Shown here piece after piece: positions 1-64,000 of a DNA stretch of 64,000 bases. A program made the position numbers and the translations under genes. The stretch covers positions 1,240,001 through 1,304,000 of the forward strand of contig NZ_CP127251.1 of NCBI RefSeq assembly GCF_030285925.1. The letters run 5' to 3'. The notes beneath the pieces were generated by a model. It was given only the letters and a program-made list of their open reading frames with translations. It had not been told where the DNA came from and did not search any database. The stretch is from Devosia sp. YIM 151766. GTDB taxonomy: Bacteria; Pseudomonadota; Alphaproteobacteria; Rhizobiales; Devosiaceae. Numbering within the stretch: position 1 is the stretch's first letter; every line of letters starts with the position of its first letter.

Positions 1-38
1 AGCCTTTCCTTGAGTGCACTGTCGGAAGAGCGCGCCAT
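1..38 (-). CDS. N-terminus of an ABC transporter permease (partial)
   Basis: An ATG at 38 on the minus strand opens a frame (MARSSDSALKER...) that runs off the left edge. It is the next gene after the solute-binding protein in the same transcription direction, and the ATPase and binding protein upstream still lack a membrane partner. The permease identity comes only from this position; twelve residues show no transmembrane segment. The ribosome binding site is weak. A different small gene or another start cannot be excluded. Confidence 0.4.
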   Translation of the reverse strand, partial: MARSSDSALKER

Positions 39-69
39 ATCAGACAATCCGGGACAATGTGGGAGGAGG

Positions 70-89
70 GGCCCGGCGATTGCCGGGCC
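70..89 (-). terminator. Hairpin between binding protein and permease
   Basis: A perfect 8-bp stem (70-77 with 82-89) and four-base loop lie just after the binding-protein stop codon. There is no T-run, so it is more likely a 3'-end stabilising or attenuating hairpin than a full terminator. Such hairpins are common after binding-protein genes and keep their mRNA in excess over the permeases. Confidence 0.6.
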
Positions 90-103
90 ACCCGATGGAC
101 AAC

Positions 104-1453
104 CTACTTGCTCAGGTTTTCCGCAGCGCGGGCAACGATGGCTTCAATCGAGTCGGTGCTGCGGCGCTCGATATATTCAAGCCAGGTGGCTTCGATGACG
201 TCGACCAGTGTGGCGTTGGTGTCGGGCGCGATATTGGCGTCCAGTTCCTCGCCGGTGACGCCAGTGTGGCCCGGAGAGGCCGCCGCCAGCGCCGCCGCGT
301 CTTCGTCGCTCAGCAGCCACGGATCAATACCTGCCGGCATGCCGGTGATCTGCAGCTTGGTGACTTGAGCCGGGACCGTGGTCATGTAGTCCGCCAGCAC
401 CAAGGCCGCTGCCGGATTGGGGGCATTGGCCGGAATGGCGATGTAGTTCTTGTTCTTGATCATGTTCCCTTCGGGGAAAATAAACTCCTGCGCCCCCTCG
501 GGATAGGTGCCCTGTGCCAGACCGGTGGCCACGGCATAAAGACCGAACTTGCAGTTGAAGTTTATCTCGCCGTTGAGGAACAAGCCATCAAGAGCAGCTT
601 GATCCTCCGGATAGCGCGGCGAACCACTCTGCCCGCCCAGCAGCAGCGGTTCAATAGCCTTGAGATATTCCAGGCCCGGAGTAATCAGGCGAGCCAGTTC
701 CGCTGCACCAAGCTCATCGAGGGATTGCTGGAATGGAGTTGCGCCGGTACCATCGGGGTTGTGTGCGTAGATGGCCTGCTGGACGAAGGTGTTGCCGATA
801 TAGTGAGGCGGCTTGACGTAAATGAACTTGCCCGGATTTGCCGTCAGATAGGTCTGCAATTCCTCGAAGGTGTGCGGCACCTGCTCGGCAGCCACGCGAT
901 CAGTATTGACTGCGCAGACATATTGCTCGCCCGACCACGGCATCTCGGCTCCATCCGTGAGCACACCGAAGTCGCGTAGATTGAGAAGTGAGCGGGGATC
1001 CTCGGGATTCCACTCGATGTTCTTGGCATTGGGCAGCAGTGGCGCAAAGGCGCCAAACAGGGCGTCCTGCCTCTTCAGCGTGGAGAAGTTCTCGCCGTTC
1101 AGCCAGATGGCGTCGACGCTGCCTTCGCCAATAGTCTTACCGGCACCCAGTTCGGCAAGAACGAGATCCACGGCGTCCTTAGTGCCGGTGATGCGCACCG
1201 GATTAAGGGTGACACCCAACTCGGCCATGGCCGGGGTAACGATGCTGTCCATCCAGACGTTGAGCGGGTCGTTGCCACCATAGTAGTAGAGGTTGACCTT
1301 GCCCTCAGTCTTGGCGCGGGTGGAGACGGCGTTCCAGTCAACTGTGCCAGCGATGAAGCTGTCACGGAACTCGGCGGCCGACTGATCCTGGGCCTGCACA
1401 GCCCCGACGGCCAGCAGCGCAGCGATTGAAACACCTAGGACTAGTTTATGCAT
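104..1453 (-). CDS. ABC transporter solute-binding protein, YnjB/PotD-like
   Basis: The 449-residue periplasmic binding protein starts with a signal peptide (about residues 1-21, cleavage after VQA). The mature part has the family 1-type layout, with short motifs such as GEGSVDAIWLNGEN near residues 110-125 that resemble the YnjB group of putative thiamine or polyamine-like importers. An AGGAGG sits just upstream of the ATG. The ATPase gene ends 45 bases upstream, and the permease frame follows beyond 104. Ligand is unknown. Placement at the end of a sugar-catabolic operon suggests it delivers that pathway's substrate, though the closest known relatives are not classical sugar binders. Confidence 0.85.
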   Translation of the reverse strand: MHKLVLGVSIAALLAVGAVQAQDQSAAEFRDSFIAGTVDWNAVSTRAKTEGKVNLYYYGGNDPLNVWMDSIVTPAMAELGVTLNPVRITGTKDAVDLVLAELGAGKTIGEGSVDAIWLNGENFSTLKRQDALFGAFAPLLPNAKNIEWNPEDPRSLLNLRDFGVLTDGAEMPWSGEQYVCAVNTDRVAAEQVPHTFEELQTYLTANPGKFIYVKPPHYIGNTFVQQAIYAHNPDGTGATPFQQSLDELGAAELARLITPGLEYLKAIEPLLLGGQSGSPRYPEDQAALDGLFLNGEINFNCKFGLYAVATGLAQGTYPEGAQEFIFPEGNMIKNKNYIAIPANAPNPAAALVLADYMTTVPAQVTKLQITGMPAGIDPWLLSDEDAAALAAASPGHTGVTGEELDANIAPDTNATLVDVIEATWLEYIERRSTDSIEAIVARAAENLSK

Positions 1454-1498
1454 TTTGGTTTTCCTCCTCGTGAAAAACTTGAAATCTCGTTCGCCCGG

Positions 1499-2554
1499 CT
1501 AGCGGGCGATCGTCCACACTCGTTCCGGCTGGACCGAGAGAACAACTGACTGACCGACGTCCAGCAGCCGCCGCGACTGTTCGGCGACGGCAATTTCAGC
1601 GCCACCAACTGCCACCACGTACTGCACCGAAGCCCCAAAGAACTCGCGCGCCGTAATCTGACCGCTGATGGGGTTTCGAATGTCCTTGGGCGCTTCGCTC
1701 TGAGGGAACAGATCAATTCCCTCACTGCGCAGCATCACATGCACCGCAGCACCCACAGTCAGACCGGGTTGCGGCGCGATGGCGATGTTACCGAACGATG
1801 TCTCGGCGCGATCAGCGGCGGTGAGCTTGGCTGAATAGATATTGCTGGCGCCCATGAAATCGGCGACATCGGTGGAACTGGGCTGCTGATACAGCTCCTG
1901 CGGCGGCCCGTATTGCGCCAGACGCCCATTAAAAATGACCGCGACACGGTCCGCCAGTTCCATTGCCTCCACCTGGTCGTGGGTCACAAAGATGGTGGTG
2001 ATGCCGAGACGCTGCTGCAGCTCGCGGATGAAGCGACGCATCTCGCCGCGCAGCTTGGTGTCGAGGTTCGCCAGCGGCTCATCCATCATCAGCACGGACG
2101 GCTTGGTGATCAGGGTGCGGGCGATGGCGACGCGCTGCATCTGCCCGCCCGAGAGCTGGGCCGGGAAACGCTTGCGGAACTGGGTGAGCTGAACGACCTC
2201 AAGAATCTCTTCGAGGCGCTCGTTGATTTCCTTGCGCGGCAGCTTGCGCACATCCAGGCCGAAAGTGACGTTGCGCTCGACCGTCATGTGGGGAAACAGC
2301 GCGTAGCGTTGGAACACCATGCCAACATTGCGCTTCTGCACGGCAACATCGGACACGTCCCTGCCGTCGAACAGAACCTCGCCTGCGCTGGGCGTCTCGA
2401 GTCCGGCAATCATGCGGAGCGTCGTGGTCTTGCCACAGCCCGACGGCCCCAGCAGAGCCACCAACTCACCGGATTGGATGTCGAGGTCAATGGTTTCGAT
2501 TGCCGTGAAGCCGCCGAACTGTTTGCGAATCGCCTTGAGCCGAACTTCGGTCAC
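1499..2554 (-). CDS. ABC transporter ATP-binding protein, PotA/UgpC type
   Basis: This 351-residue ATPase powers the importer whose binding protein follows. Walker A (GPSGCGKTT) is at residues 36-44. The signature LSGGQ, Walker B (VLMMDEPLANLD) and the switch histidine (FVTHDQ) follow in order, and a C-terminal TOBE-like domain occupies about 240-350. I place the start at a GTG at 2554 because a GGAGG lies six bases upstream; an ATG at 2587 would add eleven unlikely residues (MQPIRRYWRAR). The gene is preceded by a 92-base gap that repeats part of the operator-like sequence found before the epimerase gene, so it may have its own promoter. Confidence 0.9.
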   Translation of the reverse strand: MTEVRLKAIRKQFGGFTAIETIDLDIQSGELVALLGPSGCGKTTTLRMIAGLETPSAGEVLFDGRDVSDVAVQKRNVGMVFQRYALFPHMTVERNVTFGLDVRKLPRKEINERLEEILEVVQLTQFRKRFPAQLSGGQMQRVAIARTLITKPSVLMMDEPLANLDTKLRGEMRRFIRELQQRLGITTIFVTHDQVEAMELADRVAVIFNGRLAQYGPPQELYQQPSSTDVADFMGASNIYSAKLTAADRAETSFGNIAIAPQPGLTVGAAVHVMLRSEGIDLFPQSEAPKDIRNPISGQITAREFFGASVQYVVAVGGAEIAVAEQSRRLLDVGQSVVLSVQPERVWTIAR

Positions 2555-2583
2555 GCGCGCCCTCCAATAACGACGAATTGGTT

Positions 2584-2607
2584 GCATCCAATTCGATAGT
2601 ACAAATT
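2584..2607. promoter_or_regulatory. Operator-like sequence upstream of the ABC genes
   Basis: GCATCCAATT (2584-2593) followed by TAGTAC is repeated in inverted orientation at 9715-9729, upstream of the epimerase gene: GTACT, a short spacer, then AATTGGATGC. Both sites lie just upstream of minus-strand genes in one catabolic unit that encodes a GntR regulator. I infer a shared GntR site. No footprint-type evidence is visible from sequence alone. Confidence 0.45.
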
Positions 2608-2646
2608 AATGCTGAAGGTTTGACCCTGTCAACTCAAAACGCAGAT

Positions 2647-4068
2647 TTAGAGGTTGGGTCGAGCGAAACTGCCGCCACGCGGGACAATCTCCAGCGGGGC
2701 GAGATTGGCCCAGCTGGCGAATTCGTTCAGTGTCTGCTGCCAGTGGCCCGGGATCAGGATGAAGTGATGCTCGACACCGTGACCGAGCACCGCGCCGACA
2801 ATGTCGCCGGCACTGCGCGACTGTCCATCCGCGACAAAATTGGCGACCCAGCCGCGGCAGCCGGAGAAGCCCGATTCAGGTGCGGCGACCACCTGGGCTT
2901 CAAAGGCAAACTGGCTGGAGCCGCTGCCCCCCACCCGCAGGATAGTCACCGGGCCGGGCGCAAAACGATAGTCCGCAATGGCGCCGAATACGGGCCCCTC
3001 AGCCGAGCCGCGACCCATCATGGGATGATTGATCCAGCGCGCCGGGCCGTCGGCCAGATAGAGCGGCCCGCCACCGCCATGCCACATCAGTATCCGGTCC
3101 TCGGCCAGTTGCGGCGAAGTCATGTCAAGCAGGCACCCCACCTTGCCGGTCAGCGTCTTGGCGACCAGTTGCGTCACCGCGCCCATGACATCGCCTTCGG
3201 AAGCAACGGGCATCCGGTCTCGCTCCTCCAGCCAGCTGAATGCCGCACCCGGATAAAAGCCGGGATCCTGTTGCAGCGCTGGCCAGTCCGACACGGCCAG
3301 GGCATCATAATCACCAGAGGCCGCTAGGCTGCGCAGCGCCAGAACCATGCGGGCGCTCAGCGCCATGTGCTCGTCTGACACGCCATCGACCGCCGCCGCC
3401 GTCGCCATCGCAGCGCATTCCTCGGCGACCGCATCGTCGGCGAATGCGGCCATCGCCCGGGTCAGCAGATGCATGTCGATCTGCTCTACTTCCACGCCGA
3501 GCCGGCTGAACAATTCGTCCTCGCGCACGGCCATGTTGTAGAAGGTAGGCGCCAGCCCGCCGACGACACCAATTCGTGCGCCGCGCAGCGCTTTGCGCAT
3601 GGTCAGCGCACGAATAGTCTCGCGCAATTCCGCCACCAGGGCAGGGCTGTCAGGCGCGCCGAAATACCACCGCACAGGATGGCGTTCGACATCGCGCACG
3701 CCGCGCGCAATCGACATGCTCATATTGAGCGACACGAAATTGTTGAGCTGGATATCGCCTTCATGCACCGGTTCGGGGGTCGCCCAGAAGCCCAGGGGCA
3801 TGTCGTAGGCCGCTAGCGCGCGCGCCACGTCGCCCATGGTGAAACCGCCATGCAGCAGCAGCACGAAATCGGCCCCTTCGGCCTGCAAATATGCCATCGT
3901 GTCCCGAGCCTGCCGGGCATCCATGGGAACCGTCGGCGCCACCACCAAGCGCGCATTCTCGGCCCTTGCCAGCTGCTCCAACCCCGCCACAGCCTGATCG
4001 TATACGCCATGCTGATCCGGGAAATAGGTAGGCAGCGACGCTGTGATCAGGCCGATGGTGAAGGTCAT
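2647..4068 (-). CDS. L-fucose/L-arabinose isomerase-like protein
   Basis: This 473-residue protein resembles the FucI/AraA superfamily, which interconverts aldoses and ketoses using a divalent metal. Candidate metal ligands are the Glu in ASEGDVMGA, the Asp in LLDMTSP and late histidines (VEHHFILIPGHW). The N-terminal region (MTFTIGLITASLPTYF) begins the Rossmann-like domain. I start at ATG 4068, with an AGGA ribosome site overlapping the end of the GntR gene eight bases upstream; a longer frame to 4383 would run through that regulator. Families of this shape also include isomerases acting on unusual or sulfonated sugars, so the substrate is open. Confidence 0.8.
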   Translation of the reverse strand: MTFTIGLITASLPTYFPDQHGVYDQAVAGLEQLARAENARLVVAPTVPMDARQARDTMAYLQAEGADFVLLLHGGFTMGDVARALAAYDMPLGFWATPEPVHEGDIQLNNFVSLNMSMSIARGVRDVERHPVRWYFGAPDSPALVAELRETIRALTMRKALRGARIGVVGGLAPTFYNMAVREDELFSRLGVEVEQIDMHLLTRAMAAFADDAVAEECAAMATAAAVDGVSDEHMALSARMVLALRSLAASGDYDALAVSDWPALQQDPGFYPGAAFSWLEERDRMPVASEGDVMGAVTQLVAKTLTGKVGCLLDMTSPQLAEDRILMWHGGGGPLYLADGPARWINHPMMGRGSAEGPVFGAIADYRFAPGPVTILRVGGSGSSQFAFEAQVVAAPESGFSGCRGWVANFVADGQSRSAGDIVGAVLGHGVEHHFILIPGHWQQTLNEFASWANLAPLEIVPRGGSFARPNL

Positions 4069-4075
4069 TCTATAC

Positions 4076-4825
4076 TTATCCTGCCGTTTGACCGGCGGAG
4101 CGATTGGGCGCCGCCTTGTCGAGATTGTAGGTGATCGGCGACTGCCGATAGACTTGGTCGTAAAAGACCGGCTTTTGTTGCTCATCAAAGGCCGTGCAGG
4201 CCTGTGACAGAATGGGGGTGTTGGGCTGTACGGCCAGCAGTTCGGCCACTTCAGCATCGGCAATGAGCGAGCTGATAACCTCGCAGGCCCGCGACCACTG
4301 CATTTTGAAGCGGCGCACCAAAATGCGCAGAATGGACTGATCCTGACCGCTTTCGGGAAGGTCGGCGGCGTTGATGCCGGCAACCAGATGGCTCGGCACC
4401 CAGGTGCGCACCAGCATCACCGGCTTGCCATCCACGGTACGCAGGCGGCGGATGAGCGTGACGTCGCCGTCAAACAAGGCTGCAACATCGGGCGGCAGCA
4501 TTTTGGCTGGCGCTTCGATGCCCAGCAATTTTGCTCCCGGCATCCGCCCTTCGCGGATCACCTGATCGGTGAAGGAGACCAGGCAGGTCGTGGAGGGCGG
4601 CGACAGCGTCGAGACCACATAGCCGCTACCCTGCCGGGCCGTGACATAGCCGGTCTGCACCAGCATATCGAGCGCCTTGCGCACGGTCACCCGGCTGACG
4701 TCGAACGCCTTGGCCAGCGCATCTTCGGTCGGCAATCGCGTGCCGACCGAATACATGCCAGCTTCCAGCCGGTTCAACACCTCGTCATGCACGGCCTGGT
4801 ATTTGGGTAGAGCTTTGCTGTCCAT
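4076..4825 (-). CDS. GntR family regulator, HutC subfamily (UTRA domain)
   Basis: The 249-residue regulator has a winged helix-turn-helix at about 10-75 (RLPTEDALAKAFDVSRVTVRK core) and a UTRA ligand-binding domain at about 95-235. HutC-type GntR proteins are usually repressors released by the pathway substrate or an intermediate. It sits inside the catabolic operon, between the aldehyde dehydrogenase (30 bases upstream) and the isomerase (start 8 bases downstream), so it is probably autoregulated with them. Candidate operators are the palindrome at 9707-9722 and the related site at 2584-2607. Confidence 0.9.
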   Translation of the reverse strand: MDSKALPKYQAVHDEVLNRLEAGMYSVGTRLPTEDALAKAFDVSRVTVRKALDMLVQTGYVTARQGSGYVVSTLSPPSTTCLVSFTDQVIREGRMPGAKLLGIEAPAKMLPPDVAALFDGDVTLIRRLRTVDGKPVMLVRTWVPSHLVAGINAADLPESGQDQSILRILVRRFKMQWSRACEVISSLIADAEVAELLAVQPNTPILSQACTAFDEQQKPVFYDQVYRQSPITYNLDKAAPNRSAGQTAG

Positions 4826-4855
4826 CCGATCACCCGTTCAATAGAAACAAATTGA

Positions 4856-6346
4856 TTAGATCAAATCAGATTCCTTGATCCCGAGCCAGACGCTCTTGGT
4901 TTGCGAATAGAGCGCGATGGCTTCCTGTCCCATTTCGCGGCCATAGCCGCTTTGCTTCATGCCCCCGAAGGGGGAGGCCGCATCGGTGTCGCCCCAGGTG
5001 TTGATCCAGATGGTGCCGGCCTGCAGCCGCGCGGCCATGCGATGAGCGCGCGACAGATCATTGGTCCACAGGCCCGCCGCCAGACCGAATTCGGTGGCAT
5101 TGGCACGGGCCAGCACTTCGCTCTCGTCCTCGAAGGACAGCACCGCCAGCACCGGTCCAAAAATCTCTTCGCGGGCGACCGCCATCGCATCGCTGACACC
5201 ATCGAGAATGGTCGGCGCCACGAAGTAGCCCGGCTGATCGAGACGGTGTCCACCGGCCACACGCCGGGCGCCTTCTGCCTCTCCCTGGGCCACGTAGGAC
5301 AACACCTTATCCATCTGCGGCTGCGAAATAATCGGCCCCAGATCATGCGCTGCACGAGCCATGCCCGGCCCGACCGAAAGCGCATTGGCGCGTTGGATCA
5401 GTCCGGCGAGCACCTGTTCGCGGATCGAGGCATGCACGAAAAGCCGCGCGCCTGCGGTGCAGGACTGACCGTTATTGCCGAACAGCGCCCAGAATGCGCC
5501 GTCGGTTGCGCTCGCCAGGTCGGCGTCGGGGAAGATGATATTGGCCGCTTTGCCGCCCAGTTCCAGCGAGACCTTTTTGAGGTTGCCGGTGGAGGCCGCG
5601 ACGATGCGACGGCCGGTTTCGGTCGAGCCGGTGAAACCGATTTTGTCGACGCCCTTGTGCGCCGCCAGCGCCGCACCGGCGGTTCCCCCGAGGCCGGGCA
5701 CCACATTGAGCACGCCAGGCGGAAAGCCGATCTCCAGTGCCAGATCGGCTAGATACAACGCACTGAGCGGGGTCTGTTCGGCGGGCTTGAGCACGATGGT
5801 ATTGCCGGCCGCCAGCGCGGGCGCCAGCTTCCAGGCAACCATCAGCGTAGGGTAGTTCCATGGCGTGATCAGGCCGCAAACGCCGACCGGCTCGACGCTG
5901 GTATAGTTGAAGCGTCCCGGCTCCGATACTGGAATGGTGCGCCCCTCGATCTTGCTAGCCCAGCCGGCGAAATAGCGGAAATGGCGGGCCGAATAGACGG
6001 CGTCGACATCGCGCGCCTTGTAAAAGGGCTTGCCATTGTCGAGTGCGTCGAGCTGGCCGAAGATGTCTTTCCTTGCCTCGATGGCGTCGGCCAGACGCCA
6101 GAGCAGCACGCCGCGGTCATGGCCGGACATGGTGCCCCACGGCCCCGACAGGGCCTGGCGGGCTGCGGCAACAGCCATATCGACATGGGCAGCATCAGCG
6201 CTGGCGACCCGTGCGATTTCCGCCTCGGTGGACGGATTGATGACCGCGATGGTCTCGGGCGCAGCCACGCGCTGGCCATCGATTCGCAGGCCCTGAACCG
6301 CATTCAGGAAATCGGCTACTTCAGGCAGGAATTCGATCATGCTCAT
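4856..6346 (-). CDS. NAD(P)-dependent aldehyde dehydrogenase
   Basis: The protein has 496 residues, the normal length for the betaine/succinate-semialdehyde dehydrogenase superfamily. It contains the catalytic Cys (NNGQSCTAGA, C296), the general base Glu (LELGGK, E262), the cofactor loop GFTGSTETG at 238-246 and the WNYP segment at 163-166. It oxidises an aldehyde to an acid in the cytoplasm. The start overlaps the aldolase stop by four bases (ATGA), so translation is coupled. I infer that its substrate is the aldehyde released by the neighbouring aldolase. Specificity cannot be read from sequence. Confidence 0.92.
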   Translation of the reverse strand: MSMIEFLPEVADFLNAVQGLRIDGQRVAAPETIAVINPSTEAEIARVASADAAHVDMAVAAARQALSGPWGTMSGHDRGVLLWRLADAIEARKDIFGQLDALDNGKPFYKARDVDAVYSARHFRYFAGWASKIEGRTIPVSEPGRFNYTSVEPVGVCGLITPWNYPTLMVAWKLAPALAAGNTIVLKPAEQTPLSALYLADLALEIGFPPGVLNVVPGLGGTAGAALAAHKGVDKIGFTGSTETGRRIVAASTGNLKKVSLELGGKAANIIFPDADLASATDGAFWALFGNNGQSCTAGARLFVHASIREQVLAGLIQRANALSVGPGMARAAHDLGPIISQPQMDKVLSYVAQGEAEGARRVAGGHRLDQPGYFVAPTILDGVSDAMAVAREEIFGPVLAVLSFEDESEVLARANATEFGLAAGLWTNDLSRAHRMAARLQAGTIWINTWGDTDAASPFGGMKQSGYGREMGQEAIALYSQTKSVWLGIKESDLI

Positions 6347-7263
6347 GCGATGGCCTCGGCCATGCGCGCCAGACGCTCACGCCCCGTGGTCAGCATCCAG
6401 CGTTCCATCTCCCCGGCGCCTCCGGCTCCAAAAATGCCGACGGCATCGCTCCACAATGCCCGGCCGCACATGAAGCCGGCGGCAGTGCCCGAGGCAGCCT
6501 TGCAGAAGGACAGCCCGTCGATGAAGCGCTCGAAGGTCACCCCGGCACTCAGATAGAGGTAGGGCATATCGCCGGCGGCAGTGGCCACATCGACCACTGC
6601 TGCCTCGGCCTCGCTCCGGCTCAACACCGGCGCGCCAAAGCCTTCGACAAAATCCAGCGTGACCGGGATTTCGATCTTGAGGATATCGATCTTGTAGCTG
6701 GGGTCGACAAAATCCTCGACCGCGCGGCGCACCAGCGTCGGCTTCAGCCGAGCGAACTCAGTCGAATTGCCATCGGCAATAGCGCGATCATAAACGATCG
6801 GCTCGAACAGGAAGGTCGTGCCATGCGCCCGGCAGCGCTCGCCGATCGAGCGCACCAGATCGAATTTACGCTGGTTCAGCTCGGCTGGGTCATTGGGACC
6901 ATAATATAGAAAGAACTTCAGTACCGGCGCGCCCAGCTGCGGAAACTGCTCGATCTGCAGATCGTCGGGCAGCCGCGTGATGCGGTCTTCGTCGGCGATA
7001 TGATAGACGTCGGCCTCGAAGGCCAGCATCGGAATGCAGGATTTCGCCATCTTGCCGATCAGCCCGGGGCCATGGCTGGAATCGACCAGCAGGGTCGTCG
7101 CCAGCGGGCTGACGGTTTCCACCACGATGCGCTTGAAGACATGCAGGTCGTCATCGCGGGCAGCGGCCCCGCGCGCCGCCGCAATGGCGGCAGCAAGGCC
7201 GCTGCCCTGGTCGACAGCCACGCCGCGAATGAGTTCGTGCGCAGAAAAGGGAGCGGGGATCAC
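6343..7263 (-). CDS. LacD-type class I aldolase (tagatose-1,6-bisphosphate aldolase family)
   Basis: The 306-residue TIM barrel keeps the two lysine strands typical of LacD: VLKFFLYY (K116) and DILKIEIP (K196, the likely Schiff-base lysine). The family splits ketose phosphates to dihydroxyacetone phosphate plus an aldehyde. Adjacent DhaK and DhaL suggest that here free dihydroxyacetone is produced, which would mean an unphosphorylated ketose substrate (inference). The start is GTG 7263: it forms a GTGA overlap with the DhaK stop and has an AGGAGG seven bases upstream. A frame to 7329 would add 22 residues antithetical to that coupling. Confidence 0.8.
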   Translation of the reverse strand: MIPAPFSAHELIRGVAVDQGSGLAAAIAAARGAAARDDDLHVFKRIVVETVSPLATTLLVDSSHGPGLIGKMAKSCIPMLAFEADVYHIADEDRITRLPDDLQIEQFPQLGAPVLKFFLYYGPNDPAELNQRKFDLVRSIGERCRAHGTTFLFEPIVYDRAIADGNSTEFARLKPTLVRRAVEDFVDPSYKIDILKIEIPVTLDFVEGFGAPVLSRSEAEAAVVDVATAAGDMPYLYLSAGVTFERFIDGLSFCKAASGTAAGFMCGRALWSDAVGIFGAGGAGEMERWMLTTGRERLARMAEAIA

Positions 7264-8291
7264 GACACTGCCTCCTGGGTCAGAAGTGAGATTTTTGGGA
7301 AGGCAGGGCTGTCCGATGGCGCGCACCAATAGTCCAGCATCTGCTGGGTGGGCTCCAGCAGGGAGATCGAGAAGCCGCCCATTTCCTGGGTGGTGACAAA
7401 GCTGCCAATCATCGGCGCAATGGCAGTAATGCCGCGCCGCGACAGGGCCAGGCGGGTTTCCCGCCAGATGGTCAGCAACTCCATCATGGTGGTGCCCCCC
7501 ATGCCGTTGATGATGACCGCGGCCCGCCCACCTGTGGCGATCGGGCGATCCAGCAGCAGTTTTTCAACGATGACTTCAACGAGCTTGTCGACCGGACCGT
7601 GCGGCATGCGGCCGGCGCCGGGCTCGCCATGCACGCCCATGCCGATAAAGATCTCGCCCTCGGGCAGGCTGAACATCGGCTTGCCGGTCAGCGGCGAGAC
7701 GCCCGGCGAAATAGCGGCCGAGAGGCTGACCGTGCGGTCGCGCACGTTTTCGCCCAAGGCGATCAGACCATCGAGGTCCAGCCCCAGTTCGGCCGCGGCG
7801 CCAAGGATCTTGTAAATGAACATGGTGCCGGGGGCGCCACGGCGATCCTGCCGCCGCTCGGGGGGCGCCGAGGCGACATCGTCATACATTAACAACGCCT
7901 TGGCGTTGAGCTTTTCATCCTCCGCCAGCATGATGGCGGCGCGGCCATTGATGACGTCGCCGGAATGCTGGGAAATCAGCAGCAGCGTGCCGGCCGCCCC
8001 ATTCACTTCGCGGATGCCATCGAGAATGAGATCGGCAGACGGCGCGGCAAACACATCGCCCACCACATTTGCGTCGAGCAGCCCCTGCCCAACAAAGCCC
8101 ATGGCTATGGGCTCATGGCCGGAGCCATTGCCGATCAGCACAGTGACCTTCTGATCCGGATTCTTACGTGCCGTGCTGCGCACGACGATGCGGGGATCGT
8201 TCTGGCCGCGCATGACCTGGGGATAGGCCGTGACGAAGCCATCCACCATGTCGTCGACCATGGTCTCCTGTGAGTTGAAGAGCTTGGTCAT
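7260..8291 (-). CDS. dhaK: Dihydroxyacetone kinase subunit DhaK
   Basis: This 343-residue DhaK domain binds dihydroxyacetone (or a related short ketose such as erythrulose) through a hemiaminal to His221 in GMGVHGEPGAGRM. The N-terminal glycine-rich segment LIGNGSGHEP (52-61) is also present. It works with DhaL, which overlaps it by four bases. No DhaM phosphotransferase gene is visible, so the phosphoryl donor (ATP or a distant PTS protein) is undecided. Short tetrulose kinases share this fold, so erythrulose is a real alternative substrate. Confidence 0.9.
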   Translation of the reverse strand: MTKLFNSQETMVDDMVDGFVTAYPQVMRGQNDPRIVVRSTARKNPDQKVTVLIGNGSGHEPIAMGFVGQGLLDANVVGDVFAAPSADLILDGIREVNGAAGTLLLISQHSGDVINGRAAIMLAEDEKLNAKALLMYDDVASAPPERRQDRRGAPGTMFIYKILGAAAELGLDLDGLIALGENVRDRTVSLSAAISPGVSPLTGKPMFSLPEGEIFIGMGVHGEPGAGRMPHGPVDKLVEVIVEKLLLDRPIATGGRAAVIINGMGGTTMMELLTIWRETRLALSRRGITAIAPMIGSFVTTQEMGGFSISLLEPTQQMLDYWCAPSDSPAFPKISLLTQEAVS

Positions 8292-8839
8292 TGATTTTCC
8301 TGAATTTCACGAAGAACTTCGAACAAGATTACGATGGACGTGGCGCCCGGATCCTGATGGCCGAGCCCCTTGTTCTCGACATATTGGGCACGACCGCGCC
8401 GGGCCTCCAGCGCCTGCGTGGCAAGGCAACCCCTTGCGGCAGCAGCGACTGCGTCGGTGAGGTTGCCGCCAGCGCCAAGCGCCGCCACGGCAGGGGCGAG
8501 GGCGTCGACCATGCTCTTGTCGCCCAATGTCACCTGACCGAGCTCACGAATTCGGGTTTCTGCCAGCTGCAATTCAGTCGCCAGATCGGCGCCATCGCCC
8601 AGATGGCGCTCAATCGCCACCAGGACGAGACCAAACAGCGTGCCGGCTGCACCGCCGGAGGCCCTCATGAACGCTTTTGCGCCCAGTCCCGGCGCGGCAG
8701 CGGCCGCCCTGGTGAGGCCCCGCAGCATGGTGGTGCCGTGATCGCCATCACCCAGCGCGGCATCCAGCGCGTTCAACTCGTCCTTGCGCGTTCCGATGAC
8801 GGCCAGCAGCCGGGAAAAATAGTCCTGGGTCACACTCAT
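8288..8839 (-). CDS. dhaL: Dihydroxyacetone kinase subunit DhaL
   Basis: The 183-residue all-helical nucleotide-binding subunit contains the magnesium-coordinating motif GDGDHG at residues 30-35. It pairs with DhaK to phosphorylate dihydroxyacetone or a similar ketose. Its start overlaps the epimerase stop and its stop overlaps the dhaK start, four bases each, which marks a tightly coupled unit. Length is slightly under the PTS-type DhaL norm of about 210. Confidence 0.88.
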   Translation of the reverse strand: MSVTQDYFSRLLAVIGTRKDELNALDAALGDGDHGTTMLRGLTRAAAAAPGLGAKAFMRASGGAAGTLFGLVLVAIERHLGDGADLATELQLAETRIRELGQVTLGDKSMVDALAPAVAALGAGGNLTDAVAAAARGCLATQALEARRGRAQYVENKGLGHQDPGATSIVILFEVLREIQENQ

Positions 8840-9675
8840 TGGGCAAAAGTCCTTCGCATGAACGACAGCGTGGCCCGTGCGGCCTCGGTGGGATCGGATT
8901 CGATGTTGCGCCAGATGTTCACATCGGCGCTGGCCGCATGGCCGGCAGTGACGAACATTTCGGCCACCACCCAGCCGCGATAGCCGATCTGCTTCAGCGC
9001 CTGAGCATCGGCGGCAAAATCATGCTGGCCGGAGCCCGGCACGCCACGGTCGTTTTCCGAAATGTGGAAATGCACCAGCGCCGAGCCGGTCGCAGCGATG
9101 GCCTGCGGCGGCGATTTTTCTTCGATGTTCATGTGAAAGGTGTCGAGCAGCACGCCGATATGGGGGCTTCCCGTGTCCAGGGCGATGGCCCGCGTTTCGG
9201 CAGCCGTATTGGTCAGGTCGGATTCGAAGCGGTTCAGCGCCTCGATGCCCAGCACCACACCCTCATCGCGCAGCACCGGATCAAGCCGCGCCAGCGTTTC
9301 GGCGGCGCGCCTGGCGCGGTCAGCCTTTTCCAACGGCTCGAAATAGCCCCAGGGACTGGCTACGACGCCGGACAGATTGCGCGCGCCCATGGCCGCAGCG
9401 GTCCAGATTGCCGCTACAAGCGCCGTTTCCGCGGCCTTCCGCTGCGCGGCGTCAGCCGCGCCCGGATCTTCGCCGCGCCCCAGGCCGGTGGAGCAGGTCA
9501 GGCTCAGGCCGAGGTCGCGCGCCAAGGCAGCATGCGCCGCTGCATCCTCTGGCCGGACCCCGAGCAGGGACAGTTCCACCCCATCAAAACCAAGCTCGGC
9601 CGCCTGGCGCATGATAGGGGCAGGATCATCGCTCCAGGCGCGCTGCCAAAGGCCGGCGTGGATGCCGAACTTCAT
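8836..9675 (-). CDS. Ketose 3-epimerase-like TIM barrel (tagatose/psicose 3-epimerase family)
   Basis: This 279-residue PF01261-type barrel carries the pattern of D-tagatose/D-psicose 3-epimerases: IEALNRFE, then LLDTFHMNIEE, then HFHISENDRG, then a late Glu (VVAEMF), giving the metal set Glu-Asp-His-Glu. I start at ATG 9675, with GGAGG six bases upstream; a start at 9702 would overlap the operator. It is the first gene of the catabolic operon. Related barrels include isomerases and a decarboxylase, so epimerisation is likely but not certain. Confidence 0.78.
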   Translation of the reverse strand: MKFGIHAGLWQRAWSDDPAPIMRQAAELGFDGVELSLLGVRPEDAAAHAALARDLGLSLTCSTGLGRGEDPGAADAAQRKAAETALVAAIWTAAAMGARNLSGVVASPWGYFEPLEKADRARRAAETLARLDPVLRDEGVVLGIEALNRFESDLTNTAAETRAIALDTGSPHIGVLLDTFHMNIEEKSPPQAIAATGSALVHFHISENDRGVPGSGQHDFAADAQALKQIGYRGWVVAEMFVTAGHAASADVNIWRNIESDPTEAARATLSFMRRTFAQ

Positions 9676-9706
9676 GGCGTCCTCCCTCACAAATTGATGC
9701 ATACAT

Positions 9707-9729
9707 ATTAGTATGTACTAATTGGATGC
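9707..9729. promoter_or_regulatory. Palindromic operator before the DHA-kinase/aldolase operon
   Basis: ATTAGTA-TG-TACTAAT (9707-9722) is a perfect 7-bp inverted repeat around two bases. It is followed by AATTGGATGC (9720-9729), which recurs at 2584-2593. It lies 32 bases before the epimerase start codon, where a repressor would block transcription. The operon's own GntR/UTRA protein is the obvious candidate. Confidence 0.65.
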
Positions 9730-9730
9730 G

Positions 9731-11389
9731 TCAATGCTCTTGGTCGGCGATTTCGGCCAATCGGAGCGCTTTGCGGTTGATCTTTCCCGACGATGTCATG
9801 GCAAAGCCCTCGACATAGGCGATCTCGCGCGGTGCCTTGTAGGGGGCCAGGCGACTCTTCACATGCTCGCGCAATTGTTCGGTCAGCGCATCGGAAGGGG
9901 TGAAGCCCTTTGCCAGCTGCACGAAGGCCTTAACCACGCTGCCGCGATCCTTGTCGGGCTTGCCGATCACCGCCGCCTCGGCAATTGCCGGATGGGCGAT
10001 CAGGCATTCCTCGATTTCGGCTGGTCCGATTCGGAAGCCGGAGGATTTGATTAGATCGTCGCTGCGGCCCTTGTACCAGAAATAGCCATCTTCATCGCGC
10101 ACGGCCAGATCATAGGTCCGCATCCAGTCGCCCAGCCGCAGTTCGGCTTCCTTCTCGGCATTGTTGAGGTAGCCAAGATAGCGCGTCGGGGCCTCCATGC
10201 GCGTGACGATTTCGCCTTCGCAGCCACGCTCGACTTCGACACCGTTTTCGTCAACCAGCCGTACATCGTGCCCCGGATAGGCCACTCCCATCGAGCCCGG
10301 CCGGCGCGGATAGAGCGCTGCGCAATTGCCGATCAGATGATTGACCTCGGTCATGCCGTAAAATTCATTGCAGACCGCGCCCAGTTCGCGCTCGACCCAG
10401 GTCAGCGTTTCAGCAGCGAGAGCCTCGCCACCGGTGCAAATCACCCGCAGGGACAGATCATATTGCCCGCGCGGATTGTCCACGTCGGCCAGCCGCTTGA
10501 TGGCGGTCGGCGGCAGGAAAGTGTGGGTGACCTTGTGGCGCGCCATAAATCCATAGGCCCACTCGGCCTTGAAGCGCGCTTCCGATGTCACCACCGGGCG
10601 CCCCGCCAGCCAGGCCGGGAACAACATATCCAGCAGCCCGCCCACCCAGGCCCAGTCGGAGGGCGAATAGAACACCGCATCCCCGTCATCGAGCGTGAGG
10701 TTGAAGAAGAGGTTGATCGAGGGACGATAGGCTGCCAGCACGCGATGGCCATGCAGGATGCCTTTGGGCATGCCGGTAGAGCCCGAGGTGTACATCAGCA
10801 GGGCAGGGTCGTCGGCGCCGGTCAGTTCGGGAACAAAATCGCTCGGTGGCGCGGCCGCGAGAATGTCCGCGAGATCGGCTTCCGGCCCCGTCGAGCCGGC
10901 CACCAGCACCTGCCTGAGATGGGGGAAGCGCTGCGTCGCCTCATGGCGAAGAGGCGCCCAGGCCTGTTCGATGGTCAACAGGCAAGAGGCTTCGCTGTGA
11001 TTGAGGGCGTGGGCCAATGCATCCGGTCCATAGAGCTGCGACAGCGTCACGGCGGTGCCGCCGATCTTGCAGATGGCCATATGCGCGATGGCGGTCTCGG
11101 GGCGGTTTCCAGTATGCAGGCCAACCAGGCTGCCGCGCCCCAGACCCAGCCCCCGCAAATACGCGGCCAGTGCGGTGGAATATTGGTCGATCTGGTCAAA
11201 AGTCCAGCGGGCGACGCCATCGTCCTGCTCGAATATCATGGCGATGCGCGGCCCATTGCCGGCGGCAATCTGCGCCCCCACGGTCATGGCATAGATGTTG
11301 GCATCGTCGGGGATGGTGATGGTCAGACCCGAAGCGTTACGCTCCAGGCCGATTTTCGCCAGTTCGTCTGCGTTCATATGGTCCAGCAT
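9731..11389 (-). CDS. Acyl-CoA synthetase (AMP-forming)
   Basis: The 552-residue adenylate-forming enzyme has the AMP loop MYTSGSTGMPKG (199-210), the EFYGMTE motif, the GDWMRTYDLAVRD segment, the hinge YFWYKGRSDDLIKSSGFRIGP and a C-terminal catalytic lysine (SSGKINRKAL). It activates a carboxylic acid as its CoA thioester; the overall layout is closest to medium-chain or acetyl-CoA synthetase-like enzymes. It is the last gene of the unit MFS, thiolase-fold, DUF35, synthetase; its ATG directly follows the DUF35 stop. It probably activates the acid imported by the MFS protein. Confidence 0.9.
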   Translation of the reverse strand: MLDHMNADELAKIGLERNASGLTITIPDDANIYAMTVGAQIAAGNGPRIAMIFEQDDGVARWTFDQIDQYSTALAAYLRGLGLGRGSLVGLHTGNRPETAIAHMAICKIGGTAVTLSQLYGPDALAHALNHSEASCLLTIEQAWAPLRHEATQRFPHLRQVLVAGSTGPEADLADILAAAPPSDFVPELTGADDPALLMYTSGSTGMPKGILHGHRVLAAYRPSINLFFNLTLDDGDAVFYSPSDWAWVGGLLDMLFPAWLAGRPVVTSEARFKAEWAYGFMARHKVTHTFLPPTAIKRLADVDNPRGQYDLSLRVICTGGEALAAETLTWVERELGAVCNEFYGMTEVNHLIGNCAALYPRRPGSMGVAYPGHDVRLVDENGVEVERGCEGEIVTRMEAPTRYLGYLNNAEKEAELRLGDWMRTYDLAVRDEDGYFWYKGRSDDLIKSSGFRIGPAEIEECLIAHPAIAEAAVIGKPDKDRGSVVKAFVQLAKGFTPSDALTEQLREHVKSRLAPYKAPREIAYVEGFAMTSSGKINRKALRLAEIADQEH

Positions 11390-11776
11390 TCAATGTCCTT
11401 TCCCGGCATCAGGCGTATCCGCGCCGAGCCACAAGCCAATGAGTTCGTCACGCGGCGCGATCAGCCGCCCGGTCGGCGCGCCGCCTGGAATGGCATGCAG
11501 CCGCACTACTGTTTGCGTGCCGGCTCCAGTAAACTGAGCCAGTCCAAATGCCCGCTCGCTCCCGGCAGTGCGGTGGAGGATGCGGGCTTCGCCCGACAGT
11601 TGCTGCCAGGCAAAGTCGGGGCGCTGGCAGGTCGGGCAGATGACCCGGGGCGGAAACGCCGTAAACCCGCAATGCCGGCAGGCGCTCGCAAGGGCGCGCC
11701 CCTCCGCCACCGCCGCCGCGTAGGGCGCTAACTCACCAAATTGGATCGTGTATTGCAGCGTCAGCGCGCGTTTCAT
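11390..11776 (-). CDS. Zn-ribbon/OB-fold DUF35 protein
   Basis: The 128-residue protein has an N-terminal rubredoxin-like zinc ribbon (Cys33, Cys36, Cys47, Cys50; CRHCG...CPTC) followed by an OB-fold. DUF35 proteins bind CoA esters and act as partners of thiolase-fold enzymes in thiolase, acyltransferase and retro-aldolase complexes. The ATG at 11776 overlaps the thiolase-fold stop by four bases, consistent with a 1:1 complex. Confidence 0.88.
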   Translation of the reverse strand: MKRALTLQYTIQFGELAPYAAAVAEGRALASACRHCGFTAFPPRVICPTCQRPDFAWQQLSGEARILHRTAGSERAFGLAQFTGAGTQTVVRLHAIPGGAPTGRLIAPRDELIGLWLGADTPDAGKGH

Positions 11777-12933
11777 GGGGCCCCCAGAATGGTTACGGCG
11801 CAAAGTGTGGCGATGCCGCCATGGGTATCGACCAGGCCATGACGCGGCGTGCGCGATGGCTGCCGCCCCCAATAGCGCCCTTCGAGCTGGCGCGCGGTGC
11901 TTAGAATTTGGGCCACGCCGGTGGCCCCGACCGGGGCGCCTTGCCCCAGCAGCCCGCCCGACAGATTGACCGGCAGGCCGCCATCAACACGGAAGCGCCC
12001 ATCGCGCTCATCGCGCACGACGTCCTGGCTGAGACCAAGCGCCTGCAATGCCTGCAACTGCGCGCCGGAATAGCTGTCATAGACCTCGGCAATGTCGATA
12101 TTTTCGAGCGCAACGCCGGCCTGGGCGCTGGCACGAGATGCGGCCAACGGCTTGGCGCCGAAATGGCCGGCATCGATGCGCTCGCCCAGCCGCACCCGGT
12201 CGTTGGCCGCGCCCATGCCGAGTATTCTGGCGCGCTCCCGCCCGCCCGTCGGCAGGTCCCCGCCTCTTGCCAGAATGATGCAGGCGGCGCCGTCGCTGAG
12301 GGGGGAGCAATCGAGCCGGTGGTAAGGTGCGGCAATCATCGGCGAGGACAGGACATCATCGATGGTGATGTCCAGCGGCAGATGGGCCAGGGCATTATGC
12401 CGGGCGTTGTCACGATTGCGTACCGCGATTGTTGCAAGATCGCGGCTGGTTGCACCGGTGCGCGCATTGAATGCCAGGATAGAGAGCGCATAGAGCGCGG
12501 TGGGTTCAATGCCGGTCATGCCATCGGTCCAGGCATCGAAGGAAAGCCCGTACAGCATGGAAACGTCGCGCGTCGGCAGAGTGGAGGCCAGCGTCTCGAC
12601 GCCTAGAACGGCAACACGCCGAGCCGCACCGGAAAGGACCTGCATTGCCCCAGCCTGCACCGCCAGTTGGCCTGAAGCGCCGCCGCCCTCCACGCGCATT
12701 GCGTGCTTGCCGAACAAGGCCAGTTCATCGGCCAGCACGCTGGCAGGGTTGAGTTGCAGGCCGAAGAAGTCGCTTTCGGTGGCAACAACCAGCGCATCGA
12801 TGTCCTGATGCTGCAAATTGGCATCGGCGAGCGCACCAGAAAAGGCATCCCTGGCCCAGTCGCGCCATGACGAGCCATCCTTGCGCCGATTGAACGGCGT
12901 CATCGCGCCGCCAGCCACTATGATCGGGTCCAT
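11773..12933 (-). CDS. Thiolase-fold protein lacking the nucleophilic cysteine
   Basis: The 386-residue protein has the SCP2-thiolase/thiolase-like fold. The usual CxSG nucleophile motif reads VEGGGASG (81-88), with Gly85 where Cys is expected. Late motifs are EVYDSYSGAQL (in place of the usual EVHDAF), GGLLGQGAPVGATG and DTHGGIATLCAVTIL. With a DUF35 partner this resembles the cysteine-less Ltp2-type retro-aldolases, where tyrosines act instead. I infer a CoA-ester lyase or acyltransferase rather than a true thiolase. It overlaps the MFS gene by 16 bases. Confidence 0.8.
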   Translation of the reverse strand: MDPIIVAGGAMTPFNRRKDGSSWRDWARDAFSGALADANLQHQDIDALVVATESDFFGLQLNPASVLADELALFGKHAMRVEGGGASGQLAVQAGAMQVLSGAARRVAVLGVETLASTLPTRDVSMLYGLSFDAWTDGMTGIEPTALYALSILAFNARTGATSRDLATIAVRNRDNARHNALAHLPLDITIDDVLSSPMIAAPYHRLDCSPLSDGAACIILARGGDLPTGGRERARILGMGAANDRVRLGERIDAGHFGAKPLAASRASAQAGVALENIDIAEVYDSYSGAQLQALQALGLSQDVVRDERDGRFRVDGGLPVNLSGGLLGQGAPVGATGVAQILSTARQLEGRYWGRQPSRTPRHGLVDTHGGIATLCAVTILGAP

Positions 12934-14090
12934 AAGGCGCCCCCCCGAGGTGTAAACTGCAAAATCAGTGCCCCACCAAAGGCCGCGGCGTTCACCGCCA
13001 GCAGCGTAATGATGAGCCCGTCATAACCCGTGCCCTGCCACAGCCACCCACCCAGCGCCGGTCCTGCGGCCATCATCAGCAAACCAATCATGGCGATGGT
13101 ACCAATGGCCTGGCCCAGAGTGTCGCTCGGCCACACCGTGGCCGCCACCAGCGGACGCAGCACGGTATGGACCCCATACAGTCCCCCTTGCAGAAGCAAG
13201 GCGAGCAGCACGCCGGCCCAATGGGCCTGCAGCGCAAGCAGCAAGAGCGGCGGCAATAGAAACAGCACGAACAGCACGCTGGCGGCGGCCTTGGTGTTAT
13301 CGACCGGCGCATAGCGCCGCCACAGCAAACGCCCCGCAATCTGGGCAGGCCCCAGCACTGTGGGCAGATAGAGCGCCCAGCCATTGCCGCTATCGAGCCG
13401 CAGCAATGCCAGCGGCAGCAAGAACAGCAAGGCGGCGTGGCTGAACATGGTCAGTCCGAACGGAAGAGCCACCAGCGCCGTTTCGATCACCCCGGGCACC
13501 GATACGCCACTGCGTGGGGAGGGGGCTGTTGTCGACCGCCCCATGCCCAGATCAGGATTGGCAACCACCCCTAGCAGCGCAATCGCCGCGAAGCTGAGAG
13601 CCACCGCCTGCCAGGGCCAAACTGCAGAGAGCAGCATGACCATTGGAAAGGTCAACAATGTGGCCAGCCCCGCGATCAGCGTGACTTTGGTGATGGCGGG
13701 GCTGGCGGCGATCTGGGGCGTGCGCAGCAGGATCGCAAAACAGGGATCATAAAGAGTAGCCGCCATCGCCATGCCCATCGCGGCGATCACAATGGGGAGC
13801 AGGGCCAGTGGCACAATCTGCATGGCGACCAGCAGCAGCGCACCCACGACGCCACCCCAACGCATCAGCGCCACACCGTGGCCGCGATCAACCAGACGCC
13901 CTGCAAGCGGGGTCAGCCCGGCCCAGACGAGCACCGCGATGGTAATGGCGGGGGACAACAAACCAATATCGGCGCCACCCTCAACCAGATGCGGGAGCAG
14001 GGCCGGGAGCAGATAATAGAAGGCGGACCAAAATAGCAGTTGAGCAACGCCATGGCGGGCTACCGCATCGCTCTCCAGTCGCCATCCCAT
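12918..14090 (-). CDS. MFS transporter
   Basis: The 390-residue integral membrane protein has about twelve hydrophobic segments and a cytoplasmic loop motif (GRLVDRGHG, near 63-71) that matches the MFS loop 2-3 signature. As first gene of the CoA-ester unit it probably imports the organic acid processed by the following enzymes. The 54 bases upstream carry an A+T-rich stretch (14,110-14,140) likely to hold the promoter. Confidence 0.85.
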   Translation of the reverse strand: MGWRLESDAVARHGVAQLLFWSAFYYLLPALLPHLVEGGADIGLLSPAITIAVLVWAGLTPLAGRLVDRGHGVALMRWGGVVGALLLVAMQIVPLALLPIVIAAMGMAMAATLYDPCFAILLRTPQIAASPAITKVTLIAGLATLLTFPMVMLLSAVWPWQAVALSFAAIALLGVVANPDLGMGRSTTAPSPRSGVSVPGVIETALVALPFGLTMFSHAALLFLLPLALLRLDSGNGWALYLPTVLGPAQIAGRLLWRRYAPVDNTKAAASVLFVLFLLPPLLLLALQAHWAGVLLALLLQGGLYGVHTVLRPLVAATVWPSDTLGQAIGTIAMIGLLMMAAGPALGGWLWQGTGYDGLIITLLAVNAAAFGGALILQFTPRGGALWTRS

Positions 14091-14143
14091 CGCCAGGCAT
14101 CCTAAAAATGATGCCTACTTATTGATTGTAACAAATATGGGAG

Positions 14144-14738
14144 TCAAGCCCAAATCACCTGACCTTCGGGCCGTTGCATCTCCGAACTGAATAACTGGCG
14201 TCCCCTCATTCGGGAAGCGCGGCATCGGTAGCGCAAATTATGCCGCCGGGGACGCAAGCGGGCGTGGATGACGTGGCCGCGATAGAGGCCCGACCGGGCA
14301 TCAGAACGCCGTCTCCATGGCGGGCCGGCTGGCGATGCGATCTGACTGCCGGGGGACGGACCACGGCCGCGCCACCCCGCCCCGCGCCTCTGCAACGGCG
14401 AGACCCGATTGCAGGCATCCCGTGGAAGCCGTAGCCGAAATAGCTGCCGCAGAACCCGGTGTTGCGGTTGGCATTGAGCCGCCAGAGCTGTTGCTGGGCC
14501 TTGAGCGCCGCCCTGGACAGGCGCTGATGCGGCGAGAGGCCAGAGGGTGCTTTCGCCAGCAGGCGCCTGCAGCGTTGCTCCTGTGAGCGGACATTCCATT
14601 GGCTGCTTGGCACCGGAATCAGTCGAGGGGCCTCTAGATAATCGCCAACAGACGCTGTTGCTCGCGACTGTTCATCACAGGATATTACACTGATATTTGA
14701 TCGGCAGGAGGGGACTTGAGCTAAGTCCTTGTTTTTGC
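14144..14738. other. Intergenic stretch without a supported gene
   Basis: About 600 bases lie between the MFS promoter and tRNA-Glu. Open frames on both strands have poor composition, no clear ribosome sites, and one runs straight through the tRNA. A minus-strand stretch near 14,400-14,560 (ANRNTGFCGSYFGYGFHG) looks slightly protein-like and could be a decayed gene, but I do not recognise it. Confidence 0.5.
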
Positions 14739-14813
14739 TGGTACGCCCAAGGGGAATCGAACCCCTGTTCCCGCCGTGAGAGGGCGGTGTCCTGACCGCT
14801 AGACGATGGGCGC
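14739..14813 (-). tRNA. tRNA-Glu (CTC anticodon)
   Basis: A cloverleaf is readable on the minus strand: acceptor GCGCCCA/TGGGCGT, anticodon stem CCGCC/GGCGG with loop CTCTCAC (anticodon CTC), T-loop TTCGATTCC, and an encoded CCA. It decodes GAG. It is the downstream member of a tRNA-Glu pair. Confidence 0.95.
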
Positions 14814-14865
14814 ACATACCACACTGAAACACTACCGACCGCCTACTTCAGAAGCAGGGGGAGGG

Positions 14866-14940
14866 TGGTACGCCCTAGGGGAATCGAACCCCTCTCTGCA
14901 CCGTGAAAGGGTGCCGTCCTAACCGATAGACGAAGGGCGC
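14866..14940 (-). tRNA. tRNA-Glu (TTC anticodon)
   Basis: The minus-strand cloverleaf has anticodon loop CTTTCAC (anticodon TTC), acceptor GCGCCCT/AGGGCGT, a conserved T arm and an encoded CCA. It lies 52 bases upstream of the CTC isoacceptor in the same direction, so the two are probably co-transcribed. Confidence 0.96.
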
Positions 14941-15100
14941 ATCAGCGCGATAAGGGTCGTATAGTGGGGTGTGCCCGATTGTGCAACCCCTCTGCATTGA
15001 TCCTGTGGGGAAATTTGTGCGCCTGGAACAGCATGCAGCGGCTGGGCCCGGTTTTCCGCGTGAACGGCCGGGCGGCTCCGGCGCCTGGTGCATCGCCGTT

Positions 15101-15577
15101 TTAGCAGCCCTCGAAGGTCACCGGGGTTTTCCGGCCGCGCGGCCGGTCGCGCACATCCACATGGATGAAATTGCGCCCCGGATAGCAGCCCAGTCCGCCG
15201 ACGCTGTCGGTGCGCATGGCGAAGGCGATCAGTTCCTGCTTGGACACGCCGGGAATGTAGAAATCGGCCGCCATGCACTTGGTATGATAGGAATTGTCCG
15301 CGCCGCCTGCCGCCGAATTGTGGAAGGCGTTGCGATAGCCCGAATTCATCACGATGCGCTTGCCGAAATGCCCTTCGAATTCCCAGATGACGAAGCGCAG
15401 CTTGGGTGAGATGCACAGCGCGTTGACATTGCTGGAGCTGACATAGGTGCCCCAGTCCTGCCGCATCCCCGCATAGCCCGGTCCACTGCCGCTGGCGAAC
15501 ATGGCCATGGGCAGGCATCCCGCCAGCACGATGGCGGTCAGCGCAATGGCGGCGATGGAGCGAAGCAGACGAGGCAT
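15101..15577 (-). CDS. M15-family peptidase-like lipoprotein (YcbK/DUF882 type)
   Basis: The 158-residue protein starts with a lipoprotein signal ending in LAGC (Cys21). The rest matches the small D-Ala-D-Ala carboxypeptidase-like fold: MNSGYRNAFHN, then SYHTKCMAADFYIPG (His and Asp zinc ligands), then NFIHVDVRD (final His). It probably trims or binds peptidoglycan in the periplasm while anchored by lipid. No operon partners are evident. Confidence 0.82.
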   Translation of the reverse strand: MPRLLRSIAAIALTAIVLAGCLPMAMFASGSGPGYAGMRQDWGTYVSSSNVNALCISPKLRFVIWEFEGHFGKRIVMNSGYRNAFHNSAAGGADNSYHTKCMAADFYIPGVSKQELIAFAMRTDSVGGLGCYPGRNFIHVDVRDRPRGRKTPVTFEGC

Positions 15578-15744
15578 AGGACCTTCCCGAGGCCGCTGTC
15601 ACGAAAACGCAACAGACAATGGGCATTGGGTTCGGTCGCTAAAATTAGAGCCTTTTCGCTAACCCGCCGCTAAGCAGCACGGTTAGCGGCAGGTTAACCG
15701 AGCGGGTGACGAGTGATGAGATCGGTAACACCACGGCCGCGCCC

Positions 15745-16008
15745 CCATGGTTCGACAAGCTCACCATGAGGTCTATGAGAGTTCCCGACGTCCCAGTGGC
15801 GGACGGCGAAGGGATTCTAGCGGCTCCTTCGCCCCCTCCCCCTTGAGGGGAGGGCCGGGGAGGGGGTGCTGCGGTTCCTACACGTCCGGAGCCCGCCCTC
15901 GCTCCGCTACCCCCACCCTCATTCTTGCTCCCAAGAGGGAGGGACGCGCAGGGCCGAGCCTCCCAACCTCTCGCAGACCTCATCCTGAGCTTGTCGAAGG
16001 ACGAGGTC
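15745..16008. repeat. GC-rich dispersed repeat block with REP-like ends
   Basis: The core (about 15,826-15,965) contains CCCCCTTGAGGGGAGGG, GCCGGGGAGGGGGTGCTGCGG and CGCCCTCGCTCCGC...CCCCCACCCTCA, and closely matches 30,364-30,490. It is flanked by two copies of a TGAGCTTGTCGAA-type element in opposite orientation (15,752-15,769 and 15,984-16,003). No coding potential is apparent; an apparent minus-strand frame across it is low-complexity. The interval 15,578-16,048 holds nothing else I can support. Confidence 0.8.
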
Positions 16009-16048
16009 GGCCAAACACCGACCCCCTCACTACGAGCCCCCAGACCCC

Positions 16049-16465
16049 CTACCAGCTTCCCGTATTCGGCATCGACGCCCAGGGTTCCTGCGGGGCGAGG
16101 TGGCCGTCCTGGATCAGTTCCACCGAAATCCCGTCCGGCGAGCGCACGAAAGCCATGTGGCCATCGCGCGGTGGGCGGTTGATGACCACGCCCATATCCT
16201 GCAAGTGCTGGCAAAGCGCGTAGATATCTTGCACCCGATAGGCCAGATGGCCGAAATTACGGCCGCCCGTATAGGTTTCGGGGTCCCAATTAAAGGTCAG
16301 CTCGACCTCGCCGCCCTCATCGCCCGGCGCGCGCAGGAAGATCAGCGTGAAGCGCCCCTTCTCGTTCTCGGTGCGACGCACCTCTTCCAGGCCCAGCCCC
16401 TCGCAATAGAATCGGAGGCTCTCCTCGACATTGGTCACGCGCACCATGGTGTGCAGGTATTTCAT
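16049..16465 (-). CDS. gloA: Lactoylglutathione lyase (glyoxalase I)
   Basis: The 138-residue VOC protein converts the methylglyoxal-glutathione hemithioacetal to lactoylglutathione. It has two beta-alpha-beta-beta-beta modules starting at MKYLHTMVRVTNVEESLRFY and FGHLAYRVQDI. Metal ligands expected in GloA are present: His5, a Glu in VELTFN, His in GHLAYRV and Glu in GISVELIQD. The start at 16465 has an AGGAGG seven bases upstream. Confidence 0.92.
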   Translation of the reverse strand: MKYLHTMVRVTNVEESLRFYCEGLGLEEVRRTENEKGRFTLIFLRAPGDEGGEVELTFNWDPETYTGGRNFGHLAYRVQDIYALCQHLQDMGVVINRPPRDGHMAFVRSPDGISVELIQDGHLAPQEPWASMPNTGSW

Positions 16466-16649
16466 GGCAATCCTCCTTGGGTGAAATCGGCTCTGGCCTA
16501 ACAATACTGGCGCATTGTCGCAATGGCCGCATCGGCCTGTCGACAAAATCGCAAGACCTTCTTAACTTTTGGCATTGAATCGGCCAGAGTGATTTGGTCT
16601 TGTGTGGAGTACCCGTTGCGGCGGGCGTGTAAAAAAAGGCATTGGGGAT

Positions 16650-17270
16650 ATGGGGGCCAAGGTCAACGGCGAGGACGGAAACTCCGTCGACCTGTCCGAG
16701 ACAGGCGAGGGCAGGCGCGATAGCGGCGCGTCGGTTGGCCAGCAGCCGTCAGCGGACGTCATCGAAATTGCCGGCGCCATCAAATGGTTCGATGCCGGCA
16801 AGGGCTTCGGCTTCATCGTGCCGGACAATGGCATGGCCGATGTGCTGCTGCACGTCACCTGCCTGCGGCGCGACGGTTACCAGACCGCTTATGAAGGCGC
16901 GCGCATCGTGGTCGAGGCGCTGAATCGCCCCGGCGGTCTCCAGGCTTTCCGCATCGTCTCCATGGACGAAACCACGGCGCGCCATCCCGCGCAGATGCCG
17001 GCGCCCCGCACCCATGTGGTGGTCGAGCCGACCTCGGGCATGGTCCGGCTCGAAGTGAAGTGGTTCAACCGCATCCGCGGCTTCGGTTTCCTCTCCGCCG
17101 GCGACGGTACGCCCGACATTTTCGTTCACATGGAAACGCTGCGCCGCTTCGGCATCACCGAATTGCGCCCCGGCCAATTCGTGCTGGTGCGCTATGGAAA
17201 TGGTCCGAAGGGTCTCATGGTCGCCGAAATTCGTCCGGAGAATTGGGGCGATGCCCCGTCCTCGCACTGA
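16650..17270 (+). CDS. Tandem cold-shock domain protein
   Basis: The 206-residue protein has two CspA-type domains. The first (about 38-102) carries [14 protein letters not shown] with a modified RNP2 (DVLLHV). The second (about 130-200) carries [14 protein letters not shown] and DIFVHM. It binds single-stranded nucleic acid and likely acts as an RNA chaperone. I choose ATG 16650; an in-frame GTG at 16602 would add 16 residues. The next gene begins inside its last codons, an arrangement familiar in Hyphomicrobiales. Confidence 0.9.
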
Positions 17271-17793
17271 TTTTGGCAAGAAAGGCCATTGGGCCGTGCT
17301 CAACGCTAACGATCCGCTAACCAATGCGCTGCATCTGCGCAATTTTGCGCGTGCTTCGGCTCTGTCCCTGGCCATTGTCGGTGCCGCCGCGACCCTGGCC
17401 GGATGCAGTGACGAAACCCGCCTGATCATCCATGGCGGCGGCGGCGAGCATGTCTTCAATGTCGAGGTCGTCGATACGCCGGAGAGCCGCGCCCGGGGCC
17501 TGATGTATGTTCAGGAATTGGCGCCGGACGCTGGAATGTTGTTTGATTTCAAGGGGGAGCAGCGGGTTTCCTTCTGGATGCGCAACACCTTCATCCCGCT
17601 CGACATGATCTTTATCGCCGCCGATGGCACGGTGAGGAACATCCACGTCAATGCCCGCCCGCACGACACCACCTCCATCCCCTCCGAGGGTCCGGTGCAA
17701 TATGTGCTGGAAATCCCCGGCGGGCGTTCCGTCGAGCTCAACCTGTCGGCTGGCGACATCGTCGAACACGCAAGAATCAAGGCAAATCAATAG
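17251..17793 (+). CDS. DUF192 lipoprotein
   Basis: The 180-residue protein has an N-terminal hydrophobic segment ending in a lipobox (LAGC, about residue 52 from this start), then a DUF192 domain with the signatures [21 protein letters not shown] and [15 protein letters not shown]. Function of DUF192 is unsettled. I choose ATG 17251, overlapping the cold-shock gene by 20 bases; GTG 17296 is a shorter alternative that leaves a more normal signal peptide. Probably an envelope protein translated with the preceding gene. Confidence 0.82.
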
Positions 17794-17794
17794 C

Positions 17795-18481
17795 TTAAAG
17801 CCGGGCGACGACCATGCAATCGATCACCGCCCACAGATGCAGGCTGGCTCCGGCCACCACGAAAACGTGCCATAACGCGTTCTGGAAGCGCAATTTTTCC
17901 CACAGATGGAAGATGATCCCGGCCGAATAGGTGATGCCGCCGGCCAGCAGCAGCCACAATGTCGAAGCCGGCAAGGCCTGGCCAAGTGATTGAAAAACCA
18001 GCACGCCGCTCCAGCCGATGGCCAGATAGAGCAGGATGGCGATGCGCCCGAAACGCTCCGGCACGATCAGCTTGAGCGCCACGCCCACCAGGGACGCGCC
18101 CCAGACCAGACTCATCATGATCACCCCGGCCGGCGTGCCGCCCAGCACTGCGAGGAAAGGCGTGTAAGATCCTGCAATGAAAAGGAAAATCGCCGCTTGA
18201 TCCAGCCGCGCCAGGAAGCGTTTAATGGGTGTGGCCGGCGATATGTTGTAGGCCAGCGACACGCCGAGAACCACCACCAGCGTCGAAACATAGATCAAAA
18301 GCGCGGGGAAGGCCTCGGGCGCCGTATGCAGCAGCGCCAGGACCAGCAGGATCGACCCGGCGGCAATGGCCACGACCAGGCCGAGAATATGCACCGCCGT
18401 ATCGGCGATCTTCTCGGCAAGCGAATAGGCCCGGCGCTCATCGAGACGCGGATATTTGACAATGGTTTCGTTGGACATCAT
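17795..18481 (-). CDS. Hemolysin III family membrane protein (PAQR)
   Basis: The 228-residue protein has about seven transmembrane segments. Its conserved residues (YSLAEKIADTAVHILG near the start, PKRFLARLDQAAIFLFIAGSYTPF in the middle, WHVFVVAGASLHLWAV at the end) match bacterial YqfA/HlyIII. The Asp and His residues of those motifs are the proposed zinc site. The start ATG 18481 has GGAG six bases upstream. It converges on the DUF192 gene, with one base between stop codons. Confidence 0.88.
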   Translation of the reverse strand: MMSNETIVKYPRLDERRAYSLAEKIADTAVHILGLVVAIAAGSILLVLALLHTAPEAFPALLIYVSTLVVVLGVSLAYNISPATPIKRFLARLDQAAIFLFIAGSYTPFLAVLGGTPAGVIMMSLVWGASLVGVALKLIVPERFGRIAILLYLAIGWSGVLVFQSLGQALPASTLWLLLAGGITYSAGIIFHLWEKLRFQNALWHVFVVAGASLHLWAVIDCMVVARL

Positions 18482-18617
18482 GGCTCTCCATGCCACCATC
18501 CTGTGGCCTGGATGTGACGGGAACCTTGCCGGAACGTGACATTCGCCGCGCATCGCAAAGCCCGGGCCAATATTGGTGGTGAACAAGTGCTTGCCGCGTC
18601 GCCGGCGGCCTTGACCT

Positions 18618-18633
18618 GTAACGCCGCCGTTAC
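18618..18633. promoter_or_regulatory. Palindromic operator before the ArsR gene
   Basis: GTAACG-CCGC-CGTTAC is a perfect 6-bp inverted repeat ending 13 bases before the ArsR start codon. ArsR-family repressors usually bind such dyads over their own promoter, so autoregulation is likely. The same region is also upstream of the divergent hemolysin III gene. Confidence 0.6.
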
Positions 18634-18646
18634 TTTAACCGTCGTC

Positions 18647-19060
18647 ATGAACCGCAAGCCCAAGCCCCCTGTCGCGCTCTATTCCGCCCTGGCGGACGCA
18701 ACGCGTTGTCGCATCATGGAGATTCTGGTCGGCGGCCCCATGCCGGTCCATCGTCTGGCGGAGGCGTTCTCGATCAGCCGCCCGGCCATTTCCCGTCATC
18801 TGCGGGTTCTCAAGCAGGCGGGCCTGGTGGCGGAGGTCAAGCAAGGCCGGGAAAATCTCTATGCTTTCCGGCCGCGGAAACTCGTCAACGCCGTTCGCTG
18901 GATCGAGAACGTTTCCGTGTCCGAGCCCAAGCCGGATATCGCGGCGGCGCCGATTGTCCTGGCTCTCCCCGCTATCGAGCCCGCCGCCACCGGCAAGTCG
19001 CCACGGCCTCACCGGCCCATAAAAGCCGAATCGGTCACGCAGATGGGGTTCGATTTCTAG
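18647..19060 (+). CDS. ArsR family transcriptional regulator
   Basis: The 137-residue protein has a winged helix-turn-helix at about 10-90, with the ArsR pattern LADATRCRIMEILVGGPMPVHRLAEAFSISRPAISRHLRVLKQAGLV. No metal-binding cysteine pair (CVC) is present in the recognition region, so it probably senses something other than arsenite, or acts like the SmtB-type regulators that use an enzyme or small-molecule signal. The C-terminal 45 residues are Pro/Ala-rich and likely disordered. The start at 18647 follows a palindrome; its ribosome site is weak. Confidence 0.85.
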   Translation: MNRKPKPPVALYSALADATRCRIMEILVGGPMPVHRLAEAFSISRPAISRHLRVLKQAGLVAEVKQGRENLYAFRPRKLVNAVRWIENVSVSEPKPDIAAAPIVLALPAIEPAATGKSPRPHRPIKAESVTQMGFDF

Positions 19061-19096
19061 AGCAGCGCGTTCAGAACGCGCGCCGCTTAGAGCAGC
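19058..19096. repeat. Intergenic palindromic repeat, possible bidirectional terminator
   Basis: TAGAGCAGCGCGTTC and its imperfect inverse GAACGCGCGCCGCTTAGAGC lie between the convergent ArsR and HAD genes. The GAGC-GCGTTC/GAACGC-CGCTC pattern recurs at 44,470-44,500, so this is a small dispersed element that can fold into a hairpin at gene ends. Confidence 0.6.
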
Positions 19097-19842
19097 GGCG
19101 CGGGCAGGGGGTCTATCAGCGACAATCCCCTGTCATCCATGTCGAGGCTTGTGCACACGGCCCGCTCGAAATCGACGGCGTTCCACATGATCTGCGCCGG
19201 AGAGACGCGCGCTTCCACCGCGCCGAGGGCCGCCCGCGCCCCCAATGCGAAGGGCCGAATGGCCCGGCCGATCTGCACCGATGCCGCCTGCGCCGCCGCG
19301 ATATCCTTGCGCTGGTCGCCGATATACCAGATCACATCGGTGCCGCGTAGCTCGCGGCCCAGGCCCTGCAGCGCGGCGAGGATGGAATCGGGCCATGGCT
19401 TGCCGCGCGAGACGTCCTCGCGAAAGATTGCCGCGCTGAAATATTTCTTGAGATCGAAGGCTTCGAGCACGTCGTGGCCATAGCCGCGACCCAGCCCGTT
19501 GCTGACCACGCCGAGCGCCACGCCCTCGCCGCGCAGCCGTTCCAGCACGCCGCGCATCGTTTCGCAGGGCTCCAGCATATCCTCGATGGATTTGCGGCGG
19601 ACCTTATGGATCGCCTTGTGCACCAGCAATTTCGGCGCACGCTCCACGGCGCGGCTGCGCCGCATCAGCCGAAACCGCGCCGCCAGCCTTCCACCCCGGT
19701 GCGAACAATCGTCCAGGAATTCCAGCATTTGCAGCACGCGCGGATTGACGTGGTGCACCAATGTCCCATCGAGATCGAAGAGCACGATGGTGGGTCGGGT
19801 CGCGTTTTCAGCCAGTGGATCAATCCCCGTTTGTGGCGGCAA
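19087..19842 (-). CDS. HAD-superfamily hydrolase (phosphatase-like)
   Basis: The 251-residue protein has the HAD motif I FDLDGT (nucleophile Asp23, acid Asp25), motif II in VVSNG, a lysine region (SRGKPWPDSI) and motif IV IGDQRKDI. A helical cap lies between motifs I and II. It hydrolyses a small phosphate ester of unknown identity; phosphoglycolate phosphatase-like enzymes are the closest recognisable group. Confidence 0.85.
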   Translation of the reverse strand: MPPQTGIDPLAENATRPTIVLFDLDGTLVHHVNPRVLQMLEFLDDCSHRGGRLAARFRLMRRSRAVERAPKLLVHKAIHKVRRKSIEDMLEPCETMRGVLERLRGEGVALGVVSNGLGRGYGHDVLEAFDLKKYFSAAIFREDVSRGKPWPDSILAALQGLGRELRGTDVIWYIGDQRKDIAAAQAASVQIGRAIRPFALGARAALGAVEARVSPAQIMWNAVDFERAVCTSLDMDDRGLSLIDPLPAPLL

Positions 19843-20002
19843 AATGGCCTAATTCGCCGGTGCGGGCAAGTCTTTAAGGTTAATGAAAGCCGTGCATTGG
19901 GGCAAAAGCCCCGCCCGTCAGGGCTTTCGGGCCGCCGCGCCACCGACGAATCGGAACCGGCGGCGAATCCGTCCACAGCCATAATCGATTCTCGGAAAGG
20001 CT

Positions 20003-20079
20003 TGGCGATCCCGGCAGGATTCGAACCTGCGACCAACAGCTTAGAAGGCTGCTGCTCTATCCAGCTGAGCTACGGGACC
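20003..20079 (-). tRNA. tRNA-Arg (TCT anticodon)
   Basis: The minus-strand cloverleaf has acceptor GGTCCCG/CGGGATC, anticodon loop CTTCTAA (anticodon TCT, decoding AGA), T-loop TTCGAATCC, and an encoded CCA. Confidence 0.96.
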
Positions 20080-20143
20080 GCAATCACGCTCTCCTTTACA
20101 GCATTTTTCTGTGAAAGCGACACCTGCCACATGCCATTTTCGC

Positions 20144-21181
20144 TCAGGGCCTTGGCGCGATTGCCGTGCTTTCCCGGACGATCAGGTCCGAGGTCAGCAG
20201 GATGCGCAACGGACCCCCGGCCGGCTCGGTTTTTTCCAGAATGTCGATCAGCGTCTCCGCCGCCATACGACCCAGCGTTTCGCGCGGCTGGCGCATCGTG
20301 GTCAATGGCGGCGTATAATGCGCCGCCACGCCGAGATCGTCGAAGCCGATCACCGAAATGTCGCGCGGGCATTCCAGCCCATGCCGGCGCAGGCCGGAAA
20401 GGAAGCCGATGGCCGATTCGTCATTGGCGGCGAACATCGCCGTGGGCCGGTCGCTCAGTGCCATGAACCGGGCCGCCGCGGCGAAGCCGCTGGTGATTTC
20501 GAAATTGCCGCGTAGCAGCCATTCGGGCTGGACCACCTGCCCGGCGCCCTCCAATGCCTGCTTGAACCCGGCCAGCCGGTCGCGGGCCACCACATTGTGC
20601 TCAGGCCCCAATATATGTCCGATCTTGCGGTGGCCCAGATCGATCAGGTGCCGCGTGGCCCGCGCCGCCGCTTCGGCATTGTCGGTCAGCACCGTGTGGA
20701 AATCGGTCTGCGGAATATCCTCGCAGGCCAGCACCAGGGGAACCGAATTGGGTGGCGAGGCGATAGCCCTGAGCGTCTCCGGGCTGAGCGAGCCATCGAG
20801 CAGCAACAGACCATCGGCCCGGTTCGAGAGCATGTAATCCTGCAGGCGCCGCGCCGTTTCCTGCCCCAGATAGAGATTGGCCACCAGCACCCCATAGCCG
20901 CGGCTCGTGGCCTCCCGTTCGATGGCATCCAGAATTGACGAAAAGAACGGATTGCGGATATCGGGCAGCGCCACCAGGATGGTTCTGGCGTTTCGCTGCC
21001 GCAATGAACGGGCGGCCTGGTTGAGCGTGTAACCCGTTGCATGAATGGCTGCCGAAATTCGCGCCCGAGTGGCCTCGCTCACCTTTTCGGGGCTCGACAG
21101 GGCGCGGCTCACCGTGGCGGTGGAAACCTTCGCGGAGCGCGCAACATCTTGAATCGTCGGCGTTTTTCTTTTCTGATTCAT
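20144..21181 (-). CDS. LacI family transcriptional regulator
   Basis: The 345-residue regulator has the LacI helix-turn-helix (TIQDVARSAKVSTATVSRAL, about 8-27), the hinge helix NQAARSLRQR and a periplasmic-binding-protein-like effector domain to the end. It is divergent from the sugar ABC operon. I start at ATG 21181; a TTG three codons upstream is less likely. Two palindromes at 21266-21279 and 21301-21314 lie between it and the transporter, so it probably represses the operon until a sugar binds. Confidence 0.93.
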   Translation of the reverse strand: MNQKRKTPTIQDVARSAKVSTATVSRALSSPEKVSEATRARISAAIHATGYTLNQAARSLRQRNARTILVALPDIRNPFFSSILDAIEREATSRGYGVLVANLYLGQETARRLQDYMLSNRADGLLLLDGSLSPETLRAIASPPNSVPLVLACEDIPQTDFHTVLTDNAEAAARATRHLIDLGHRKIGHILGPEHNVVARDRLAGFKQALEGAGQVVQPEWLLRGNFEITSGFAAAARFMALSDRPTAMFAANDESAIGFLSGLRRHGLECPRDISVIGFDDLGVAAHYTPPLTTMRQPRETLGRMAAETLIDILEKTEPAGGPLRILLTSDLIVRESTAIAPRP

Positions 21182-21265
21182 CGCCGGCAACGATCCTTCC
21201 CGTTGTCAATTACCTATTCGATCTAAATCGATCTTGACACGCCTGCAAGGCTTGTAAGAAACTCC

Positions 21266-21314
21266 TGAAATCGATTGCACAACCACTTTGAAATGTGTAG
21301 TGCAATCGATTACA
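21266..21314. promoter_or_regulatory. Two LacI-type operators
   Basis: TGAAATCGATTGCA (21266-21279) and TGCAATCGATTACA (21301-21314) share the palindromic core AATCGATT with CG at the centre, as LacI-family sites do. Their centres are 35 bp apart, about 3.3 helical turns. They lie between the regulator and the binding-protein gene, 92 bases or more before the latter. Confidence 0.8.
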
Positions 21315-21405
21315 CGCGGTTTCGGGTTGCTCTGAGGTAGAGGCAGCCATGCAGCCGGTGCATCGCTGGGGCGAGAGCTCCTCGTGTTCGTTGGGAGGAC
21401 AACCT

Positions 21406-22644
21406 ATGAAGAAATTTGCAGTGGTTGCCGCTATGGCAACCGCTTTCCTCGGCTCCACGGCCTTTGCTGCCGAGCTGGAAGTCACGCATTGGTGGACGTC
21501 GGCTGGTGAAGCGGCGGCGATCGCCGAATTCGCCAAGATCTTCGAAGAAGAGACCGGCAATACCTGGGTGGACAGCGCCCTGGCAGGTTCAGGCACTGGC
21601 GCCAACCCCGTCATCATCAGCCGCATCATCGGCGGTGACCCGATGGGCGCCACGCAGATGAATACCGGCCGCGACGCCGAAGAGCTCATCCAGGCCGGCC
21701 TGATGCGCGACCTGACCGACGTTGTCGCCGATCTGGACATCGACTCCTTCTATGTCGATCAGTCGCTGCTCGAGCCCTGCCGCTACGAAGGTGGCCTCTA
21801 TTGTCTGCCGATCAACATCCACTCGTGGGACTGGCTGTGGCTCTCCACCGCCGCTTACGAGAAGATCGGTCAGCCGGTCCCGACCAATTGGGACGAATAT
21901 GTCGATTCCTGGCCTGCTCTTGAGGAAGCCGGCATCCTGCCCTTCGGCCTGGCCGCGGGCTGGCCGATCGATGGCATCCCGGGTGTGCTGACCGCCGGCG
22001 TTGGCGGCACGGACCTGGTCCTGGCCATCAACCGCGACAAGGATGCCGATGCCGTTCGCGGCGCCGATTTCCGCGAAGTGGCGGAAGCCCTGGACGATCT
22101 GCGTTCGGTCATCTCGCCCGAAATGATGGTGCCGTCCTTTGGTGACGTCGGCAATCAATTGCTGGCGGGCGAAGCGGCCGGCAACATCCATGGCGACTGG
22201 CTGGCGGGCGACCTTCAGGTTGCTGGCGGCGTTGCCGGTGAAGACTACGAATGTCTGCCGGGTCTCGGCCTGAACGACATGCTCAGCGGCGGCGGCGATT
22301 CCTTCTACTTCCCGCTTCTGCCCGAGGGCACCGATCCGGACGTCATCGAAGCGCAGGCCCAACTGGCCCGCATCCTGATCTCGCCCGAAGCGCAGCTCAA
22401 GTTCAACCTGGTCAAGGGCTCCATGCCGATCCGCACCGATATCGACCTGTCGGGCGCCAATGCGTGCATGACCAAGGCTCTGGGCCTGCTGGGCAACGGC
22501 CTGCTCCCCTCGGGTGACTTCTCTCTGTCCAGCGATACGCAGCAGCAGCTGAACGACCTCACCAAGGAGTTCATCGCCGACGACAGCATCACCGTCGACG
22601 ACTATATCGAGCGCTACGCCTCGATCATCGAGCAGGCTGACTGA
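21406..22644 (+). CDS. Carbohydrate ABC transporter substrate-binding protein
   Basis: The 412-residue periplasmic protein has a signal peptide (cleavage near residue 22, TAFAA), then ELEVTHWWTSAGEAAAIAEF, the opening typical of glucose/mannose-type (GtsA-like) binding proteins. The start at 21406 has GGGAGG upstream; a longer frame from 21349 is not supported. It delivers an aldose or glycoside to the permeases encoded 96 bases downstream. Confidence 0.92.
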   Translation: MKKFAVVAAMATAFLGSTAFAAELEVTHWWTSAGEAAAIAEFAKIFEEETGNTWVDSALAGSGTGANPVIISRIIGGDPMGATQMNTGRDAEELIQAGLMRDLTDVVADLDIDSFYVDQSLLEPCRYEGGLYCLPINIHSWDWLWLSTAAYEKIGQPVPTNWDEYVDSWPALEEAGILPFGLAAGWPIDGIPGVLTAGVGGTDLVLAINRDKDADAVRGADFREVAEALDDLRSVISPEMMVPSFGDVGNQLLAGEAAGNIHGDWLAGDLQVAGGVAGEDYECLPGLGLNDMLSGGGDSFYFPLLPEGTDPDVIEAQAQLARILISPEAQLKFNLVKGSMPIRTDIDLSGANACMTKALGLLGNGLLPSGDFSLSSDTQQQLNDLTKEFIADDSITVDDYIERYASIIEQAD

Positions 22645-22658
22645 TCGTCAGGACCCTT

Positions 22659-22721
22659 TGATGGGATTGATTTCCCATCACTGAAAAGCGGTGGTCGGCC
22701 TTGATCGACAAGGTCGACCAC
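22659..22721 (+). terminator. Two hairpins after the binding-protein gene
   Basis: TGATGGGA/TCCCATCA (22659-22666 with 22673-22680) and GTGGTCG/CGACCAC (22691-22697 with 22715-22721, with an inner CCTT/AAGG) form two stable stems between binding protein and permease. They probably protect the upstream message and limit read-through, giving more binding protein than permease. Confidence 0.65.
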
Positions 22722-22740
22722 TTTCTTATGGAGAGATGCA

Positions 22741-23682
22741 ATGGCGGACCTAGCCGTTCAAACGGGGGAGGGTGCCGGGCGAGTTGGCCGGCCCGGGCTC
22801 CTGAAAAAGACCTTCCTTCACAATTTGCCCGCCAAGATTGCGGCGATTCCGATGATCGCCACCGTCCTGATCGTCTTCATCGGCTGTACGATCTGGACCG
22901 TCTATTATTCCTTCACCAATTCGCGGCTGCTGCCGACCGGCAAATTTGTCGGCTTTGATCAGTATGAGCGGCTTTTCGCTACGTCGCGCTGGAATATCTC
23001 GGTCACCAACCTGCTCACCTATGGTTCGATGTCGCTGGTTCTGACGCTGAGCCTGGGCTTCCTGCTCGCCGTGCTGATGGATCAGAAGATCCGCTTTGAA
23101 AGCGCCTTCCGCACCATCATGCTCTATCCCTTCGCCCTGTCCTTCATCGTCACGGGCCTGGTCTGGCAGTGGATCATGAATCCCACGCTTGGGCTCCAGG
23201 GCACGATGCGCCGGCTGGGCTGGGAGAGCTTCACCTTCGATTGGATCGCCAATCCCCGCATGGTCCTGTTCGCCCTGTTGATCGCCGGCCTCTGGCAGGG
23301 CGTGGGCTTCTGCATGATTCTCATGCTGGCCGGCCTGCGCGGCGTCGACGAGGAAATCTGGAAGGCCGCGCGGGTCGACGGCATCCCGACATGGCGCACT
23401 TATATTTCCATCGTTCTGCCGATGATGCGCGGCGTGCTGGTCACCGCCGTGGTGCTGATCGGCTCCGGCATTGTCCGGCTCTACGATCTCGTGGTGGCGC
23501 TCACCAATGGCGGTCCCGGCATCTCCTCGGAAGTGCCCGCCAAATACGTCATCAACTACATGTTCGGCGGCGGCAATATCGGCCAGGGCCTGGCGGCGGC
23601 GACCATGATGCTGCTCACGGTGCTGATCATCGTCATTCCCTGGGCTTACCTTGAATTTGGCGGAAAGGGGCGCCGCACATGA
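22741..23682 (+). CDS. Sugar ABC transporter permease 1
   Basis: The 313-residue membrane protein has about six transmembrane helices and the EAA loop contacting the ATPase (KAARVDGIPTWRTYISIVLPM). It is a MalF-type subunit and pairs with the protein encoded from 23679. A GGAGA ribosome site precedes the ATG. Its stop overlaps the next start by four bases. Confidence 0.93.
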   Translation: MADLAVQTGEGAGRVGRPGLLKKTFLHNLPAKIAAIPMIATVLIVFIGCTIWTVYYSFTNSRLLPTGKFVGFDQYERLFATSRWNISVTNLLTYGSMSLVLTLSLGFLLAVLMDQKIRFESAFRTIMLYPFALSFIVTGLVWQWIMNPTLGLQGTMRRLGWESFTFDWIANPRMVLFALLIAGLWQGVGFCMILMLAGLRGVDEEIWKAARVDGIPTWRTYISIVLPMMRGVLVTAVVLIGSGIVRLYDLVVALTNGGPGISSEVPAKYVINYMFGGGNIGQGLAAATMMLLTVLIIVIPWAYLEFGGKGRRT

Positions 23683-24614
23683 GCCAGACAGCAATTATGA
23701 CCGGTTCGGAACAGTCCCGGAATTCGGCCGATGCCGTGGAGCCGCGCGGCCCGCGTCCCAAGCCGTTCTTCACGCCCAAGAAGATCATGATCTATTCGAC
23801 CCTGATCTTCTTCTCGCTCTACTTCCTGTTTCCGCTCTACATCATGGTCGTGACCTCGCTCAAGACCATGCCCGAAATCCGTTTCGGCAACATTTTCGCT
23901 CTGCCGGGCCAGATCAATTTCGATGCCTGGGCGCGGGCCTGGACCAGCGCTTGCACGGGTTTGACCTGTCAGGGCCTGTCGCCGGGTTTCTGGAACTCGG
24001 TCAAGATCACCATTCCGAGCACCATCGTCTCCATCTTCATCGCGGCGGTGAATGGCTATGCCCTGGTCAATTGGCGCTTCAAGGGCGCGGACTTCTTCTT
24101 CTCCGTGCTGATCTTCGGCTCGTTCATCCCCTATCAGGTGATGATCTATCCGCTGGTCATCATCACCCGTGAGCTTGGAATTTTCGGTTCCCTGCAAGCC
24201 GTCATCCTCATCCACACCATTTTCGGCATGCCGATCCTGACCTTGCTGTTCCGCAATTACTTCTCGGCCCTGCCGCAGGAATTGTTCAAGGCGGCGCGCG
24301 TCGACGGAGCGGGATTCTGGCGCATTTTCTTCGAGATCATGCTGCCCATGTCGCTGCCGATCTTCGTGGTGGCGATCATCCTGCAGGTCACCGGCATCTG
24401 GAACGACTTCCTGTTCGGCGTGATTTTCGCGGGTACGCAGAACTATCCGATGACCGTCCAGCTCAACAACATCGTCAACTCGGCTCAGGGTACGCCCGAA
24501 TACAACGTCAACATGGCTGCGACCGTGCTGACCGGCATGGTGCCCCTGATCATCTACTTTGTGTCCGGCAAGCTGTTCGTACGCGGCGTCGCCGCCGGCG
24601 CCGTGAAGGGATAA
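23679..24614 (+). CDS. Sugar ABC transporter permease 2
   Basis: The 311-residue MalG-type membrane subunit has about six transmembrane helices and its own EAA loop (KAARVDGAGFWRIFFEIMLPM). The cytoplasmic N-terminus is unusually long and basic/proline-rich before the first helix. It starts within the stop codon of permease 1, so translation is coupled. Confidence 0.93.
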   Translation: MSQTAIMTGSEQSRNSADAVEPRGPRPKPFFTPKKIMIYSTLIFFSLYFLFPLYIMVVTSLKTMPEIRFGNIFALPGQINFDAWARAWTSACTGLTCQGLSPGFWNSVKITIPSTIVSIFIAAVNGYALVNWRFKGADFFFSVLIFGSFIPYQVMIYPLVIITRELGIFGSLQAVILIHTIFGMPILTLLFRNYFSALPQELFKAARVDGAGFWRIFFEIMLPMSLPIFVVAIILQVTGIWNDFLFGVIFAGTQNYPMTVQLNNIVNSAQGTPEYNVNMAATVLTGMVPLIIYFVSGKLFVRGVAAGAVKG

Positions 24615-24620
24615 ACGATT

Positions 24621-25703
24621 ATGCAACCCAGCGTTTCCATCAAGGACCTGTCGCTCAGCTTCGGCAGTGTCAAAGTGCTCGAACATCTCGACCTCGACAT
24701 TGCCCAGGGCGAGTTCATCGTGCTGCTCGGTCCCTCGGGCTGCGGCAAGTCCACCCTGCTCAATTGCATTGCCGGCCTGCTGGACGTGTCGGACGGGCAG
24801 ATTTTCATCAACGGCAAGAACGTCACCTGGGAAGAGCCCAAGGATCGGGGCATCGGCATGGTGTTCCAGTCCTATGCGCTCTATCCGCAGATGTCGGTGG
24901 AAAAGAATCTTTCCTTCGGCCTGCGCGTTTCCGGCATGCCCCGGCCCGAGATCGAGAGCCGCGTGAAGCGCGCCGCCGAAATCCTGCAGATCGAGCCGCT
25001 CTTGCAGCGCAAGCCGGCCAATCTGTCCGGCGGCCAGCGCCAGCGCGTCGCCATCGGCCGCGCTTTGGTGCGGGATGTGGACGTGTTCCTGTTTGACGAG
25101 CCGCTGTCTAATCTCGACGCCAAGCTCCGCTCGGACCTGCGCGTCGAGATCAAGCGCCTGCATGCTCGTCTCAAGAACACCATGATCTACGTGACCCACG
25201 ACCAGATCGAGGCCCTGACGCTGGCCGACCGCATCGCCATCATGAAGAATGGCGTGATCCAGCAATTGGCCGATCCACACACCATCTACAACAAGCCGAC
25301 CAATCTCTACGTGGCCGGCTTCATCGGCTCGCCCTCGATGAATTTCATCAAGGGAACGCTGGAAGGCCAGAGCTTCACCGCCGACGACGGCACCTTCATT
25401 CCGGTCGGCGCCTACCAGTTCGAGGCTGCGCAGGCCGGTTCGTCCAAGGCGGTATTGGGCGTTCGTCCCGAGCATATCTTTATCGGCGAGGCTGCCGAGG
25501 CCATGCCGTTCAAGGCCGAGGCGGAAGTGGAAATCGTCGAGCCGATGGGGTCGGAAACCCTGGCCTGGACCAAGGTTGCCGGCGTGTCGGTCACCTTCCG
25601 TTGCAGCAGCGACATCCCGCTTGCGGCCGGCGACAAGATTCAGGTGGGCTTCGACATCGCCCGCGGTTCGCTTTTCAGCGCGGAAACCGAAAGCCGCCTG
25701 TAA
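24621..25703 (+). CDS. Sugar ABC transporter ATP-binding protein (MsmK/UgpC type)
   Basis: The 360-residue ATPase has Walker A GPSGCGKST (37-45), a Q-loop (MVFQSYALYP), signature LSGGQ, Walker B VFLFDEPLSNLD and H-loop YVTHDQIEA, then a C-terminal regulatory/TOBE domain from about 240. It energises the two permeases upstream; six bases separate it from permease 2. Some MsmK-type ATPases serve several importers. Confidence 0.94.
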   Translation: MQPSVSIKDLSLSFGSVKVLEHLDLDIAQGEFIVLLGPSGCGKSTLLNCIAGLLDVSDGQIFINGKNVTWEEPKDRGIGMVFQSYALYPQMSVEKNLSFGLRVSGMPRPEIESRVKRAAEILQIEPLLQRKPANLSGGQRQRVAIGRALVRDVDVFLFDEPLSNLDAKLRSDLRVEIKRLHARLKNTMIYVTHDQIEALTLADRIAIMKNGVIQQLADPHTIYNKPTNLYVAGFIGSPSMNFIKGTLEGQSFTADDGTFIPVGAYQFEAAQAGSSKAVLGVRPEHIFIGEAAEAMPFKAEAEVEIVEPMGSETLAWTKVAGVSVTFRCSSDIPLAAGDKIQVGFDIARGSLFSAETESRL

Positions 25704-25714
25704 GGCGACAAATC

Positions 25715-25740
25715 GAGCGGCGTCCCCTGGGACGTCGCTC
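25715..25740 (+). terminator. Hairpin after the ABC ATPase gene
   Basis: GAGCGGCGTCCC pairs with GGGACGTCGCTC (one G-T pair) around a two-base loop. There is no T-run, so it may be a processing or attenuation site between the transporter and enzyme genes rather than a terminator. Confidence 0.55.
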
Positions 25741-25869
25741 CGATAAGCGACGCACATTACTTTTGCGGCACTCGATCTGTCCGGGCGCGGCGACGCCAGC
25801 CTCAAAGATGGCTATCCCTCCGGTCCGACGCGACACCGCATCCAATCGCCAGTACGAGAGGCCATCTCA

Positions 25870-26619
25870 ATGACCGAGTTGTCATTCCAGCTTTATAGCG
25901 CCCGCAACGTTCCCTCCATGTCCGAGTTCTTCGGCCAGCTCTCCGCCCTCGGCTACAAGCAGGTCGAAGGTTTTGGCGGGCTTTACGCCGATGCCGCCGG
26001 CCTGGCGGCGGACCTCAAGACCCATGGCCTGGCCATGCCGACCGGCCATTTCGGCCTCGACCAGCTTCAGGACACATCCGGCGCGCTCAAAATTGCCGAA
26101 ACCATCGGCATGAAGCGGATCTATTGCCCCTTCATCATGCCCGACCAGCGCAGCGAGGACGAATCCAAATGGCTCGAACTGGCCGAAACCCTCGCCGCGC
26201 TCGGCGAGGTCTTCACCGGGGAAGGCTACGGCTTCGGCTGGCATAACCACGATTTCGAATTTGTGCCCACCACGTCGGGTCGCACCCCTATGGAAATCAT
26301 CCTCGAAACCGCGCCCGCCATCGAATGGGAATGCGACGTCGCCTGGGTGATTCGCGGCCGGGCCGATCCTGCCGCCTGGTTCGACCGATATGGCGACCGC
26401 ATCACCGCCGTTCACGTCAAGGACCTCGCCGCCGAGGGCGAGAATCCCGAGGAAAGCGGCTGGGCCGATATCGGCCATGGCGTCGTCGGCTGGGACGAAC
26501 TGATCAAGACGGTAAAGGCCAGGACCAAGACCCAGTATTTCGTCGCCGAACACGACAATCCGACCGACGCCGTGCGCTTCGCCACGCGCTCGATCGCAAC
26601 CGCCAGCAAGTGGAAATAA
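25870..26619 (+). CDS. Sugar phosphate isomerase/epimerase-family TIM barrel
   Basis: This 249-residue PF01261-type barrel has the IolE-like motif GWHNHDFEF (metal-binding Glu), ECDVAWV, HVKDL and a late VAEHD. Related enzymes isomerise, epimerise, dehydrate or eliminate sugar derivatives, including 3-keto sugars. It is the first enzyme gene after the transporter, with the dehydrogenase six bases downstream. Confidence 0.85.
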   Translation: MTELSFQLYSARNVPSMSEFFGQLSALGYKQVEGFGGLYADAAGLAADLKTHGLAMPTGHFGLDQLQDTSGALKIAETIGMKRIYCPFIMPDQRSEDESKWLELAETLAALGEVFTGEGYGFGWHNHDFEFVPTTSGRTPMEIILETAPAIEWECDVAWVIRGRADPAAWFDRYGDRITAVHVKDLAAEGENPEESGWADIGHGVVGWDELIKTVKARTKTQYFVAEHDNPTDAVRFATRSIATASKWK

Positions 26620-26624
26620 GCCAA

Positions 26625-27767
26625 ATGGCAAAAACCTATGGCGTCGGCATCATGGGTGCCGGCAATATCTCAGCGGCCTATCTGCGCCTCGCGCCCCTAT
26701 TCCGGGGGCTTGAGGTCCGCGCCGTGGCCGACATTCTGCCCGAGGCGGCCAGGAAGCGCGCCGACGAATACGGAATTGCGGCCCAGACCCCGGACGAGCT
26801 GCTCAAGAACAGCGAGCTGGACGTCATCGTCAACCTCACCATTCCCTCGACCCATTACCAGGTGTCGATGGACATCATCTCGGCCGGCAAGCATTCCTAT
26901 TCGGAAAAGCCTTTCGTGCTGAGCGTGGAGGAGGGATTGGCGCTCCGCAAGGCCGCCATCGAACGCGGCCTCTCGGTCGGCTCCGCCCCCGATACCTTCC
27001 TCGGCGGGGCGCATCAGCAAGCCCGCGAGATCATCGACAGCGGCCAATTGGGCAAGATCATGAGCGGCACCACCCATGTGATGAGCCGCGGCATGGAGCA
27101 CTGGCATCCTAATCCAGACTTCTTCTTCCAGCCCGGCGGCGGCCCGATCCTCGATCTCGGTCCCTATTACATCACCGATCTGGTGCATCTGCTCGGCCCG
27201 GTCAAGCGCCTCTCGGCCTTCACCAATATGGCCCGCGCCGAGCGCATCGTCACCGCGGAAGGCCCCTATCAGGGCAGCGTCATCAAGGTGGGCACCCCCA
27301 CCACCATTCACGGCCTGCTGGAATTCCACAATGGCGCCATTGTCACCATTGGCGCCAGTTGGGACGTGGCGGCGCATGGTCACCACAATATCGAGCTCTA
27401 CGGTACCGATGGCTCGATCTTCGTGCCGGATCCGAATTTTTTCGGCGGCGATCTGACGATTGCCGGCATCGATGGCGCCCGCAGCCCGGTCGATCCATGG
27501 GACCATCCCTTCGGCAAGCCGAACCAGGAGCTCGACTCCACCCATCCCCGGGCCAATTATCGCTGCGCCGGCCTTGCCGACATGATGCTGTCGCACGAAA
27601 CCGGCCAGCCAGCGCGGTGCGGTCTCGACGTTGCCCTGCATGTGGTCGAGGTGATGACCGGCCTGCTCCGCGCCGGCGAGACCGGTGAAGTGCTGACCTT
27701 GCAGACCACCTGCGAACGTCCCCGCGCTCTCGACATCGAGGATGCCCGGGCGCTGCTGCGGGCTTGA
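26625..27767 (+). CDS. Gfo/Idh/MocA family NAD(P)-dependent oxidoreductase
   Basis: The 380-residue protein has a Rossmann domain with GIMGAGNIS (8-16), the catalytic lysine motif SEKPFVL (about 95-101) and a C-terminal domain with DLGPYYITDLVHLLG. It oxidises a sugar or sugar derivative. The ATG at 26625 lies immediately after the barrel gene; a longer upstream frame would read through that gene. The pair suggests oxidation to a keto sugar followed by isomerisation or elimination. Confidence 0.92.
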   Translation: MAKTYGVGIMGAGNISAAYLRLAPLFRGLEVRAVADILPEAARKRADEYGIAAQTPDELLKNSELDVIVNLTIPSTHYQVSMDIISAGKHSYSEKPFVLSVEEGLALRKAAIERGLSVGSAPDTFLGGAHQQAREIIDSGQLGKIMSGTTHVMSRGMEHWHPNPDFFFQPGGGPILDLGPYYITDLVHLLGPVKRLSAFTNMARAERIVTAEGPYQGSVIKVGTPTTIHGLLEFHNGAIVTIGASWDVAAHGHHNIELYGTDGSIFVPDPNFFGGDLTIAGIDGARSPVDPWDHPFGKPNQELDSTHPRANYRCAGLADMMLSHETGQPARCGLDVALHVVEVMTGLLRAGETGEVLTLQTTCERPRALDIEDARALLRA

Positions 27768-27825
27768 TGAACGTACCTCGTTGACAGGCGCTTTGCGCCG
27801 GTCAAGACTACTGCGTAACATATTA

Positions 27826-27847
27826 GGGCGGCGAGAAATCGCCGCCC
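27826..27847 (+). terminator. Strong hairpin between sugar-enzyme genes
   Basis: GGGCGGCGA pairs with TCGCCGCCC around GAAA: nine perfect base pairs and a GNRA-type loop. No T-run follows. It lies between the oxidoreductase and the second barrel gene and may mark an mRNA end or stabiliser. Confidence 0.6.
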
Positions 27848-27930
27848 GTCATTCATGCGGTCGATAAGTCCGCAGCCTGAAAACAGCCCCGGCAAATGCG
27901 GTGCACGGGGCCATAAGAGGGAGTGTTTCT

Positions 27931-28989
27931 ATGGCCACCACGCTAAAAGGCCCCGCTATTTTCCTGGCGCAATTCGCCGGCGATGCAGCGCCGTTCGACA
28001 ATCTGGACAATATCTGCCGCTGGGCCGCCGGCCTCGGTTACAAGGGCGTGCAGATTCCCACCTGGGTATCCAGCTTTATCGATCTGGAAAAAGCTGCCAA
28101 TTCCAAGACTTATGCCGACGAGATCAAGGGAATTGTCAACAGTCACGGTCTGGAGATCACCGAGCTTTCAACGCATCTCCAGGGCCAGTTGATCGCCGTG
28201 CATCCCGCCTATGACACCGCCTTTGACGGCTTCGCTCCGGCCAGCGTCCACAACAATCCCAAGGCCCGGCAGGAATGGGCCGTCCAGACCATGCTGAACG
28301 CCGCCAAGGCCTCGCGGAATCTGGGCCTTACCGGCCATGCGACCTTTTCCGGTTCGCTTGCCTGGCCCTATATCTATCCCTGGCCGCAGCGCCCCGCCGG
28401 CCTGGTCGAAGAGGCTTTCGACGAATTGGCCCGCCGCTGGACCCCGATCCTCGATGCTTTCGATGAAGCCGGCGTCGATATCTGCTACGAAATCCACCCC
28501 GGCGAAGACCTGCATGATGGCATTTCCTACGAGATGTTCCTCGAACGCGTGAACAATCATCCGCGCGCCAACCTGCTCTACGATCCGAGCCATTTCGTGC
28601 TGCAGCAGCTCGATTATCTCGACTACATCGACATCTACAAGGACCGCATCAAGGCCTTCCACGTCAAGGATGCCGAGTTCAATCCCACCGGCCGGCAGGG
28701 CATCTATGGCGGCTTCCAGTCCTGGGTGAACCGGGCAGGGCGCTTCCGCTCCATCGGCGATGGCCAGGTCGATTTCCCCTCCATTTTCGCCAAGATGGCC
28801 GCCAACGACTTCAAGGGCTGGGCCGTTCTCGAATGGGAATGCGCCCTCAAGCATCCGGAAGACGGCGCGCGCGAAGGGGCCGAGCTGATCCAGAGCTACA
28901 TCATCCGCGTCACCGAAAAGGCCTTCGACGATTTCGCCAGCGGCGGCACTGACCACGCCGCCAACCGCAAGATGCTGGGTTTGAGCTGA
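27931..28989 (+). CDS. Second sugar phosphate isomerase/epimerase-family TIM barrel
   Basis: The 352-residue barrel is about 100 residues longer than its neighbour at 25870. It has DICYEIHPGEDLHDG (metal Glu), NLLYDPSHFVLQQ, KAFHVKDAEF and VLEWECA. The late insert with GRQGIYGGFQSWVNRAGRFR is typical of the longer members found beside Gfo/Idh dehydrogenases. I start at ATG 27931, with GAGGGAG upstream. Its role alongside the first barrel suggests two successive steps on an oxidised sugar. Confidence 0.85.
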   Translation: MATTLKGPAIFLAQFAGDAAPFDNLDNICRWAAGLGYKGVQIPTWVSSFIDLEKAANSKTYADEIKGIVNSHGLEITELSTHLQGQLIAVHPAYDTAFDGFAPASVHNNPKARQEWAVQTMLNAAKASRNLGLTGHATFSGSLAWPYIYPWPQRPAGLVEEAFDELARRWTPILDAFDEAGVDICYEIHPGEDLHDGISYEMFLERVNNHPRANLLYDPSHFVLQQLDYLDYIDIYKDRIKAFHVKDAEFNPTGRQGIYGGFQSWVNRAGRFRSIGDGQVDFPSIFAKMAANDFKGWAVLEWECALKHPEDGAREGAELIQSYIIRVTEKAFDDFASGGTDHAANRKMLGLS

Positions 28990-28997
28990 ACCGAAAA

Positions 28998-29074
28998 ACC
29001 CACGGAGTCATTCCCGCGAAGGCGGGAATCTCCGTTTCGGCCAACCAGGATTCCCGCCTTCGCGGGAATGACCC
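28998..29074. repeat. Inverted REP pair
   Basis: GTCATTCCCGCGAAGGCGGGAATC (about 29,007-29,030) and its inverse (about 29,050-29,073) lie in the 121-base gap before the last dehydrogenase gene. Each copy also contains an internal CCCGCGAAGGCGGG hairpin. It is a common bacterial intergenic REP-type element. Confidence 0.8.
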
Positions 29075-29110
29075 CTGAGGCATTGCTGAAGAACGAAAAG
29101 AGGAACCAAA

Positions 29111-30268
29111 ATGGCTGAAAACGGCGCAAGGCGTATTCGCCTGGGCATGGTCGGCGGCGGCACGGGAGCCTTTATCGGCTATGTGCATCGCGTGGCGTCC
29201 CGCATCGACGGCGATTACGAACTGGTGGCGGGCGCATTGTCCTCGCGCCCGGAAGTGGCTCGGGAATCCGGCCGCAATCTCGGTCTGGCCGAAGACCGTA
29301 TCTATACCTCCTATGAGGACATGGCCCGCGCCGAGGCGGCGCGCTCGGACGGCATCGAGGCGGTGTCGATCGTCACGCCCAATCACATGCATTTCGGGCC
29401 GGCCAGGGCCTTCCTGGAAGCCGGCATCCACGTCATCTGCGACAAGCCGATCACCTCGACGCTGGACGACGCCCGCAAGCTGGCCGAAATCCAGCCCAGG
29501 AATGGCGCGAAATTCCTGCTGACGCATAATTACACCGGCTATCCGCTGGTGCGCCAGGCGCGCGAAATGGTGGAATCCGGAGCGCTGGGCAAGATCAGGG
29601 TGATACAGGCCGAATATCCGCAGGAATGGCTCACCGAGCCGGTCGAGCAATCTGGCAATGCTCCGGGCGCCGAATGGCGCACCGATCCGGCCCGCTCCGG
29701 CGCCGGCGGCGCCATCGGCGATATCGGCACCCATGCCTATAATCTCTTGCGCTTCGTCACCGGCCTCAAGACCGAGGCGGTTTCTGCCGATCTCACCAGC
29801 TTCGTGCCGGGCCGCCAGCTCGACGACAACGTCCATATCATGCTGCGCTTCGAAGGCGGAGCCAAGGGCATGCTCTGGGCCAGCCAGGTCGCCGTCGGCA
29901 ACGAAAACGGCCTGCAATTGCGCGTCTATGGCGACAAGGGCGGGCTCGAATGGCGCCAGGATAATCCGAACTACATGTGGTTCACCGAGTTCGGCAAGCC
30001 GCGTCAATTGCTGACCCGCGGCGGCTCCATCGCTGTCCCGCCCGCCGCCGCGATGAATGTCCGCATTCCTTCGGGCCACCCGGAAGGCTATCTCGAAGCC
30101 TTCGCCACGCTTTACAGCCAGTTCGCCGCTATTATCCGCGGCGAAGGCGCCGATTACGAAGCCCTGCTGCCCTCTCTCGCCGATGGCGTCGAAGGCATGC
30201 AATTCATCGTGGCCTCGGTGCAATCGAGCCGGAACGACAGCCAATGGACCAGGCTCAGCGACGTTTAA
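29111..30268 (+). CDS. Second Gfo/Idh/MocA family oxidoreductase
   Basis: The 385-residue protein has the Rossmann motif GMVGGGTGAFIG and the catalytic region CDKPITSTLDD, where the usual E of EKP is D. The C-terminal domain includes GGAIGDIGTHAYNLLRF with the probable catalytic His. It is longer than the first dehydrogenase and from a different subgroup (N-terminal GGGTGAFIG type), so the locus probably oxidises two positions or two substrates. A GAGGA-type ribosome site precedes the ATG. Confidence 0.92.
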   Translation: MAENGARRIRLGMVGGGTGAFIGYVHRVASRIDGDYELVAGALSSRPEVARESGRNLGLAEDRIYTSYEDMARAEAARSDGIEAVSIVTPNHMHFGPARAFLEAGIHVICDKPITSTLDDARKLAEIQPRNGAKFLLTHNYTGYPLVRQAREMVESGALGKIRVIQAEYPQEWLTEPVEQSGNAPGAEWRTDPARSGAGGAIGDIGTHAYNLLRFVTGLKTEAVSADLTSFVPGRQLDDNVHIMLRFEGGAKGMLWASQVAVGNENGLQLRVYGDKGGLEWRQDNPNYMWFTEFGKPRQLLTRGGSIAVPPAAAMNVRIPSGHPEGYLEAFATLYSQFAAIIRGEGADYEALLPSLADGVEGMQFIVASVQSSRNDSQWTRLSDV

Positions 30269-30349
30269 TTATACCGACGAAAACGACCGCTATCGCTCCC
30301 TCCGCTTGAGGGGAGTGTTTACATCGGACACTTCGAGCCAAGTTGTCTC

Positions 30350-30497
30350 GGGACGCGAGGCCCATCGCCCCCTCCCCTTGAGGGGAGGGCCGGGGAGGGG
30401 GTGCTGCGGTTTCTGCACATCCGGCGGTCTCGCCCTCGCTCCGCCACCCCCACCCTCAATCCCTCCCCTCAAGGGGGAGGGAGGCGCAGGAACCGCC
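30350..30497. repeat. GC-rich dispersed repeat, second copy
   Basis: This block repeats the element at 15,826-15,965 in the same orientation, with CCCCCTCCCCTTGAGGGGAGGG, GGGGAGGGGGTGCTGCGGTTTC and CCCTCGCTCCGCCACCCCCACCCTCA. Its ends are complementary (CCCTCCCCTTGAGGGG against CCCCTCAAGGGGGAGGG), so the RNA would fold into a long stem. It fills the gap 30,269-30,537, which has no supported gene. Confidence 0.85.
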
Positions 30498-30537
30498 GAT
30501 CCTGGACCGGTCGCGCCTGGCGAAAATACGGGCTGTT

Positions 30538-31401
30538 CTACTGCACCCGCTCGCTGGTGAATCCACGCTGTTCCAGCAGGCGCACCACGCTGATATCGCC
30601 CACGAGATGGGCCGCGCCCACGATCAGCAGCGCCTGTTCATTGCGCGCCAGCATGGCCTCGATCTGCTCGGCCCAATTGTGGTTGCGTATATCGATCAGC
30701 CGCTCGATCATGCTTTCGTCATAGCCGCCCATCTGCGCCATGGCGATATGACCCAGCGCCTCCGGCTCGCCCTCCATCCAGGCCTTCACCATCGCGTCGA
30801 TATCGTCCTGCATATTGTGGATCGTATCGAGCGTCGCTTGCAGCATGGCGATCTGTTCGCCCTCGTCGCCGCTGGCCAGAACGGCGATCTGTTCCTGCGG
30901 CGTTTCCAGAAAGCCCTTGCGCTCCATCGGCAATTCATTGCTGAGCAGCGGGTCGACCCCGAGCGTCGGATCGTAGCCGATTTCCGCCAGCACCCCGAGC
31001 GACAAGGTGGTCGCGGCCATCCAGGGCTGCATGGTCAGCAGCATCGGCATGGGCACGTCATAATCGGCGGCCACCTGGCGGAGCTGCGCGGTCATGTCCG
31101 GTCCGATGCGTTCGCTCAGCAGCTTGCCGTCGCGAATGAAACCCAGTTCGAAGCTCAGCGGCGCGATCTCCATCTGCGCCGCGATTCCGATATCGGTTTC
31201 GAAATAGACCCGGTCCGCCTTGGTGAGAATTTTGTCGAAGGCGGAACTGCGCCAGTCGATCCCCGGCGGCAGCAGATGCACCGAGCCGAACAGCCAGACC
31301 GAACTATCGCCGTCGCTGACCTTCCACAGCGCCGGGCCCGCCAGGGCCGAACTGGCGCCGAGCAATAATCCCGCCAGCGGCGCAATCAGGCGACGGATCA
31401 T
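30538..31401 (-). CDS. TraB/GumN family protein
   Basis: The 287-residue protein starts with a signal peptide (MIRRLIAPLAGLLLGASSALA), then the TraB/GumN signature VWLFGSVHLLPPG and later the second conserved GSAH-like segment (LLIVGAAHLVGD). These proteins are thought to be envelope metalloproteases or related hydrolases. ATG 31428 is an alternative start that adds nine residues before the signal peptide. Confidence 0.85.
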   Translation of the reverse strand: MIRRLIAPLAGLLLGASSALAGPALWKVSDGDSSVWLFGSVHLLPPGIDWRSSAFDKILTKADRVYFETDIGIAAQMEIAPLSFELGFIRDGKLLSERIGPDMTAQLRQVAADYDVPMPMLLTMQPWMAATTLSLGVLAEIGYDPTLGVDPLLSNELPMERKGFLETPQEQIAVLASGDEGEQIAMLQATLDTIHNMQDDIDAMVKAWMEGEPEALGHIAMAQMGGYDESMIERLIDIRNHNWAEQIEAMLARNEQALLIVGAAHLVGDISVVRLLEQRGFTSERVQ

Positions 31402-31509
31402 CTTGTCTGGCTCCAGCTTCCATTTCACCCGGCAAGCCTATCGCCAAAAAGCCAGGCGCCGCAATCTCTTGCCGCGCCAGATGGACTCAAATTCTCAACC
31501 GCCCGAGCG

Positions 31510-31815
31510 TCAATGCGTCCAGGGCGTCTTGCGGTCGGAGCGGAAATTGTCGGGATAGCTGACGCGCTTGGGCGTGGGATCGTGCGCCGGCTGCACCGAA
31601 TAGGGGATGCCATTGCGCTGCGCATAGGCCTCGGCTTCTTCCTGGCTCTCGAACGACAGCTTGATCTGCTGCGCCATGTCCGAACTGCTCGTATAGCCCA
31701 TCAGCGGATCGATGCTGCGTGGAATGGCCGGCTCATAGACCAAGAGCCAGCTTTTGGACTTGCCCCTGCCGGACTGCATGGCGTTGGGGGCAGGGCGGTA
31801 GATGCGAGCGTTCAT
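31510..31815 (-). CDS. NADH dehydrogenase accessory subunit (NDUFS4-like, ETC complex I conserved region)
   Basis: The 101-residue protein begins MNARIYRPAPNAMQSGRGKSKSWLLVYEP and contains GYTSSSDM..QIKLSFESQEEAEAYA, the conserved block of the NDUFS4/AQDQ subunit found in alphaproteobacteria and mitochondria. It binds the hydrophilic arm of complex I. It is monocistronic, next to tRNA-Pro. Confidence 0.92.
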   Translation of the reverse strand: MNARIYRPAPNAMQSGRGKSKSWLLVYEPAIPRSIDPLMGYTSSSDMAQQIKLSFESQEEAEAYAQRNGIPYSVQPAHDPTPKRVSYPDNFRSDRKTPWTH

Positions 31816-31839
31816 GCAAAGTCCTCAACACGATGCGAA

Positions 31840-31916
31840 TGGTCGGAGTACAAAGATTCGAACTTTGGACCCCCGGTTCCCAAAACCGGTGCTCTACCAG
31901 GCTGAGCTACACTCCG
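31840..31916 (-). tRNA. tRNA-Pro (TGG anticodon)
   Basis: The minus-strand cloverleaf has acceptor CGGAGTG/TACTCCG, anticodon stem CCGGT/ACCGG with loop TTTGGGA (anticodon TGG), T-loop TTCGAAT and an encoded CCA. Confidence 0.96.
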
Positions 31917-32013
31917 ACATCGCGCCTTTCCGTTACCGCGTTCGGCATCAAAGGGCAAGGCCGCTCGTGGCGCCGCCGCGCTCTTGACGAGGCCTTGGGA
32001 GCAAGGGACAAGC

Positions 32014-32757
32014 ATGCCCATGTTCGATCTGCAAAAGCCCTGGCCGCTCGGCCTCAACCGCTCATCCTGGCCGTTCTTTCTCATCGGCACGCTCGCCGTG
32101 CTGGGCCTGCTCGCCACCATCGACGTGCTGGCCTCGCGCGGCTCGACCGCCTGGCCCGATCACTGGCGCGCGCCCTTCTTTTTCATCACCGATTACGGGC
32201 TGTCGGATTGGGTGCTGATTCCCAGCCTGGCGCTGATGATCCTGCTGCGCCTCGCCATGTTCCCGCTACGCGGCGTCTGGCGGCAGGCCAGCGGCGAATT
32301 GGCGATGGTCGCGGCCTTCATTTTCCTCGGCGTCGGCGTGCCCGGCCTGTTCACCAATCTGCTCAAGCGCCTGGTCGGCCGGGGCCGGCCGGTCGAATTC
32401 GAGGCGTCCGGCGCGTTTTCGTTCCAGAATCTGTTCAACGACTGGACCTATCAGAGCTTTCCCAGCGGCCATTCGGCCACGGCCATCGCCACGGCTTTCG
32501 CCGTGGGCTTTCTCTGGCCGCGTCTGTTCCCGCTATTGCTGGTCATCGGCATAATCGTCGCCATTTCCCGCGTACCGGTCGGCGCCCATTATCCCACCGA
32601 CGTCTTCGCCGGCATCGTCGTCGGCATGCTCGGCGCCTATCTGGTGCGCAACGTCTTTGCCCGGAAAGGCTGGCTGTTCGAGACCGACGCCGATGGCCGC
32701 ATCAGGCGCAAGCCGTTCCCCGGCCTGCGCCAGCTCGTTCACCGCGCCGCCGAATAG
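32014..32757 (+). CDS. PAP2 family membrane phosphatase
   Basis: The 247-residue protein has several transmembrane segments and the three PAP2 motifs: KRLVGRGRP, SFPSGHSATA and SRVPVGAHYPTDV (catalytic histidines in the second and third). It dephosphorylates a lipid phosphate such as undecaprenyl pyrophosphate or phosphatidic acid at the membrane. The start is ATG 32014; a TTG at 31984 is less likely. It overlaps the convergent lyase gene by 19 bases. Confidence 0.9.
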   Translation: MPMFDLQKPWPLGLNRSSWPFFLIGTLAVLGLLATIDVLASRGSTAWPDHWRAPFFFITDYGLSDWVLIPSLALMILLRLAMFPLRGVWRQASGELAMVAAFIFLGVGVPGLFTNLLKRLVGRGRPVEFEASGAFSFQNLFNDWTYQSFPSGHSATAIATAFAVGFLWPRLFPLLLVIGIIVAISRVPVGAHYPTDVFAGIVVGMLGAYLVRNVFARKGWLFETDADGRIRRKPFPGLRQLVHRAAE

Positions 32758-33944
32758 CGCGCCAGCGCCGCCGCCAGATCCGCCTTGAGGTCATCGAGGT
32801 CCTCGAAGCCGATATGCACCCGGAACAGATTGCCGTCCTGCGGCCAAGGCTTGACGCTGCGGGCCTTGCCCATTTTCACCGGCAGGCACAGGCTTTCATA
32901 GCCGCCCCAGGAAAAGCCCATGCCGAATATGCGCATATGATCGACAAAGGCCGCCATGGCCTCGCGCCGCGCCGGTTTCAGCACGAAGCCGAACAGGCTG
33001 CCCGCGCCGGTAAAGTTCTTTTTCCAGATGGCGTGATCGGGATGGCTGGGCAAAGCCGGGTGCAGCACCCGCGATACCTCGTCCTGCCGTTCCAGCCAGA
33101 GGGCGATATCCAGCGCCCGCGCCTGATGCTCCTTCATCCGCACCGCCAGCGTGCGCAATCCCCGCGCCACTAGGAATGCGTCGTCGCCGGAGCTGAAAAA
33201 TCCGAGCAGGGTGCGAATGCGCTCCACATCGGCCCAGCATTCCTCATTCGTCGAAATGGTGCCGGCCATCACGTCGGAATGCCCGACGAACATTTTCGTC
33301 GCCGCATGCACGACGATGTCGGCGCCCAAGGCCAGCGGCCGGTGATAAAGCGGGGTGGCCCAGCTATTGTCCACGATCAACCGCGCCCCGCCGGCCCGCG
33401 CCACCTTGGCCAATACGGCGATATCCTGCACCTCGAAGGTCAGCGATCCCGGACTTTCCGCCAGGATGGCGCGCGTATTGGGCTGCATGAGTTCGGCCAG
33501 CCCCGCTCCGATGCGCGGATCGAAATAGCGAACGCTGACCCCCATCCGCGTCAGATAGCCATCGGCGAATGTCCGGCCCGGCTCATAGGCGCAATCGGTG
33601 ATCAGCACGTCGTCGCCGGCCTTCACGCAGGCCAGCAATGCAATGGTGATGGCGGCCAGTCCCGATGGCACCAGCTTGGTCCGATAGGCGCCTTCCAGTT
33701 CGGTGACGACCGCTTCCACGGCTTCCGTCGTCGGATTGCCGCCGCGGCCATAGAGATAGCGCTGGCTTTGCGCGTCCAGGTCGGCCAGCGTCTTGAACAG
33801 CACCGTCGAGCCACGATAAACCGGCGTGTTGACGAAGCCGAACTGCTCGTCCGGCACCCTGCCGCCATGGGTCAGAACCGTCTCGACGGACGCTGCTGCG
33901 GGCGGGCTGAATTTGTGATCGCTCATCCTGGGCTCGGTGCTCAC
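32739..33944 (-). CDS. metC: Cystathionine beta-lyase (PLP-dependent Cys/Met metabolism enzyme)
   Basis: The 401-residue enzyme has the fold I layout of the Cys/Met metabolism family: YGRGGNPTTEAVE, VDNSWATPLYHRP (Asp192 contacts the cofactor) and HAATKMFVGHSD with the PLP lysine K217. It probably splits cystathionine to homocysteine for methionine synthesis. Other lyases of the family cannot be excluded from sequence. ATG 33926 (MSDHKF) is an alternative start. Confidence 0.9.
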   Translation of the reverse strand: MSTEPRMSDHKFSPPAAASVETVLTHGGRVPDEQFGFVNTPVYRGSTVLFKTLADLDAQSQRYLYGRGGNPTTEAVEAVVTELEGAYRTKLVPSGLAAITIALLACVKAGDDVLITDCAYEPGRTFADGYLTRMGVSVRYFDPRIGAGLAELMQPNTRAILAESPGSLTFEVQDIAVLAKVARAGGARLIVDNSWATPLYHRPLALGADIVVHAATKMFVGHSDVMAGTISTNEECWADVERIRTLLGFFSSGDDAFLVARGLRTLAVRMKEHQARALDIALWLERQDEVSRVLHPALPSHPDHAIWKKNFTGAGSLFGFVLKPARREAMAAFVDHMRIFGMGFSWGGYESLCLPVKMGKARSVKPWPQDGNLFRVHIGFEDLDDLKADLAAALARYSAAR

Positions 33945-34142
33945 AAGAAAATCAATTGCAGGGTTATGGCCGGCTAATGAACGGGTTTGCTGTCCTGGCG
34001 GCCCGGAAACTCTTGACCTTACCGGCGGTTAGAGGTTGCATGCTTACAGCATCTGGCCTGCGTGACAAAGCCGTGTGCGAACGGAGCCTTGGCAAATCTG
34101 ACGGGTTCTGAAAAACAGGGTCGAGAACGAAAAGGCGAATAG

Positions 34143-35159
34143 ATGCGCAAAGCGCTGGTATCCATGGCAATCGCGGTTTCGATGGGCCTCGGCGCGGCGG
34201 CCGCGCAAGCGGCCATTCTCGATGACGTCAGGGCCAAGGGTTATATTCAATGCGGCGTTACCAGCGGCGTCGCCGGTTTTTCCGCCCTCGATTCCACGTC
34301 TGGCTGGGCCGGCATCGAAGTCGATTATTGCCGCGCGCTCGCAGCCGCCATCTTCAACAATGCCGACGCCGTGCGCTTTACCTCGCTGACCAGCCAGGAG
34401 CGTTTCGCCGCCCTGTCGGCCGATGAAATCGACGTGTTGTCGCGCACTACCACCTGGACCATGAGCCGGGATACCCAATTGGGCATCAGCTTTGTCGGCA
34501 CCCTGTTTTATGACAGCCAGGGTTTCATGGTGCGTAGGGACGCCGGCATCGAATCCGCCCTCGACCTGGGCGGCGTTCCCGTCTGCATCGAAGCGGACAC
34601 CACCACCGAGGTGAACGCTTCCGAATACTTCCTCGCCAATGGCATGGACTTCAACGATGTCGTGTTCGTCGACCATGACGAAGTGGCGAAAGCCTACGAG
34701 GATGGTCGCTGCGTCGTCTACACCGCCGATGCGTCGGCGCTGGCATCGGAACGGTCCAAATTCCCCAATCCTGACAATCATGTCATTCTGCCCGAAATCA
34801 TCGCCAAGGAGCCCCTCGGCCCGGCGGTGCGCGCCGGCGATAGCCAATGGTTCAACATTGCCCGCTGGACCTATTTCGCCCTGCTCGAAGCCGAGGAGCT
34901 GGGCGTGAGCTCCGCCAATGTCGATGAACAGCTTGGCTCGGACAATCCGGCCATCAAGCGCCTGCTCGGCGTTGAGGGGGAATTCGGAACGCCCCTCGGC
35001 ATCGACAATGCCTGGGCCTACCAGATCGTCAAGCTGGTAGGCAATTACGCCGAGATCTTCGAGCGCAATATCGGTCCCGATACTCCGGTCGGCCTTGAGC
35101 GTGGCGTGAATGCCCTGTGGCGTGACGGCGGCATCCAATACGCCCCGCCGATCCGCTGA
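34143..35159 (+). CDS. AapJ-like general amino acid ABC binding protein
   Basis: The 338-residue periplasmic protein has a signal peptide (AAAAQAA) and an AapJ/BztA-type body: VRAKGYIQCGV near the start, DVLSRTTTWTMSRDT, and the C-terminal RGVNALWRDGGIQYAPP. AapJ feeds general L-amino acids to AapQ and AapM permeases. Here the next gene is the ATPase and no permease gene follows. A second related binding protein is encoded from 36128. Confidence 0.9.
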   Translation: MRKALVSMAIAVSMGLGAAAAQAAILDDVRAKGYIQCGVTSGVAGFSALDSTSGWAGIEVDYCRALAAAIFNNADAVRFTSLTSQERFAALSADEIDVLSRTTTWTMSRDTQLGISFVGTLFYDSQGFMVRRDAGIESALDLGGVPVCIEADTTTEVNASEYFLANGMDFNDVVFVDHDEVAKAYEDGRCVVYTADASALASERSKFPNPDNHVILPEIIAKEPLGPAVRAGDSQWFNIARWTYFALLEAEELGVSSANVDEQLGSDNPAIKRLLGVEGEFGTPLGIDNAWAYQIVKLVGNYAEIFERNIGPDTPVGLERGVNALWRDGGIQYAPPIR

Positions 35160-35225
35160 GCCGAACCAAGTGAGCCGGCGCGCCGCCTGGAGCGCCGTTG
35201 CGACGCTGGCTGAGAGGGAGCGCCC

Positions 35226-36026
<801 letters not shown>

Positions 36027-36127
36027 CTGCCATCCCCGCGGGCAAACCGTCCCGGCAGAGCTGGGCGCATAAATAATCAGGGGGTGCAGCCGGTCCTCGG
36101 CTTGACCCTCTTTCTCCGCCTGCCAAT

Positions 36128-37177
36128 ATGGGGCGAGAAAAGAAAGCCTCGATTTTGCTCAACATCTTCAAGCCAGCTCTCTTTCTGGCCGCCATATATT
36201 TCGGCCTGGCGGCGCCGCCGGTTGCGGCACAGACGCTGGAAGCGGTGCGCGAGCGCGGTTTTCTCGTCTGCGGAGCGAGCAATCCCCTGTCCGGCTTTTC
36301 GCAATTGGACGCCGATGGCCGCTGGTCCGGCTTCGATGTCGATCTCTGCCGCGCCTTGGCCGCCGCGATTTTCGGCAATCCGGACCTGATCGAATTCCGC
36401 TCCTATCGCGGCGAGGCCCGGTTTGCGCCGCTGCAGACCGGCAGCGTCGATGTGCTGATGCGCAATGGCGCCTGGACGGCCGGGCGCGACACCCGGTTCG
36501 GCGCCAGCTATGTCACGCCCACCTTCTTCGATGGCCAGGCATTTCTGGTGCCCCAATCGCTCGGCGTCGTGTCGGCCTATGAACTGGACGATGTCAGCAT
36601 CTGCGTCGTCGATGGCTTTGGCGAATTGCAGGCCCTGGACGATTTCTTCTTTTCCAACCAGACGACCTTCAAGGAAGTCGTCTATGAGGAAACAGCCGAC
36701 CTGCTGACCGCCTATCGCGCCGGCCTGTGCCAGGTGATTTCCGCTTCGGGTCGTCAATTGCAGGCCATTCGCCGCGAATTGTCCGACCCGGCGCTGCATC
36801 GCATCCTGCCCGAACGGATTTCCAAGGAAGTCTTGGGGCCGGTGGTGCGCGAGGACGACGACCGCTGGTTTGAAATCGTCCGCTGGACCGTTTTTGCGCT
36901 GATCACCGCCGAGGAAGTCGGCGTCACCAGTCTCAATATCGATTCCCTCGCCGCCGCGCGCACCCCCGCGGTTCGCCGCATTCTCGGGCTGGAGGGCGAT
37001 TACGGCAGCCCCCTCGGTTTGCGCGCCACCTTCATGACCGACGCCATCCGCGCCGTGGGCAGCTATGCCGAGCTCTATGACCGTCATTTCGGCTCGCAAA
37101 CCGGCGCTGCCATGCTGCGCGGCCAAAATGCCCTCTGGCGCAATGGCGGCCTGCTCTACGCGCCCCCGATCCTGTAG
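36128..37177 (+). CDS. Second AapJ-like amino acid binding protein
   Basis: The 349-residue protein is clearly related to the one at 34143: VRERGFLVCGA, SGFSQLDADGRWSGFDVDLCRALAAAIF, DVLMRNGAWTAGRDT and LRGQNALWRNGGLLYAPP match in order. Its signal segment is longer (KPALFLAAIYFGLAAPPVAAQ). The pair looks like an old duplication around the ATPase gene, with diverged ligand choice. The start codon is ATG 36128; ribosome site moderate. Confidence 0.9.
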   Translation: MGREKKASILLNIFKPALFLAAIYFGLAAPPVAAQTLEAVRERGFLVCGASNPLSGFSQLDADGRWSGFDVDLCRALAAAIFGNPDLIEFRSYRGEARFAPLQTGSVDVLMRNGAWTAGRDTRFGASYVTPTFFDGQAFLVPQSLGVVSAYELDDVSICVVDGFGELQALDDFFFSNQTTFKEVVYEETADLLTAYRAGLCQVISASGRQLQAIRRELSDPALHRILPERISKEVLGPVVREDDDRWFEIVRWTVFALITAEEVGVTSLNIDSLAAARTPAVRRILGLEGDYGSPLGLRATFMTDAIRAVGSYAELYDRHFGSQTGAAMLRGQNALWRNGGLLYAPPIL

Positions 37178-37216
37178 CGGAGCGGCCGGCTCGTCGAAGA
37201 ACGAAGAGGCGCCGGG

Positions 37217-37930
37217 TCAGGCAAACAGCAGGCTCACCCGCCGGTTCTGCTTGCCCTTTTTCTCGATCTTGCCCAGGGCTAGCGGCCCGATCTCGCCTGT
37301 GCGCGCCACATGCGTTCCGCCGCATGGTTGCAGATCCACATCCCCGATCCGCACCAGCCGTACGCGCCCCTGGCCCTTGGGCGGCTTGACCTTCATGGTC
37401 TTGATCAGCTCGGCCTGGGCGTCCATTTCCGCATCGGTGATCCATTCCACGGATGCCGGATGATCCGCCGCGACCATCTCGTTGAGCCGGGCTTGCAGCG
37501 CCGGCAGATCGTCCGGCACCTCGGGCATGTCGAAATCCAGCCGCCCCTTGTCCTCGCCGACCTGCCCGCCGGTGACCGGGAAGGGGAAGACCACCGAGAG
37601 CAGATGCAGCGCCGTGTGCATCCGCATCAATCGGTAGCGCCGTTCCCAATCCAGCTCGACGCGAACCCTTTCCCCGATCGCGGGCAGCGTCTGTTCCGCT
37701 GCCGGCACATGCACGATCCGGGCTTTGTCGCCATCGGGATGAATTGCGGTGCTCAAGGTCAGCAATGCGTTACCCGATCGGACCAATATGCCACTATCGC
37801 CCGGCTGTCCGCCGGAGGTGGCATAGAACACCGTCCGGTCCAGCACGATCCCGCCTTCCGGCGTAATCGCCACCACCTCCGCCTCCGTCGATTTGCGGTA
37901 GGCATCGTCGCGAAACAGAAACTCGGTCAT
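37217..37930 (-). CDS. Alanyl-tRNA editing protein (AlaX family)
   Basis: The 237-residue protein resembles the AlaRS editing domain, with the zinc residues HTALH (HxxxH) and CGGTHV (CxxxH). It deacylates mischarged Ser-tRNA(Ala) (or Gly) in trans. The start at 37930 gives MTEFLFRDDAYRKS; a frame extended to 38095 would overlap the cardiolipin synthase gene, which ends at 37939. It ends near the convergent binding-protein gene. Confidence 0.9.
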   Translation of the reverse strand: MTEFLFRDDAYRKSTEAEVVAITPEGGIVLDRTVFYATSGGQPGDSGILVRSGNALLTLSTAIHPDGDKARIVHVPAAEQTLPAIGERVRVELDWERRYRLMRMHTALHLLSVVFPFPVTGGQVGEDKGRLDFDMPEVPDDLPALQARLNEMVAADHPASVEWITDAEMDAQAELIKTMKVKPPKGQGRVRLVRIGDVDLQPCGGTHVARTGEIGPLALGKIEKKGKQNRRVSLLFA

Positions 37931-37938
37931 CGAAAAAC

Positions 37939-39390
37939 CTAGAGAACAGGGGAGAGTAGGCGGGCGGCTTGCGTCAATACATAAAGCGGCCAGGGCCGGC
38001 TTTTGACCTCGGACAGCCCCACTTGCCGGCAGGATTCGAAATCCTTGAGCAGCATGGTCTCCACCGCCGAAATCGTCTGCGGATCGGTGAACCACAAGGT
38101 GATCTCGAAATTGATCGCAAACGAGCGATTATCGAAATTCACGCTGCCGACCGTCGCGATCTGGTCATCCATCAGAACGACCTTTTGATGAAGGAAACCA
38201 TCGGTATAGCGGTAAACGTCGATATCGTGCTGCACCATGGCATCAGCATGCGAAATGCTCGCCAGCCAGACCAACTTGTGGTCGGGATTGGCCGGCAGCA
38301 TGATCCGCACATCGACGCCCCGCAGCCGCGCCGCAAACAGCGCCGTGCGGATATCGGTATCGGGCACGAAATAGGGGCTGACGATCCATAGCCGCTCGCG
38401 GGCCCGTCCGATCAGGTCGGTGAAGGCGATAGCGCATTCTTCCAGCTTGTCGGCCGGTCCGCTGCCCATGACCAGCACCGATTCCTCGCCGAAGGTTTCC
38501 AGCTCCTTCGGCGGACGGTTGGGCAGCAATTCGCCGGTGGCCCATTCCCAATCCTCGCGGAACAGCAAGGCACAGCCCAGCGCGGCGGGGCCGGAAACCC
38601 GCACATGCGTATCGCGCCAATGCCCGAAACGCGGGTCTTCGCCCAGATATTCGACGCCGACATTGTGCCCGCCCACCCAGGCATGCTTGCCATCGGCCAC
38701 CACGATCTTGCGGTGATTGCGGTAATTGATCCGCGTCGGTCCATAAAGGCGCAGCAATTTGTGCCGGTGATTGAACCCGGCCACCTTCACCCCCGCCTCG
38801 CGCAATTCCCGGCGGTAGCGCCGTGGCATGCCCGAACTGCCGATATCGTCATAGAGCAGGAACACCGCGACACCGGCCTTGGCCTTGGCGATCAGCCGTT
38901 CCGCCAGTTCCTGCCCCAGCCGGTCGTCGCGCACGATATAGAATTGCACCAGCAGATATTCCTCCGCCGCCTCGATGCCGGCGAAGATCGAATCGAACGT
39001 CGCCTTGCCATCGATCAGCAATTCGACCTCGTTGCCCTTGAGGAAAGGCAGCTCCGAGACATGCACCTGCACCGGCCAGAGCGCATCGGTCTCCCGGTCG
39101 ACCAAAGCCAGGTCCTTGGCGCGCAAGGGACGGTCGGCGCGCCCGTTCTTCATGCGGTCGGTGGCGTAGTCGTCGAACAGCTTCCAGCCGAAGATGAGAT
39201 AGAGCAGCACCGATGGAATAGGCAGCAATATCAAGGACAGGAGCCAGGCGATCGACCCCTGCGACGTGCGGGAATTGAGGATTTCCCGGATGGCGCAGAC
39301 AAGGGCGAGCAGATAAATGGCGGCCATGATGACCGCCACCAGATGCAGGTCCGCGACAATGGCGCGCAATATGTCGTTTATGCCGAACAC
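37939..39390 (-). CDS. cls: Cardiolipin synthase (phospholipase D family)
   Basis: The 483-residue protein has two N-terminal transmembrane helices and two HKD motifs: NHRKIVVADG and HQKVVLMDDQ. GHNVG and FDNRSF follow the two motifs as usual in bacterial Cls. It makes cardiolipin from two phosphatidylglycerols at the inner membrane. Confidence 0.93.
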   Translation of the reverse strand: MFGINDILRAIVADLHLVAVIMAAIYLLALVCAIREILNSRTSQGSIAWLLSLILLPIPSVLLYLIFGWKLFDDYATDRMKNGRADRPLRAKDLALVDRETDALWPVQVHVSELPFLKGNEVELLIDGKATFDSIFAGIEAAEEYLLVQFYIVRDDRLGQELAERLIAKAKAGVAVFLLYDDIGSSGMPRRYRRELREAGVKVAGFNHRHKLLRLYGPTRINYRNHRKIVVADGKHAWVGGHNVGVEYLGEDPRFGHWRDTHVRVSGPAALGCALLFREDWEWATGELLPNRPPKELETFGEESVLVMGSGPADKLEECAIAFTDLIGRARERLWIVSPYFVPDTDIRTALFAARLRGVDVRIMLPANPDHKLVWLASISHADAMVQHDIDVYRYTDGFLHQKVVLMDDQIATVGSVNFDNRSFAINFEITLWFTDPQTISAVETMLLKDFESCRQVGLSEVKSRPWPLYVLTQAARLLSPVL

Positions 39391-39452
39391 TTTGCCCCTT
39401 CAGCGAATGTGCAGGCACTCTAGCATTCGCGGCGGGGGCTGCAATCCCGGAA

Positions 39453-40502
39453 CTAGACCGTCTCCGGCTCCATGACGCTGGAAATGTCGATCGGCGCACG
39501 GCCCTCCATCCAGGCCGGCACCGGCAGGCTCTTGCCGCGCAGGAATTCCGGATTGAAAATCTTGCTGGCATAGCGATTGCCGTAATCGCACAGCACCGTG
39601 ACGATGGTCTTGCCCGGCCCCAGATCGCGCGCCATGCGCACGGCCCCGGCAATATTGATGGCGCTCGAGCCACCCAGGCACAGCCCCTCATGCTCCAGCA
39701 GGTCGTAGATATAGGGCAGGGCTTCCGCATCGGAGATCTGGTAGGGCATGTCGACCTTGAGCCCTTCCAGATTGGCGGTGATGCGGCCCTGGCCAATGCC
39801 TTCAGTGATGGAATTGCCCGAGGATTTCAGCTCGCCATGGGCGTAATATTCATAAAGCGCCGCGCCTTCGGGATCGGCCAGCCCGATCTTGATGTCCGGA
39901 TTGCGTGCCCGCAAGGCCTCGGCCACACCGGCCAGCGTTCCGCCCGATCCAACGGCGCAGATGAAGCCGTCGATACGGCCGCCGGTCTGCTGCCAGATTT
40001 CCGGGCCGGTGGTTTCCACATGGGCGCGGCGGTTCGAAACATTGTCGAACTGGTTGGCCCACACCGCGCCATTCGGCAATTCGGCATCGAGCTTTTCAGC
40101 CAGACGGCCCGAAACCTTGATGTAATTATTGGGGTTCCTGTAGGGCTTGGCCGGAACCTCGATCAACTCCGCACCATAGAGGCGCAGCGCGTCCTTCTTT
40201 TCCTGGCTCTGCGTTTCGGGGATGACGATCACCGATTTGAAGCCGAGCGAATTGGCCACCAGCGTCAGCCCGATGCCGGTATTGCCCGCCGTGCCCTCCA
40301 CAATGGTGCCGCCCGGCTTCAGCTTTCCGGACTTCACCGCGTCATGGATGATGAACAGCGCGGCGCGGTCCTTGACCGACTGGCCCGGATTGAGGAATTC
40401 CGCCTTGCCCCAGATGTCGCAGCCCGTGAGGGTAGAGACGCGATTGAGACGGATCAACGGCGTATTGCCGATGGCGGAAATGAGGTCTTCGTGCTTGGCC
40501 AT
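39453..40502 (-). CDS. cysK: Cysteine synthase A (O-acetylserine sulfhydrylase)
   Basis: The 349-residue fold-II PLP enzyme has PLP lysine K44 (NPGQSVKDRAA), the phosphate-binding loop and substrate loop TAGNTG (71-76) and the C-terminal SSAINIAGA. It makes cysteine from O-acetylserine and sulfide. The long C-terminal tail is typical of alphaproteobacterial CysK. Confidence 0.94.
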   Translation of the reverse strand: MAKHEDLISAIGNTPLIRLNRVSTLTGCDIWGKAEFLNPGQSVKDRAALFIIHDAVKSGKLKPGGTIVEGTAGNTGIGLTLVANSLGFKSVIVIPETQSQEKKDALRLYGAELIEVPAKPYRNPNNYIKVSGRLAEKLDAELPNGAVWANQFDNVSNRRAHVETTGPEIWQQTGGRIDGFICAVGSGGTLAGVAEALRARNPDIKIGLADPEGAALYEYYAHGELKSSGNSITEGIGQGRITANLEGLKVDMPYQISDAEALPYIYDLLEHEGLCLGGSSAINIAGAVRMARDLGPGKTIVTVLCDYGNRYASKIFNPEFLRGKSLPVPAWMEGRAPIDISSVMEPETV

Positions 40503-40549
40503 GTGTCTTCTGCTGGAGGATCAGACACTTATCGTAGGTGTCGGCTGGC

Positions 40550-40582
40550 CCTGCCGCAAGGCATAAGCGCTTGCGGGGCAGG
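40550..40582. terminator. Stem-loop upstream of cysK
   Basis: CCTGCCGCAAG pairs with CTTGCGGGGCAGG around GCATAAGCG, and a short T-run (GTTTT) follows on the plus strand. No plus-strand gene precedes it. It may be a terminator for antisense or long leader transcription, or part of the cysK leader. I do not see a known riboswitch consensus. Confidence 0.45.
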
Positions 40583-40668
40583 CGTTTTCCCTCTTGAGAC
40601 GGGCGCGGCAAAACCTGGGCGTGGATGCGGCGGGCGCGGGAATATTATTCCAGCGATACGGCTCGCCG

Positions 40669-41115
40669 CTACTCCATCAACTCGGCCAATTGCTCCAGCA
40701 CGGCGCTCCATGCCTCCATGGAGAAAATGCGGGTCTGCGCATCGGCATGCGGCAGGCCGCGCTCGGTCAGCGTGATGCTGGTCGCATCTTCGCCGATGGC
40801 CTTGAAGGTGATGTCGAGCACGAAGATCAGTTCGTCTTCCTCGTCCTTGTACACCCAGGACAGTACCAATCTTTGGTCCTCGACGAATTGCAGAATTTCG
40901 CCGGACACCTCGGAATCGGCTTCGTCGTCTTCATCGGCATAGGTGACGAAATGATATTGCCCGCCTTCGAAGGCGTCGAATTCGGCCTCGTCGACCTGCC
41001 ATTGCTCGATCAGGGCCGGGTCGGTCCAGGCGGCGAACACATCGCTGACATTGGCCGCGATAATGCGCGTCAGCGTGATCTGGCTTTCGCCGTCGATCTC
41101 GGTGCCATTGTTCAC
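40669..41115 (-). CDS. SRPBCC/AHSA1-like domain protein
   Basis: The 148-residue protein matches the activator of Hsp90 ATPase homolog (START-like) fold: LTRIIAANVSDVFAAWTDPALIEQW at the start and a C-terminal helix (MEAWSAVLEQLAELM). Such proteins bind hydrophobic ligands; function unknown. It starts four bases inside the MFS stop codon, so the two are co-translated. Confidence 0.85.
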   Translation of the reverse strand: MNNGTEIDGESQITLTRIIAANVSDVFAAWTDPALIEQWQVDEAEFDAFEGGQYHFVTYADEDDEADSEVSGEILQFVEDQRLVLSWVYKDEEDELIFVLDITFKAIGEDATSITLTERGLPHADAQTRIFSMEAWSAVLEQLAELME

Positions 41116-42332
41116 GCTGCACTCCTTTCCGCCCGCAATTCGGCCGTCTTCGGTAGGAAGACGGTGAGTATCCCCAAGGCCGGGAGGAAGGCGCAGATCT
41201 GGAACACGGCAATCATGCCGATCCAGTCGGCAAAGGCGCCCATCACCGCCGCCCCCAGCGCGCCGATGCCGAAGGCGAAGCCGAAGATGAACCCGGCGAT
41301 CATCCCGACCTTACCGGGCACCAGTTCCTGCGCATAGACCACCATGGCCGAAAAGGCCGAGGACAGGACGAGCCCGACCATGACGCTCATCACTGCCGTC
41401 CAGAACAGGTCCAGATAGGGCAGGGCGAGCGTGAAGGGCAGCGCCCCCAGGATCGACACCCAGATGACGGCCAGCCGCCCATAGCGGTCGCCTACCGGTC
41501 CGCCGATAAAGGTGCCGGCGGCAACGGCCCCGAGGAAGGCGAACAGATAGAACTGCGCCTCCTGCGCCGTCAGCGCGAATTTCTCGATGAGGAAGAAGGC
41601 GTAATAGCTCTTCAATCCCTCGATATAGATGAACTTGCTCAACAGAAGCGCGCCGATCACCGCAAAGGCGATGATGAGCCGCCCGCGCGACAAAGCCGGC
41701 TTCTGAATCACCGCCTGGGGCCGGCCGGCGGCCTGGCGCTGATGCTCGACGAACCAGCGGCCCACATAGGTGAGCAGGGCCAGCCCGAGCGCCGCTACGA
41801 TCAGGAAATAAAAGATGCTGGCTTGCCCCAGCGGCAGCAGGATCAGCGCCGCGGCCAGGGGACCCAGCGCCGTGCCGGCATTGCCGCCGACCTGGAACAG
41901 CGATTGCGCAAAGCCCAGCCGTCCGCCCGACGCCATGCGGGCGACGCGCGAGGCCTCAGGGTGGAACAGCGCCGAGCCGGTGCCCAGGACCACGGCGGCG
42001 ATGAACAACAGCCAGAAGCCATTGGCGGCCGCCAGAAGGACGACGCCGACGGCGATGATGGTCATCGACAGCGCCAGCCAATAGGGTTTCGGTTTCAGGT
42101 CGCCGGAAAGGCCGAAAAGCGGCTGCAACAGGCAGGCGGTGATCTGCTGGCCCAGCGTGAGCAGGCCGATCTGCAGATAGGACAGGCCGTAATTCTCCTT
42201 GAGCATCGGATAAAGCGCCGGCAGCAGGAATTGCAGCAGATCGTTGAGCAGATGCGCCCCGCTGACCGCCAGGATGATGGTCAAGGCTGTACGCTGCGCA
42301 TCGGGCGCAGAGGTCGAAGAAATACTGGTCAT
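41112..42332 (-). CDS. MFS transporter, fosmidomycin-resistance (Fsr) type
   Basis: The 406-residue protein has twelve predicted transmembrane segments, an LxLFHPEASRVARMASGGRLGFAQSLFQVGGNAG-like region (the Fsr signature, ALFHPE) and MVYAQELVPGKVGMIAGFIFGFAFGIGALGAAVMG later. It is probably a proton-coupled drug or metabolite exporter. It lies head-to-tail with the SRPBCC gene. Confidence 0.88.
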   Translation of the reverse strand: MTSISSTSAPDAQRTALTIILAVSGAHLLNDLLQFLLPALYPMLKENYGLSYLQIGLLTLGQQITACLLQPLFGLSGDLKPKPYWLALSMTIIAVGVVLLAAANGFWLLFIAAVVLGTGSALFHPEASRVARMASGGRLGFAQSLFQVGGNAGTALGPLAAALILLPLGQASIFYFLIVAALGLALLTYVGRWFVEHQRQAAGRPQAVIQKPALSRGRLIIAFAVIGALLLSKFIYIEGLKSYYAFFLIEKFALTAQEAQFYLFAFLGAVAAGTFIGGPVGDRYGRLAVIWVSILGALPFTLALPYLDLFWTAVMSVMVGLVLSSAFSAMVVYAQELVPGKVGMIAGFIFGFAFGIGALGAAVMGAFADWIGMIAVFQICAFLPALGILTVFLPKTAELRAERSAA

Positions 42333-42430
42333 GGAAAATTCTTTGGAACGGTTTGCGCCGTCCTATCCCGCAGAGGACGGAAGCGCAATCGTCACCGCGC
42401 AATATCGGGCATTGGGGGGAAGGGGGGAAA

Positions 42431-42506
42431 TGGCTCCGCGAGCTGGACTCGAACCAGCGACCATTCGATTAACAGTCGAACGCTCTACCAACTGAGCTAT
42501 CGCGGA
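42431..42506 (-). tRNA. tRNA-Asn (GTT anticodon)
   Basis: The minus-strand cloverleaf has acceptor TCCGCGA/TCGCGGA, anticodon loop CTGTTAA (anticodon GTT), T-loop TTCGAGTCC and an encoded CCA. Confidence 0.96.
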
Positions 42507-42600
42507 ACACTTCACACGCCCTCTTGGCGAGAGCGAGGTCCGTGTAACCAAACTGATCCGGTTTGCCAAGCCCCCAATGCAGGCCGATGTGAATAAGTTG

Positions 42601-43194
42601 TCATTCGTCCCCGGCCCGGGCGCGCCGGCCAAGGGCGATGAGGTCGGCGAGCGTGTTGAGATTGACGAAAGGATCCGCCGCCGCCCGGCTGGTCCAGTCG
42701 ACCGGGCCGGCGCCCAGGCTTTGCAGCAGCCGTTTGGGACTGTCGGGCATTGTCCCTGAAAGAAGCGGATAGAGCCCGGACAGGCGATAGATCGCATTGG
42801 TCGGATAGATTTGCTGCCCCCAGGCGGCATAGGCGGCCTGGGCGCCGCCATCGAGCGCCGCGATCATCCGCGCCGCGAAATCCCGTGGCAGGAAAGGCGT
42901 GTCGACGGCCATGGTCAGCAGGAGATCGCCTGGTTCGGCCGCCCCATGAAGATGCCGGAGAGCGGCCGCGATCCCGGCCATGGGGCCGCCGAACGACAAG
43001 GTGCCGTCGGCGATAGTGTTATCCGCGCCGATGCCGGTCGGACCCGGCCCGGTGGAGACTATCGCCGGCAGGTCTCCCAGTCGTTCGGTGACGCGTTCGA
43101 GCAGCGTCCGGCCGCCGATCCGAAGCTCGCCCTTGCGCACATCGCCCAATCGGCTGCCGCGCCCGCCGGCCAGAATGAGCGCCTGGACCGTCAT
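42601..43194 (-). CDS. mobA: Molybdenum cofactor guanylyltransferase
   Basis: The 197-residue nucleotidyltransferase adds GMP to molybdopterin. It has ALILAGGRGSRLG (nucleotide loop), FGGPMAGIAAAL and TMAVDTPFLP (metal-binding Asp). The start at 43194 overlaps the transporter stop by four bases; a longer frame to 43251 is not supported. The C-terminal VNLNTLADL is typical of MobA. Confidence 0.88.
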   Translation of the reverse strand: MTVQALILAGGRGSRLGDVRKGELRIGGRTLLERVTERLGDLPAIVSTGPGPTGIGADNTIADGTLSFGGPMAGIAAALRHLHGAAEPGDLLLTMAVDTPFLPRDFAARMIAALDGGAQAAYAAWGQQIYPTNAIYRLSGLYPLLSGTMPDSPKRLLQSLGAGPVDWTSRAAADPFVNLNTLADLIALGRRARAGDE

Positions 43195-44369
43195 TTCCGC
43201 TGGCCCTGGCGCAGCAGCACCAGCAAGACGATGCCGCCGACCAGGCCCCAAAAGGGTGCGCCTATCCCCAGAATGGTGATTCCCGAGGCGGTCGCCACGA
43301 AGGTGAGAATCGCCGGCAGCCGCACATCCTCATCGGCCAGCGCGCCGGCCAGCGCCGAGGCCAGGCTGGAAAACAGCGCCAGGCCGGCCACCGCCTGGAT
43401 CAGCAGCGGCGGCGATGCGGCGATGAAGGCGGCGGCGAGGCTGGCCAGCAGGCCCAGCGCCAGATAGGTGAAGCCGGCGGCAACCGGCGCCGGCCAGCGC
43501 CGCGCCGGATCGGGATGCGCTTCCGGCCCGGCGCAGATCGCCGCGGTAATCGCCGCCAGATTGCTGGCAATGCCCCCGAACAGCGCCGTGGCGGCGCTGG
43601 AAAAGCCGGTCAGCACGAAGATCGGCGCCGGCTCCAGCGCATAGCCATTGGCTTTCATCACCGCCACGCCCGGCAGGTTCTGCGAGGCCATGGTCACCAC
43701 ATAAAGCGGCAGCGTAATGCGGATCAGGGCGTCGAACGTGAATTGAGGCATGACCGGAACGAGGCTCGGCCAGGCGCCGTCGAAGGTCCCGGCCGGCAGA
43801 TGGGTAGTGGTGGCCAGCACCACACCGGTCACGGCAACGGCGATGGGCACGGCATAGCGCCGCGCAAAGCGCAGCCCCAGCGCCCAGGCCGCCAGAATCG
43901 GCAGCGCCAGGAAAGGCAGTTCCGCCACCGCATTGATCGGCGCCAGGCACAGAACCAGCAACATGCCGGCCAGCATGGCATTGGCCAGCGCTGCCGGCAG
44001 GGCGGCCACCAGCCGCGCCAGTGGCCCGACGAAGCCGGTCAGCGCTATCAGCGCCGCACAGACGAGAAACGCCCCCGCCACCGCCGGAAATCCACCCACC
44101 GGCTCGCCGACCGTCAGCAGGAAAGCCGCCCCGGGCGTGGTCCAGGCAAAGCTGACGGGCCGCCGCACCCGCCAGGCCACGACGATATTGAGGATGCCGA
44201 TGGCGATGCACACAGAAAACAGCCCCGAGCCGGCCTGTTGCGGCGAGGCGCCCGCCGCCGTCAGCGCCGCCAGGACCAGCGTGAAGGTGCTGGCATAGCC
44301 GACAATGGCGGCGAGCACGCCGGCAAGGATCGGCTGCGCCAAATCGCTGTTGTTGATGGAGGCTTGCAT
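43191..44369 (-). CDS. BenE family benzoate/aromatic acid transporter
   Basis: The 392-residue protein has about twelve hydrophobic segments and the BenE pattern GVLAAIVGYASTFTLVLAALTAAG at the start and VTMASQNLPGVAVMKANGY in the middle. Members import benzoate or related aromatics. It is co-translated with MobA, with no catabolic genes nearby, so the substrate is uncertain. Confidence 0.85.
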   Translation of the reverse strand: MQASINNSDLAQPILAGVLAAIVGYASTFTLVLAALTAAGASPQQAGSGLFSVCIAIGILNIVVAWRVRRPVSFAWTTPGAAFLLTVGEPVGGFPAVAGAFLVCAALIALTGFVGPLARLVAALPAALANAMLAGMLLVLCLAPINAVAELPFLALPILAAWALGLRFARRYAVPIAVAVTGVVLATTTHLPAGTFDGAWPSLVPVMPQFTFDALIRITLPLYVVTMASQNLPGVAVMKANGYALEPAPIFVLTGFSSAATALFGGIASNLAAITAAICAGPEAHPDPARRWPAPVAAGFTYLALGLLASLAAAFIAASPPLLIQAVAGLALFSSLASALAGALADEDVRLPAILTFVATASGITILGIGAPFWGLVGGIVLLVLLRQGQRK

Positions 44370-44399
44370 GACGATTCCCGGAATACGGTGCCGGAAGCT

Positions 44400-44501
44400 A
44401 GAGCATCGTGCAGAAAAGTGGAGTCCAGTTTCCGCAAAAACGATGCGGCGACAAGAAGATGGAGCGGTACTTTGCGTTCGATAGAACGCACGCCGCTCTA
44501 G
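44400..44501. repeat. Dispersed palindromic repeat
   Basis: Two nested units are visible: GCATCGT...ACGATGC (44,403-44,451) with GAAAAGTGGAGTCC/GTTTCCGC inside, and GAGCGG...TGCGTTC-GAT-AGAACGCA...CCGCTC (44,461-44,499). The second matches the element at 19,058-19,096. Both are typical of intergenic repeats in Hyphomicrobiales. Confidence 0.65.
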
Positions 44502-44520
44502 GCGTTTGCGGACGGCAAGG

Positions 44521-44754
44521 CTATTGGTGTCGGCCCGATGGGCTGGCGCGTTTGAATTGATCCGTCAGCGCCAGCAGCACCACCATGTGCAGCCGCTCCG
44601 GCGTGGTCGGCGCCTTGAGGCATTTGACCCGCGAAGACACGGTATAGCGCGCGCCGTCCCGCTCGCCGCTGGCGGTATAGACCAGATATTTGCTGGCCGC
44701 GTCGTAATAGGACGAGGTCACCTTGAACTGCATCGGCGTCCCGCGAATATTCAC
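44521..44754 (-). CDS. Small hypothetical protein
   Basis: The 77-residue frame (MNIRGTPMQFKVTSSYYDAASKYLVYTASGERDG...) has normal codon composition and a hydrophilic sequence; I do not recognise it. It lies between the BenE gene and the tRNA-Cys fragment. ATG 44733 (MQFKVTSSYYDA) is a plausible shorter start. Confidence 0.55.
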   Translation of the reverse strand: MNIRGTPMQFKVTSSYYDAASKYLVYTASGERDGARYTVSSRVKCLKAPTTPERLHMVVLLALTDQFKRASPSGRHQ

Positions 44755-44810
44755 CTCTTGGCAAAGAGCCTATTGCATAAGCGTTTTTCGTCCAATAGGT
44801 ACTGGCCGAG

Positions 44811-44853
44811 GGCCGCGTGGCGGAGTGGTTACGCAGCGGATTGCAAATCTGCT
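44811..44853 (+). tRNA. 5' half of tRNA-Cys (GCA), broken at the prophage junction (attL)
   Basis: GGCCGCG-TG-GCGGAGTGGTTACGC, then anticodon arm GCGGA-TTGCAAA-TCTGC (anticodon GCA, one G-T pair), matches bacterial tRNA-Cys. After about 44,853 the variable loop, T arm and acceptor 3' strand are missing and unrelated sequence follows. The integrase gene ends 87 bases further on. I read this as the left attachment site, with the crossover in or near TTGCAAATC. An intact tRNA-Cys should exist at the right junction or elsewhere. Confidence 0.85.
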
Positions 44854-44940
44854 GATATGCCCGACACCCCTTGGATTTCCTGCACACACCAGCATTCATA
44901 ACCGCACCAAAACGGCTCATTTCGGGCCGGTTTGCACACG

Positions 44941-46035
44941 CTATTTTGCCAGTTTTTTGAAGACTCGAACGCTAGTCTTGCGCATTTCGGCGCCCCGGCT
45001 GTAGCGTCTCCCCATCCCCTCCGACATATCGCCCAGCATGTCAGCCACCTCGCGGTCGGAGAATCCCGATTCGCGCAGCTCGCTGCCGAACGTGACGCGC
45101 AGTCCGTGCAAGGTTAGGTCGGCACTGTCGGGAAGCGCATCCTTGAATTCTTCCGATAGCTTCATTTGCTGCCACACCTGGCGCATGGCATTTTCCGAAG
45201 GATACGCCTTCCCGAGGCTGTTCCGGCAGATGGGCGCATTCGTTGCCGGCTGCACCGTGCCGTCGCCCACCTTCATTGCGTCGAGCAGGCTCCGCAGTGC
45301 CGCCGGCACCCCGATGGTAATCTGTCCCACCTTCTTGCCGTTTTTCTTCGGGATAAAGGCCAGCACCTTCCCCATGTCGGGGTCTGTGCGGTAATTCTCC
45401 CAGGTCAGTGCCGCAATGTCCTGCCCCCGCAAACCGCAATGTTTGGCTATGGCTAGAACCGGCCGTAGATGGGTAGGGGCGAGGCTGTAGGCGGTTTGGT
45501 ACTCTTTCTCGGACCAGCGGCGGTTGGCATCGTCACTGGCCTTGTAGAGCCTCCTGACGCCCTTTGCGGGATTAGACTTCATCAGTCCCGCCTCCATGGC
45601 ATCGCGGAAAACGTTGGACATGACCGCAATCACAAAATCGGAGAACTTCTCGCCCTTCTCCGCGGCGGCGATGTCCCGCATCTCCACGACATCGGCTGTC
45701 TCGATCATCTCAACGCTATAGTCGGCGCAGCGGTCGAGGAAGAGCAGCACCTTGGCATAATCGTCGCGGGTACGCTCAGCTAGCGACAGGAATCCCTTGC
45801 TGGTGCGATAGCGCTCGGCCAAAGCTCCGAAGGTGCCGGCAGCATATTGGCGCTGGCGCTTCCGTTCCGCCGTGGAATAGGCATGGAGGAAATCCGCGCC
45901 CTCCATGAGGCGGTCAAGCTCTGCTCGCGTTCCAGATGCGGATAGGAGCAGCTTGCCGGTCGCGCGCAGCGACACATACCACTTCCCCGTCTTGTTCCGG
46001 CGGATATTAAGCCCTCTGAGCTTCACGCGAGGCAC
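44941..46035 (-). CDS. int: Tyrosine recombinase/integrase
   Basis: The 364-residue integrase has an N-terminal arm-binding domain, a SAM-like core-binding domain (about 68-165) and a catalytic domain with R in GLRGQDIAAL, HxxR in HGLRVTF, and the nucleophile Tyr in GRRYSRG. The fifth residue, usually His or Trp in LGH, is Asp here (MLGDMSEG). It lies beside the broken tRNA-Cys, pointing at the junction, as expected for an attL-proximal int. Confidence 0.94.
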   Translation of the reverse strand: MPRVKLRGLNIRRNKTGKWYVSLRATGKLLLSASGTRAELDRLMEGADFLHAYSTAERKRQRQYAAGTFGALAERYRTSKGFLSLAERTRDDYAKVLLFLDRCADYSVEMIETADVVEMRDIAAAEKGEKFSDFVIAVMSNVFRDAMEAGLMKSNPAKGVRRLYKASDDANRRWSEKEYQTAYSLAPTHLRPVLAIAKHCGLRGQDIAALTWENYRTDPDMGKVLAFIPKKNGKKVGQITIGVPAALRSLLDAMKVGDGTVQPATNAPICRNSLGKAYPSENAMRQVWQQMKLSEEFKDALPDSADLTLHGLRVTFGSELRESGFSDREVADMLGDMSEGMGRRYSRGAEMRKTSVRVFKKLAK

Positions 46036-46276
46036 GCCACATTGCTCCCATGCCCTGCCGTTTCGGCAGGCCGGGATTGTCTAAGGACATCAGCCACTCG
46101 TCTAGCCGGGTGCGTAGGTAGCGCCGGCCATGCTTCGAGCTGGTGATAACTACGGGGATAACCGGGCAGGTGGCCGTAAAGGTGTCAACGGACAAGCCGC
46201 AGTACGCTGCCGCCATTTGCTGGTTCATGGCCGCGGGCCAGCCCGGCAATTGTGATGGTGCAAGGCCCTTGCTCAT
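46007..46276 (-). CDS. Excisionase/AlpA-like DNA-binding protein
   Basis: The 89-residue protein has a small winged helix: MNQQMAAAYCGLSVDTFTATC, then a beta strand and GRRYLRTRLDEWL, the pattern of phage Xis or helix-turn-helix 17 proteins. It overlaps the integrase start by 29 bases. ATG 46228 is an alternative. It probably directs excision and may repress int. Confidence 0.75.
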   Translation of the reverse strand: MSKGLAPSQLPGWPAAMNQQMAAAYCGLSVDTFTATCPVIPVVITSSKHGRRYLRTRLDEWLMSLDNPGLPKRQGMGAMWRASREAQRA

Positions 46277-46290
46277 GGCATCATTGCTCC

Positions 46291-46524
46291 ATGACCTCCG
46301 ACGAAGCCGATCAGCGCATTATCCTGAGCCGCCATACCCTCCGCCGCTACAGTGCGATGGTCGCGGCCGGCGAGCTTCCGGTTATGGACATGGGCCTGAT
46401 GAATGACGAGCTCGACCTGCTGGAGCGTATTGCGGAAAAACACCCTAGCAAGGTCGAAAAGATCAGGGCCTTGGGCGAGGAATGGCTGGCGATGATGGCG
46501 CAGATCAGGGCGAAGTTGAACTAG
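46291..46524 (+). CDS. Small hypothetical phage protein
   Basis: The 77-residue frame MTSDEADQRIILSRHTLRRY...KVEKIRALGEEWLAMMAQIRAKLN is hydrophilic and mostly helical by composition. It is divergent from xis and convergent with the HNH gene, so it runs against the surrounding genes. No Shine-Dalgarno site is visible. Composition argues for a real gene but confidence is modest. Confidence 0.5.
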   Translation: MTSDEADQRIILSRHTLRRYSAMVAAGELPVMDMGLMNDELDLLERIAEKHPSKVEKIRALGEEWLAMMAQIRAKLN

Positions 46525-46526
46525 CA

Positions 46527-47144
46527 TCACCTCTCTCCTTCCTGGGTGAGAGCGGAGCGGCCGGCAGAACGATTGTACACCCCATGAGGGCGCGGAAGCC
46601 CGCTGGGCCGCTTAAGGTGACGCCAGGTTTCTCCACGCAAAAGGCGCTGAATTGTGGAGCGATCGAGGCTGTACTTCGCAGCAAGATCGGAGGTCAAAAC
46701 TCCTGCGGAGGCCGCATGCAAGATTTCGGATGCCAACGCCTCTGTTAGTTTGTGGCCACCGGCTTCTTCTCCGCGAGGTGGGCGCCCGGCTTTGAAGTGA
46801 GACTGCTCGCTGGTTATCGATGACTTGCCGCGCCCTTTGCGCACCATGTCCTTCATGTTGACCGTCGCGTGCCCTAGAAAAAGATGCCTAGGATTGACAC
46901 AGCATGGATTGTCGCAGTGATGGCAAACCATCAGCCCATCGGGGATTTCTCCGCAAAAGATGGTGTACGATACCCTATGTGCTTTCCATGTTTTTCCACG
47001 GAATGCCAGGTACCCATACCCTTGGGCGTTCTTTGCGCCCGTCCACTCCCAGCATCCATCTCCTCTAAAGACCACCTTTGCGGTCAGTCTGGCAGCGTCC
47101 GGGTCTTTTGCGATGATGCGTGTTTCCGCCTTCGTCAGCTTCAT
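46527..47144 (-). CDS. HNH endonuclease with C-terminal DNA-binding segment
   Basis: The 205-residue protein has the phage HNH pattern CWEWTGAKNAQGYGYL, AHRVSYTIFCGEIPDGLMVCHHCDNPCCVNPRHLFLG. A C-terminal segment (LTSDLAAKYSLDRSTIQRLLRGETW) looks like a resolvase-type helix-turn-helix. This two-part layout is common in free-standing homing endonucleases of phages, so it may be a selfish insertion in the early operon. It starts four bases inside the next upstream gene's stop. Confidence 0.88.
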   Translation of the reverse strand: MKLTKAETRIIAKDPDAARLTAKVVFRGDGCWEWTGAKNAQGYGYLAFRGKTWKAHRVSYTIFCGEIPDGLMVCHHCDNPCCVNPRHLFLGHATVNMKDMVRKGRGKSSITSEQSHFKAGRPPRGEEAGGHKLTEALASEILHAASAGVLTSDLAAKYSLDRSTIQRLLRGETWRHLKRPSGLPRPHGVYNRSAGRSALTQEGER

Positions 47145-47959
47145 TCCCCGCCCTCCTGTGTTTCGAGAACGGAACGGGCGCGGCGGAACGCTTGCACGAA
47201 CAGATCTCCGATGCGAACGTCACTTTCCTCCGGCACCAGTTCCAGGCGGTCAGTGTCAGAGAAGCCCTCGGTTTCGACCTCCATATATTCGCCAAAATCG
47301 GCGAACGGCGTCAGCGCCTCCCTCAGCCTCTCGTTCTCGGTCGCCTCATCCCGATACCGGCCTTCCCAATACCGGTAATCGACGGGATTGCCGGTAAGGC
47401 GAACGATATTCGCCCCAAGCCTCTCGTTCTCGGCAGTGAGCTTCTGCACCTGCTGTTCAGCGTCCAGCCGTGCCTCATTGGCATCGACGTATTTCTGGAA
47501 CGCCTCTGCCTCTCTGTGAGTCAGCCGCTCGATCTGTTCGTCTTTGGATTGGAGGGCGGAAAGACGTTCAGCTACCTTTCCGCAATCAACCCCGCTGGCA
47601 AAGCACCTTGGGCAGTAAACATCGCTGTCATCGCCAAAGCTGTCGGTGCCGCAGCGCTCGGAAGACCCGACCCACCCACATCGATCGCATGACGCGAGAT
47701 AATAAGGCTCCTGGACCTCGAATGACACAACAGGCTCATCGTAGGCCGCCATCTGCTTGAGGTTTTCGAGGCGAATTTCCTCGGGAGACATTTCCCCACC
47801 CTCCACCAGCCCATCATCAGGGGCGGGGGGAGCGGAGAGATAGGCGGCAACCACCATTCTCGTCATGGCGTGAAAAGGTTCGTCCGAGCTGTCGCCATGG
47901 TACATGCCGGCCAGCTTATCCGCCGCCGCCTCAAGGGCCTTCTCATTCAACTCAACCAT
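47141..47959 (-). CDS. Phage protein with zinc-ribbon and coiled coil
   Basis: The 272-residue protein has two CxxC pairs (CDRCGWVG and CPRCFASG, about 91-125), then a coiled coil (KVAERLSALQSKDEQIERLTHREAEAFQKYV...LTAENERLGANI) and an acidic tail. I do not recognise a function. The ATG at 47959 overlaps the upstream gene's stop by eight bases; a longer frame to 48040 would lie inside it. Confidence 0.7.
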   Translation of the reverse strand: MVELNEKALEAAADKLAGMYHGDSSDEPFHAMTRMVVAAYLSAPPAPDDGLVEGGEMSPEEIRLENLKQMAAYDEPVVSFEVQEPYYLASCDRCGWVGSSERCGTDSFGDDSDVYCPRCFASGVDCGKVAERLSALQSKDEQIERLTHREAEAFQKYVDANEARLDAEQQVQKLTAENERLGANIVRLTGNPVDYRYWEGRYRDEATENERLREALTPFADFGEYMEVETEGFSDTDRLELVPEESDVRIGDLFVQAFRRARSVLETQEGGE

Positions 47960-48851
47960 TGTGGGCCTCGCTGGAAAGAGCGGCGGCTCGGCGCGCGTCA
48001 AGCGGATGCAGTTGGATTTCGGACCAGGCGACCAGTTCATCGCCGGGGCTCAAAAGCGCGGAATAGTTCTCGTCATATTCACCTTCGCTAGAAGCGGTGT
48101 ACCAGCCAGTTGTCGGGCACCCTTCGTCATGCTCGGTTTCGCACTCGCAAACTTCAAATTCGAGTGGATATGCGTTGAGATAGATGGCGGGAAAGGTCCA
48201 CACATTTCCGGATTGGGCTCGTCGCACGGCCACGATGAAATAACGATCGGAGCCATTCGGAATGGAGGGTGGGATTTCAGGAGAGAACCACGTCACCTCA
48301 TCCGTGATCATCACGGCCTTTGACGGGGGAGACAGGTAAACAGGAAAGGCGTCATCTTCATCCGGCGATGCGATCTCGTATCGAGCATCGCCGCCATCTG
48401 GAGGGAAGGCCACGTAGGACAGCCAGACCACCGGCTCTACCCCTGCCGGCCCTTGCGTCTCATCCGCTAAAGGCAAATCATCTTGTGTATCACCAGAGGC
48501 CGGTTCGTGAGGGACAAGACAGGCCAAGGTCGCGTCAGCATAGTCGCGCGCGGCCTTATTCACCATTTCTGGCACCGCGACGTAGCGATCAACATCGTTT
48601 CGCTTGCGCCAGCTTTCACCACGCAAGAACGCGTCGATCAGCATTTGCTCGCTCACCTCCACCCCTGCCGGGGATTGTCGGCGGTTCCAGGCGGCGATGG
48701 CTAAATCAGCCGTCCATTTCCCGTTACCTCCTGCATCGCAATTTTTACAGGATACAGACCACATAGTCGTTCCTCTGACATTGTGGACCAGCCCATCGCC
48801 GCCGCAAAACGGGCAGGGCAGCAGCCTCTCATTGCTGATGGGGTCAGTCAT
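47952..48851 (-). CDS. Lar-like (restriction alleviation) domain protein
   Basis: The 299-residue protein begins MTDPISNERLLPCPFCGGDG, the zinc-ribbon opening of Lar/restriction-alleviation and related phage proteins (second CxxC at SCKNCDAGG, then a ...AIAAWNRR tail). After about residue 55 the sequence is acidic and unrecognised, so only the N-terminal part is Lar-like. It may interfere with host restriction, but many proteins with this ribbon have no tested role. The start ATG 48851 overlaps the upstream HNH gene. Confidence 0.7.
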   Translation of the reverse strand: MTDPISNERLLPCPFCGGDGLVHNVRGTTMWSVSCKNCDAGGNGKWTADLAIAAWNRRQSPAGVEVSEQMLIDAFLRGESWRKRNDVDRYVAVPEMVNKAARDYADATLACLVPHEPASGDTQDDLPLADETQGPAGVEPVVWLSYVAFPPDGGDARYEIASPDEDDAFPVYLSPPSKAVMITDEVTWFSPEIPPSIPNGSDRYFIVAVRRAQSGNVWTFPAIYLNAYPLEFEVCECETEHDEGCPTTGWYTASSEGEYDENYSALLSPGDELVAWSEIQLHPLDARRAAALSSEAHNG

Positions 48852-49218
48852 GATGTTCTGGCTCCTGGAAATAAGCGAGGCCGACGCCCTTGGTGAGGCG
48901 CCTGGTCGCTGTGCGTTGATGGTTGCCGGCACCGAGGCGGCGAGCCTTGGGCGTCGTCAGCGCGCCGATGTGCCGATCTCGCTGCCGGTCGCTTTTGCGG
49001 ATCGTCGGGATATCCACGGTGAAGGTCTTTTCGTCGTGGCAGGCGTCACAAAGGACGCGGCAGTTTTCCAGCGTCGGCTCGCCGCCCATCTGGTCGGGCA
49101 GGTCGTGGTCGTAGGCGTATTTGCCGGGGAACAGCTTGGCGGTGCATTTTTCGCACTTGCCGCCGCACCTGGCCCATGCCTGCGCCTTCACCTTGCGGGA
49201 AAACTCGCGCCTAGCCAT
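48844..49218 (-). CDS. Small HNH endonuclease
   Basis: The 124-residue protein (MARREFSRKVKAQAWARCGGKCEKC...) has CxxC, then YDHDLPDQMGG (HNH His), NCRVLCDACHDEKT (second CxxC and N). It resembles compact phage HNH nucleases with roles in packaging or homing. The C-terminal RDRHIGALTTPKARRLGAG is basic. The start is ATG 49218, since the frame upstream to 49344 covers the next gene. Confidence 0.85.
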   Translation of the reverse strand: MARREFSRKVKAQAWARCGGKCEKCTAKLFPGKYAYDHDLPDQMGGEPTLENCRVLCDACHDEKTFTVDIPTIRKSDRQRDRHIGALTTPKARRLGAGNHQRTATRRLTKGVGLAYFQEPEHHD

Positions 49219-49402
49219 GGCCCACCTCTTGCCGGCCAAGGCGATGATCCCGGTCATCGGCAAACCATTCGAGCAGATCGGCGGCTTCATAAGCTGCGTC
49301 CCGGTCGCCATTGCGAAGGCGCTCAATGACCGCCCGGACGCCATGCAGCAGGCAATCCGGGTCTTCGCCGTGGACTTCGAGGCAGGTGCATTTGTCAGTC
49401 AT
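49211..49402 (-). CDS. Small hypothetical phage protein
   Basis: The 63-residue acidic protein MTDKCTCLEVHGEDPDCLLHGVRAVIERL... contains three cysteines and two histidines near the N-terminus, possibly a small metal site. It overlaps both neighbours (HNH gene by 8 bases, DUF2493 gene by 8 bases), which supports it as a translated member of the operon. Confidence 0.65.
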   Translation of the reverse strand: MTDKCTCLEVHGEDPDCLLHGVRAVIERLRNGDRDAAYEAADLLEWFADDRDHRLGRQEVGHG

Positions 49403-49748
49403 GGGGAATCTCCACGACCTTGATGCCTGCGCGTCGCGCTTTCCGAACCATGTCGGCAGTGCAGCGACCGCCCGGGAAGGCTATGACCCAATCGGGCCGG
49501 CCCTCTGCTAGCATCCGCGCATTGCGTGCTGGGCCTGCGAACGTGCCTTGGTTCTCCCAATCGGCCTCATAGGTTTCGACCGGGACGCCGCCGACATTCT
49601 CGGCCCAGCGACGGGCAAGATCATCGGCGCCCCGCGCCCCGCCTTCGATAATGCAATCTATCCCAGCCTCGGCGTGGAGTTTGTCGAGAACGGCATAGAC
49701 GCGACGGCTGTCGTTGTAGTTACGGCCGCCGGTGACGAGAACTCTCAT
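49395..49748 (-). CDS. DUF2493/YspA-type SLOG-family protein
   Basis: The 117-residue protein has the Rossmann-like SLOG signature MRVLVTGGRNYNDSRRVY, EGGARGADDLARRWA and VIAFPGGRCTADMVRKA. SLOG proteins bind nucleotide-derived ligands; some families occur in phage-defence systems. Here it is a routine member of the early operon, co-translated with ninB. The ligand is unknown. Confidence 0.88.
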   Translation of the reverse strand: MRVLVTGGRNYNDSRRVYAVLDKLHAEAGIDCIIEGGARGADDLARRWAENVGGVPVETYEADWENQGTFAGPARNARMLAEGRPDWVIAFPGGRCTADMVRKARRAGIKVVEIPHD

Positions 49749-50164
49749 GCTGCGGTCCTTTCCTGCAATTCGAGGAAGCCGCCGCGGCGGGTCTCACGCC
49801 ACTCAACGCCATGCTCATCGCCGTACTGGTAGATGACGGTGATCAGGTCCGACATTTGCGCGACCGTGAGGCGCGAGGTCCGAAACCCGACCGGGAAGGG
49901 GCCGGAGCCGTCCAAACCCTCGGCAAACATCACCTGATGACCAAGCGCGTGCATAAACGCGGCTTTCCAGGTCTCGGGCACCCAGTTGCGGCCCTCGGGC
50001 TTTGCGCGCGCGACGTCTGCCAGCATCGCCCACATTTTGGCATTCTGGTCATTCGAGCGCTGGGGCGGTGCGATTGTGATGCGAGCGTTTGGGCCGGCCT
50101 CGCGGATCGCCTCAATGCAGTTGGCCAGGATGCGTTCATCGCGGATGGTGAAATACCGTGCCAT
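49745..50164 (-). CDS. NinB-like recombination protein
   Basis: The 139-residue protein matches lambda NinB/Orf (recombination mediator): an N-terminal beta region (MARYFTIRDERILANCIEAIREAG), RSNDQNAKMWAMLADVARA, and FMHALG...RTSRLTVAQMSDLITVIYQYG. NinB helps RecBCD-independent recombination and fits with RecT in the same operon. The start overlaps the upstream stop. Confidence 0.88.
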   Translation of the reverse strand: MARYFTIRDERILANCIEAIREAGPNARITIAPPQRSNDQNAKMWAMLADVARAKPEGRNWVPETWKAAFMHALGHQVMFAEGLDGSGPFPVGFRTSRLTVAQMSDLITVIYQYGDEHGVEWRETRRGGFLELQERTAA

Positions 50165-50370
50165 CAGCCGCCTCCCACCCCGCACACCCACCGGACACGC
50201 TTGTCAAAGGCATCCTCAAGGCGGCGCACTAGTTTCTCGGACAGCGAAATATACCGCTCGTTATTGCAGAACCTGTCGCTCCAGTTGGACAGGTGAGCGT
50301 CGTTCTTGCAGCCGTCCAGAGCGGCAATCGCTTCTTCGACGTATTGAACATCAGAGAGGGTGGCGATCAT
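50164..50370 (-). CDS. Small hypothetical phage protein
   Basis: The 68-residue protein MIATLSDVQYVEEAIAALDGCKNDAHLSNWSDRF... is hydrophilic and unrecognised. Its stop overlaps the ninB start by one base, and it lies directly between recT and ninB. Positions 50,371-50,442 hold nothing I can support. Confidence 0.65.
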   Translation of the reverse strand: MIATLSDVQYVEEAIAALDGCKNDAHLSNWSDRFCNNERYISLSEKLVRRLEDAFDKRVRWVCGVGGG

Positions 50371-50442
50371 TTGAAATCCTCCAGGCCGCTTGTTCGGCTG
50401 CTTAGCCCCGGCGGATGGGGCACCTGGTCCCTTTCGGTGGAA

Positions 50443-51453
50443 TTACGGGCGGTCGCCGGGGAACATGTCGTCCTGCGGCGGCGAGGGCGGCTGCGGCGTC
50501 GAAACACGCTTCATCGCCCGCGCTTTGATCTTGTTGGCGATTTCGAGATTGGTTTCGTCGCTGGTCAGCGTGGCTTCCACGTCGAGTTCGGACCATGCGG
50601 CCTCGATGCCATCGGCGTCCTTGGCGGCGGCCATGGCGATTTCCAAATCCTCGAAGAATGCGGCGGCGTCGAAATCCTGCTCTCCGGTCACGGCTTCGGG
50701 CTGCTCGTCAATGATTGGCTCGTCGGGCTCGGCCGCCGGCGCTACGGGGGGGCTGGGCGGAGAAGGAGGCGACGGCGGCGTGAGGGCGGCCGGCGTCACG
50801 TCGCGCATGTCCTCGACTTCTGCGATTTCACGGGCCTCGAACTCGTCACGGATGCCGCCAAGTACGTCACCGAACAATTCGCGGAGGCAGTAACCAGCAG
50901 CGCGCCATGCCAGCATCCGCTTGGGGAAGCGGAACCACGGGCTATCGTTAGGCTTCTGCTCGTTCTTCTTGTCCCACTTGTTCCACTTGGTGACGATGGC
51001 TTCGGTCTGCCAAAGGCCGGCGCGAACGGCGTCTTCCTGGCTGAACTCGACGCGCTTATCCTCGCCGGTGTCATTGCGCTTGGCTTCGCACCAGCCGATC
51101 ATCTGCCCGTCGCGCTCGTCGCAGCCGGTGCGCAGATACGCAACGCGTCCGGACATGCGCACGACATTTATAAGGCCATCGCCATAAAGCGCGGGCTTGC
51201 CGTTGATGACGGTGAAGCTGCGGAGGGCGACCATGGGCTGTAAGCCAAGCTCGGCGCCGGACATGATGGCAACAGTCACGGCGCTGATTGCCGCGTCACC
51301 TTCGAGCTTGCCGATCAGCGCCGCCGGCGCGAGCCCGCCCATATAGACCGCCTTGGCGACCCGGTATGTTTCCTCGAAGGTCTGCGGCACGATGGCCATG
51401 ACATGTCCGCCACCGGTGAGCGGGCGGGGAAGTGTTGTGACATTCGACATCAT
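50443..51453 (-). CDS. recT: RecT-family single-strand annealing recombinase
   Basis: The 336-residue protein shows the RecT pattern FEETYRVAKAVYMGGLAP, AISAVTVAIMSGAELGLQPMVALRSFTVINGKPALYGDGLINVVR and RFPKRMLAWRAAGYCLRELFGDVLGG. The C-terminal third is Pro- and acid-rich linker plus a short helical tail. It anneals complementary strands during phage recombination. A RecE-type exonuclease is not evident next to it, so the partner may be the following gene product or a host nuclease. Confidence 0.9.
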   Translation of the reverse strand: MMSNVTTLPRPLTGGGHVMAIVPQTFEETYRVAKAVYMGGLAPAALIGKLEGDAAISAVTVAIMSGAELGLQPMVALRSFTVINGKPALYGDGLINVVRMSGRVAYLRTGCDERDGQMIGWCEAKRNDTGEDKRVEFSQEDAVRAGLWQTEAIVTKWNKWDKKNEQKPNDSPWFRFPKRMLAWRAAGYCLRELFGDVLGGIRDEFEAREIAEVEDMRDVTPAALTPPSPPSPPSPPVAPAAEPDEPIIDEQPEAVTGEQDFDAAAFFEDLEIAMAAAKDADGIEAAWSELDVEATLTSDETNLEIANKIKARAMKRVSTPQPPSPPQDDMFPGDRP

Positions 51454-52433
51454 GCGGCCCTCTGCTCGGTGGAAATGGCCATGCCCGGAAGCTCGACGCC
51501 GGATTTCGCAGCGCGGTTAGCCAGCGTCTGGACCAGTTCCTGAATTTCGGGGCGGTCCTTGAGCGCCATCAGCAGCGTGTCGAAATCGGTGATCTGGCCG
51601 TAGACGAACGTGCGCAGCGAAACCTTGGCGCCGGTGCGGCCTGCGCTGGCATTGCGCGCCTCGGCTTCCTTTGCCTTCTCGTCAGCCTCCTGTTGGAGCC
51701 GTTCGGCCTCGGCTGCGGCGGTATCATCATCGGCCTTCGCCGCTTCCGCAGCCTTTGCCTCAGCCTCGCGGCGGATGCGGTCGGCTTCCTCACGCGCGAT
51801 CCGCTGACGCTCTTTTTCCTGTCGGACCAACTCGTTCAGGTAGGCGTCCAGATGGCGCTTGAGCTTCTTGGTGAGAGTGTCCGGCTCGTCCTTGAGGTCA
51901 CGCCACTTGTCGTCCACGACCTTGCACATGTCCCAATGCGGCTGCTTTTCGGTCTTGTGCAGGTTCGTGGCCTTGGACTTGATGCCCGAGAGGCGCTTAG
52001 TCAGCACCGCGATCTGATCGGCGTGGCTCTGCTCCGTGACCGGCTTTGCCAGCAGTTCGGCCGCGACTTCCTGTTCGGCGGCAAACTCGATCTTGAGCGC
52101 TTCGAACGGATCGGTCGGCATATTGCTCGGCACGGTGGCCGTACGCGGCTCGTCGGACCAGCCTTTGCCGGCCATCACCTTGTGATATTCGGCCTCGGTA
52201 ATGGGCTTGTCGCAAACCCAGGTCCAGATACCGGCGGCGTCAGCGGCCTTCCCATCCACCACGGCGATGAATTCGCCCTCCTGCTTCCAAATGGCCACAG
52301 GCACGAAAGGTCCGTCCTTGAACAGCCGGCGGCGATAGAAACCGCACTGCGGATCGCCGTCATGGACCGGGCCAAGTGTGCCGGCCAACGCGTTGATCCA
52401 ATAAACATAGTCGGGATGGACGGCTGCAGACAT
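51450..52433 (-). CDS. Phage protein with long coiled coil, RecT neighbour
   Basis: The 327-residue protein has an N-terminal folded part (MSAAVHPDYVYWINALAG...), a long charged helical segment from about 195 to 285 (EKERQRIAREEADRIRREAEAK and similar, Ala/Glu-rich) and a C-terminal ALKDRPEIQELVQTLANRAAKSG. Proteins of this type often precede RecT in phages, but their role is unknown to me. It overlaps the recT start by four bases. Confidence 0.75.
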   Translation of the reverse strand: MSAAVHPDYVYWINALAGTLGPVHDGDPQCGFYRRRLFKDGPFVPVAIWKQEGEFIAVVDGKAADAAGIWTWVCDKPITEAEYHKVMAGKGWSDEPRTATVPSNMPTDPFEALKIEFAAEQEVAAELLAKPVTEQSHADQIAVLTKRLSGIKSKATNLHKTEKQPHWDMCKVVDDKWRDLKDEPDTLTKKLKRHLDAYLNELVRQEKERQRIAREEADRIRREAEAKAAEAAKADDDTAAAEAERLQQEADEKAKEAEARNASAGRTGAKVSLRTFVYGQITDFDTLLMALKDRPEIQELVQTLANRAAKSGVELPGMAISTEQRAA

Positions 52434-52441
52434 ATCGGCTC

Positions 52442-52591
52442 CTATCCGCGCAGCCAGTCGGCGGCGGTGAAAATGAAGGGGAAGATGAGAACCATCACGG
52501 CCAAATGGATCGCGGCTTCGCGCAGTTGTTCGCGGATCGACAATAGGCCGGTGGCAGAGGTGATCTGGTGGGAGAGGGGTTTGCAGCTCAT
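52442..52591 (-). CDS. Small single-span membrane protein
   Basis: The 49-residue frame MSCKPLSHQITSATG...REAAIHLAVMVLIFPFIFTAADWLRG has one strong transmembrane helix (about 30-45). It starts in the stop codon of the 95-residue gene (ATGA overlap) and ends 8 bases before the next start, so it fits the operon exactly. The product may be a membrane-acting early protein such as an exclusion or inhibitor peptide (inference). Confidence 0.65.
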   Translation of the reverse strand: MSCKPLSHQITSATGLLSIREQLREAAIHLAVMVLIFPFIFTAADWLRG

Positions 52592-52875
52592 GGGATCAAG
52601 TCCGAATAATCCACGCCCGCATCGCGCATCCGCTGAAACAGCACGCCCATGGCCTCATCCTTCTGGCGCAGCGCTCGGCTTAGCTTGGCCACTTCGTCGC
52701 GCTCGGATGCCCGATCGTTTGCCATTTGGCCGATGGTTGCCGCCGCTTGGCCGAGCGTGAAATTCAGATCATCAAACGGGAAGTCCGCTGGACGGGCCTT
52801 GCGCTGATCGTGCAGCATGAGCGCGTCGACAATCTGCTGCTCTTCGGCGGTGGTATGCCTCACTGCCTCAGCCAT
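52588..52875 (-). CDS. Small phage protein with coiled coil
   Basis: The 95-residue protein MAEAVRHTTAEEQQIVDALMLHDQRKARPADF... has a C-terminal helix (ASERDEVAKLSRALRQKDEAMGVLFQRM). It overlaps neighbours on both sides by 4 and 8 bases. Unrecognised. Confidence 0.7.
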   Translation of the reverse strand: MAEAVRHTTAEEQQIVDALMLHDQRKARPADFPFDDLNFTLGQAAATIGQMANDRASERDEVAKLSRALRQKDEAMGVLFQRMRDAGVDYSDLIP

Positions 52876-53014
52876 TCTTGGCCTCTTTGGTTATGGGTGT
52901 TCGGGATAGACGGGATATTTCCGCGATGACGACTTCCTGCTCCGAGCCGTTGTCAGCGCCACGTCGGGCTGCCTCTCGGAGCAGGGTGAGTTCGGATATG
53001 AGGGTGGAGGTCAT
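52868..53014 (-). CDS. Small hypothetical phage protein
   Basis: The 48-residue frame MTSTLISELTLLREAARRGADNGSEQEVV... has GGAG nine bases upstream of ATG 53014 and overlaps the next start by eight bases. The helical amphipathic N-terminus suggests an oligomer or short regulator. Unrecognised. Confidence 0.65.
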   Translation of the reverse strand: MTSTLISELTLLREAARRGADNGSEQEVVIAEISRLSRTPITKEAKNG

Positions 53015-53019
53015 GGCCG

Positions 53020-53466
53020 TTACTCCGCCGCCACAAGGGCAGGAGCCTCAACAGGAGCCAACCGACCGCGAGCCGGGAATGACGGCCAGCCGCGAGACGT
53101 GGCGCGCTTCGCCAGTTCTTCCGGCGTCCGCGATGTTCCGACCGACTGGTAAGCCAGCATCAGCATGGTGACGGCAGCGGTGTTGAGCGGGATCAGATAG
53201 TCGAGGTGGATTTCGTCGGCCGGGTCCATGCCGCGACGGGCAAAAATGCCGGCATATTCTTCCTGGCCTGCTTCAATGGAGGCGTAGCGGTTGATCGCAG
53301 CGAACAGCAGGCCGTCGAAGTCGTTGGAATTGCCGCAGGTGGACCAGAAAGCAGGGCGGCCCGCCTCAAGATTGGCAACGGCGTCGTCATCCAGTCCATA
53401 CGTGCGGGTGACGTCGATCAGGTCGACAATCTGCTTGCGCTCTTGGGTCCAGAATTGCTTCGCCAT
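53020..53466 (-). CDS. First gene of the left early operon, hypothetical
   Basis: The 148-residue protein MAKQFWTQERKQIVDLIDVTRTYGLDDDAVANLEAGRPAFW... has GGAGG six bases upstream of ATG 53466. It is the promoter-proximal gene, 70 bases from the left operators. I do not recognise a domain. The early position suggests it acts soon after infection or induction. Confidence 0.75.
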   Translation of the reverse strand: MAKQFWTQERKQIVDLIDVTRTYGLDDDAVANLEAGRPAFWSTCGNSNDFDGLLFAAINRYASIEAGQEEYAGIFARRGMDPADEIHLDYLIPLNTAAVTMLMLAYQSVGTSRTPEELAKRATSRGWPSFPARGRLAPVEAPALVAAE

Positions 53467-53536
53467 TCCATCCTCCATCTGTGTTCCCAGGAGATCGGCT
53501 CGGAGAGCGATTGGCCTGGGGTGATGGAGGTAAGCT

Positions 53537-53574
53537 ACTAGCAAACTAGTATGCTTGTCAACAAGAAAACTAGT
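53537..53574 (-). promoter_or_regulatory. Left early promoter with two repressor operators (OL1, OL2)
   Basis: ACTAG-CAAA-CTAGT (53537-53550) and ACAAG-AAAA-CTAGT (53561-53574) share the consensus ACWAG-N4-CTWGT with the right operators, and their centres are 24 bp apart. On the minus strand TTGACA (53561-53556) is a perfect -35 box between the two sites; an 18-base spacer leads to TAGCTT at 53537-53532 as a weak -10. Repressor binding would cover both boxes. Confidence 0.88.
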
Positions 53575-53580
53575 AGAAAA

Positions 53581-53648
53581 TTGCCCGCCCAGAATCACCC
53601 TGCTATAAGAGGGTGTCAGCCCGGAGGGCTGGGGCGGGGTGCGGGCAA
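53581..53648. other. Three-way-junction-like inverted repeat element
   Basis: Outer stem TTGCCCGC (53581-53588) with GCGGGCAA (53641-53648), inner stems CACCCT/AGGGTG (53596-53601 with 53610-53615) and CAGCCC/GGGCTG (53617-53622 with 53626-53631) would fold into a cloverleaf-like junction in DNA or RNA. It lies between the left promoter and a leftward terminator. I see no coding sequence; it may be an sRNA fold, a terminator extension or a protein-binding cruciform. Confidence 0.6.
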
Positions 53649-53650
53649 AG

Positions 53651-53673
53651 AAAAACCCGGCGCTGGGCCGGGT
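53651..53673 (-). terminator. Leftward rho-independent terminator
   Basis: ACCCGGC/GCCGGGT (53655-53661 with 53667-53673) followed on the minus strand by TTTTTCTTTG. It ends transcription of the membrane-protein gene at 53728-54315 before it can enter the early operon. Confidence 0.85.
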
Positions 53674-53704
53674 CGTCTAAGGATAATGGAGGTAGGGAAA
53701 GCTG

Positions 53705-53875
53705 ATGCCGACCTCGGTTGAGATATTCTATGTCGCGCTGCCGCTGGCGGTGATTATTTTGTGCGTCACGGTCCTGCTAAACGTGCGATCCGGAATGGCG
53801 CTTGAGCGCAGGGTAAGATCAATGGAGATCGAGCTTGCTTCGCTCCGAGGCGGAATGAACAGGTATAAACTCTGA
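53705..53875 (+). CDS. Possible small membrane protein, antisense to the next gene
   Basis: A 56-residue plus-strand frame MPTSVEIFYVALPLAVIILCVTVLLNVRSG... has one transmembrane helix and a GGAGG about 11 bases upstream. It overlaps the 3' end of the minus-strand gene at 53728-54315 by 148 bases, so both are unlikely to be expressed as ordinary genes. I keep it as a low-confidence alternative because its sequence resembles holin- or exclusion-type peptides. Confidence 0.3.
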   Translation: MPTSVEIFYVALPLAVIILCVTVLLNVRSGMALERRVRSMEIELASLRGGMNRYKL

Positions 53876-54315
53876 GAGACCCGGTCATTCTCACCCATTA
53901 TCGCCGTGCCCTTGTGGTGGCCCGCCGGCGCTAAAACGATGCCCAGCTTGCGTGAATTGGTCAGAGTTACTCTTCCAAGCCCAGTCGCGTCGATGTGCTG
54001 CTCATCCCAGTTATTCTCTCTCGGCATTTTTGGCAGGTCGCCATAGATTGCCAGTTTCGTGCCGACCGGCATTGTGACGCGGGCATGGTCTATGTGCCAG
54101 GTGACCGGCTCGACATTTCTGACGATGAATGAGGTTCCATACCAGTTCGCAATCCCGGCCATGGGCGTGATCGGAAAAGTCTCGATGGCAGGATAGGAAG
54201 GTTTCGTCTGGGCAATTGTTGCCCCGCGAGAATAGTAAACGCCTGCCAAGGCGATAAGCACGCTGGCTACCGCAGCAAACGACCCAACAGCAACCCAATC
54301 CATATCCGCCCCCAT
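53728..54315 (-). CDS. Membrane-anchored hypothetical protein (prophage cargo)
   Basis: The 195-residue protein has an N-terminal transmembrane helix (MDWVAVGSFAAVASVLIALAGVYYSRG) and a soluble remainder with FIVRNVEPVTWHIDHARVTMP and SLYLFIPPRSEASSISIDLTLRSS. It looks like a single-span protein with an exposed beta-rich domain. ATG 54303 is the nearest alternative start. It stands alone between strong leftward terminators on both sides, so it has its own promoter; a superinfection-exclusion or cell-surface role is possible but not shown. Confidence 0.72.
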   Translation of the reverse strand: MGADMDWVAVGSFAAVASVLIALAGVYYSRGATIAQTKPSYPAIETFPITPMAGIANWYGTSFIVRNVEPVTWHIDHARVTMPVGTKLAIYGDLPKMPRENNWDEQHIDATGLGRVTLTNSRKLGIVLAPAGHHKGTAIMGENDRVSQSLYLFIPPRSEASSISIDLTLRSSAIPDRTFSRTVTHKIITASGSAT

Positions 54316-54360
54316 CCCTCGATCCACATTACTGGGGCGAGAAGGAGAGTCCATAGTCAA

Positions 54361-54385
54361 AGAAAAACCCCGCTCTATAGCGGGG
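54361..54385 (-). terminator. Leftward terminator upstream of the membrane-protein gene
   Basis: CCCCGCT/AGCGGGG (54368-54374 with 54379-54385) followed on the minus strand by TTTTTCTTTG. It insulates the 53728-54315 gene from transcription coming from the right. Confidence 0.85.
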
Positions 54386-54454
54386 CTAAGGTAGGGATGA
54401 TATGGCTCTCGCCCCTCGGGCCAAAGCCATATTGGCCTGCATTGCTGGTGGTCG

Positions 54455-54480
54455 AAAAAGCCCCGGTGATGGCCGGGGCT
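54455..54480 (-). terminator. Leftward terminator, copy 2 of a repeated type
   Basis: AGCCCCGG/CCGGGGCT (54459-54466 with 54473-54480) around TGATGG, followed on the minus strand by a T-run. The hairpin is identical to the one at 54571-54594, so this is a duplicated element. Confidence 0.85.
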
Positions 54481-54516
54481 ATGAAGGTGATGTTCCGGAG
54501 ATGGAGTAGGGGACAG

Positions 54517-54544
54517 CAAAAAGCCCGCAGGCTAGGGCGGGGCT
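54517..54544 (-). terminator. Leftward terminator-like hairpin, imperfect
   Basis: AGCCC pairs with GGGCT at 54522-54526 and 54540-54544, with a less regular middle, and is followed on the minus strand by TTTTTG. It is weaker than its neighbours and lies between two identical copies. Confidence 0.6.
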
Positions 54545-54566
54545 ACAAGACTTGTATCGGGACAAA

Positions 54567-54594
54567 GAAAAAGCCCCGGTGATGGCCGGGGCTT
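54567..54594 (-). terminator. Leftward terminator of the three-gene cassette
   Basis: AAGCCCCGG/CCGGGGCTT (54571-54579 with 54586-54594) followed on the minus strand by TTTTTCTTTG, 14 bases after the stop at 54608. It ends the operon 56,287 to 54,608. Confidence 0.9.
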
Positions 54595-54607
54595 GTTTAT
54601 GATGCAG

Positions 54608-55045
54608 CTAGGTCAACGATACATCCGCCAATGGCCTGTGCCACGTTGCGCGCTGCTGTAGCGCTCGCTTTTGGCTTTTGGTCTGTACGCCCCAGATTTC
54701 TCCGTGATGTGGCAAGTCTGGGGGCAGCGGATTAAAGCCAACCTTAAAACCAAGCGCTCTGACGTCTCCAGCAGGGAACACTACCGAGCCGATAAAGGGC
54801 GGCTTCGCCACGTATGTTACGGGGTCTTCCCCGTCCTCAAGTAATTGCGTCTCCAAATCAACCGACAGGCCGCCATTTTGCGAGGCGGCTTGAAATGCCA
54901 TGGTCGACAAACGCCTTCCTGAGGCGGTGGAGACCACATGCTGTGGTGAAACGCGTCTGATCAATCGGTCTTGATCAACAATGCCATCGTGGTCGTGTGG
55001 CACCACGTTGCCATTGTCATCAACCGGCGGCGGCGTGAGCGGCAA
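54608..55045 (-). CDS. Cassette protein 3, unrecognised
   Basis: The 145-residue protein MPLTPPPVDDNGNVVPHDHDGIVDQDRLIRRVSPQHVV... is unrecognised. It has an N-terminal His/Asp-rich stretch (HDHDGIVDQD), a hydrophobic core (PPFIGSVVFPAGDVRALGFKVGF) and a basic C-terminus. It overlaps the upstream gene by 26 bases and ends just before a strong terminator, so it is co-translated with the two other cassette genes. I would expect it to act with them. Confidence 0.72.
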   Translation of the reverse strand: MPLTPPPVDDNGNVVPHDHDGIVDQDRLIRRVSPQHVVSTASGRRLSTMAFQAASQNGGLSVDLETQLLEDGEDPVTYVAKPPFIGSVVFPAGDVRALGFKVGFNPLPPDLPHHGEIWGVQTKSQKRALQQRATWHRPLADVSLT

Positions 55046-55502
55046 GCGGCACCTGATGCAACTGAGAAATCCACTCGACCACTTGGGTAAAGTCGTTGGT
55101 CAACGCTAGTTCCTCGCCGTCCGGCCCGGTGCTTGGAGATCTGCGCCAAGCATCAACGCGATTCGGTCCTCGGACGTGCAATTCAATAGAGGTATGCAAA
55201 TAGTGCCATTCTACCTGAAGATCACCAGACGGGCCGGGAACGATCTGAGGGGCGTCCATGTCACCAGGACAAATGGATCTAAGCATGTTGAGGGTAAAAA
55301 AACCCGTTTCAAAGCGAACGGGAGTGCCCTGATAGCCATCCCAACCCTTTGACAGGCGCATCAGCTCATCAATACGATTTGACACGGTCTTGGTCCACGA
55401 GTTGTCGGGGTGTTGGACAATTGTCTTCCCCGAATGCGCGCGAAACCGCACGACATTTGTGTCACCCGACGAAGAGACCACATTCATTGGGTTCGTTGCC
55501 AT
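55020..55502 (-). CDS. Cassette protein 2, unrecognised
   Basis: The 160-residue protein MATNPMNVVSSSGDTNVVRFRAHSGKTIVQ... has a conserved-looking segment NRIDELMRLSKGWDGYQGTPVRFETGFFTLNML and an aromatic-rich half (VEWHYLHTSIELHVRG). The GWDGY motif recurs in small proteins that sit beside TIGR04255 genes in my memory of accessory loci, but I cannot name a function. It overlaps the upstream gene by 19 bases. Confidence 0.72.
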   Translation of the reverse strand: MATNPMNVVSSSGDTNVVRFRAHSGKTIVQHPDNSWTKTVSNRIDELMRLSKGWDGYQGTPVRFETGFFTLNMLRSICPGDMDAPQIVPGPSGDLQVEWHYLHTSIELHVRGPNRVDAWRRSPSTGPDGEELALTNDFTQVVEWISQLHQVPLAAHAAAG

Positions 55503-56287
55503 TTTTTATGAGCTTTTTCTGTCGTTAGGTTGGCAAATGATTCCACTATAACTTGACGTCCCGAAGCGAGAAATTCAAGGGCACCAATAATTCCAGGCTT
55601 GCGTGGGGCCCCACGCACTGTATGCGAGAACACAATAAATGGTTGACCTGTTGTGTCCCAATTTGTCCCAAACTCGACATAAATCCTGGCTACTGGCCCA
55701 TCTTGGTCTGTGAGCACTTTTTGAAAGGCTCCGCCTCCAGCCTCTACCTCGCTAGCGGGCAGCGAGACAAAGTTCAGGTCAGAGAATGGCCAATCACGAT
55801 CGTCGTCGCCCAGATAAAGCCGGTTGATGTAGGTGATCTCGGCTTGAGTGATCAACAGAGGCGATTTGCCAAAATCTAGGGCAAACTGATTGAGCAACGA
55901 AAGCTCGCGATGAAAACGCTCGGCTAGGTACTCATATCGGGGGTAGACCCCTCCTACACCATCCAACTGACGCCAGTTGTGGAACATGCGCGTTGGCTCA
56001 AACTGCAATAATTCATGTTCATCCGACTGTAGAAACCAAAATCTCGGATGCTGTGTTATATCACCAAACTGAACTTGAAAATTTGGCGCCGGCCGTGAGC
56101 CGAACGTTTCAAACTGGGGCGGTGACGGCGGCTGGGTGATGGCCTTGGGGTATTGATCTTTGTATAATTCCCAGACTTCTCCGGCATTGATCAAGCCGTA
56201 ATCCGGAATCTGATCAAACTGGACGCCCAAAACTATCTCGTTCAAAGGGGGCGCTGCAAAATCTGGCAAACTAGCTGGTCGGCTCAC
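55484..56287 (-). CDS. TIGR04255-like family protein, cassette gene 1
   Basis: The 267-residue protein opens with LPDFAAPPLNEIVLGVQFDQIPDYGLINAGEVWELYKDQYP, the characteristic start of TIGR04255 proteins, and continues with DLNFVSLPASEV and FSHTVRGAPRKPG. The family is scattered across bacteria in mobile or accessory settings and has no firm function. GTG start at 56287 with GGAG eight bases upstream. Local G+C is low (21/60 in 55,501-55,560 and 26/60 in 55,981-56,040, against 42/60 in 53,041-53,100). Confidence 0.85.
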   Translation of the reverse strand: MSRPASLPDFAAPPLNEIVLGVQFDQIPDYGLINAGEVWELYKDQYPKAITQPPSPPQFETFGSRPAPNFQVQFGDITQHPRFWFLQSDEHELLQFEPTRMFHNWRQLDGVGGVYPRYEYLAERFHRELSLLNQFALDFGKSPLLITQAEITYINRLYLGDDDRDWPFSDLNFVSLPASEVEAGGGAFQKVLTDQDGPVARIYVEFGTNWDTTGQPFIVFSHTVRGAPRKPGIIGALEFLASGRQVIVESFANLTTEKAHKKWQRTQ

Positions 56288-56431
56288 CGCTTACTCCTGA
56301 TGCTAGCGGTAAAGGTCACGTCTTATAGCGCTAGTCAACTCACCTTGATGCCGCATCATCTCAGGAAGTCTTAACCCCGTACAAGAAAGTGCACTTTCCC
56401 CGGGCTTGCTGGCTCCACCCACCCTATAGCC
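56288..56431. other. Promoter region of the cassette
   Basis: The 144-base gap carries A+T-rich segments and no open frame of note. It should hold the promoter for the three-gene cassette, separate from the repressor's own promoter. I do not see a clear -35/-10 pair. Confidence 0.35.
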
Positions 56432-56698
56432 TCAAGCATCCCTGGGCCTCAGATGCTGCTCGATCAGTTCCCGCGCCATGTCCATGACGTGCCCGTATAC
56501 AGGAATCTCGTCTGCGGCCGCTTGTTGCTGCTCGAGGAGGAAGAGGGCGGTCTCGTATATCTCGACGGTTTCCTCCCCGGAAAGGACGCCCTTGTCATGG
56601 AGGGATTGCACCAGGGCGGCCAGAATGGCCGAGCTCGACAGGGTGACAGCGGCCACCATGGGCAGTGGATCGGGCTCGCTGCTGTAATCGTCGCTCAT
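56432..56698 (-). CDS. Small acidic phage protein
   Basis: The 88-residue protein MSDDYSSEPDPLPMVAAVTLSSSAILAALVQSLHDKGVL... is mostly helical, with a C-terminal amphipathic part (HVMDMARELIEQHLRPRDA). It lies 28 bases after the repressor gene in the same direction and may be expressed from the lysogenic promoter. Unrecognised. Confidence 0.68.
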   Translation of the reverse strand: MSDDYSSEPDPLPMVAAVTLSSSAILAALVQSLHDKGVLSGEETVEIYETALFLLEQQQAAADEIPVYGHVMDMARELIEQHLRPRDA

Positions 56699-56726
56699 GG
56701 CTCTCTGGCAGCCTTGGACTTGTTGG

Positions 56727-57317
56727 TCATTTGGGCTTTATCCAGTCGATGGGCGCAGCCCACTCCACAACCTGATCCTCCATCAACGGGAAGTACGGGT
56801 TGAGGCTGGCAAGGGACCACAGGTTCGACGTCGATCCTTGTTGGACGATCTTTACGAAAATTCTGCCATCGGCCAGTTGCACAACAGCCCGTTTGTTCAA
56901 CATGTCGCCCGGCGGCATCAGTCGAGAATAGTAGAGCAAGGTGCCCGGTTCGTATGCTGGGAACATAGAGTCCCCCTTGACCCTCACGGCAACGGTATTC
57001 GGCCCAGCGTCTGCCGGAGCCGGCGCAGTGTCGTCACCATCCCCTTCAATTGCCAGAACCTCGGCGCCAGCACCAATATTTCCCTTGAGCGGGACGCGAG
57101 CATCGTCATCGGCGGAAAGCACATAATCCGGATCAATCTCGTCAACGCCCACCTTGAGCGCCCGGGCCAAGGCTGGGAGTTCGGTCGTGCTTTCATTCAC
57201 GCCATTCTCGATCTGCGAGATCAATTGCTGACTCACCCCGGCCGCCTTGGCGAGCGCCGCCTGGGACATCTTCGCCGCCGCCCTTAACCGCTTGAGATTT
57301 ATGCCTATTGAACTCAT
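56727..57317 (-). CDS. CI-like prophage repressor with S24 (LexA-type) domain
   Basis: The 196-residue repressor has an XRE helix-turn-helix (MSQAALAKAAGVSQQLISQIE, about 17-37), a linker with a candidate cleavage site (GNIGAGAEV, 79-87), and the autopeptidase domain with Ser117 (GDSMFPAYEPG) and Lys156 (GRIFVKI). RecA-stimulated self-cleavage would induce the prophage. The ATG sits exactly where the -10 box TAGAAT (57329-57324) predicts the transcript to begin, so the mRNA appears leaderless. Confidence 0.93.
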   Translation of the reverse strand: MSSIGINLKRLRAAAKMSQAALAKAAGVSQQLISQIENGVNESTTELPALARALKVGVDEIDPDYVLSADDDARVPLKGNIGAGAEVLAIEGDGDDTAPAPADAGPNTVAVRVKGDSMFPAYEPGTLLYYSRLMPPGDMLNKRAVVQLADGRIFVKIVQQGSTSNLWSLASLNPYFPLMEDQVVEWAAPIDWIKPK

Positions 57318-57328
57318 GCGGGCATTCT

Positions 57329-57400
57329 ACCAGTGCGCTTGTGACGATCTACACAAGTTTTCTAGTTGACGGCGCGGCGCTGATCTACTAGTTTGCTTGT
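57329..57400. promoter_or_regulatory. Right control region with three operators (OR3, OR2, OR1)
   Basis: ACCAG-TGCG-CTTGT (57329-57342), ACAAG-TTTT-CTAGT (57353-57366) and ACTAG-TTTG-CTTGT (57387-57400) follow the same consensus as the left operators. OR3 to OR2 is 24 bp centre to centre, like OL1 to OL2; OR2 to OR1 is 34 bp. TTGACG (57366-57371) and TAGTTT (57389-57394) form the rightward promoter. OR2 abuts the expected -35 of the leftward repressor promoter, as in lambda activation by CI. Confidence 0.88.
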
Positions 57401-57646
57401 ATGCCAAAGCTAAGATCACTCATTGAGCGTGCCGTTCGGCACCACGGTTCCCAAGCCAAGCTGGCGGCCAAGATGGGCTGCTCCCAGCAGCAGATCGCGT
57501 ATCTGCTCAAGGCGAGCAACATCACCGCCGAAATGGCCATCGCGGTGGATACGGCGACGGATGGGGCGGTGTCTCGCCATCAGCTTCGGCCCGATATTTT
57601 CCCATCGCCCAGTCCCTCCCCCTCTCCCCAGAGGGCAAGCGCATGA
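57401..57646 (+). CDS. Cro/YdaS-like DNA-binding protein
   Basis: The 81-residue protein MPKLRSLIERAVRHHGSQAKLAAKMGCSQQQIAYLLKASNITAEMAIAVDTATDGAVSRHQLRPDIF matches YdaS-type small XRE regulators that play the Cro role. The start codon immediately follows OR1 and lies about 7 bases after the -10 box, with no Shine-Dalgarno site, so translation is probably leaderless. The C-terminus is a Pro-Ser repeat (SPSPSPSPQ). Its stop overlaps the next start. Confidence 0.88.
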   Translation: MPKLRSLIERAVRHHGSQAKLAAKMGCSQQQIAYLLKASNITAEMAIAVDTATDGAVSRHQLRPDIFPSPSPSPSPQRASA

Positions 57647-57849
57647 GCAAGCCATCCCTGCGCTACATTCACAACCCAAGTCAGCCCAGCCGCTTCTATC
57701 TGCGCCGGGACGGCCAGTATCTCCACTGGTCCGCGAAGTCGCTCACCATCGTCCGAGACCAAGCGTGGTCGGGCACCGAGCGCCAGGGCCTCAACTGCAT
57801 TGTCAAATTTCCAACGGCGAAGGGCTGCGTGCTCTCGCCGGTCGACTGA
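57643..57849 (+). CDS. Small hypothetical phage protein
   Basis: The 68-residue protein MSKPSLRYIHNPSQPSRFYLRRDGQYLHWSAKSLTIVRDQAW... is basic and aromatic-rich, probably nucleic-acid-binding or structural. It starts within the cro stop codon (ATGA). Unrecognised. Confidence 0.68.
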   Translation: MSKPSLRYIHNPSQPSRFYLRRDGQYLHWSAKSLTIVRDQAWSGTERQGLNCIVKFPTAKGCVLSPVD

Positions 57850-57882
57850 CCGCCTGTCCCCACCAACCGAAAGGACCATCTG

Positions 57883-58218
57883 ATGAGTTCGATGCAGAAC
57901 ATCATCGCGGAAGCGGACCGTGGGCAACTGCTCACCGATGCTGATTACGCCATCGAAGAAATCCTCACTGCTCTTGCTGACGACTACGAGCGATCCGGCG
58001 AAATCACCATCAAGGTCAAGTTCAAGACCAAGAACGGCGCCGTGCAAATCCTGCCCGAGTTGACCCACAAGCTGAGCAAGCCCGAGCGCGTCACCACGCT
58101 GATGTTCCTCACGGACAACGGTGAATTGTCCCGCCGTGATCCGCGTCAGCCCGTCATGCCATCCGTCGCGGACGCGGACGAGTTGAACCGCCGCCGCACC
58201 GAAAAATCCGCAAGCTAA
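57883..58218 (+). CDS. Hypothetical phage protein
   Basis: The 111-residue protein MSSMQNIIAEADRGQLLTDADYAIEEILTALADDYERSGEITIKVKFKTKNG... is acidic, with an alpha/beta composition. AAGGA precedes the ATG. It lies directly before the DUF2303 gene, as often seen in phage early operons. Unrecognised. Confidence 0.72.
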   Translation: MSSMQNIIAEADRGQLLTDADYAIEEILTALADDYERSGEITIKVKFKTKNGAVQILPELTHKLSKPERVTTLMFLTDNGELSRRDPRQPVMPSVADADELNRRRTEKSAS

Positions 58219-58230
58219 GGAAATCCTGAC

Positions 58231-59067
58231 ATGAACGAAACTACGCATGTCCGCGGCGACGTGGAAGTCGCAATCGACGCTCTCGCCGAAGCCCATGTGT
58301 CCGGCGCATTTCCCACACCTAACGGCGGCCAAGTGCTGTTTGTCGGCAAGGGGCTGCGCACCGAAGTGATCCAGCCGCTGAACCCTGTCCTGCCGGCACG
58401 TGTGAGCCAGGCAGAAACCGTGGTCGAGCCCGCGTCTTTCATCGACTACATCATCCAGTTCAAATCCCCGACCGCGATCTGCCGCGCTTCGCTGAGCGGT
58501 AACAACATCACTGCCGTGCTGGACTATCACGGCCGCGCACGTGAATCCGAGGATGGCGCGGTTCCTCAGCCGCTCACCCATACTGTGACGCTGAAATGCC
58601 CGTTCGATCTGGACTACGCCAAATGGCGCTCTGTTTTCGGCAAGGGCCTCAACCAGACCGATTTTGCCGAACTGCTCGAAGATATGGTCCACACCATTTC
58701 CGAGCCCGCCGTTGCCGATCTGATGGAGGCCATCAACGACCTCAAGATTGACCGGGAAGTCCGGTTCAAGTCGGGCCGTAATGACCGCAACGGCACCGTC
58801 CAGATCACCTATGAAGAAATCGACGCCGAAGGCACTTCGACCGGCGGGCGGGTGACGTTGCCGCAGGAAGTGAAAATCGTCCTTTCGGTGTTCCAGGGCG
58901 GTGAACTGGTCGAGTTGATCGCCAAGCTCCGCTACCGGATGGAAAAGGGCGCAGTGGCCTTCATCCTTGTGGTTCCGGGCCTCGACAAGATTGAGCGCGA
59001 CCAGTTTCGCCGCATTGGCGAAAAGGTCCGAGCGGATACCGACACGCCCGTCTTCTACACCGCCTGA
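58231..59067 (+). CDS. DUF2303 family protein
   Basis: The 278-residue protein matches the DUF2303 pattern with FIDYIIQFKSPTAICRASLSGNNITAVLDYHG, HTVTLKCPFDLDYAKWRSVFGKGLNQTDFAELLED and KIVLSVFQGGELVELIAKLRYR. The domain is common in temperate phages and plasmids near replication or recombination genes; its function is unknown. AGGA lies upstream of the ATG. Confidence 0.88.
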   Translation: MNETTHVRGDVEVAIDALAEAHVSGAFPTPNGGQVLFVGKGLRTEVIQPLNPVLPARVSQAETVVEPASFIDYIIQFKSPTAICRASLSGNNITAVLDYHGRARESEDGAVPQPLTHTVTLKCPFDLDYAKWRSVFGKGLNQTDFAELLEDMVHTISEPAVADLMEAINDLKIDREVRFKSGRNDRNGTVQITYEEIDAEGTSTGGRVTLPQEVKIVLSVFQGGELVELIAKLRYRMEKGAVAFILVVPGLDKIERDQFRRIGEKVRADTDTPVFYTA

Positions 59068-59126
59068 AATCGTCCCGCGAATAGCCGGGGCGATTATCGT
59101 CCCGGCCTCGCTGATGTGAGGTTGAT

Positions 59127-59240
59127 ATGACCCGTCGCCCCGGCTCACTCGATGCGTCCCGCGTTCTTTGGCCTCTGGTCTATGGGCTGGCTCTTGTCCT
59201 GATCGCTGCACACGTCCTGATGATCGTGGGGGCGCTGTGA
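59127..59240 (+). CDS. Small single-span membrane protein
   Basis: The 37-residue frame MTRRPGSLDASRVLWPLVYGLALVLIAAHVLMIVGAL has a transmembrane helix over its C-terminal half and a GAGG ribosome site six bases upstream of the ATG. Its short length and the spacing to its neighbours are phage-like. Confidence 0.6.
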   Translation: MTRRPGSLDASRVLWPLVYGLALVLIAAHVLMIVGAL

Positions 59241-59311
59241 TGGGCGCGGTCTCCACCATTGGACGCGACGGGGCAGGGCCTTTGGCCAGGGCCAGCCTGG
59301 GCGCCACTGCG

Positions 59312-59554
59312 TCATCGATCATTGTCAACGACGAGCATCAGAAAGGCGGCGCGGTTTCTGGTCATGCGCCCCGTCGCCTTCCTCATGCTCGTTTTCAGTT
59401 TGCCGGGTTGGGCTATGCCCGGCAAAGGCCGGTGCGCCCCTCCTCCTCCCTCCGCACCGGCCACCCCATTCACGCGATCCGATTGCAGTCGGGCCGCGCG
59501 CAGTCCCTCGCGGATCAGCTTCGCTCGCAATGTGTCGCTGACCTCGTAGTCCAT
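59312..59554 (-). CDS. Possible small leftward protein in the rightward operon
   Basis: A minus-strand frame of 80 residues (MDYEVSDTLRAKLIREGLRAARLQSDRVNG...) has an AAGG about 10 bases before ATG 59554 and a well-composed N-terminus. It runs against the surrounding genes, and its C-terminal half is low-complexity. The plus-strand alternative from 59364 (MRPVAFLMLVFSLPGWAMPG...) has a signal-like start but no ribosome site. Between 59,241 and 59,649 I see no better candidate. Confidence 0.4.
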   Translation of the reverse strand: MDYEVSDTLRAKLIREGLRAARLQSDRVNGVAGAEGGGGAHRPLPGIAQPGKLKTSMRKATGRMTRNRAAFLMLVVDNDR

Positions 59555-59649
59555 GCAAATCGCCTTTCGTTCCTCACGCGCTGGTTCAGACAATGCCAGC
59601 AAGCGAGGACAAAAAATTGGGAATTCAGGACAAAACGGAGCCGCGCGAT

Positions 59650-60027
59650 ATGACGGTGGTCCTGTCAAACGACCTGCGCGAATTTGCCGGCCAGAAGTGG
59701 CCGACGATGAACCACAAGTGGCGCAAGGCGAAACTCGCCTCGATGCTCCGCATGAGCGAGCGCCGCATCAGATCCATTTACGAGGCCGATCCCGCTGCCC
59801 GCATCCGTGCGGACGAGGCCGAGCGGATTTCGGCCCTGGTCCACCAAGGAGATGTCGAGGATGCGGCCCTATCGACACGTATTGCTGAGCTTGAGGCACA
59901 GGTTGCCCGGCTCGTTGAGGCTCTGGTTGGCGATGAGGTGGCGGGATCGCGCTTGGCGCCTCGCGTACCAGGCCGAACTGCTTTTGACCGGCGCGGACCT
60001 TCTACGGGCCGACGCTCAACAGATTGA
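59650..60027 (+). CDS. Hypothetical phage protein with helix-turn-helix-like segment
   Basis: The 125-residue protein MTVVLSNDLREFAGQKWPTMNHKWRKAKLASMLRMSERRIRSIYEADPAARIRADEAERI... has a KLASMLRMSERRIRSIYEADPAAR helix-turn-helix-like core and a following coiled coil. The start is ATG 59650, with GGAG upstream; an in-frame ATG at 59593 has none. The last 25 residues look non-native, where a second gene overlaps it. Confidence 0.65.
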   Translation: MTVVLSNDLREFAGQKWPTMNHKWRKAKLASMLRMSERRIRSIYEADPAARIRADEAERISALVHQGDVEDAALSTRIAELEAQVARLVEALVGDEVAGSRLAPRVPGRTAFDRRGPSTGRRSTD

Positions 60028-60043
60028 ACCTAAGGAGGACTGA
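59933..60043 (+). CDS. Small overlapping phage gene
   Basis: The 36-residue frame MRWRDRAWRLAYQAELLLTGADLLRADAQQIEPKED shares 95 bases with the end of the preceding gene in another frame. Its stop directly precedes the GTG of the next gene and contains that gene's ribosome site. The well-formed helical sequence argues that it, and not the Arg/Pro-rich tail of the overlapping frame, is real. Confidence 0.5.
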   Translation: MRWRDRAWRLAYQAELLLTGADLLRADAQQIEPKED

Positions 60044-60334
60044 GTGACCAGCACGGATAACATTCGTCGCCTCGATGACGCCATGGCCGAACGCGGCCAG
60101 CCGATACCCATCAGCACCGCGGATATGCGGGCAGAACATGAAGCTCACCGCAGCTCTGTTCTGGACCGGCTCGCCGTAGTCCGCACCGGCATCCTCAAGG
60201 ACGATCAGCAGATTGCTGATTTGCAGGATCATAAGGCGGCGCTGCTGGCCGAAGCGAAACAGCTTGAGGCAATTGCTGATGCGCAGCTGACCACCATCCA
60301 CGCCTTCGACCGCATCGGGCAGGGGAGGGCGTGA
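60044..60334 (+). CDS. Coiled-coil phage protein
   Basis: The 96-residue protein starts with GTG (60044), preceded by a strong AAGGAGG. It has a heptad-like region (LKDDQQIADLQDHKAALLAEAKQLEAIADAQL). The stop overlaps the next start. Unrecognised. Confidence 0.72.
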   Translation: MTSTDNIRRLDDAMAERGQPIPISTADMRAEHEAHRSSVLDRLAVVRTGILKDDQQIADLQDHKAALLAEAKQLEAIADAQLTTIHAFDRIGQGRA

Positions 60335-60498
60335 TGAACGCCACCTATCCCAAGGTCAAAGCCTCCAGCGTCAAATTCAAGCGCGATTACCTTCGTGATC
60401 GCCGCTGGGGCAAGGAAACAATCACCGACGCCCGCAATGCTCTGTTCAAGACAGCAGAACTTATGCGTGTGCGGGTTATGTCAGGGCGGGGGGCGTGA
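60334..60498 (+). CDS. Small basic phage protein
   Basis: The 54-residue frame MNATYPKVKASSVKFKRDYLRDRRWGKETITDARNALFKTAEL... is highly basic, consistent with DNA or RNA binding. It starts one base into the stop codon of the preceding gene and ends at the methyltransferase start. Confidence 0.62.
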   Translation: MNATYPKVKASSVKFKRDYLRDRRWGKETITDARNALFKTAELMRVRVMSGRGA

Positions 60499-61058
60499 TG
60501 ACTGTCACCGCATCCAATTACGCCCGCGCCGAAAACGACCTCTATCAGACCGAGCCATGGGCGACGGAGGTGCTGTTGCGGCATTTCCCAGTCGCAGGGC
60601 TTTCGGTGTGGGAACCGGCAGCCGGCAATCACTTGATGGCCGATGTGCTGCGAGAGAGCGGGGCCACCGTCCTCACCAGCGATATTGTCACCTATGATCG
60701 CGACCACGATTTTATCTGGGATTTTCTAGGCTCAACAAACGGCAATGGCGTTGTTCCTGGAGCGGTCATCACCAACCCGCCGTATGGAAAGGGCAATCGC
60801 GATGCCGTCCGATTTGCCGAACTGGCGCTTATGCGCTGCGATGGCATGGTGGCGCTGCTGCTGACCGCCAAATTCGACTTCGGAAAGACCCGCCGCCACC
60901 TGTTCCAGGACAATTCCCGCTTCATGGCCAAGATTGCGTTGCTGGACCGCATTTCGTGGGCTGGGAATGGCGAGACGGGGACCGAGGATCACGCTTGGTA
61001 TGTCTGGGGGCCCGGCACCTACGCACAGGCGCATATGCTTTGGGGTGGCAAGTCATGA
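60498..61058 (+). CDS. Phage adenine-specific DNA methyltransferase
   Basis: The 186-residue enzyme has motif I-like SVWEPAAGNHLMADVL (37-52) and the catalytic NPPYGKG (93-99) of N6-adenine methyltransferases. Short phage methyltransferases of this kind protect phage DNA or mark replication; no cognate endonuclease is evident nearby apart from HNH genes. GTG 60495 is an adjacent alternative start. Confidence 0.88.
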   Translation: MTVTASNYARAENDLYQTEPWATEVLLRHFPVAGLSVWEPAAGNHLMADVLRESGATVLTSDIVTYDRDHDFIWDFLGSTNGNGVVPGAVITNPPYGKGNRDAVRFAELALMRCDGMVALLLTAKFDFGKTRRHLFQDNSRFMAKIALLDRISWAGNGETGTEDHAWYVWGPGTYAQAHMLWGGKS

Positions 61059-61099
61059 CCCCCTTCGGCCTTACACCAAGACAGAGCGAGGCGCTTTAG

Positions 61100-61642
61100 A
61101 TGGCCCAAACCTCTTATATGAATCTGATGAAGGCGCAGGCTCGTCGTGTGCCGGTATTCGGGCGAGTGGCGCCCGAGAAGCTGACCCTTGCCGATATTAT
61201 CGAGCGCGGGAAAAAGGCCAAGGCCGCTCTCGGCATCAAGGCGCACTACAATATCGCAAGCGTAAAGAGCGCCGCGCCGCCGGTGCAAAAAGCTGTGGCG
61301 GCGGCTGTCGCACCTGCCCAGCTTGAACCACCTATCGTCATAGTGGTGACCCAGGAACAGATTGACGAGGCTGATGACCGGACGCCGATTATCCCAATGC
61401 CATCCGGGAAGGCCATCCTCCGCGAGGTGAGCGAAAAGCACAAGGTCGCCATGGTGGACCTGTTGAGCACCCGTCGAGCGCGAGCCTATGTCCTTGCCCG
61501 CCACGAGGCGATGTACCGGATGCGTCACGAGACATCGATGAGCTATCCGCAGATTGGCCGGCGGATGGGTGGCCGGGACCATTCAACGGTGATGCACGGC
61601 ATCCGCAAGCATGCCGAGCGGATGGAGGCGGCAGGGCTATGA
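61100..61642 (+). CDS. DnaA domain IV-like DNA-binding protein
   Basis: The 180-residue protein ends with a DnaA-type helix-turn-helix: RRARAYVLARHEAMYRMRHETSMSYPQIGRRMGGRDHSTVMHGIRKHAERM, with the DnaA-box-binding signature GGRDHST at 157-163. The AAA+ ATPase domain of DnaA is absent; the N-terminal 100 residues are Ala/Val-rich linker. It probably binds DnaA boxes, either at the phage origin or to compete with host DnaA. Confidence 0.9.
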   Translation: MAQTSYMNLMKAQARRVPVFGRVAPEKLTLADIIERGKKAKAALGIKAHYNIASVKSAAPPVQKAVAAAVAPAQLEPPIVIVVTQEQIDEADDRTPIIPMPSGKAILREVSEKHKVAMVDLLSTRRARAYVLARHEAMYRMRHETSMSYPQIGRRMGGRDHSTVMHGIRKHAERMEAAGL

Positions 61643-61740
61643 GACCACAGGTCGGCGTCGGCAGCCTCCAATTCCTCTGCCGGTCTTGTAATAGCTCCAA
61701 GGGCAACAGGACGATGCTGGAATGGGGGGGCGCGCGGTGA
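61639..61740 (+). CDS. Short HNH-like C-terminal fragment
   Basis: The 33-residue frame MRPQVGVGSLQFLCRSCNSSKGNRTMLEWGGAR starts in the stop codon of the DnaA-like gene. LCRSCNSSKGNR is the classic end of an HNH nuclease, but the rest of the domain is missing. It overlaps the start of the intact HNH gene by 19 bases, so it looks like a remnant left by a nuclease replacement. Confidence 0.5.
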   Translation: MRPQVGVGSLQFLCRSCNSSKGNRTMLEWGGAR

Positions 61741-62108
61741 GCGGGCCTCGCTACAGCACACTTCCTGCAGATTGCCTGAGCGATCCCGTAATGGACGCAT
61801 GGTCAGCGCTTCGGATTAACGTTCGGCGTGATGCGTTGTGGGAATCGCAGGACGGCCGCTGTTGGTACTGCGGACGCAAGGTGGCGCATAGCCGCGAATG
61901 GGTTCCTTCTGGAGAGGTTTTTGTTCTCCCGGACGGCAAATTGACCTGCGCGATAGAACACCAAACGCCCAAGTGCCGAGGCGGCTCTAGTGCCGCTGGA
62001 AACCTGGTCCTATCGTGCACCACCTGCAATTCTCAAAAGGGCCGAAAGACCGTTGCCGAATATCGCGATTGGCTCGGCGCCACTGCGTTTCATGGAGAAT
62101 ATCCATGA
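61722..62108 (+). CDS. HNH endonuclease
   Basis: The 128-residue protein has CWYCGRKV, EHQTPKCRGGSSAAGNLVLSCTTCNSQKGRKT (HNH with paired CxxC) and an N-terminal helical part. GTG 61737 is an alternative start that avoids overlapping the fragment at 61639. It stops within the start of the replication gene (ATGA), so it is well integrated in the operon. Confidence 0.88.
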   Translation: MGGRAVSGPRYSTLPADCLSDPVMDAWSALRINVRRDALWESQDGRCWYCGRKVAHSREWVPSGEVFVLPDGKLTCAIEHQTPKCRGGSSAAGNLVLSCTTCNSQKGRKTVAEYRDWLGATAFHGEYP

Positions 62109-62992
62109 GTCACGACGCAACCAATTGGGCGGTAAAGCAGCGTGGGCTAAGGCCGATTGCGAAGGTGGTCCTCTGGCATCTAGCGGACTGTCACAACCCC
62201 TCCATGGGCTGTTTTCCAACTCAGGAATACCTTGCTGGCGCGGCCGAGGTCAGTCGAGCATCAGTCAATCGCATCCTGGCTGAACTCGAACATGCCGGCA
62301 TTATCCGCCGCGAGCAGCAGATCGACCCTAAGACAAATCGCCAGCTTCCGACGCGCTACCTACTAGCGTTCGAAAACGGGTTTGAGCCACTACATGTAGA
62401 TGTGGGTGTAACTGGATTGGACACGGCTTTTTCGGATGATCCGTGTCTCAAAAATGACGAAAGCCGTGTCTCAAAATCGGCGGTTTCCGTGTCTCAGAGC
62501 TGTGAGACACTAACCAGTAAGGGAACCAGTAATCTAACCGGTAATGCGCTGCGCGCCGAGAGCGAGCGGGTTGATTTTGATTTGGCTTGGAATGCGTTCC
62601 CCCACCGTCCGATGTCGAACCGAACAGCAGCGCAGAAAGCCTGGGCCGCTCTCAGCGATGAGGAAACCATTCGTTGCATGACCGCGATCAAGCGGTTTGC
62701 TCGCTGGCACGTCGAGGACAGCGAGATGCGTGGCGTCGATCCGAAGGCGCAGCTTGAGTTTCGCCCTGGCATGGGCCGGTGGATCGGCTCTGGCGCGTGG
62801 ATTGAAGCGCTGACGGTTCCTCTCAAATCGGATCCGGCGCCGCCACAGACGGATGGCTTGGTGGTGCTGACCCCAGACCATCCGGACTTCATCGCCATTG
62901 AGCGCCTTCGGGGTCGCAAGGTTCCGCTTGGCCAGTCTGGCCGAGCAACGTTCCGTATTGAGGAAATCGAGCAGGCGAGGGCAGCAGCATGA
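62105..62992 (+). CDS. Winged-helix phage replication protein
   Basis: The 295-residue protein begins with a winged helix-turn-helix (TNWAVKQRGLRPIAKVVLWHLADCHNPSMGCFPTQEYLAGAAEVSRASVNRILAELEHAGIIRREQ), as in lambda O-like and DnaD-like initiators. A middle Ser/Thr-rich linker leads to a C-terminal domain (FDLAWNAFPHRPMSNRTAAQKAWAALSDEE...FRPGMGRWIGSGAWIEAL) typical of phage replisome organisers. The region 62,390-62,560 is rich in short direct repeats (CCGTGTCTCA) and may be the origin. Confidence 0.85.
   Translation: MSHDATNWAVKQRGLRPIAKVVLWHLADCHNPSMGCFPTQEYLAGAAEVSRASVNRILAELEHAGIIRREQQIDPKTNRQLPTRYLLAFENGFEPLHVDVGVTGLDTAFSDDPCLKNDESRVSKSAVSVSQSCETLTSKGTSNLTGNALRAESERVDFDLAWNAFPHRPMSNRTAAQKAWAALSDEETIRCMTAIKRFARWHVEDSEMRGVDPKAQLEFRPGMGRWIGSGAWIEALTVPLKSDPAPPQTDGLVVLTPDHPDFIAIERLRGRKVPLGQSGRATFRIEEIEQARAAA
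62400..62545. repeat. Short direct repeats inside the replication gene (possible origin iterons)
   Basis: The sequence CCGTGTCTCA occurs at about 62,441, 62,464 and 62,488, at intervals of roughly 24 bases, and AACCAGTAA occurs twice at 62,512-62,535. Lambda-type origins consist of iterons inside the O gene, and the copies here lie in the linker region. The number of copies is small, so this is tentative. Confidence 0.5.
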
Positions 62993-63162
62993 ACGTCCAG
63001 CAGCGCCTCGATGCCCTTCGTGATGAACTGGCCTATCTCGACCCAGCAGTCCCCGGCCTTCGCCGCCGTGTCGAACGCATCCAGCGCCAGATCGCCATGC
63101 TGACGGAAGATCAGCGCGAGCCCCAGCCCATCCCAGAGCCGGTTCGGAGGCCGTATCGATGA
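62989..63162 (+). CDS. Small coiled-coil phage protein
   Basis: The 57-residue frame MNVQQRLDALRDELAYLDPAVPGLRRRVERIQRQIAMLTEDQRE... starts four bases inside the replication gene's stop region and ends in the next start codon (ATGA-type overlaps). Helical, dimer-like. Unrecognised. Confidence 0.65.
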   Translation: MNVQQRLDALRDELAYLDPAVPGLRRRVERIQRQIAMLTEDQREPQPIPEPVRRPYR

Positions 63163-63353
63163 TGCCCGCAGTCCTGCGCCAGTCTGGTCCGAAATTCATG
63201 AAGGACGGTGTTCTGTTCACGCCCCGGGCCATGATTGCGCAATGCGAGGTCTGCGGCTTCGAGCATGCGCCATTTGGGATCACCGATGAGCACGGCAAGC
63301 GGCTCTATTTCTGCTCAGAGCACGTCCCCCAGGAAAGCGAAAGGAGAGGGTGA
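63159..63353 (+). CDS. Small zinc-finger-like phage protein
   Basis: The 64-residue protein has CEVCGFEHAPFG and FCSEHV, a CxxC...CxxH set that would bind one zinc. A short C-terminal tail follows. It overlaps both neighbours. Function unknown. Confidence 0.7.
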   Translation: MMPAVLRQSGPKFMKDGVLFTPRAMIAQCEVCGFEHAPFGITDEHGKRLYFCSEHVPQESERRG

Positions 63354-64000
63354 GTGAACACCGCGCTCGCAACCCCGCGCACAGTTCTCGACCTCATCGA
63401 AGAATACGAGGAGAAGGTCGCCAGCGCCGAGGCCGCCGTAGCGGCCTACGAGACGGCCTGCGGCGCCATCGAAATGGCCGGCTGCGTCATGGGAACCTAT
63501 GCCGAGCCGGTGCTGCGCGGCAGGTCCTATGTCAACGCCAACGACATGCGCAAGAACCTGCTCAAATCGGGCTGGAAGGCGATCTACAACCGCCTGAACA
63601 TCGACATGATCGCGTCGGCCAACGACAAGCGGCTGTTCGAGCGAACACTTGCCGATCCGCCGCCGCTCACCGCCGAAATCGTTCGCTCGACTTTCGCGCA
63701 CTACTATGCCGACCCACGCAAGCACATTCTGCGGGGTCTGGCCGAAGCGTTTGTTGATCTGGACCCGGCCTACAAGTCCCACGCCAAGGTCAAGATTGGC
63801 GTCAAGGGTCTGCCCAAGCGGGTGATCCTGCACAATGTCGCCGGCTATGGATCGCCCCATGGCAGTTACGGCCGGGACAGGCTGCGCGACATCCTAAATG
63901 CGCTCGCCGCCTATCAGGGAAAGCCGCTCATGACGTACAACGAGCTGGCGATGATCCTCGAAGATGGTGAAGCGCTGCGCGTTACCCGAGAGGTTCCGAA
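63354..64000 (+). CDS. DUF4942 domain protein (partial, right edge)
   Basis: The GTG at 63354 opens a frame of 215 residues that runs off the right edge: VNTALATPRTVLDLIEEYEEKVASAEAAVAAYE..., then YVNANDMRKNLLKSGWKAIYNRLNIDMIASANDKRLFERTLADPP and HVRAYGSPHGS-like sequence (VAGYGSPHGSYG). This matches DUF4942, a phage domain often fused to or located near DNA methyltransferases. AAGGAGAGGG is five bases upstream. An ATG at 63474 is a worse start. Confidence 0.82.
   Translation, partial: MNTALATPRTVLDLIEEYEEKVASAEAAVAAYETACGAIEMAGCVMGTYAEPVLRGRSYVNANDMRKNLLKSGWKAIYNRLNIDMIASANDKRLFERTLADPPPLTAEIVRSTFAHYYADPRKHILRGLAEAFVDLDPAYKSHAKVKIGVKGLPKRVILHNVAGYGSPHGSYGRDRLRDILNALAAYQGKPLMTYNELAMILEDGEALRVTREVP

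What the first reader, a model, noticed from the sequence alone, without database searches (positions are those of the whole stretch)
54608..56287. A+T-rich TIGR04255 three-gene cassette as candidate undescribed phage-borne defence or exclusion system
Three overlapping genes (TIGR04255-like, GWDGY protein, His/Asp-rich protein) form one leftward unit. They sit between the prophage repressor and the left early promoter, where lambda-like phages often carry host-protecting cargo, and are closed by a strong terminator. Counted G+C drops to 21/60, 26/60 and 28/60 in windows here against 42/60 in the adjacent early operon. Two of the proteins are unrecognised, and TIGR04255 has no firm function. 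I infer an accessory module expressed in the lysogen. Seen: order, overlaps, terminators, composition. Known: cargo often occupies this slot. Inferred: defence role.
Basis: partly seen in the sequence, partly recalled or inferred. Interest (0 to 1): 0.82.

Follow-up and report, generated by a model that had tools for sequence, protein, structure and literature searches.

The report
Three-gene toxin-like defence cassette in prophage
A dormant virus in this bacterium carries three linked genes, found in the same order in distantly related bacteria, that look like a triggered toxin system whose last protein is predicted to fold like enzymes that transfer ADP-ribose.

Summary
In detail: three overlapping leftward genes (A 55484-56287, B 55020-55502, C 54608-55045), closed by an intrinsic terminator, in the lowest-G+C part of the window, downstream of a cI-like repressor in a lambda-like prophage. 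A is TIGR04255 (61.7 bits, cut-off 30).

The cassette is a conserved system. By eye all 16 loci of a genome scan, 14 of them MAGs, carry A-B-C in order; leave-one-out HMMs confirm B and C in 17 of 17 loci tested. Of 13 TIGR04255 loci in 199 genomes of the order, 12 have B and C next to A.

B matches the C-terminal domain of PADLOC candidate PDC-M32A; C links to PDC-M32B only through relatives. B-C pairs also follow other partners, such as an AbiEii-like ATPase. The C model is confident (pLDDT 95); 23 of 24 listed structural neighbours are ADP-ribosyltransferase-type proteins, at middling Z. S61 and H114 are kept in 35 of 35 C proteins, R30 in 32.

Best reading: an abortive-infection or addiction module with ART-fold effector C, partner or antitoxin B, and exchangeable regulator A. 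Nothing was tested at the bench.

The parts
55484..56287 (-). Gene A: TIGR04255 family protein, 267 aa, GTG start; proposed sensor/regulatory component
   Evidence: NCBIfam TIGR04255 61.7 bits vs cut-off 30; AF2 pLDDT 83.6, pTM 0.83; no clear fold match
55020..55502 (-). Gene B: GWDG-domain protein, 160 aa; proposed partner/antitoxin of C
   Evidence: PADLOC PDC-M32A C-terminal part, E 2.9e-8; profile-profile 96.9% over 87 columns against 3 PDC-M32A sequences; leave-one-out HMM E 9.9e-40
54608..55045 (-). Gene C: 145 aa, TTG start; predicted ADP-ribosyltransferase-fold effector, conserved R30-S61-H114
   Evidence: AF2 pLDDT 95.2; VIA-align rows nearly all ART-type; S61 35/35, H114 35/35, R30 32/35; leave-one-out HMM E 3.9e-45
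54571..54594 (-). Intrinsic terminator closing the A-B-C unit
   Evidence: 9-pair stem with 7 G-C pairs and T-rich tail
56727..57317 (-). cI-like repressor, upstream on the same strand (context)
   Evidence: PHROG phrog_4 transcriptional repressor 1.5e-26
56432..56698 (-). 88-aa ORF between cI and A (context; whether it belongs to the module was not examined)
   Evidence: ORF list

Best explanation
The cassette is a prophage-borne copy of a widespread three-gene module. C is an effector with an ADP-ribosyltransferase-like fold that probably uses NAD+ to modify a cell component (or simply consumes NAD+) and so stops growth. B, made from the overlapping gene just upstream, holds C in check or delivers it. 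A (TIGR04255) senses a trigger, most simply a phage product or phage-induced stress, and releases or activates B-C. Other versions of the module replace A by other partners (PDC-M32A N-domain, a TPR/PPR-like protein, an AbiEii-like ATPase) placed before or fused to B. In this lysogen it would be transcribed with the cI repressor and would protect the host, and so the prophage, from other phages by abortive infection. Shown: gene order, conservation, exchange of the upstream part, C model and conserved residues. Inferred: catalysis, toxicity, the roles of B and A, the trigger, expression.
Confidence: 0.5

Rival explanations
1. Addiction module: B-C is a toxin-antitoxin pair with an ART-fold toxin and A a co-regulator, kept because it stabilises prophages and plasmids rather than because it senses phages.
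For: Trio in a prophage (window), beside phage tail genes in L037 and L049, and on a plasmid next to a MobF relaxase gene (PLSDB types that plasmid as non-mobilizable); small overlapping genes; B-C alone in 2 of 20 loci; a double-B protein followed by an SspB ClpXP-adaptor gene on an Acetobacter plasmid, as if B were a proteolysis target.
Against: Standing beside type I restriction genes and pairing with an AbiEii-like ATPase or an Abi_C protein are more typical of defence; a third, larger and replaceable gene is unusual for plain addiction.
Confidence: 0.25
2. C is an ART-fold RNA-repair or RNA-modifying enzyme like Tpt1/KptA, and the module repairs or counters damage (for instance to tRNA) made by nucleases rather than killing the cell.
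For: Tpt1/KptA gives the highest Z rows and the two top Foldseek rows (E 0.28 and 0.43); a phage RNA 2'-phosphotransferase is third in the viral library, weakly (E 0.85). PDC-M32 pairs stand beside type I restriction genes, a site I recall for PrrC-type nucleases.
Against: Most rows align only the second half of KptA (about residues 82-180) and no sequence similarity is detectable; the invariant residues are R, S, H, whereas I recall R-H-R-R for Tpt1 (not from a call).
Confidence: 0.1
3. C is a non-catalytic ART-like or merely similar alpha/beta domain and the three proteins form a scaffold or regulator unrelated to defence.
Against: Two fully invariant polar residues plus a near-invariant arginine in a set of 18.6% median identity look like an active site; sporadic distribution (A in 13 of 199 genomes of the order; C in 19 of 398 of the phylum) and mobile or defence neighbours argue against housekeeping.
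Confidence: 0.15

Closest known systems
PADLOC phage defence candidate PDC-M32 (PDC-M32A + PDC-M32B)
   Same: Window B matches the last third of PDC-M32A (E 2.9e-8; 96.9% profile-profile); relatives of C hit PDC-M32B (L039 C at 4e-4) and align with PDC-M32B-type proteins with the R-S-H residues kept. Same B-then-C order.
   Different: Three genes instead of two: the ~250-aa N-domain of PDC-M32A is absent and a TIGR04255 protein stands upstream instead; the two are not detectably related. The window's own C hits no PADLOC model at E <= 10.
CmdTAC (mRNA ADP-ribosyltransferase toxin-antitoxin-chaperone system; PMC11618068, abstract, outline and passages seen)
   Same: Three-gene module with an ART effector, a small partner and a third protein that senses infection (here only predicted).
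   Different: CmdC is SecB-like, A is not detectably so; CmdT has an H-Y-[E,D,Q] triad by that paper, C has R-S-H; the protein families differ.
Lambda RexAB and RexAB of Pseudomonas putida (PMC12894663, passages seen)
   Same: Position downstream of a cI-like repressor, on its strand; in P. putida separated from it by two genes, here by one ORF.
   Different: Different proteins; nothing here suggests a membrane component (highest 19-residue hydropathy of A, B and C 0.71 to 1.14).
Tse2 and related NAD-dependent ART toxins (structure row; review PMC6099711, passages seen)
   Different: Tse2 is a secreted effector with one immunity protein; C has no secretion context seen here and three-gene company.

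Membership tests
TIGR04255 (NCBIfam) | Score above the curated cut-off of 30 bits over the full length | tested here: met
   A: 61.7 bits, residues 10-263 to profile 2-251 of 252
PDC-M32 (PADLOC) | PDC-M32A protein of full length (N-domain plus GWDG domain) | tested here: not met
   Only the C-terminal part is matched, by B (best profile stretch 256-332 of 375); A gives no PADLOC hit and no similarity to PDC-M32A (3 sequences)
PDC-M32 (PADLOC) | PDC-M32B protein downstream | tested here: inconclusive
   Window C has no hit at E <= 10, but some relatives of C do (L039 4e-4; L034 0.051; L007, L028, L046 none) and all align with the same conserved residues
ADP-ribosyltransferase superfamily | ART fold | tested here: inconclusive
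ADP-ribosyltransferase superfamily | Conserved catalytic triad on strands of the fold | tested here: inconclusive
   R30, S61, H114 lie in predicted strands (27-32, 60-64, 114-118) and are conserved 32/35, 35/35, 35/35; whether they meet in space or match a known triad could not be measured (no coordinates)
ADP-ribosyltransferase superfamily | NAD+-dependent activity | not testable with these tools
   needs biochemistry
Toxin-antitoxin-chaperone (CmdTAC-like) | SecB-like chaperone | tested here: not met
   A against 11 SecB sequences: 0.1% probability; no Pfam SecB hit at E <= 10. A distant structural kinship is not excluded
Anti-phage defence system | Lowers phage plating | not testable with these tools
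   no experiment
Anti-phage defence system | Sporadic distribution and linkage to defence or mobile genes | tested here: met
   TIGR04255 in 13 of 199 genomes of the order, C in 19 of 398 of the phylum; defence or mobile neighbours; but several loci have ordinary neighbours

The most novel reading that the evidence does not exclude
TIGR04255, an orphan family of sporadic distribution, is one of several interchangeable triggers (with the PDC-M32A N-domain, TPR/PPR-like proteins and AbiEii-like ATPases) of a single large class of immune modules whose constant core is a GWDG-domain partner plus a new ADP-ribosyltransferase-fold effector with an R-S-H active site, spread over several phyla and borne by prophages, plasmids and restriction loci.
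Probability: 0.45. Interest if true: 0.82.

Novelty: new variant of a known kind. Interest (0 to 1): 0.7.

Why it matters
It gives a first functional hypothesis to an orphan NCBI family (TIGR04255) and to an untested PADLOC candidate (PDC-M32) at once: both are parts of one modular system with a predicted ADP-ribosyltransferase-fold effector. If true, it adds a widespread ART-based immune module with swappable upstream partners, and names three residues (R30, S61, H114) whose loss should switch it off, so the claim can be tested directly.

Tried and rejected

Exceptions: L005 has TIGR04255 without B or C; with the narrow HMMs L009 showed neither B nor C and only the broad ones find them, weakly. 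Acetobacter L032 has a double B with SspB, no C. L019 and L029 have B with no C hit. L084 has B-C behind a 242-aa protein without NCBIfam or Pfam match.

Literature (open-access library only): TIGR04255 in 0 papers; PDC-M32 in 1 paper, seen in passages, where PADLOC reported PDC-M32A and B in a Sinorhizobium meliloti prophage; the PADLOC web-server paper holds no 'PDC' in its main text (68, passages). Other listings were looked at by title and abstract start only, apart from the papers named in this report as seen in passages; one search found 322 papers with either of its terms, 15 listed, none opened for PDC-M32 beyond the one above.

Full report
What is there. The window is bases 1,240,001-1,304,000 of a 3.29-Mb single-contig genome. 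On the minus strand, A (55484-56287), B (55020-55502) and C (54608-55045) overlap by 19 and 26 nt and end at an intrinsic terminator at 54594-54571.

Setting. The region is the early part of a lambda-like prophage: integrase 44941-46035, NinB/Orf, RecT, exonuclease, cI-like repressor 56727-57317, Cro-like gene 57401-57646, O-like replication gene 62015-62992. A-B-C lies on the strand of cI, downstream of it, with one 88-aa ORF between. No minus-strand terminator and no minus-strand sigma-70-like promoter was found between cI and A, so transcription from the repressor's promoter is the simplest guess. That resembles the place of rexAB in lambda; in Pseudomonas putida a RexAB-type defence operon lies downstream of a CI-like repressor, separated by two genes (PMC12894663, passages).

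A conserved three-gene system. A scan of genome contigs with an A alignment gave 16 loci; by their record titles they come from alphaproteobacteria, Acidobacteria and Bryobacterales, Planctomycetota, Pyrinomonadaceae, Longimicrobiales, Obscuribacter, Pseudomonadales, Mycobacterium and others. Fourteen of the 16 are MAG contigs, so single assignments may be wrong: L039 and L040, nearly identical, bear different names. By eye all 16 carry A-B-C on one strand in order (L045 lacks the start of A). L048 matches the M. paragordonae plasmid trio L031, and L036 is the G101 locus, so independent loci are fewer. HMMs of B and C, each built without the locus tested and its near twin, find both genes in 17 of 17 loci (window, L031 and 15 of the 16), B at E <= 1.2e-14 and C at E <= 1.5e-6. 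One IMG/VR contig (L049), next to a phage tail gene, also has all three. Gaps range from -71 to +29 nt. Distance matrices of A, B and C correlate (r 0.70-0.78; 0 of 5000 permutations; 15 loci, L031 and L045 left out), as expected if the genes travel together, though shared host descent would do the same.

A fairer test starts from NCBI's own TIGR04255 model, which does not include B or C. In 199 genomes of the order, 13 have a match (12 over the cut-off). With broad leave-one-out HMMs, 12 of these 13 loci have both B and C next to A (weakest: L009, 3e-4 and 1.1e-4); L005 has neither. The sequences in those HMMs were picked by eye from ORFs in the expected place, so the numbers test similarity, not the choice. 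The window itself is one of the 13.

Modularity. Window B matches the C-terminal part of PADLOC's PDC-M32A (2.9e-8; profile-profile 96.9% against three PDC-M32A sequences). The gene after the PDC-M32A-type B in L016, L023 and L030 is PDC-M32B, and some relatives of window C link to it (L039 C at 4e-4; L034 C at 0.051; L007, L028 and L046 C not). A C search in 398 genomes of the window's phylum (by inference Pseudomonadota) gave 20 loci in 19 genomes. This is partly circular: 11 of the 20 supplied rows of the query alignment, and 3 more were already known from the A or B searches. The remaining 6 (L079, L081, L082, L083, L085, L086) were found by C alone; all 6 have a B-like gene upstream by eye, and 4 have a TIGR04255 match before it, one of them (L086, 28.5 bits) under the cut-off. 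Over all 20, the part before B is TIGR04255 in 8, an unrecognised 242-aa protein in 1 (L084), the PDC-M32A N-domain fused to B in 4 (one cut by a contig end), another or cut N-part in 4 (one with weak PPR/TPR matches), an AAA_21/AbiEii-like ATPase in 1 (9.8e-33), and nothing related by eye in 2. So B-C is the constant pair and the upstream part is exchanged.

Defence and mobile neighbours. PDC-M32-type pairs stand next to type I restriction genes (N6_Mtase before and RhuM after L016, Methylase_S after L017 by Pfam; L018 and L020 similar by eye). Among A-B-C loci: MmeI-type enzyme in L033 and PLD-SNF2 helicase in L047, Abi_C directly after C in L039; phage tail genes beside L037 and L049; a MobF relaxase gene beside L031, on a plasmid that PLSDB types as non-mobilizable. 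Of 134 neighbour ORFs (two of 136 listed were left out), up to 3 members per family hit DISARM, BREX or type IIG models, partly cross-matches of helicases and methylases. Against this, L042 lies near a PolA gene and L039 also beside an acyl-CoA dehydrogenase. One search classified only 10 large neighbours from 8 loci, so the share of loci in defence or mobile surroundings is not known.

What A and B are. A folds with fair confidence (pLDDT 83.6), but no match is convincing, and it is not detectably SecB-like. B has a variable N-terminal stretch and a domain with W54 (34/35), P85 (34/35), G93 (35/35) and W99 (31/35). Their roles are inferred from position and exchange only.

Mechanism. The most economical reading is a gated ART effector: C harms the cell by NAD+-dependent modification or depletion, B restrains or presents it, and A releases it on a cue. 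[quoted passage not shown] Here the families differ, so only the way of working is compared.

Novelty. TIGR04255 occurs in no paper of the library and PDC-M32 in one, as a PADLOC prediction in prophages. I call it a new variant of a known kind: a TIGR04255-headed relative of an untested candidate, with a first mechanistic proposal.

Noticed in passing
window 54366-54594: A row of terminator-like hairpins on the minus strand (54594-54571, 54541-54524, 54387-54366) lies between C and the leftward early genes, more than needed for one operon.
   Followed up: partly
window 55303-55322: A terminator-like hairpin followed by seven T lies inside the coding region of B on the sense strand; chance or an attenuator.
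   Followed up: no
window 53728-54303 (-): An ORF of about 190 aa with a hydrophobic stretch near its start, between the cassette and the early operon, has no PHROG hit at E <= 1e-4; a possible second cargo gene.
   Followed up: partly
L032 5992-7297 (Acetobacter persici plasmid): A protein with two B-like stretches is followed by an SspB (ClpXP adaptor) family gene instead of C.
   Followed up: partly
L025 (G381:C408): An AAA_21/AbiEii-like ATPase stands directly before B and C, a possible separate three-gene variant.
   Followed up: partly
window 57883-59067 (+): Two genes right of cro match PHROGs of unknown function (phrog_204, phrog_210).
   Followed up: no
L034 11806-13218: A 471-aa protein without Pfam or NCBIfam hit at E <= 0.01 follows the trio in Afipia massiliensis.
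   Followed up: partly
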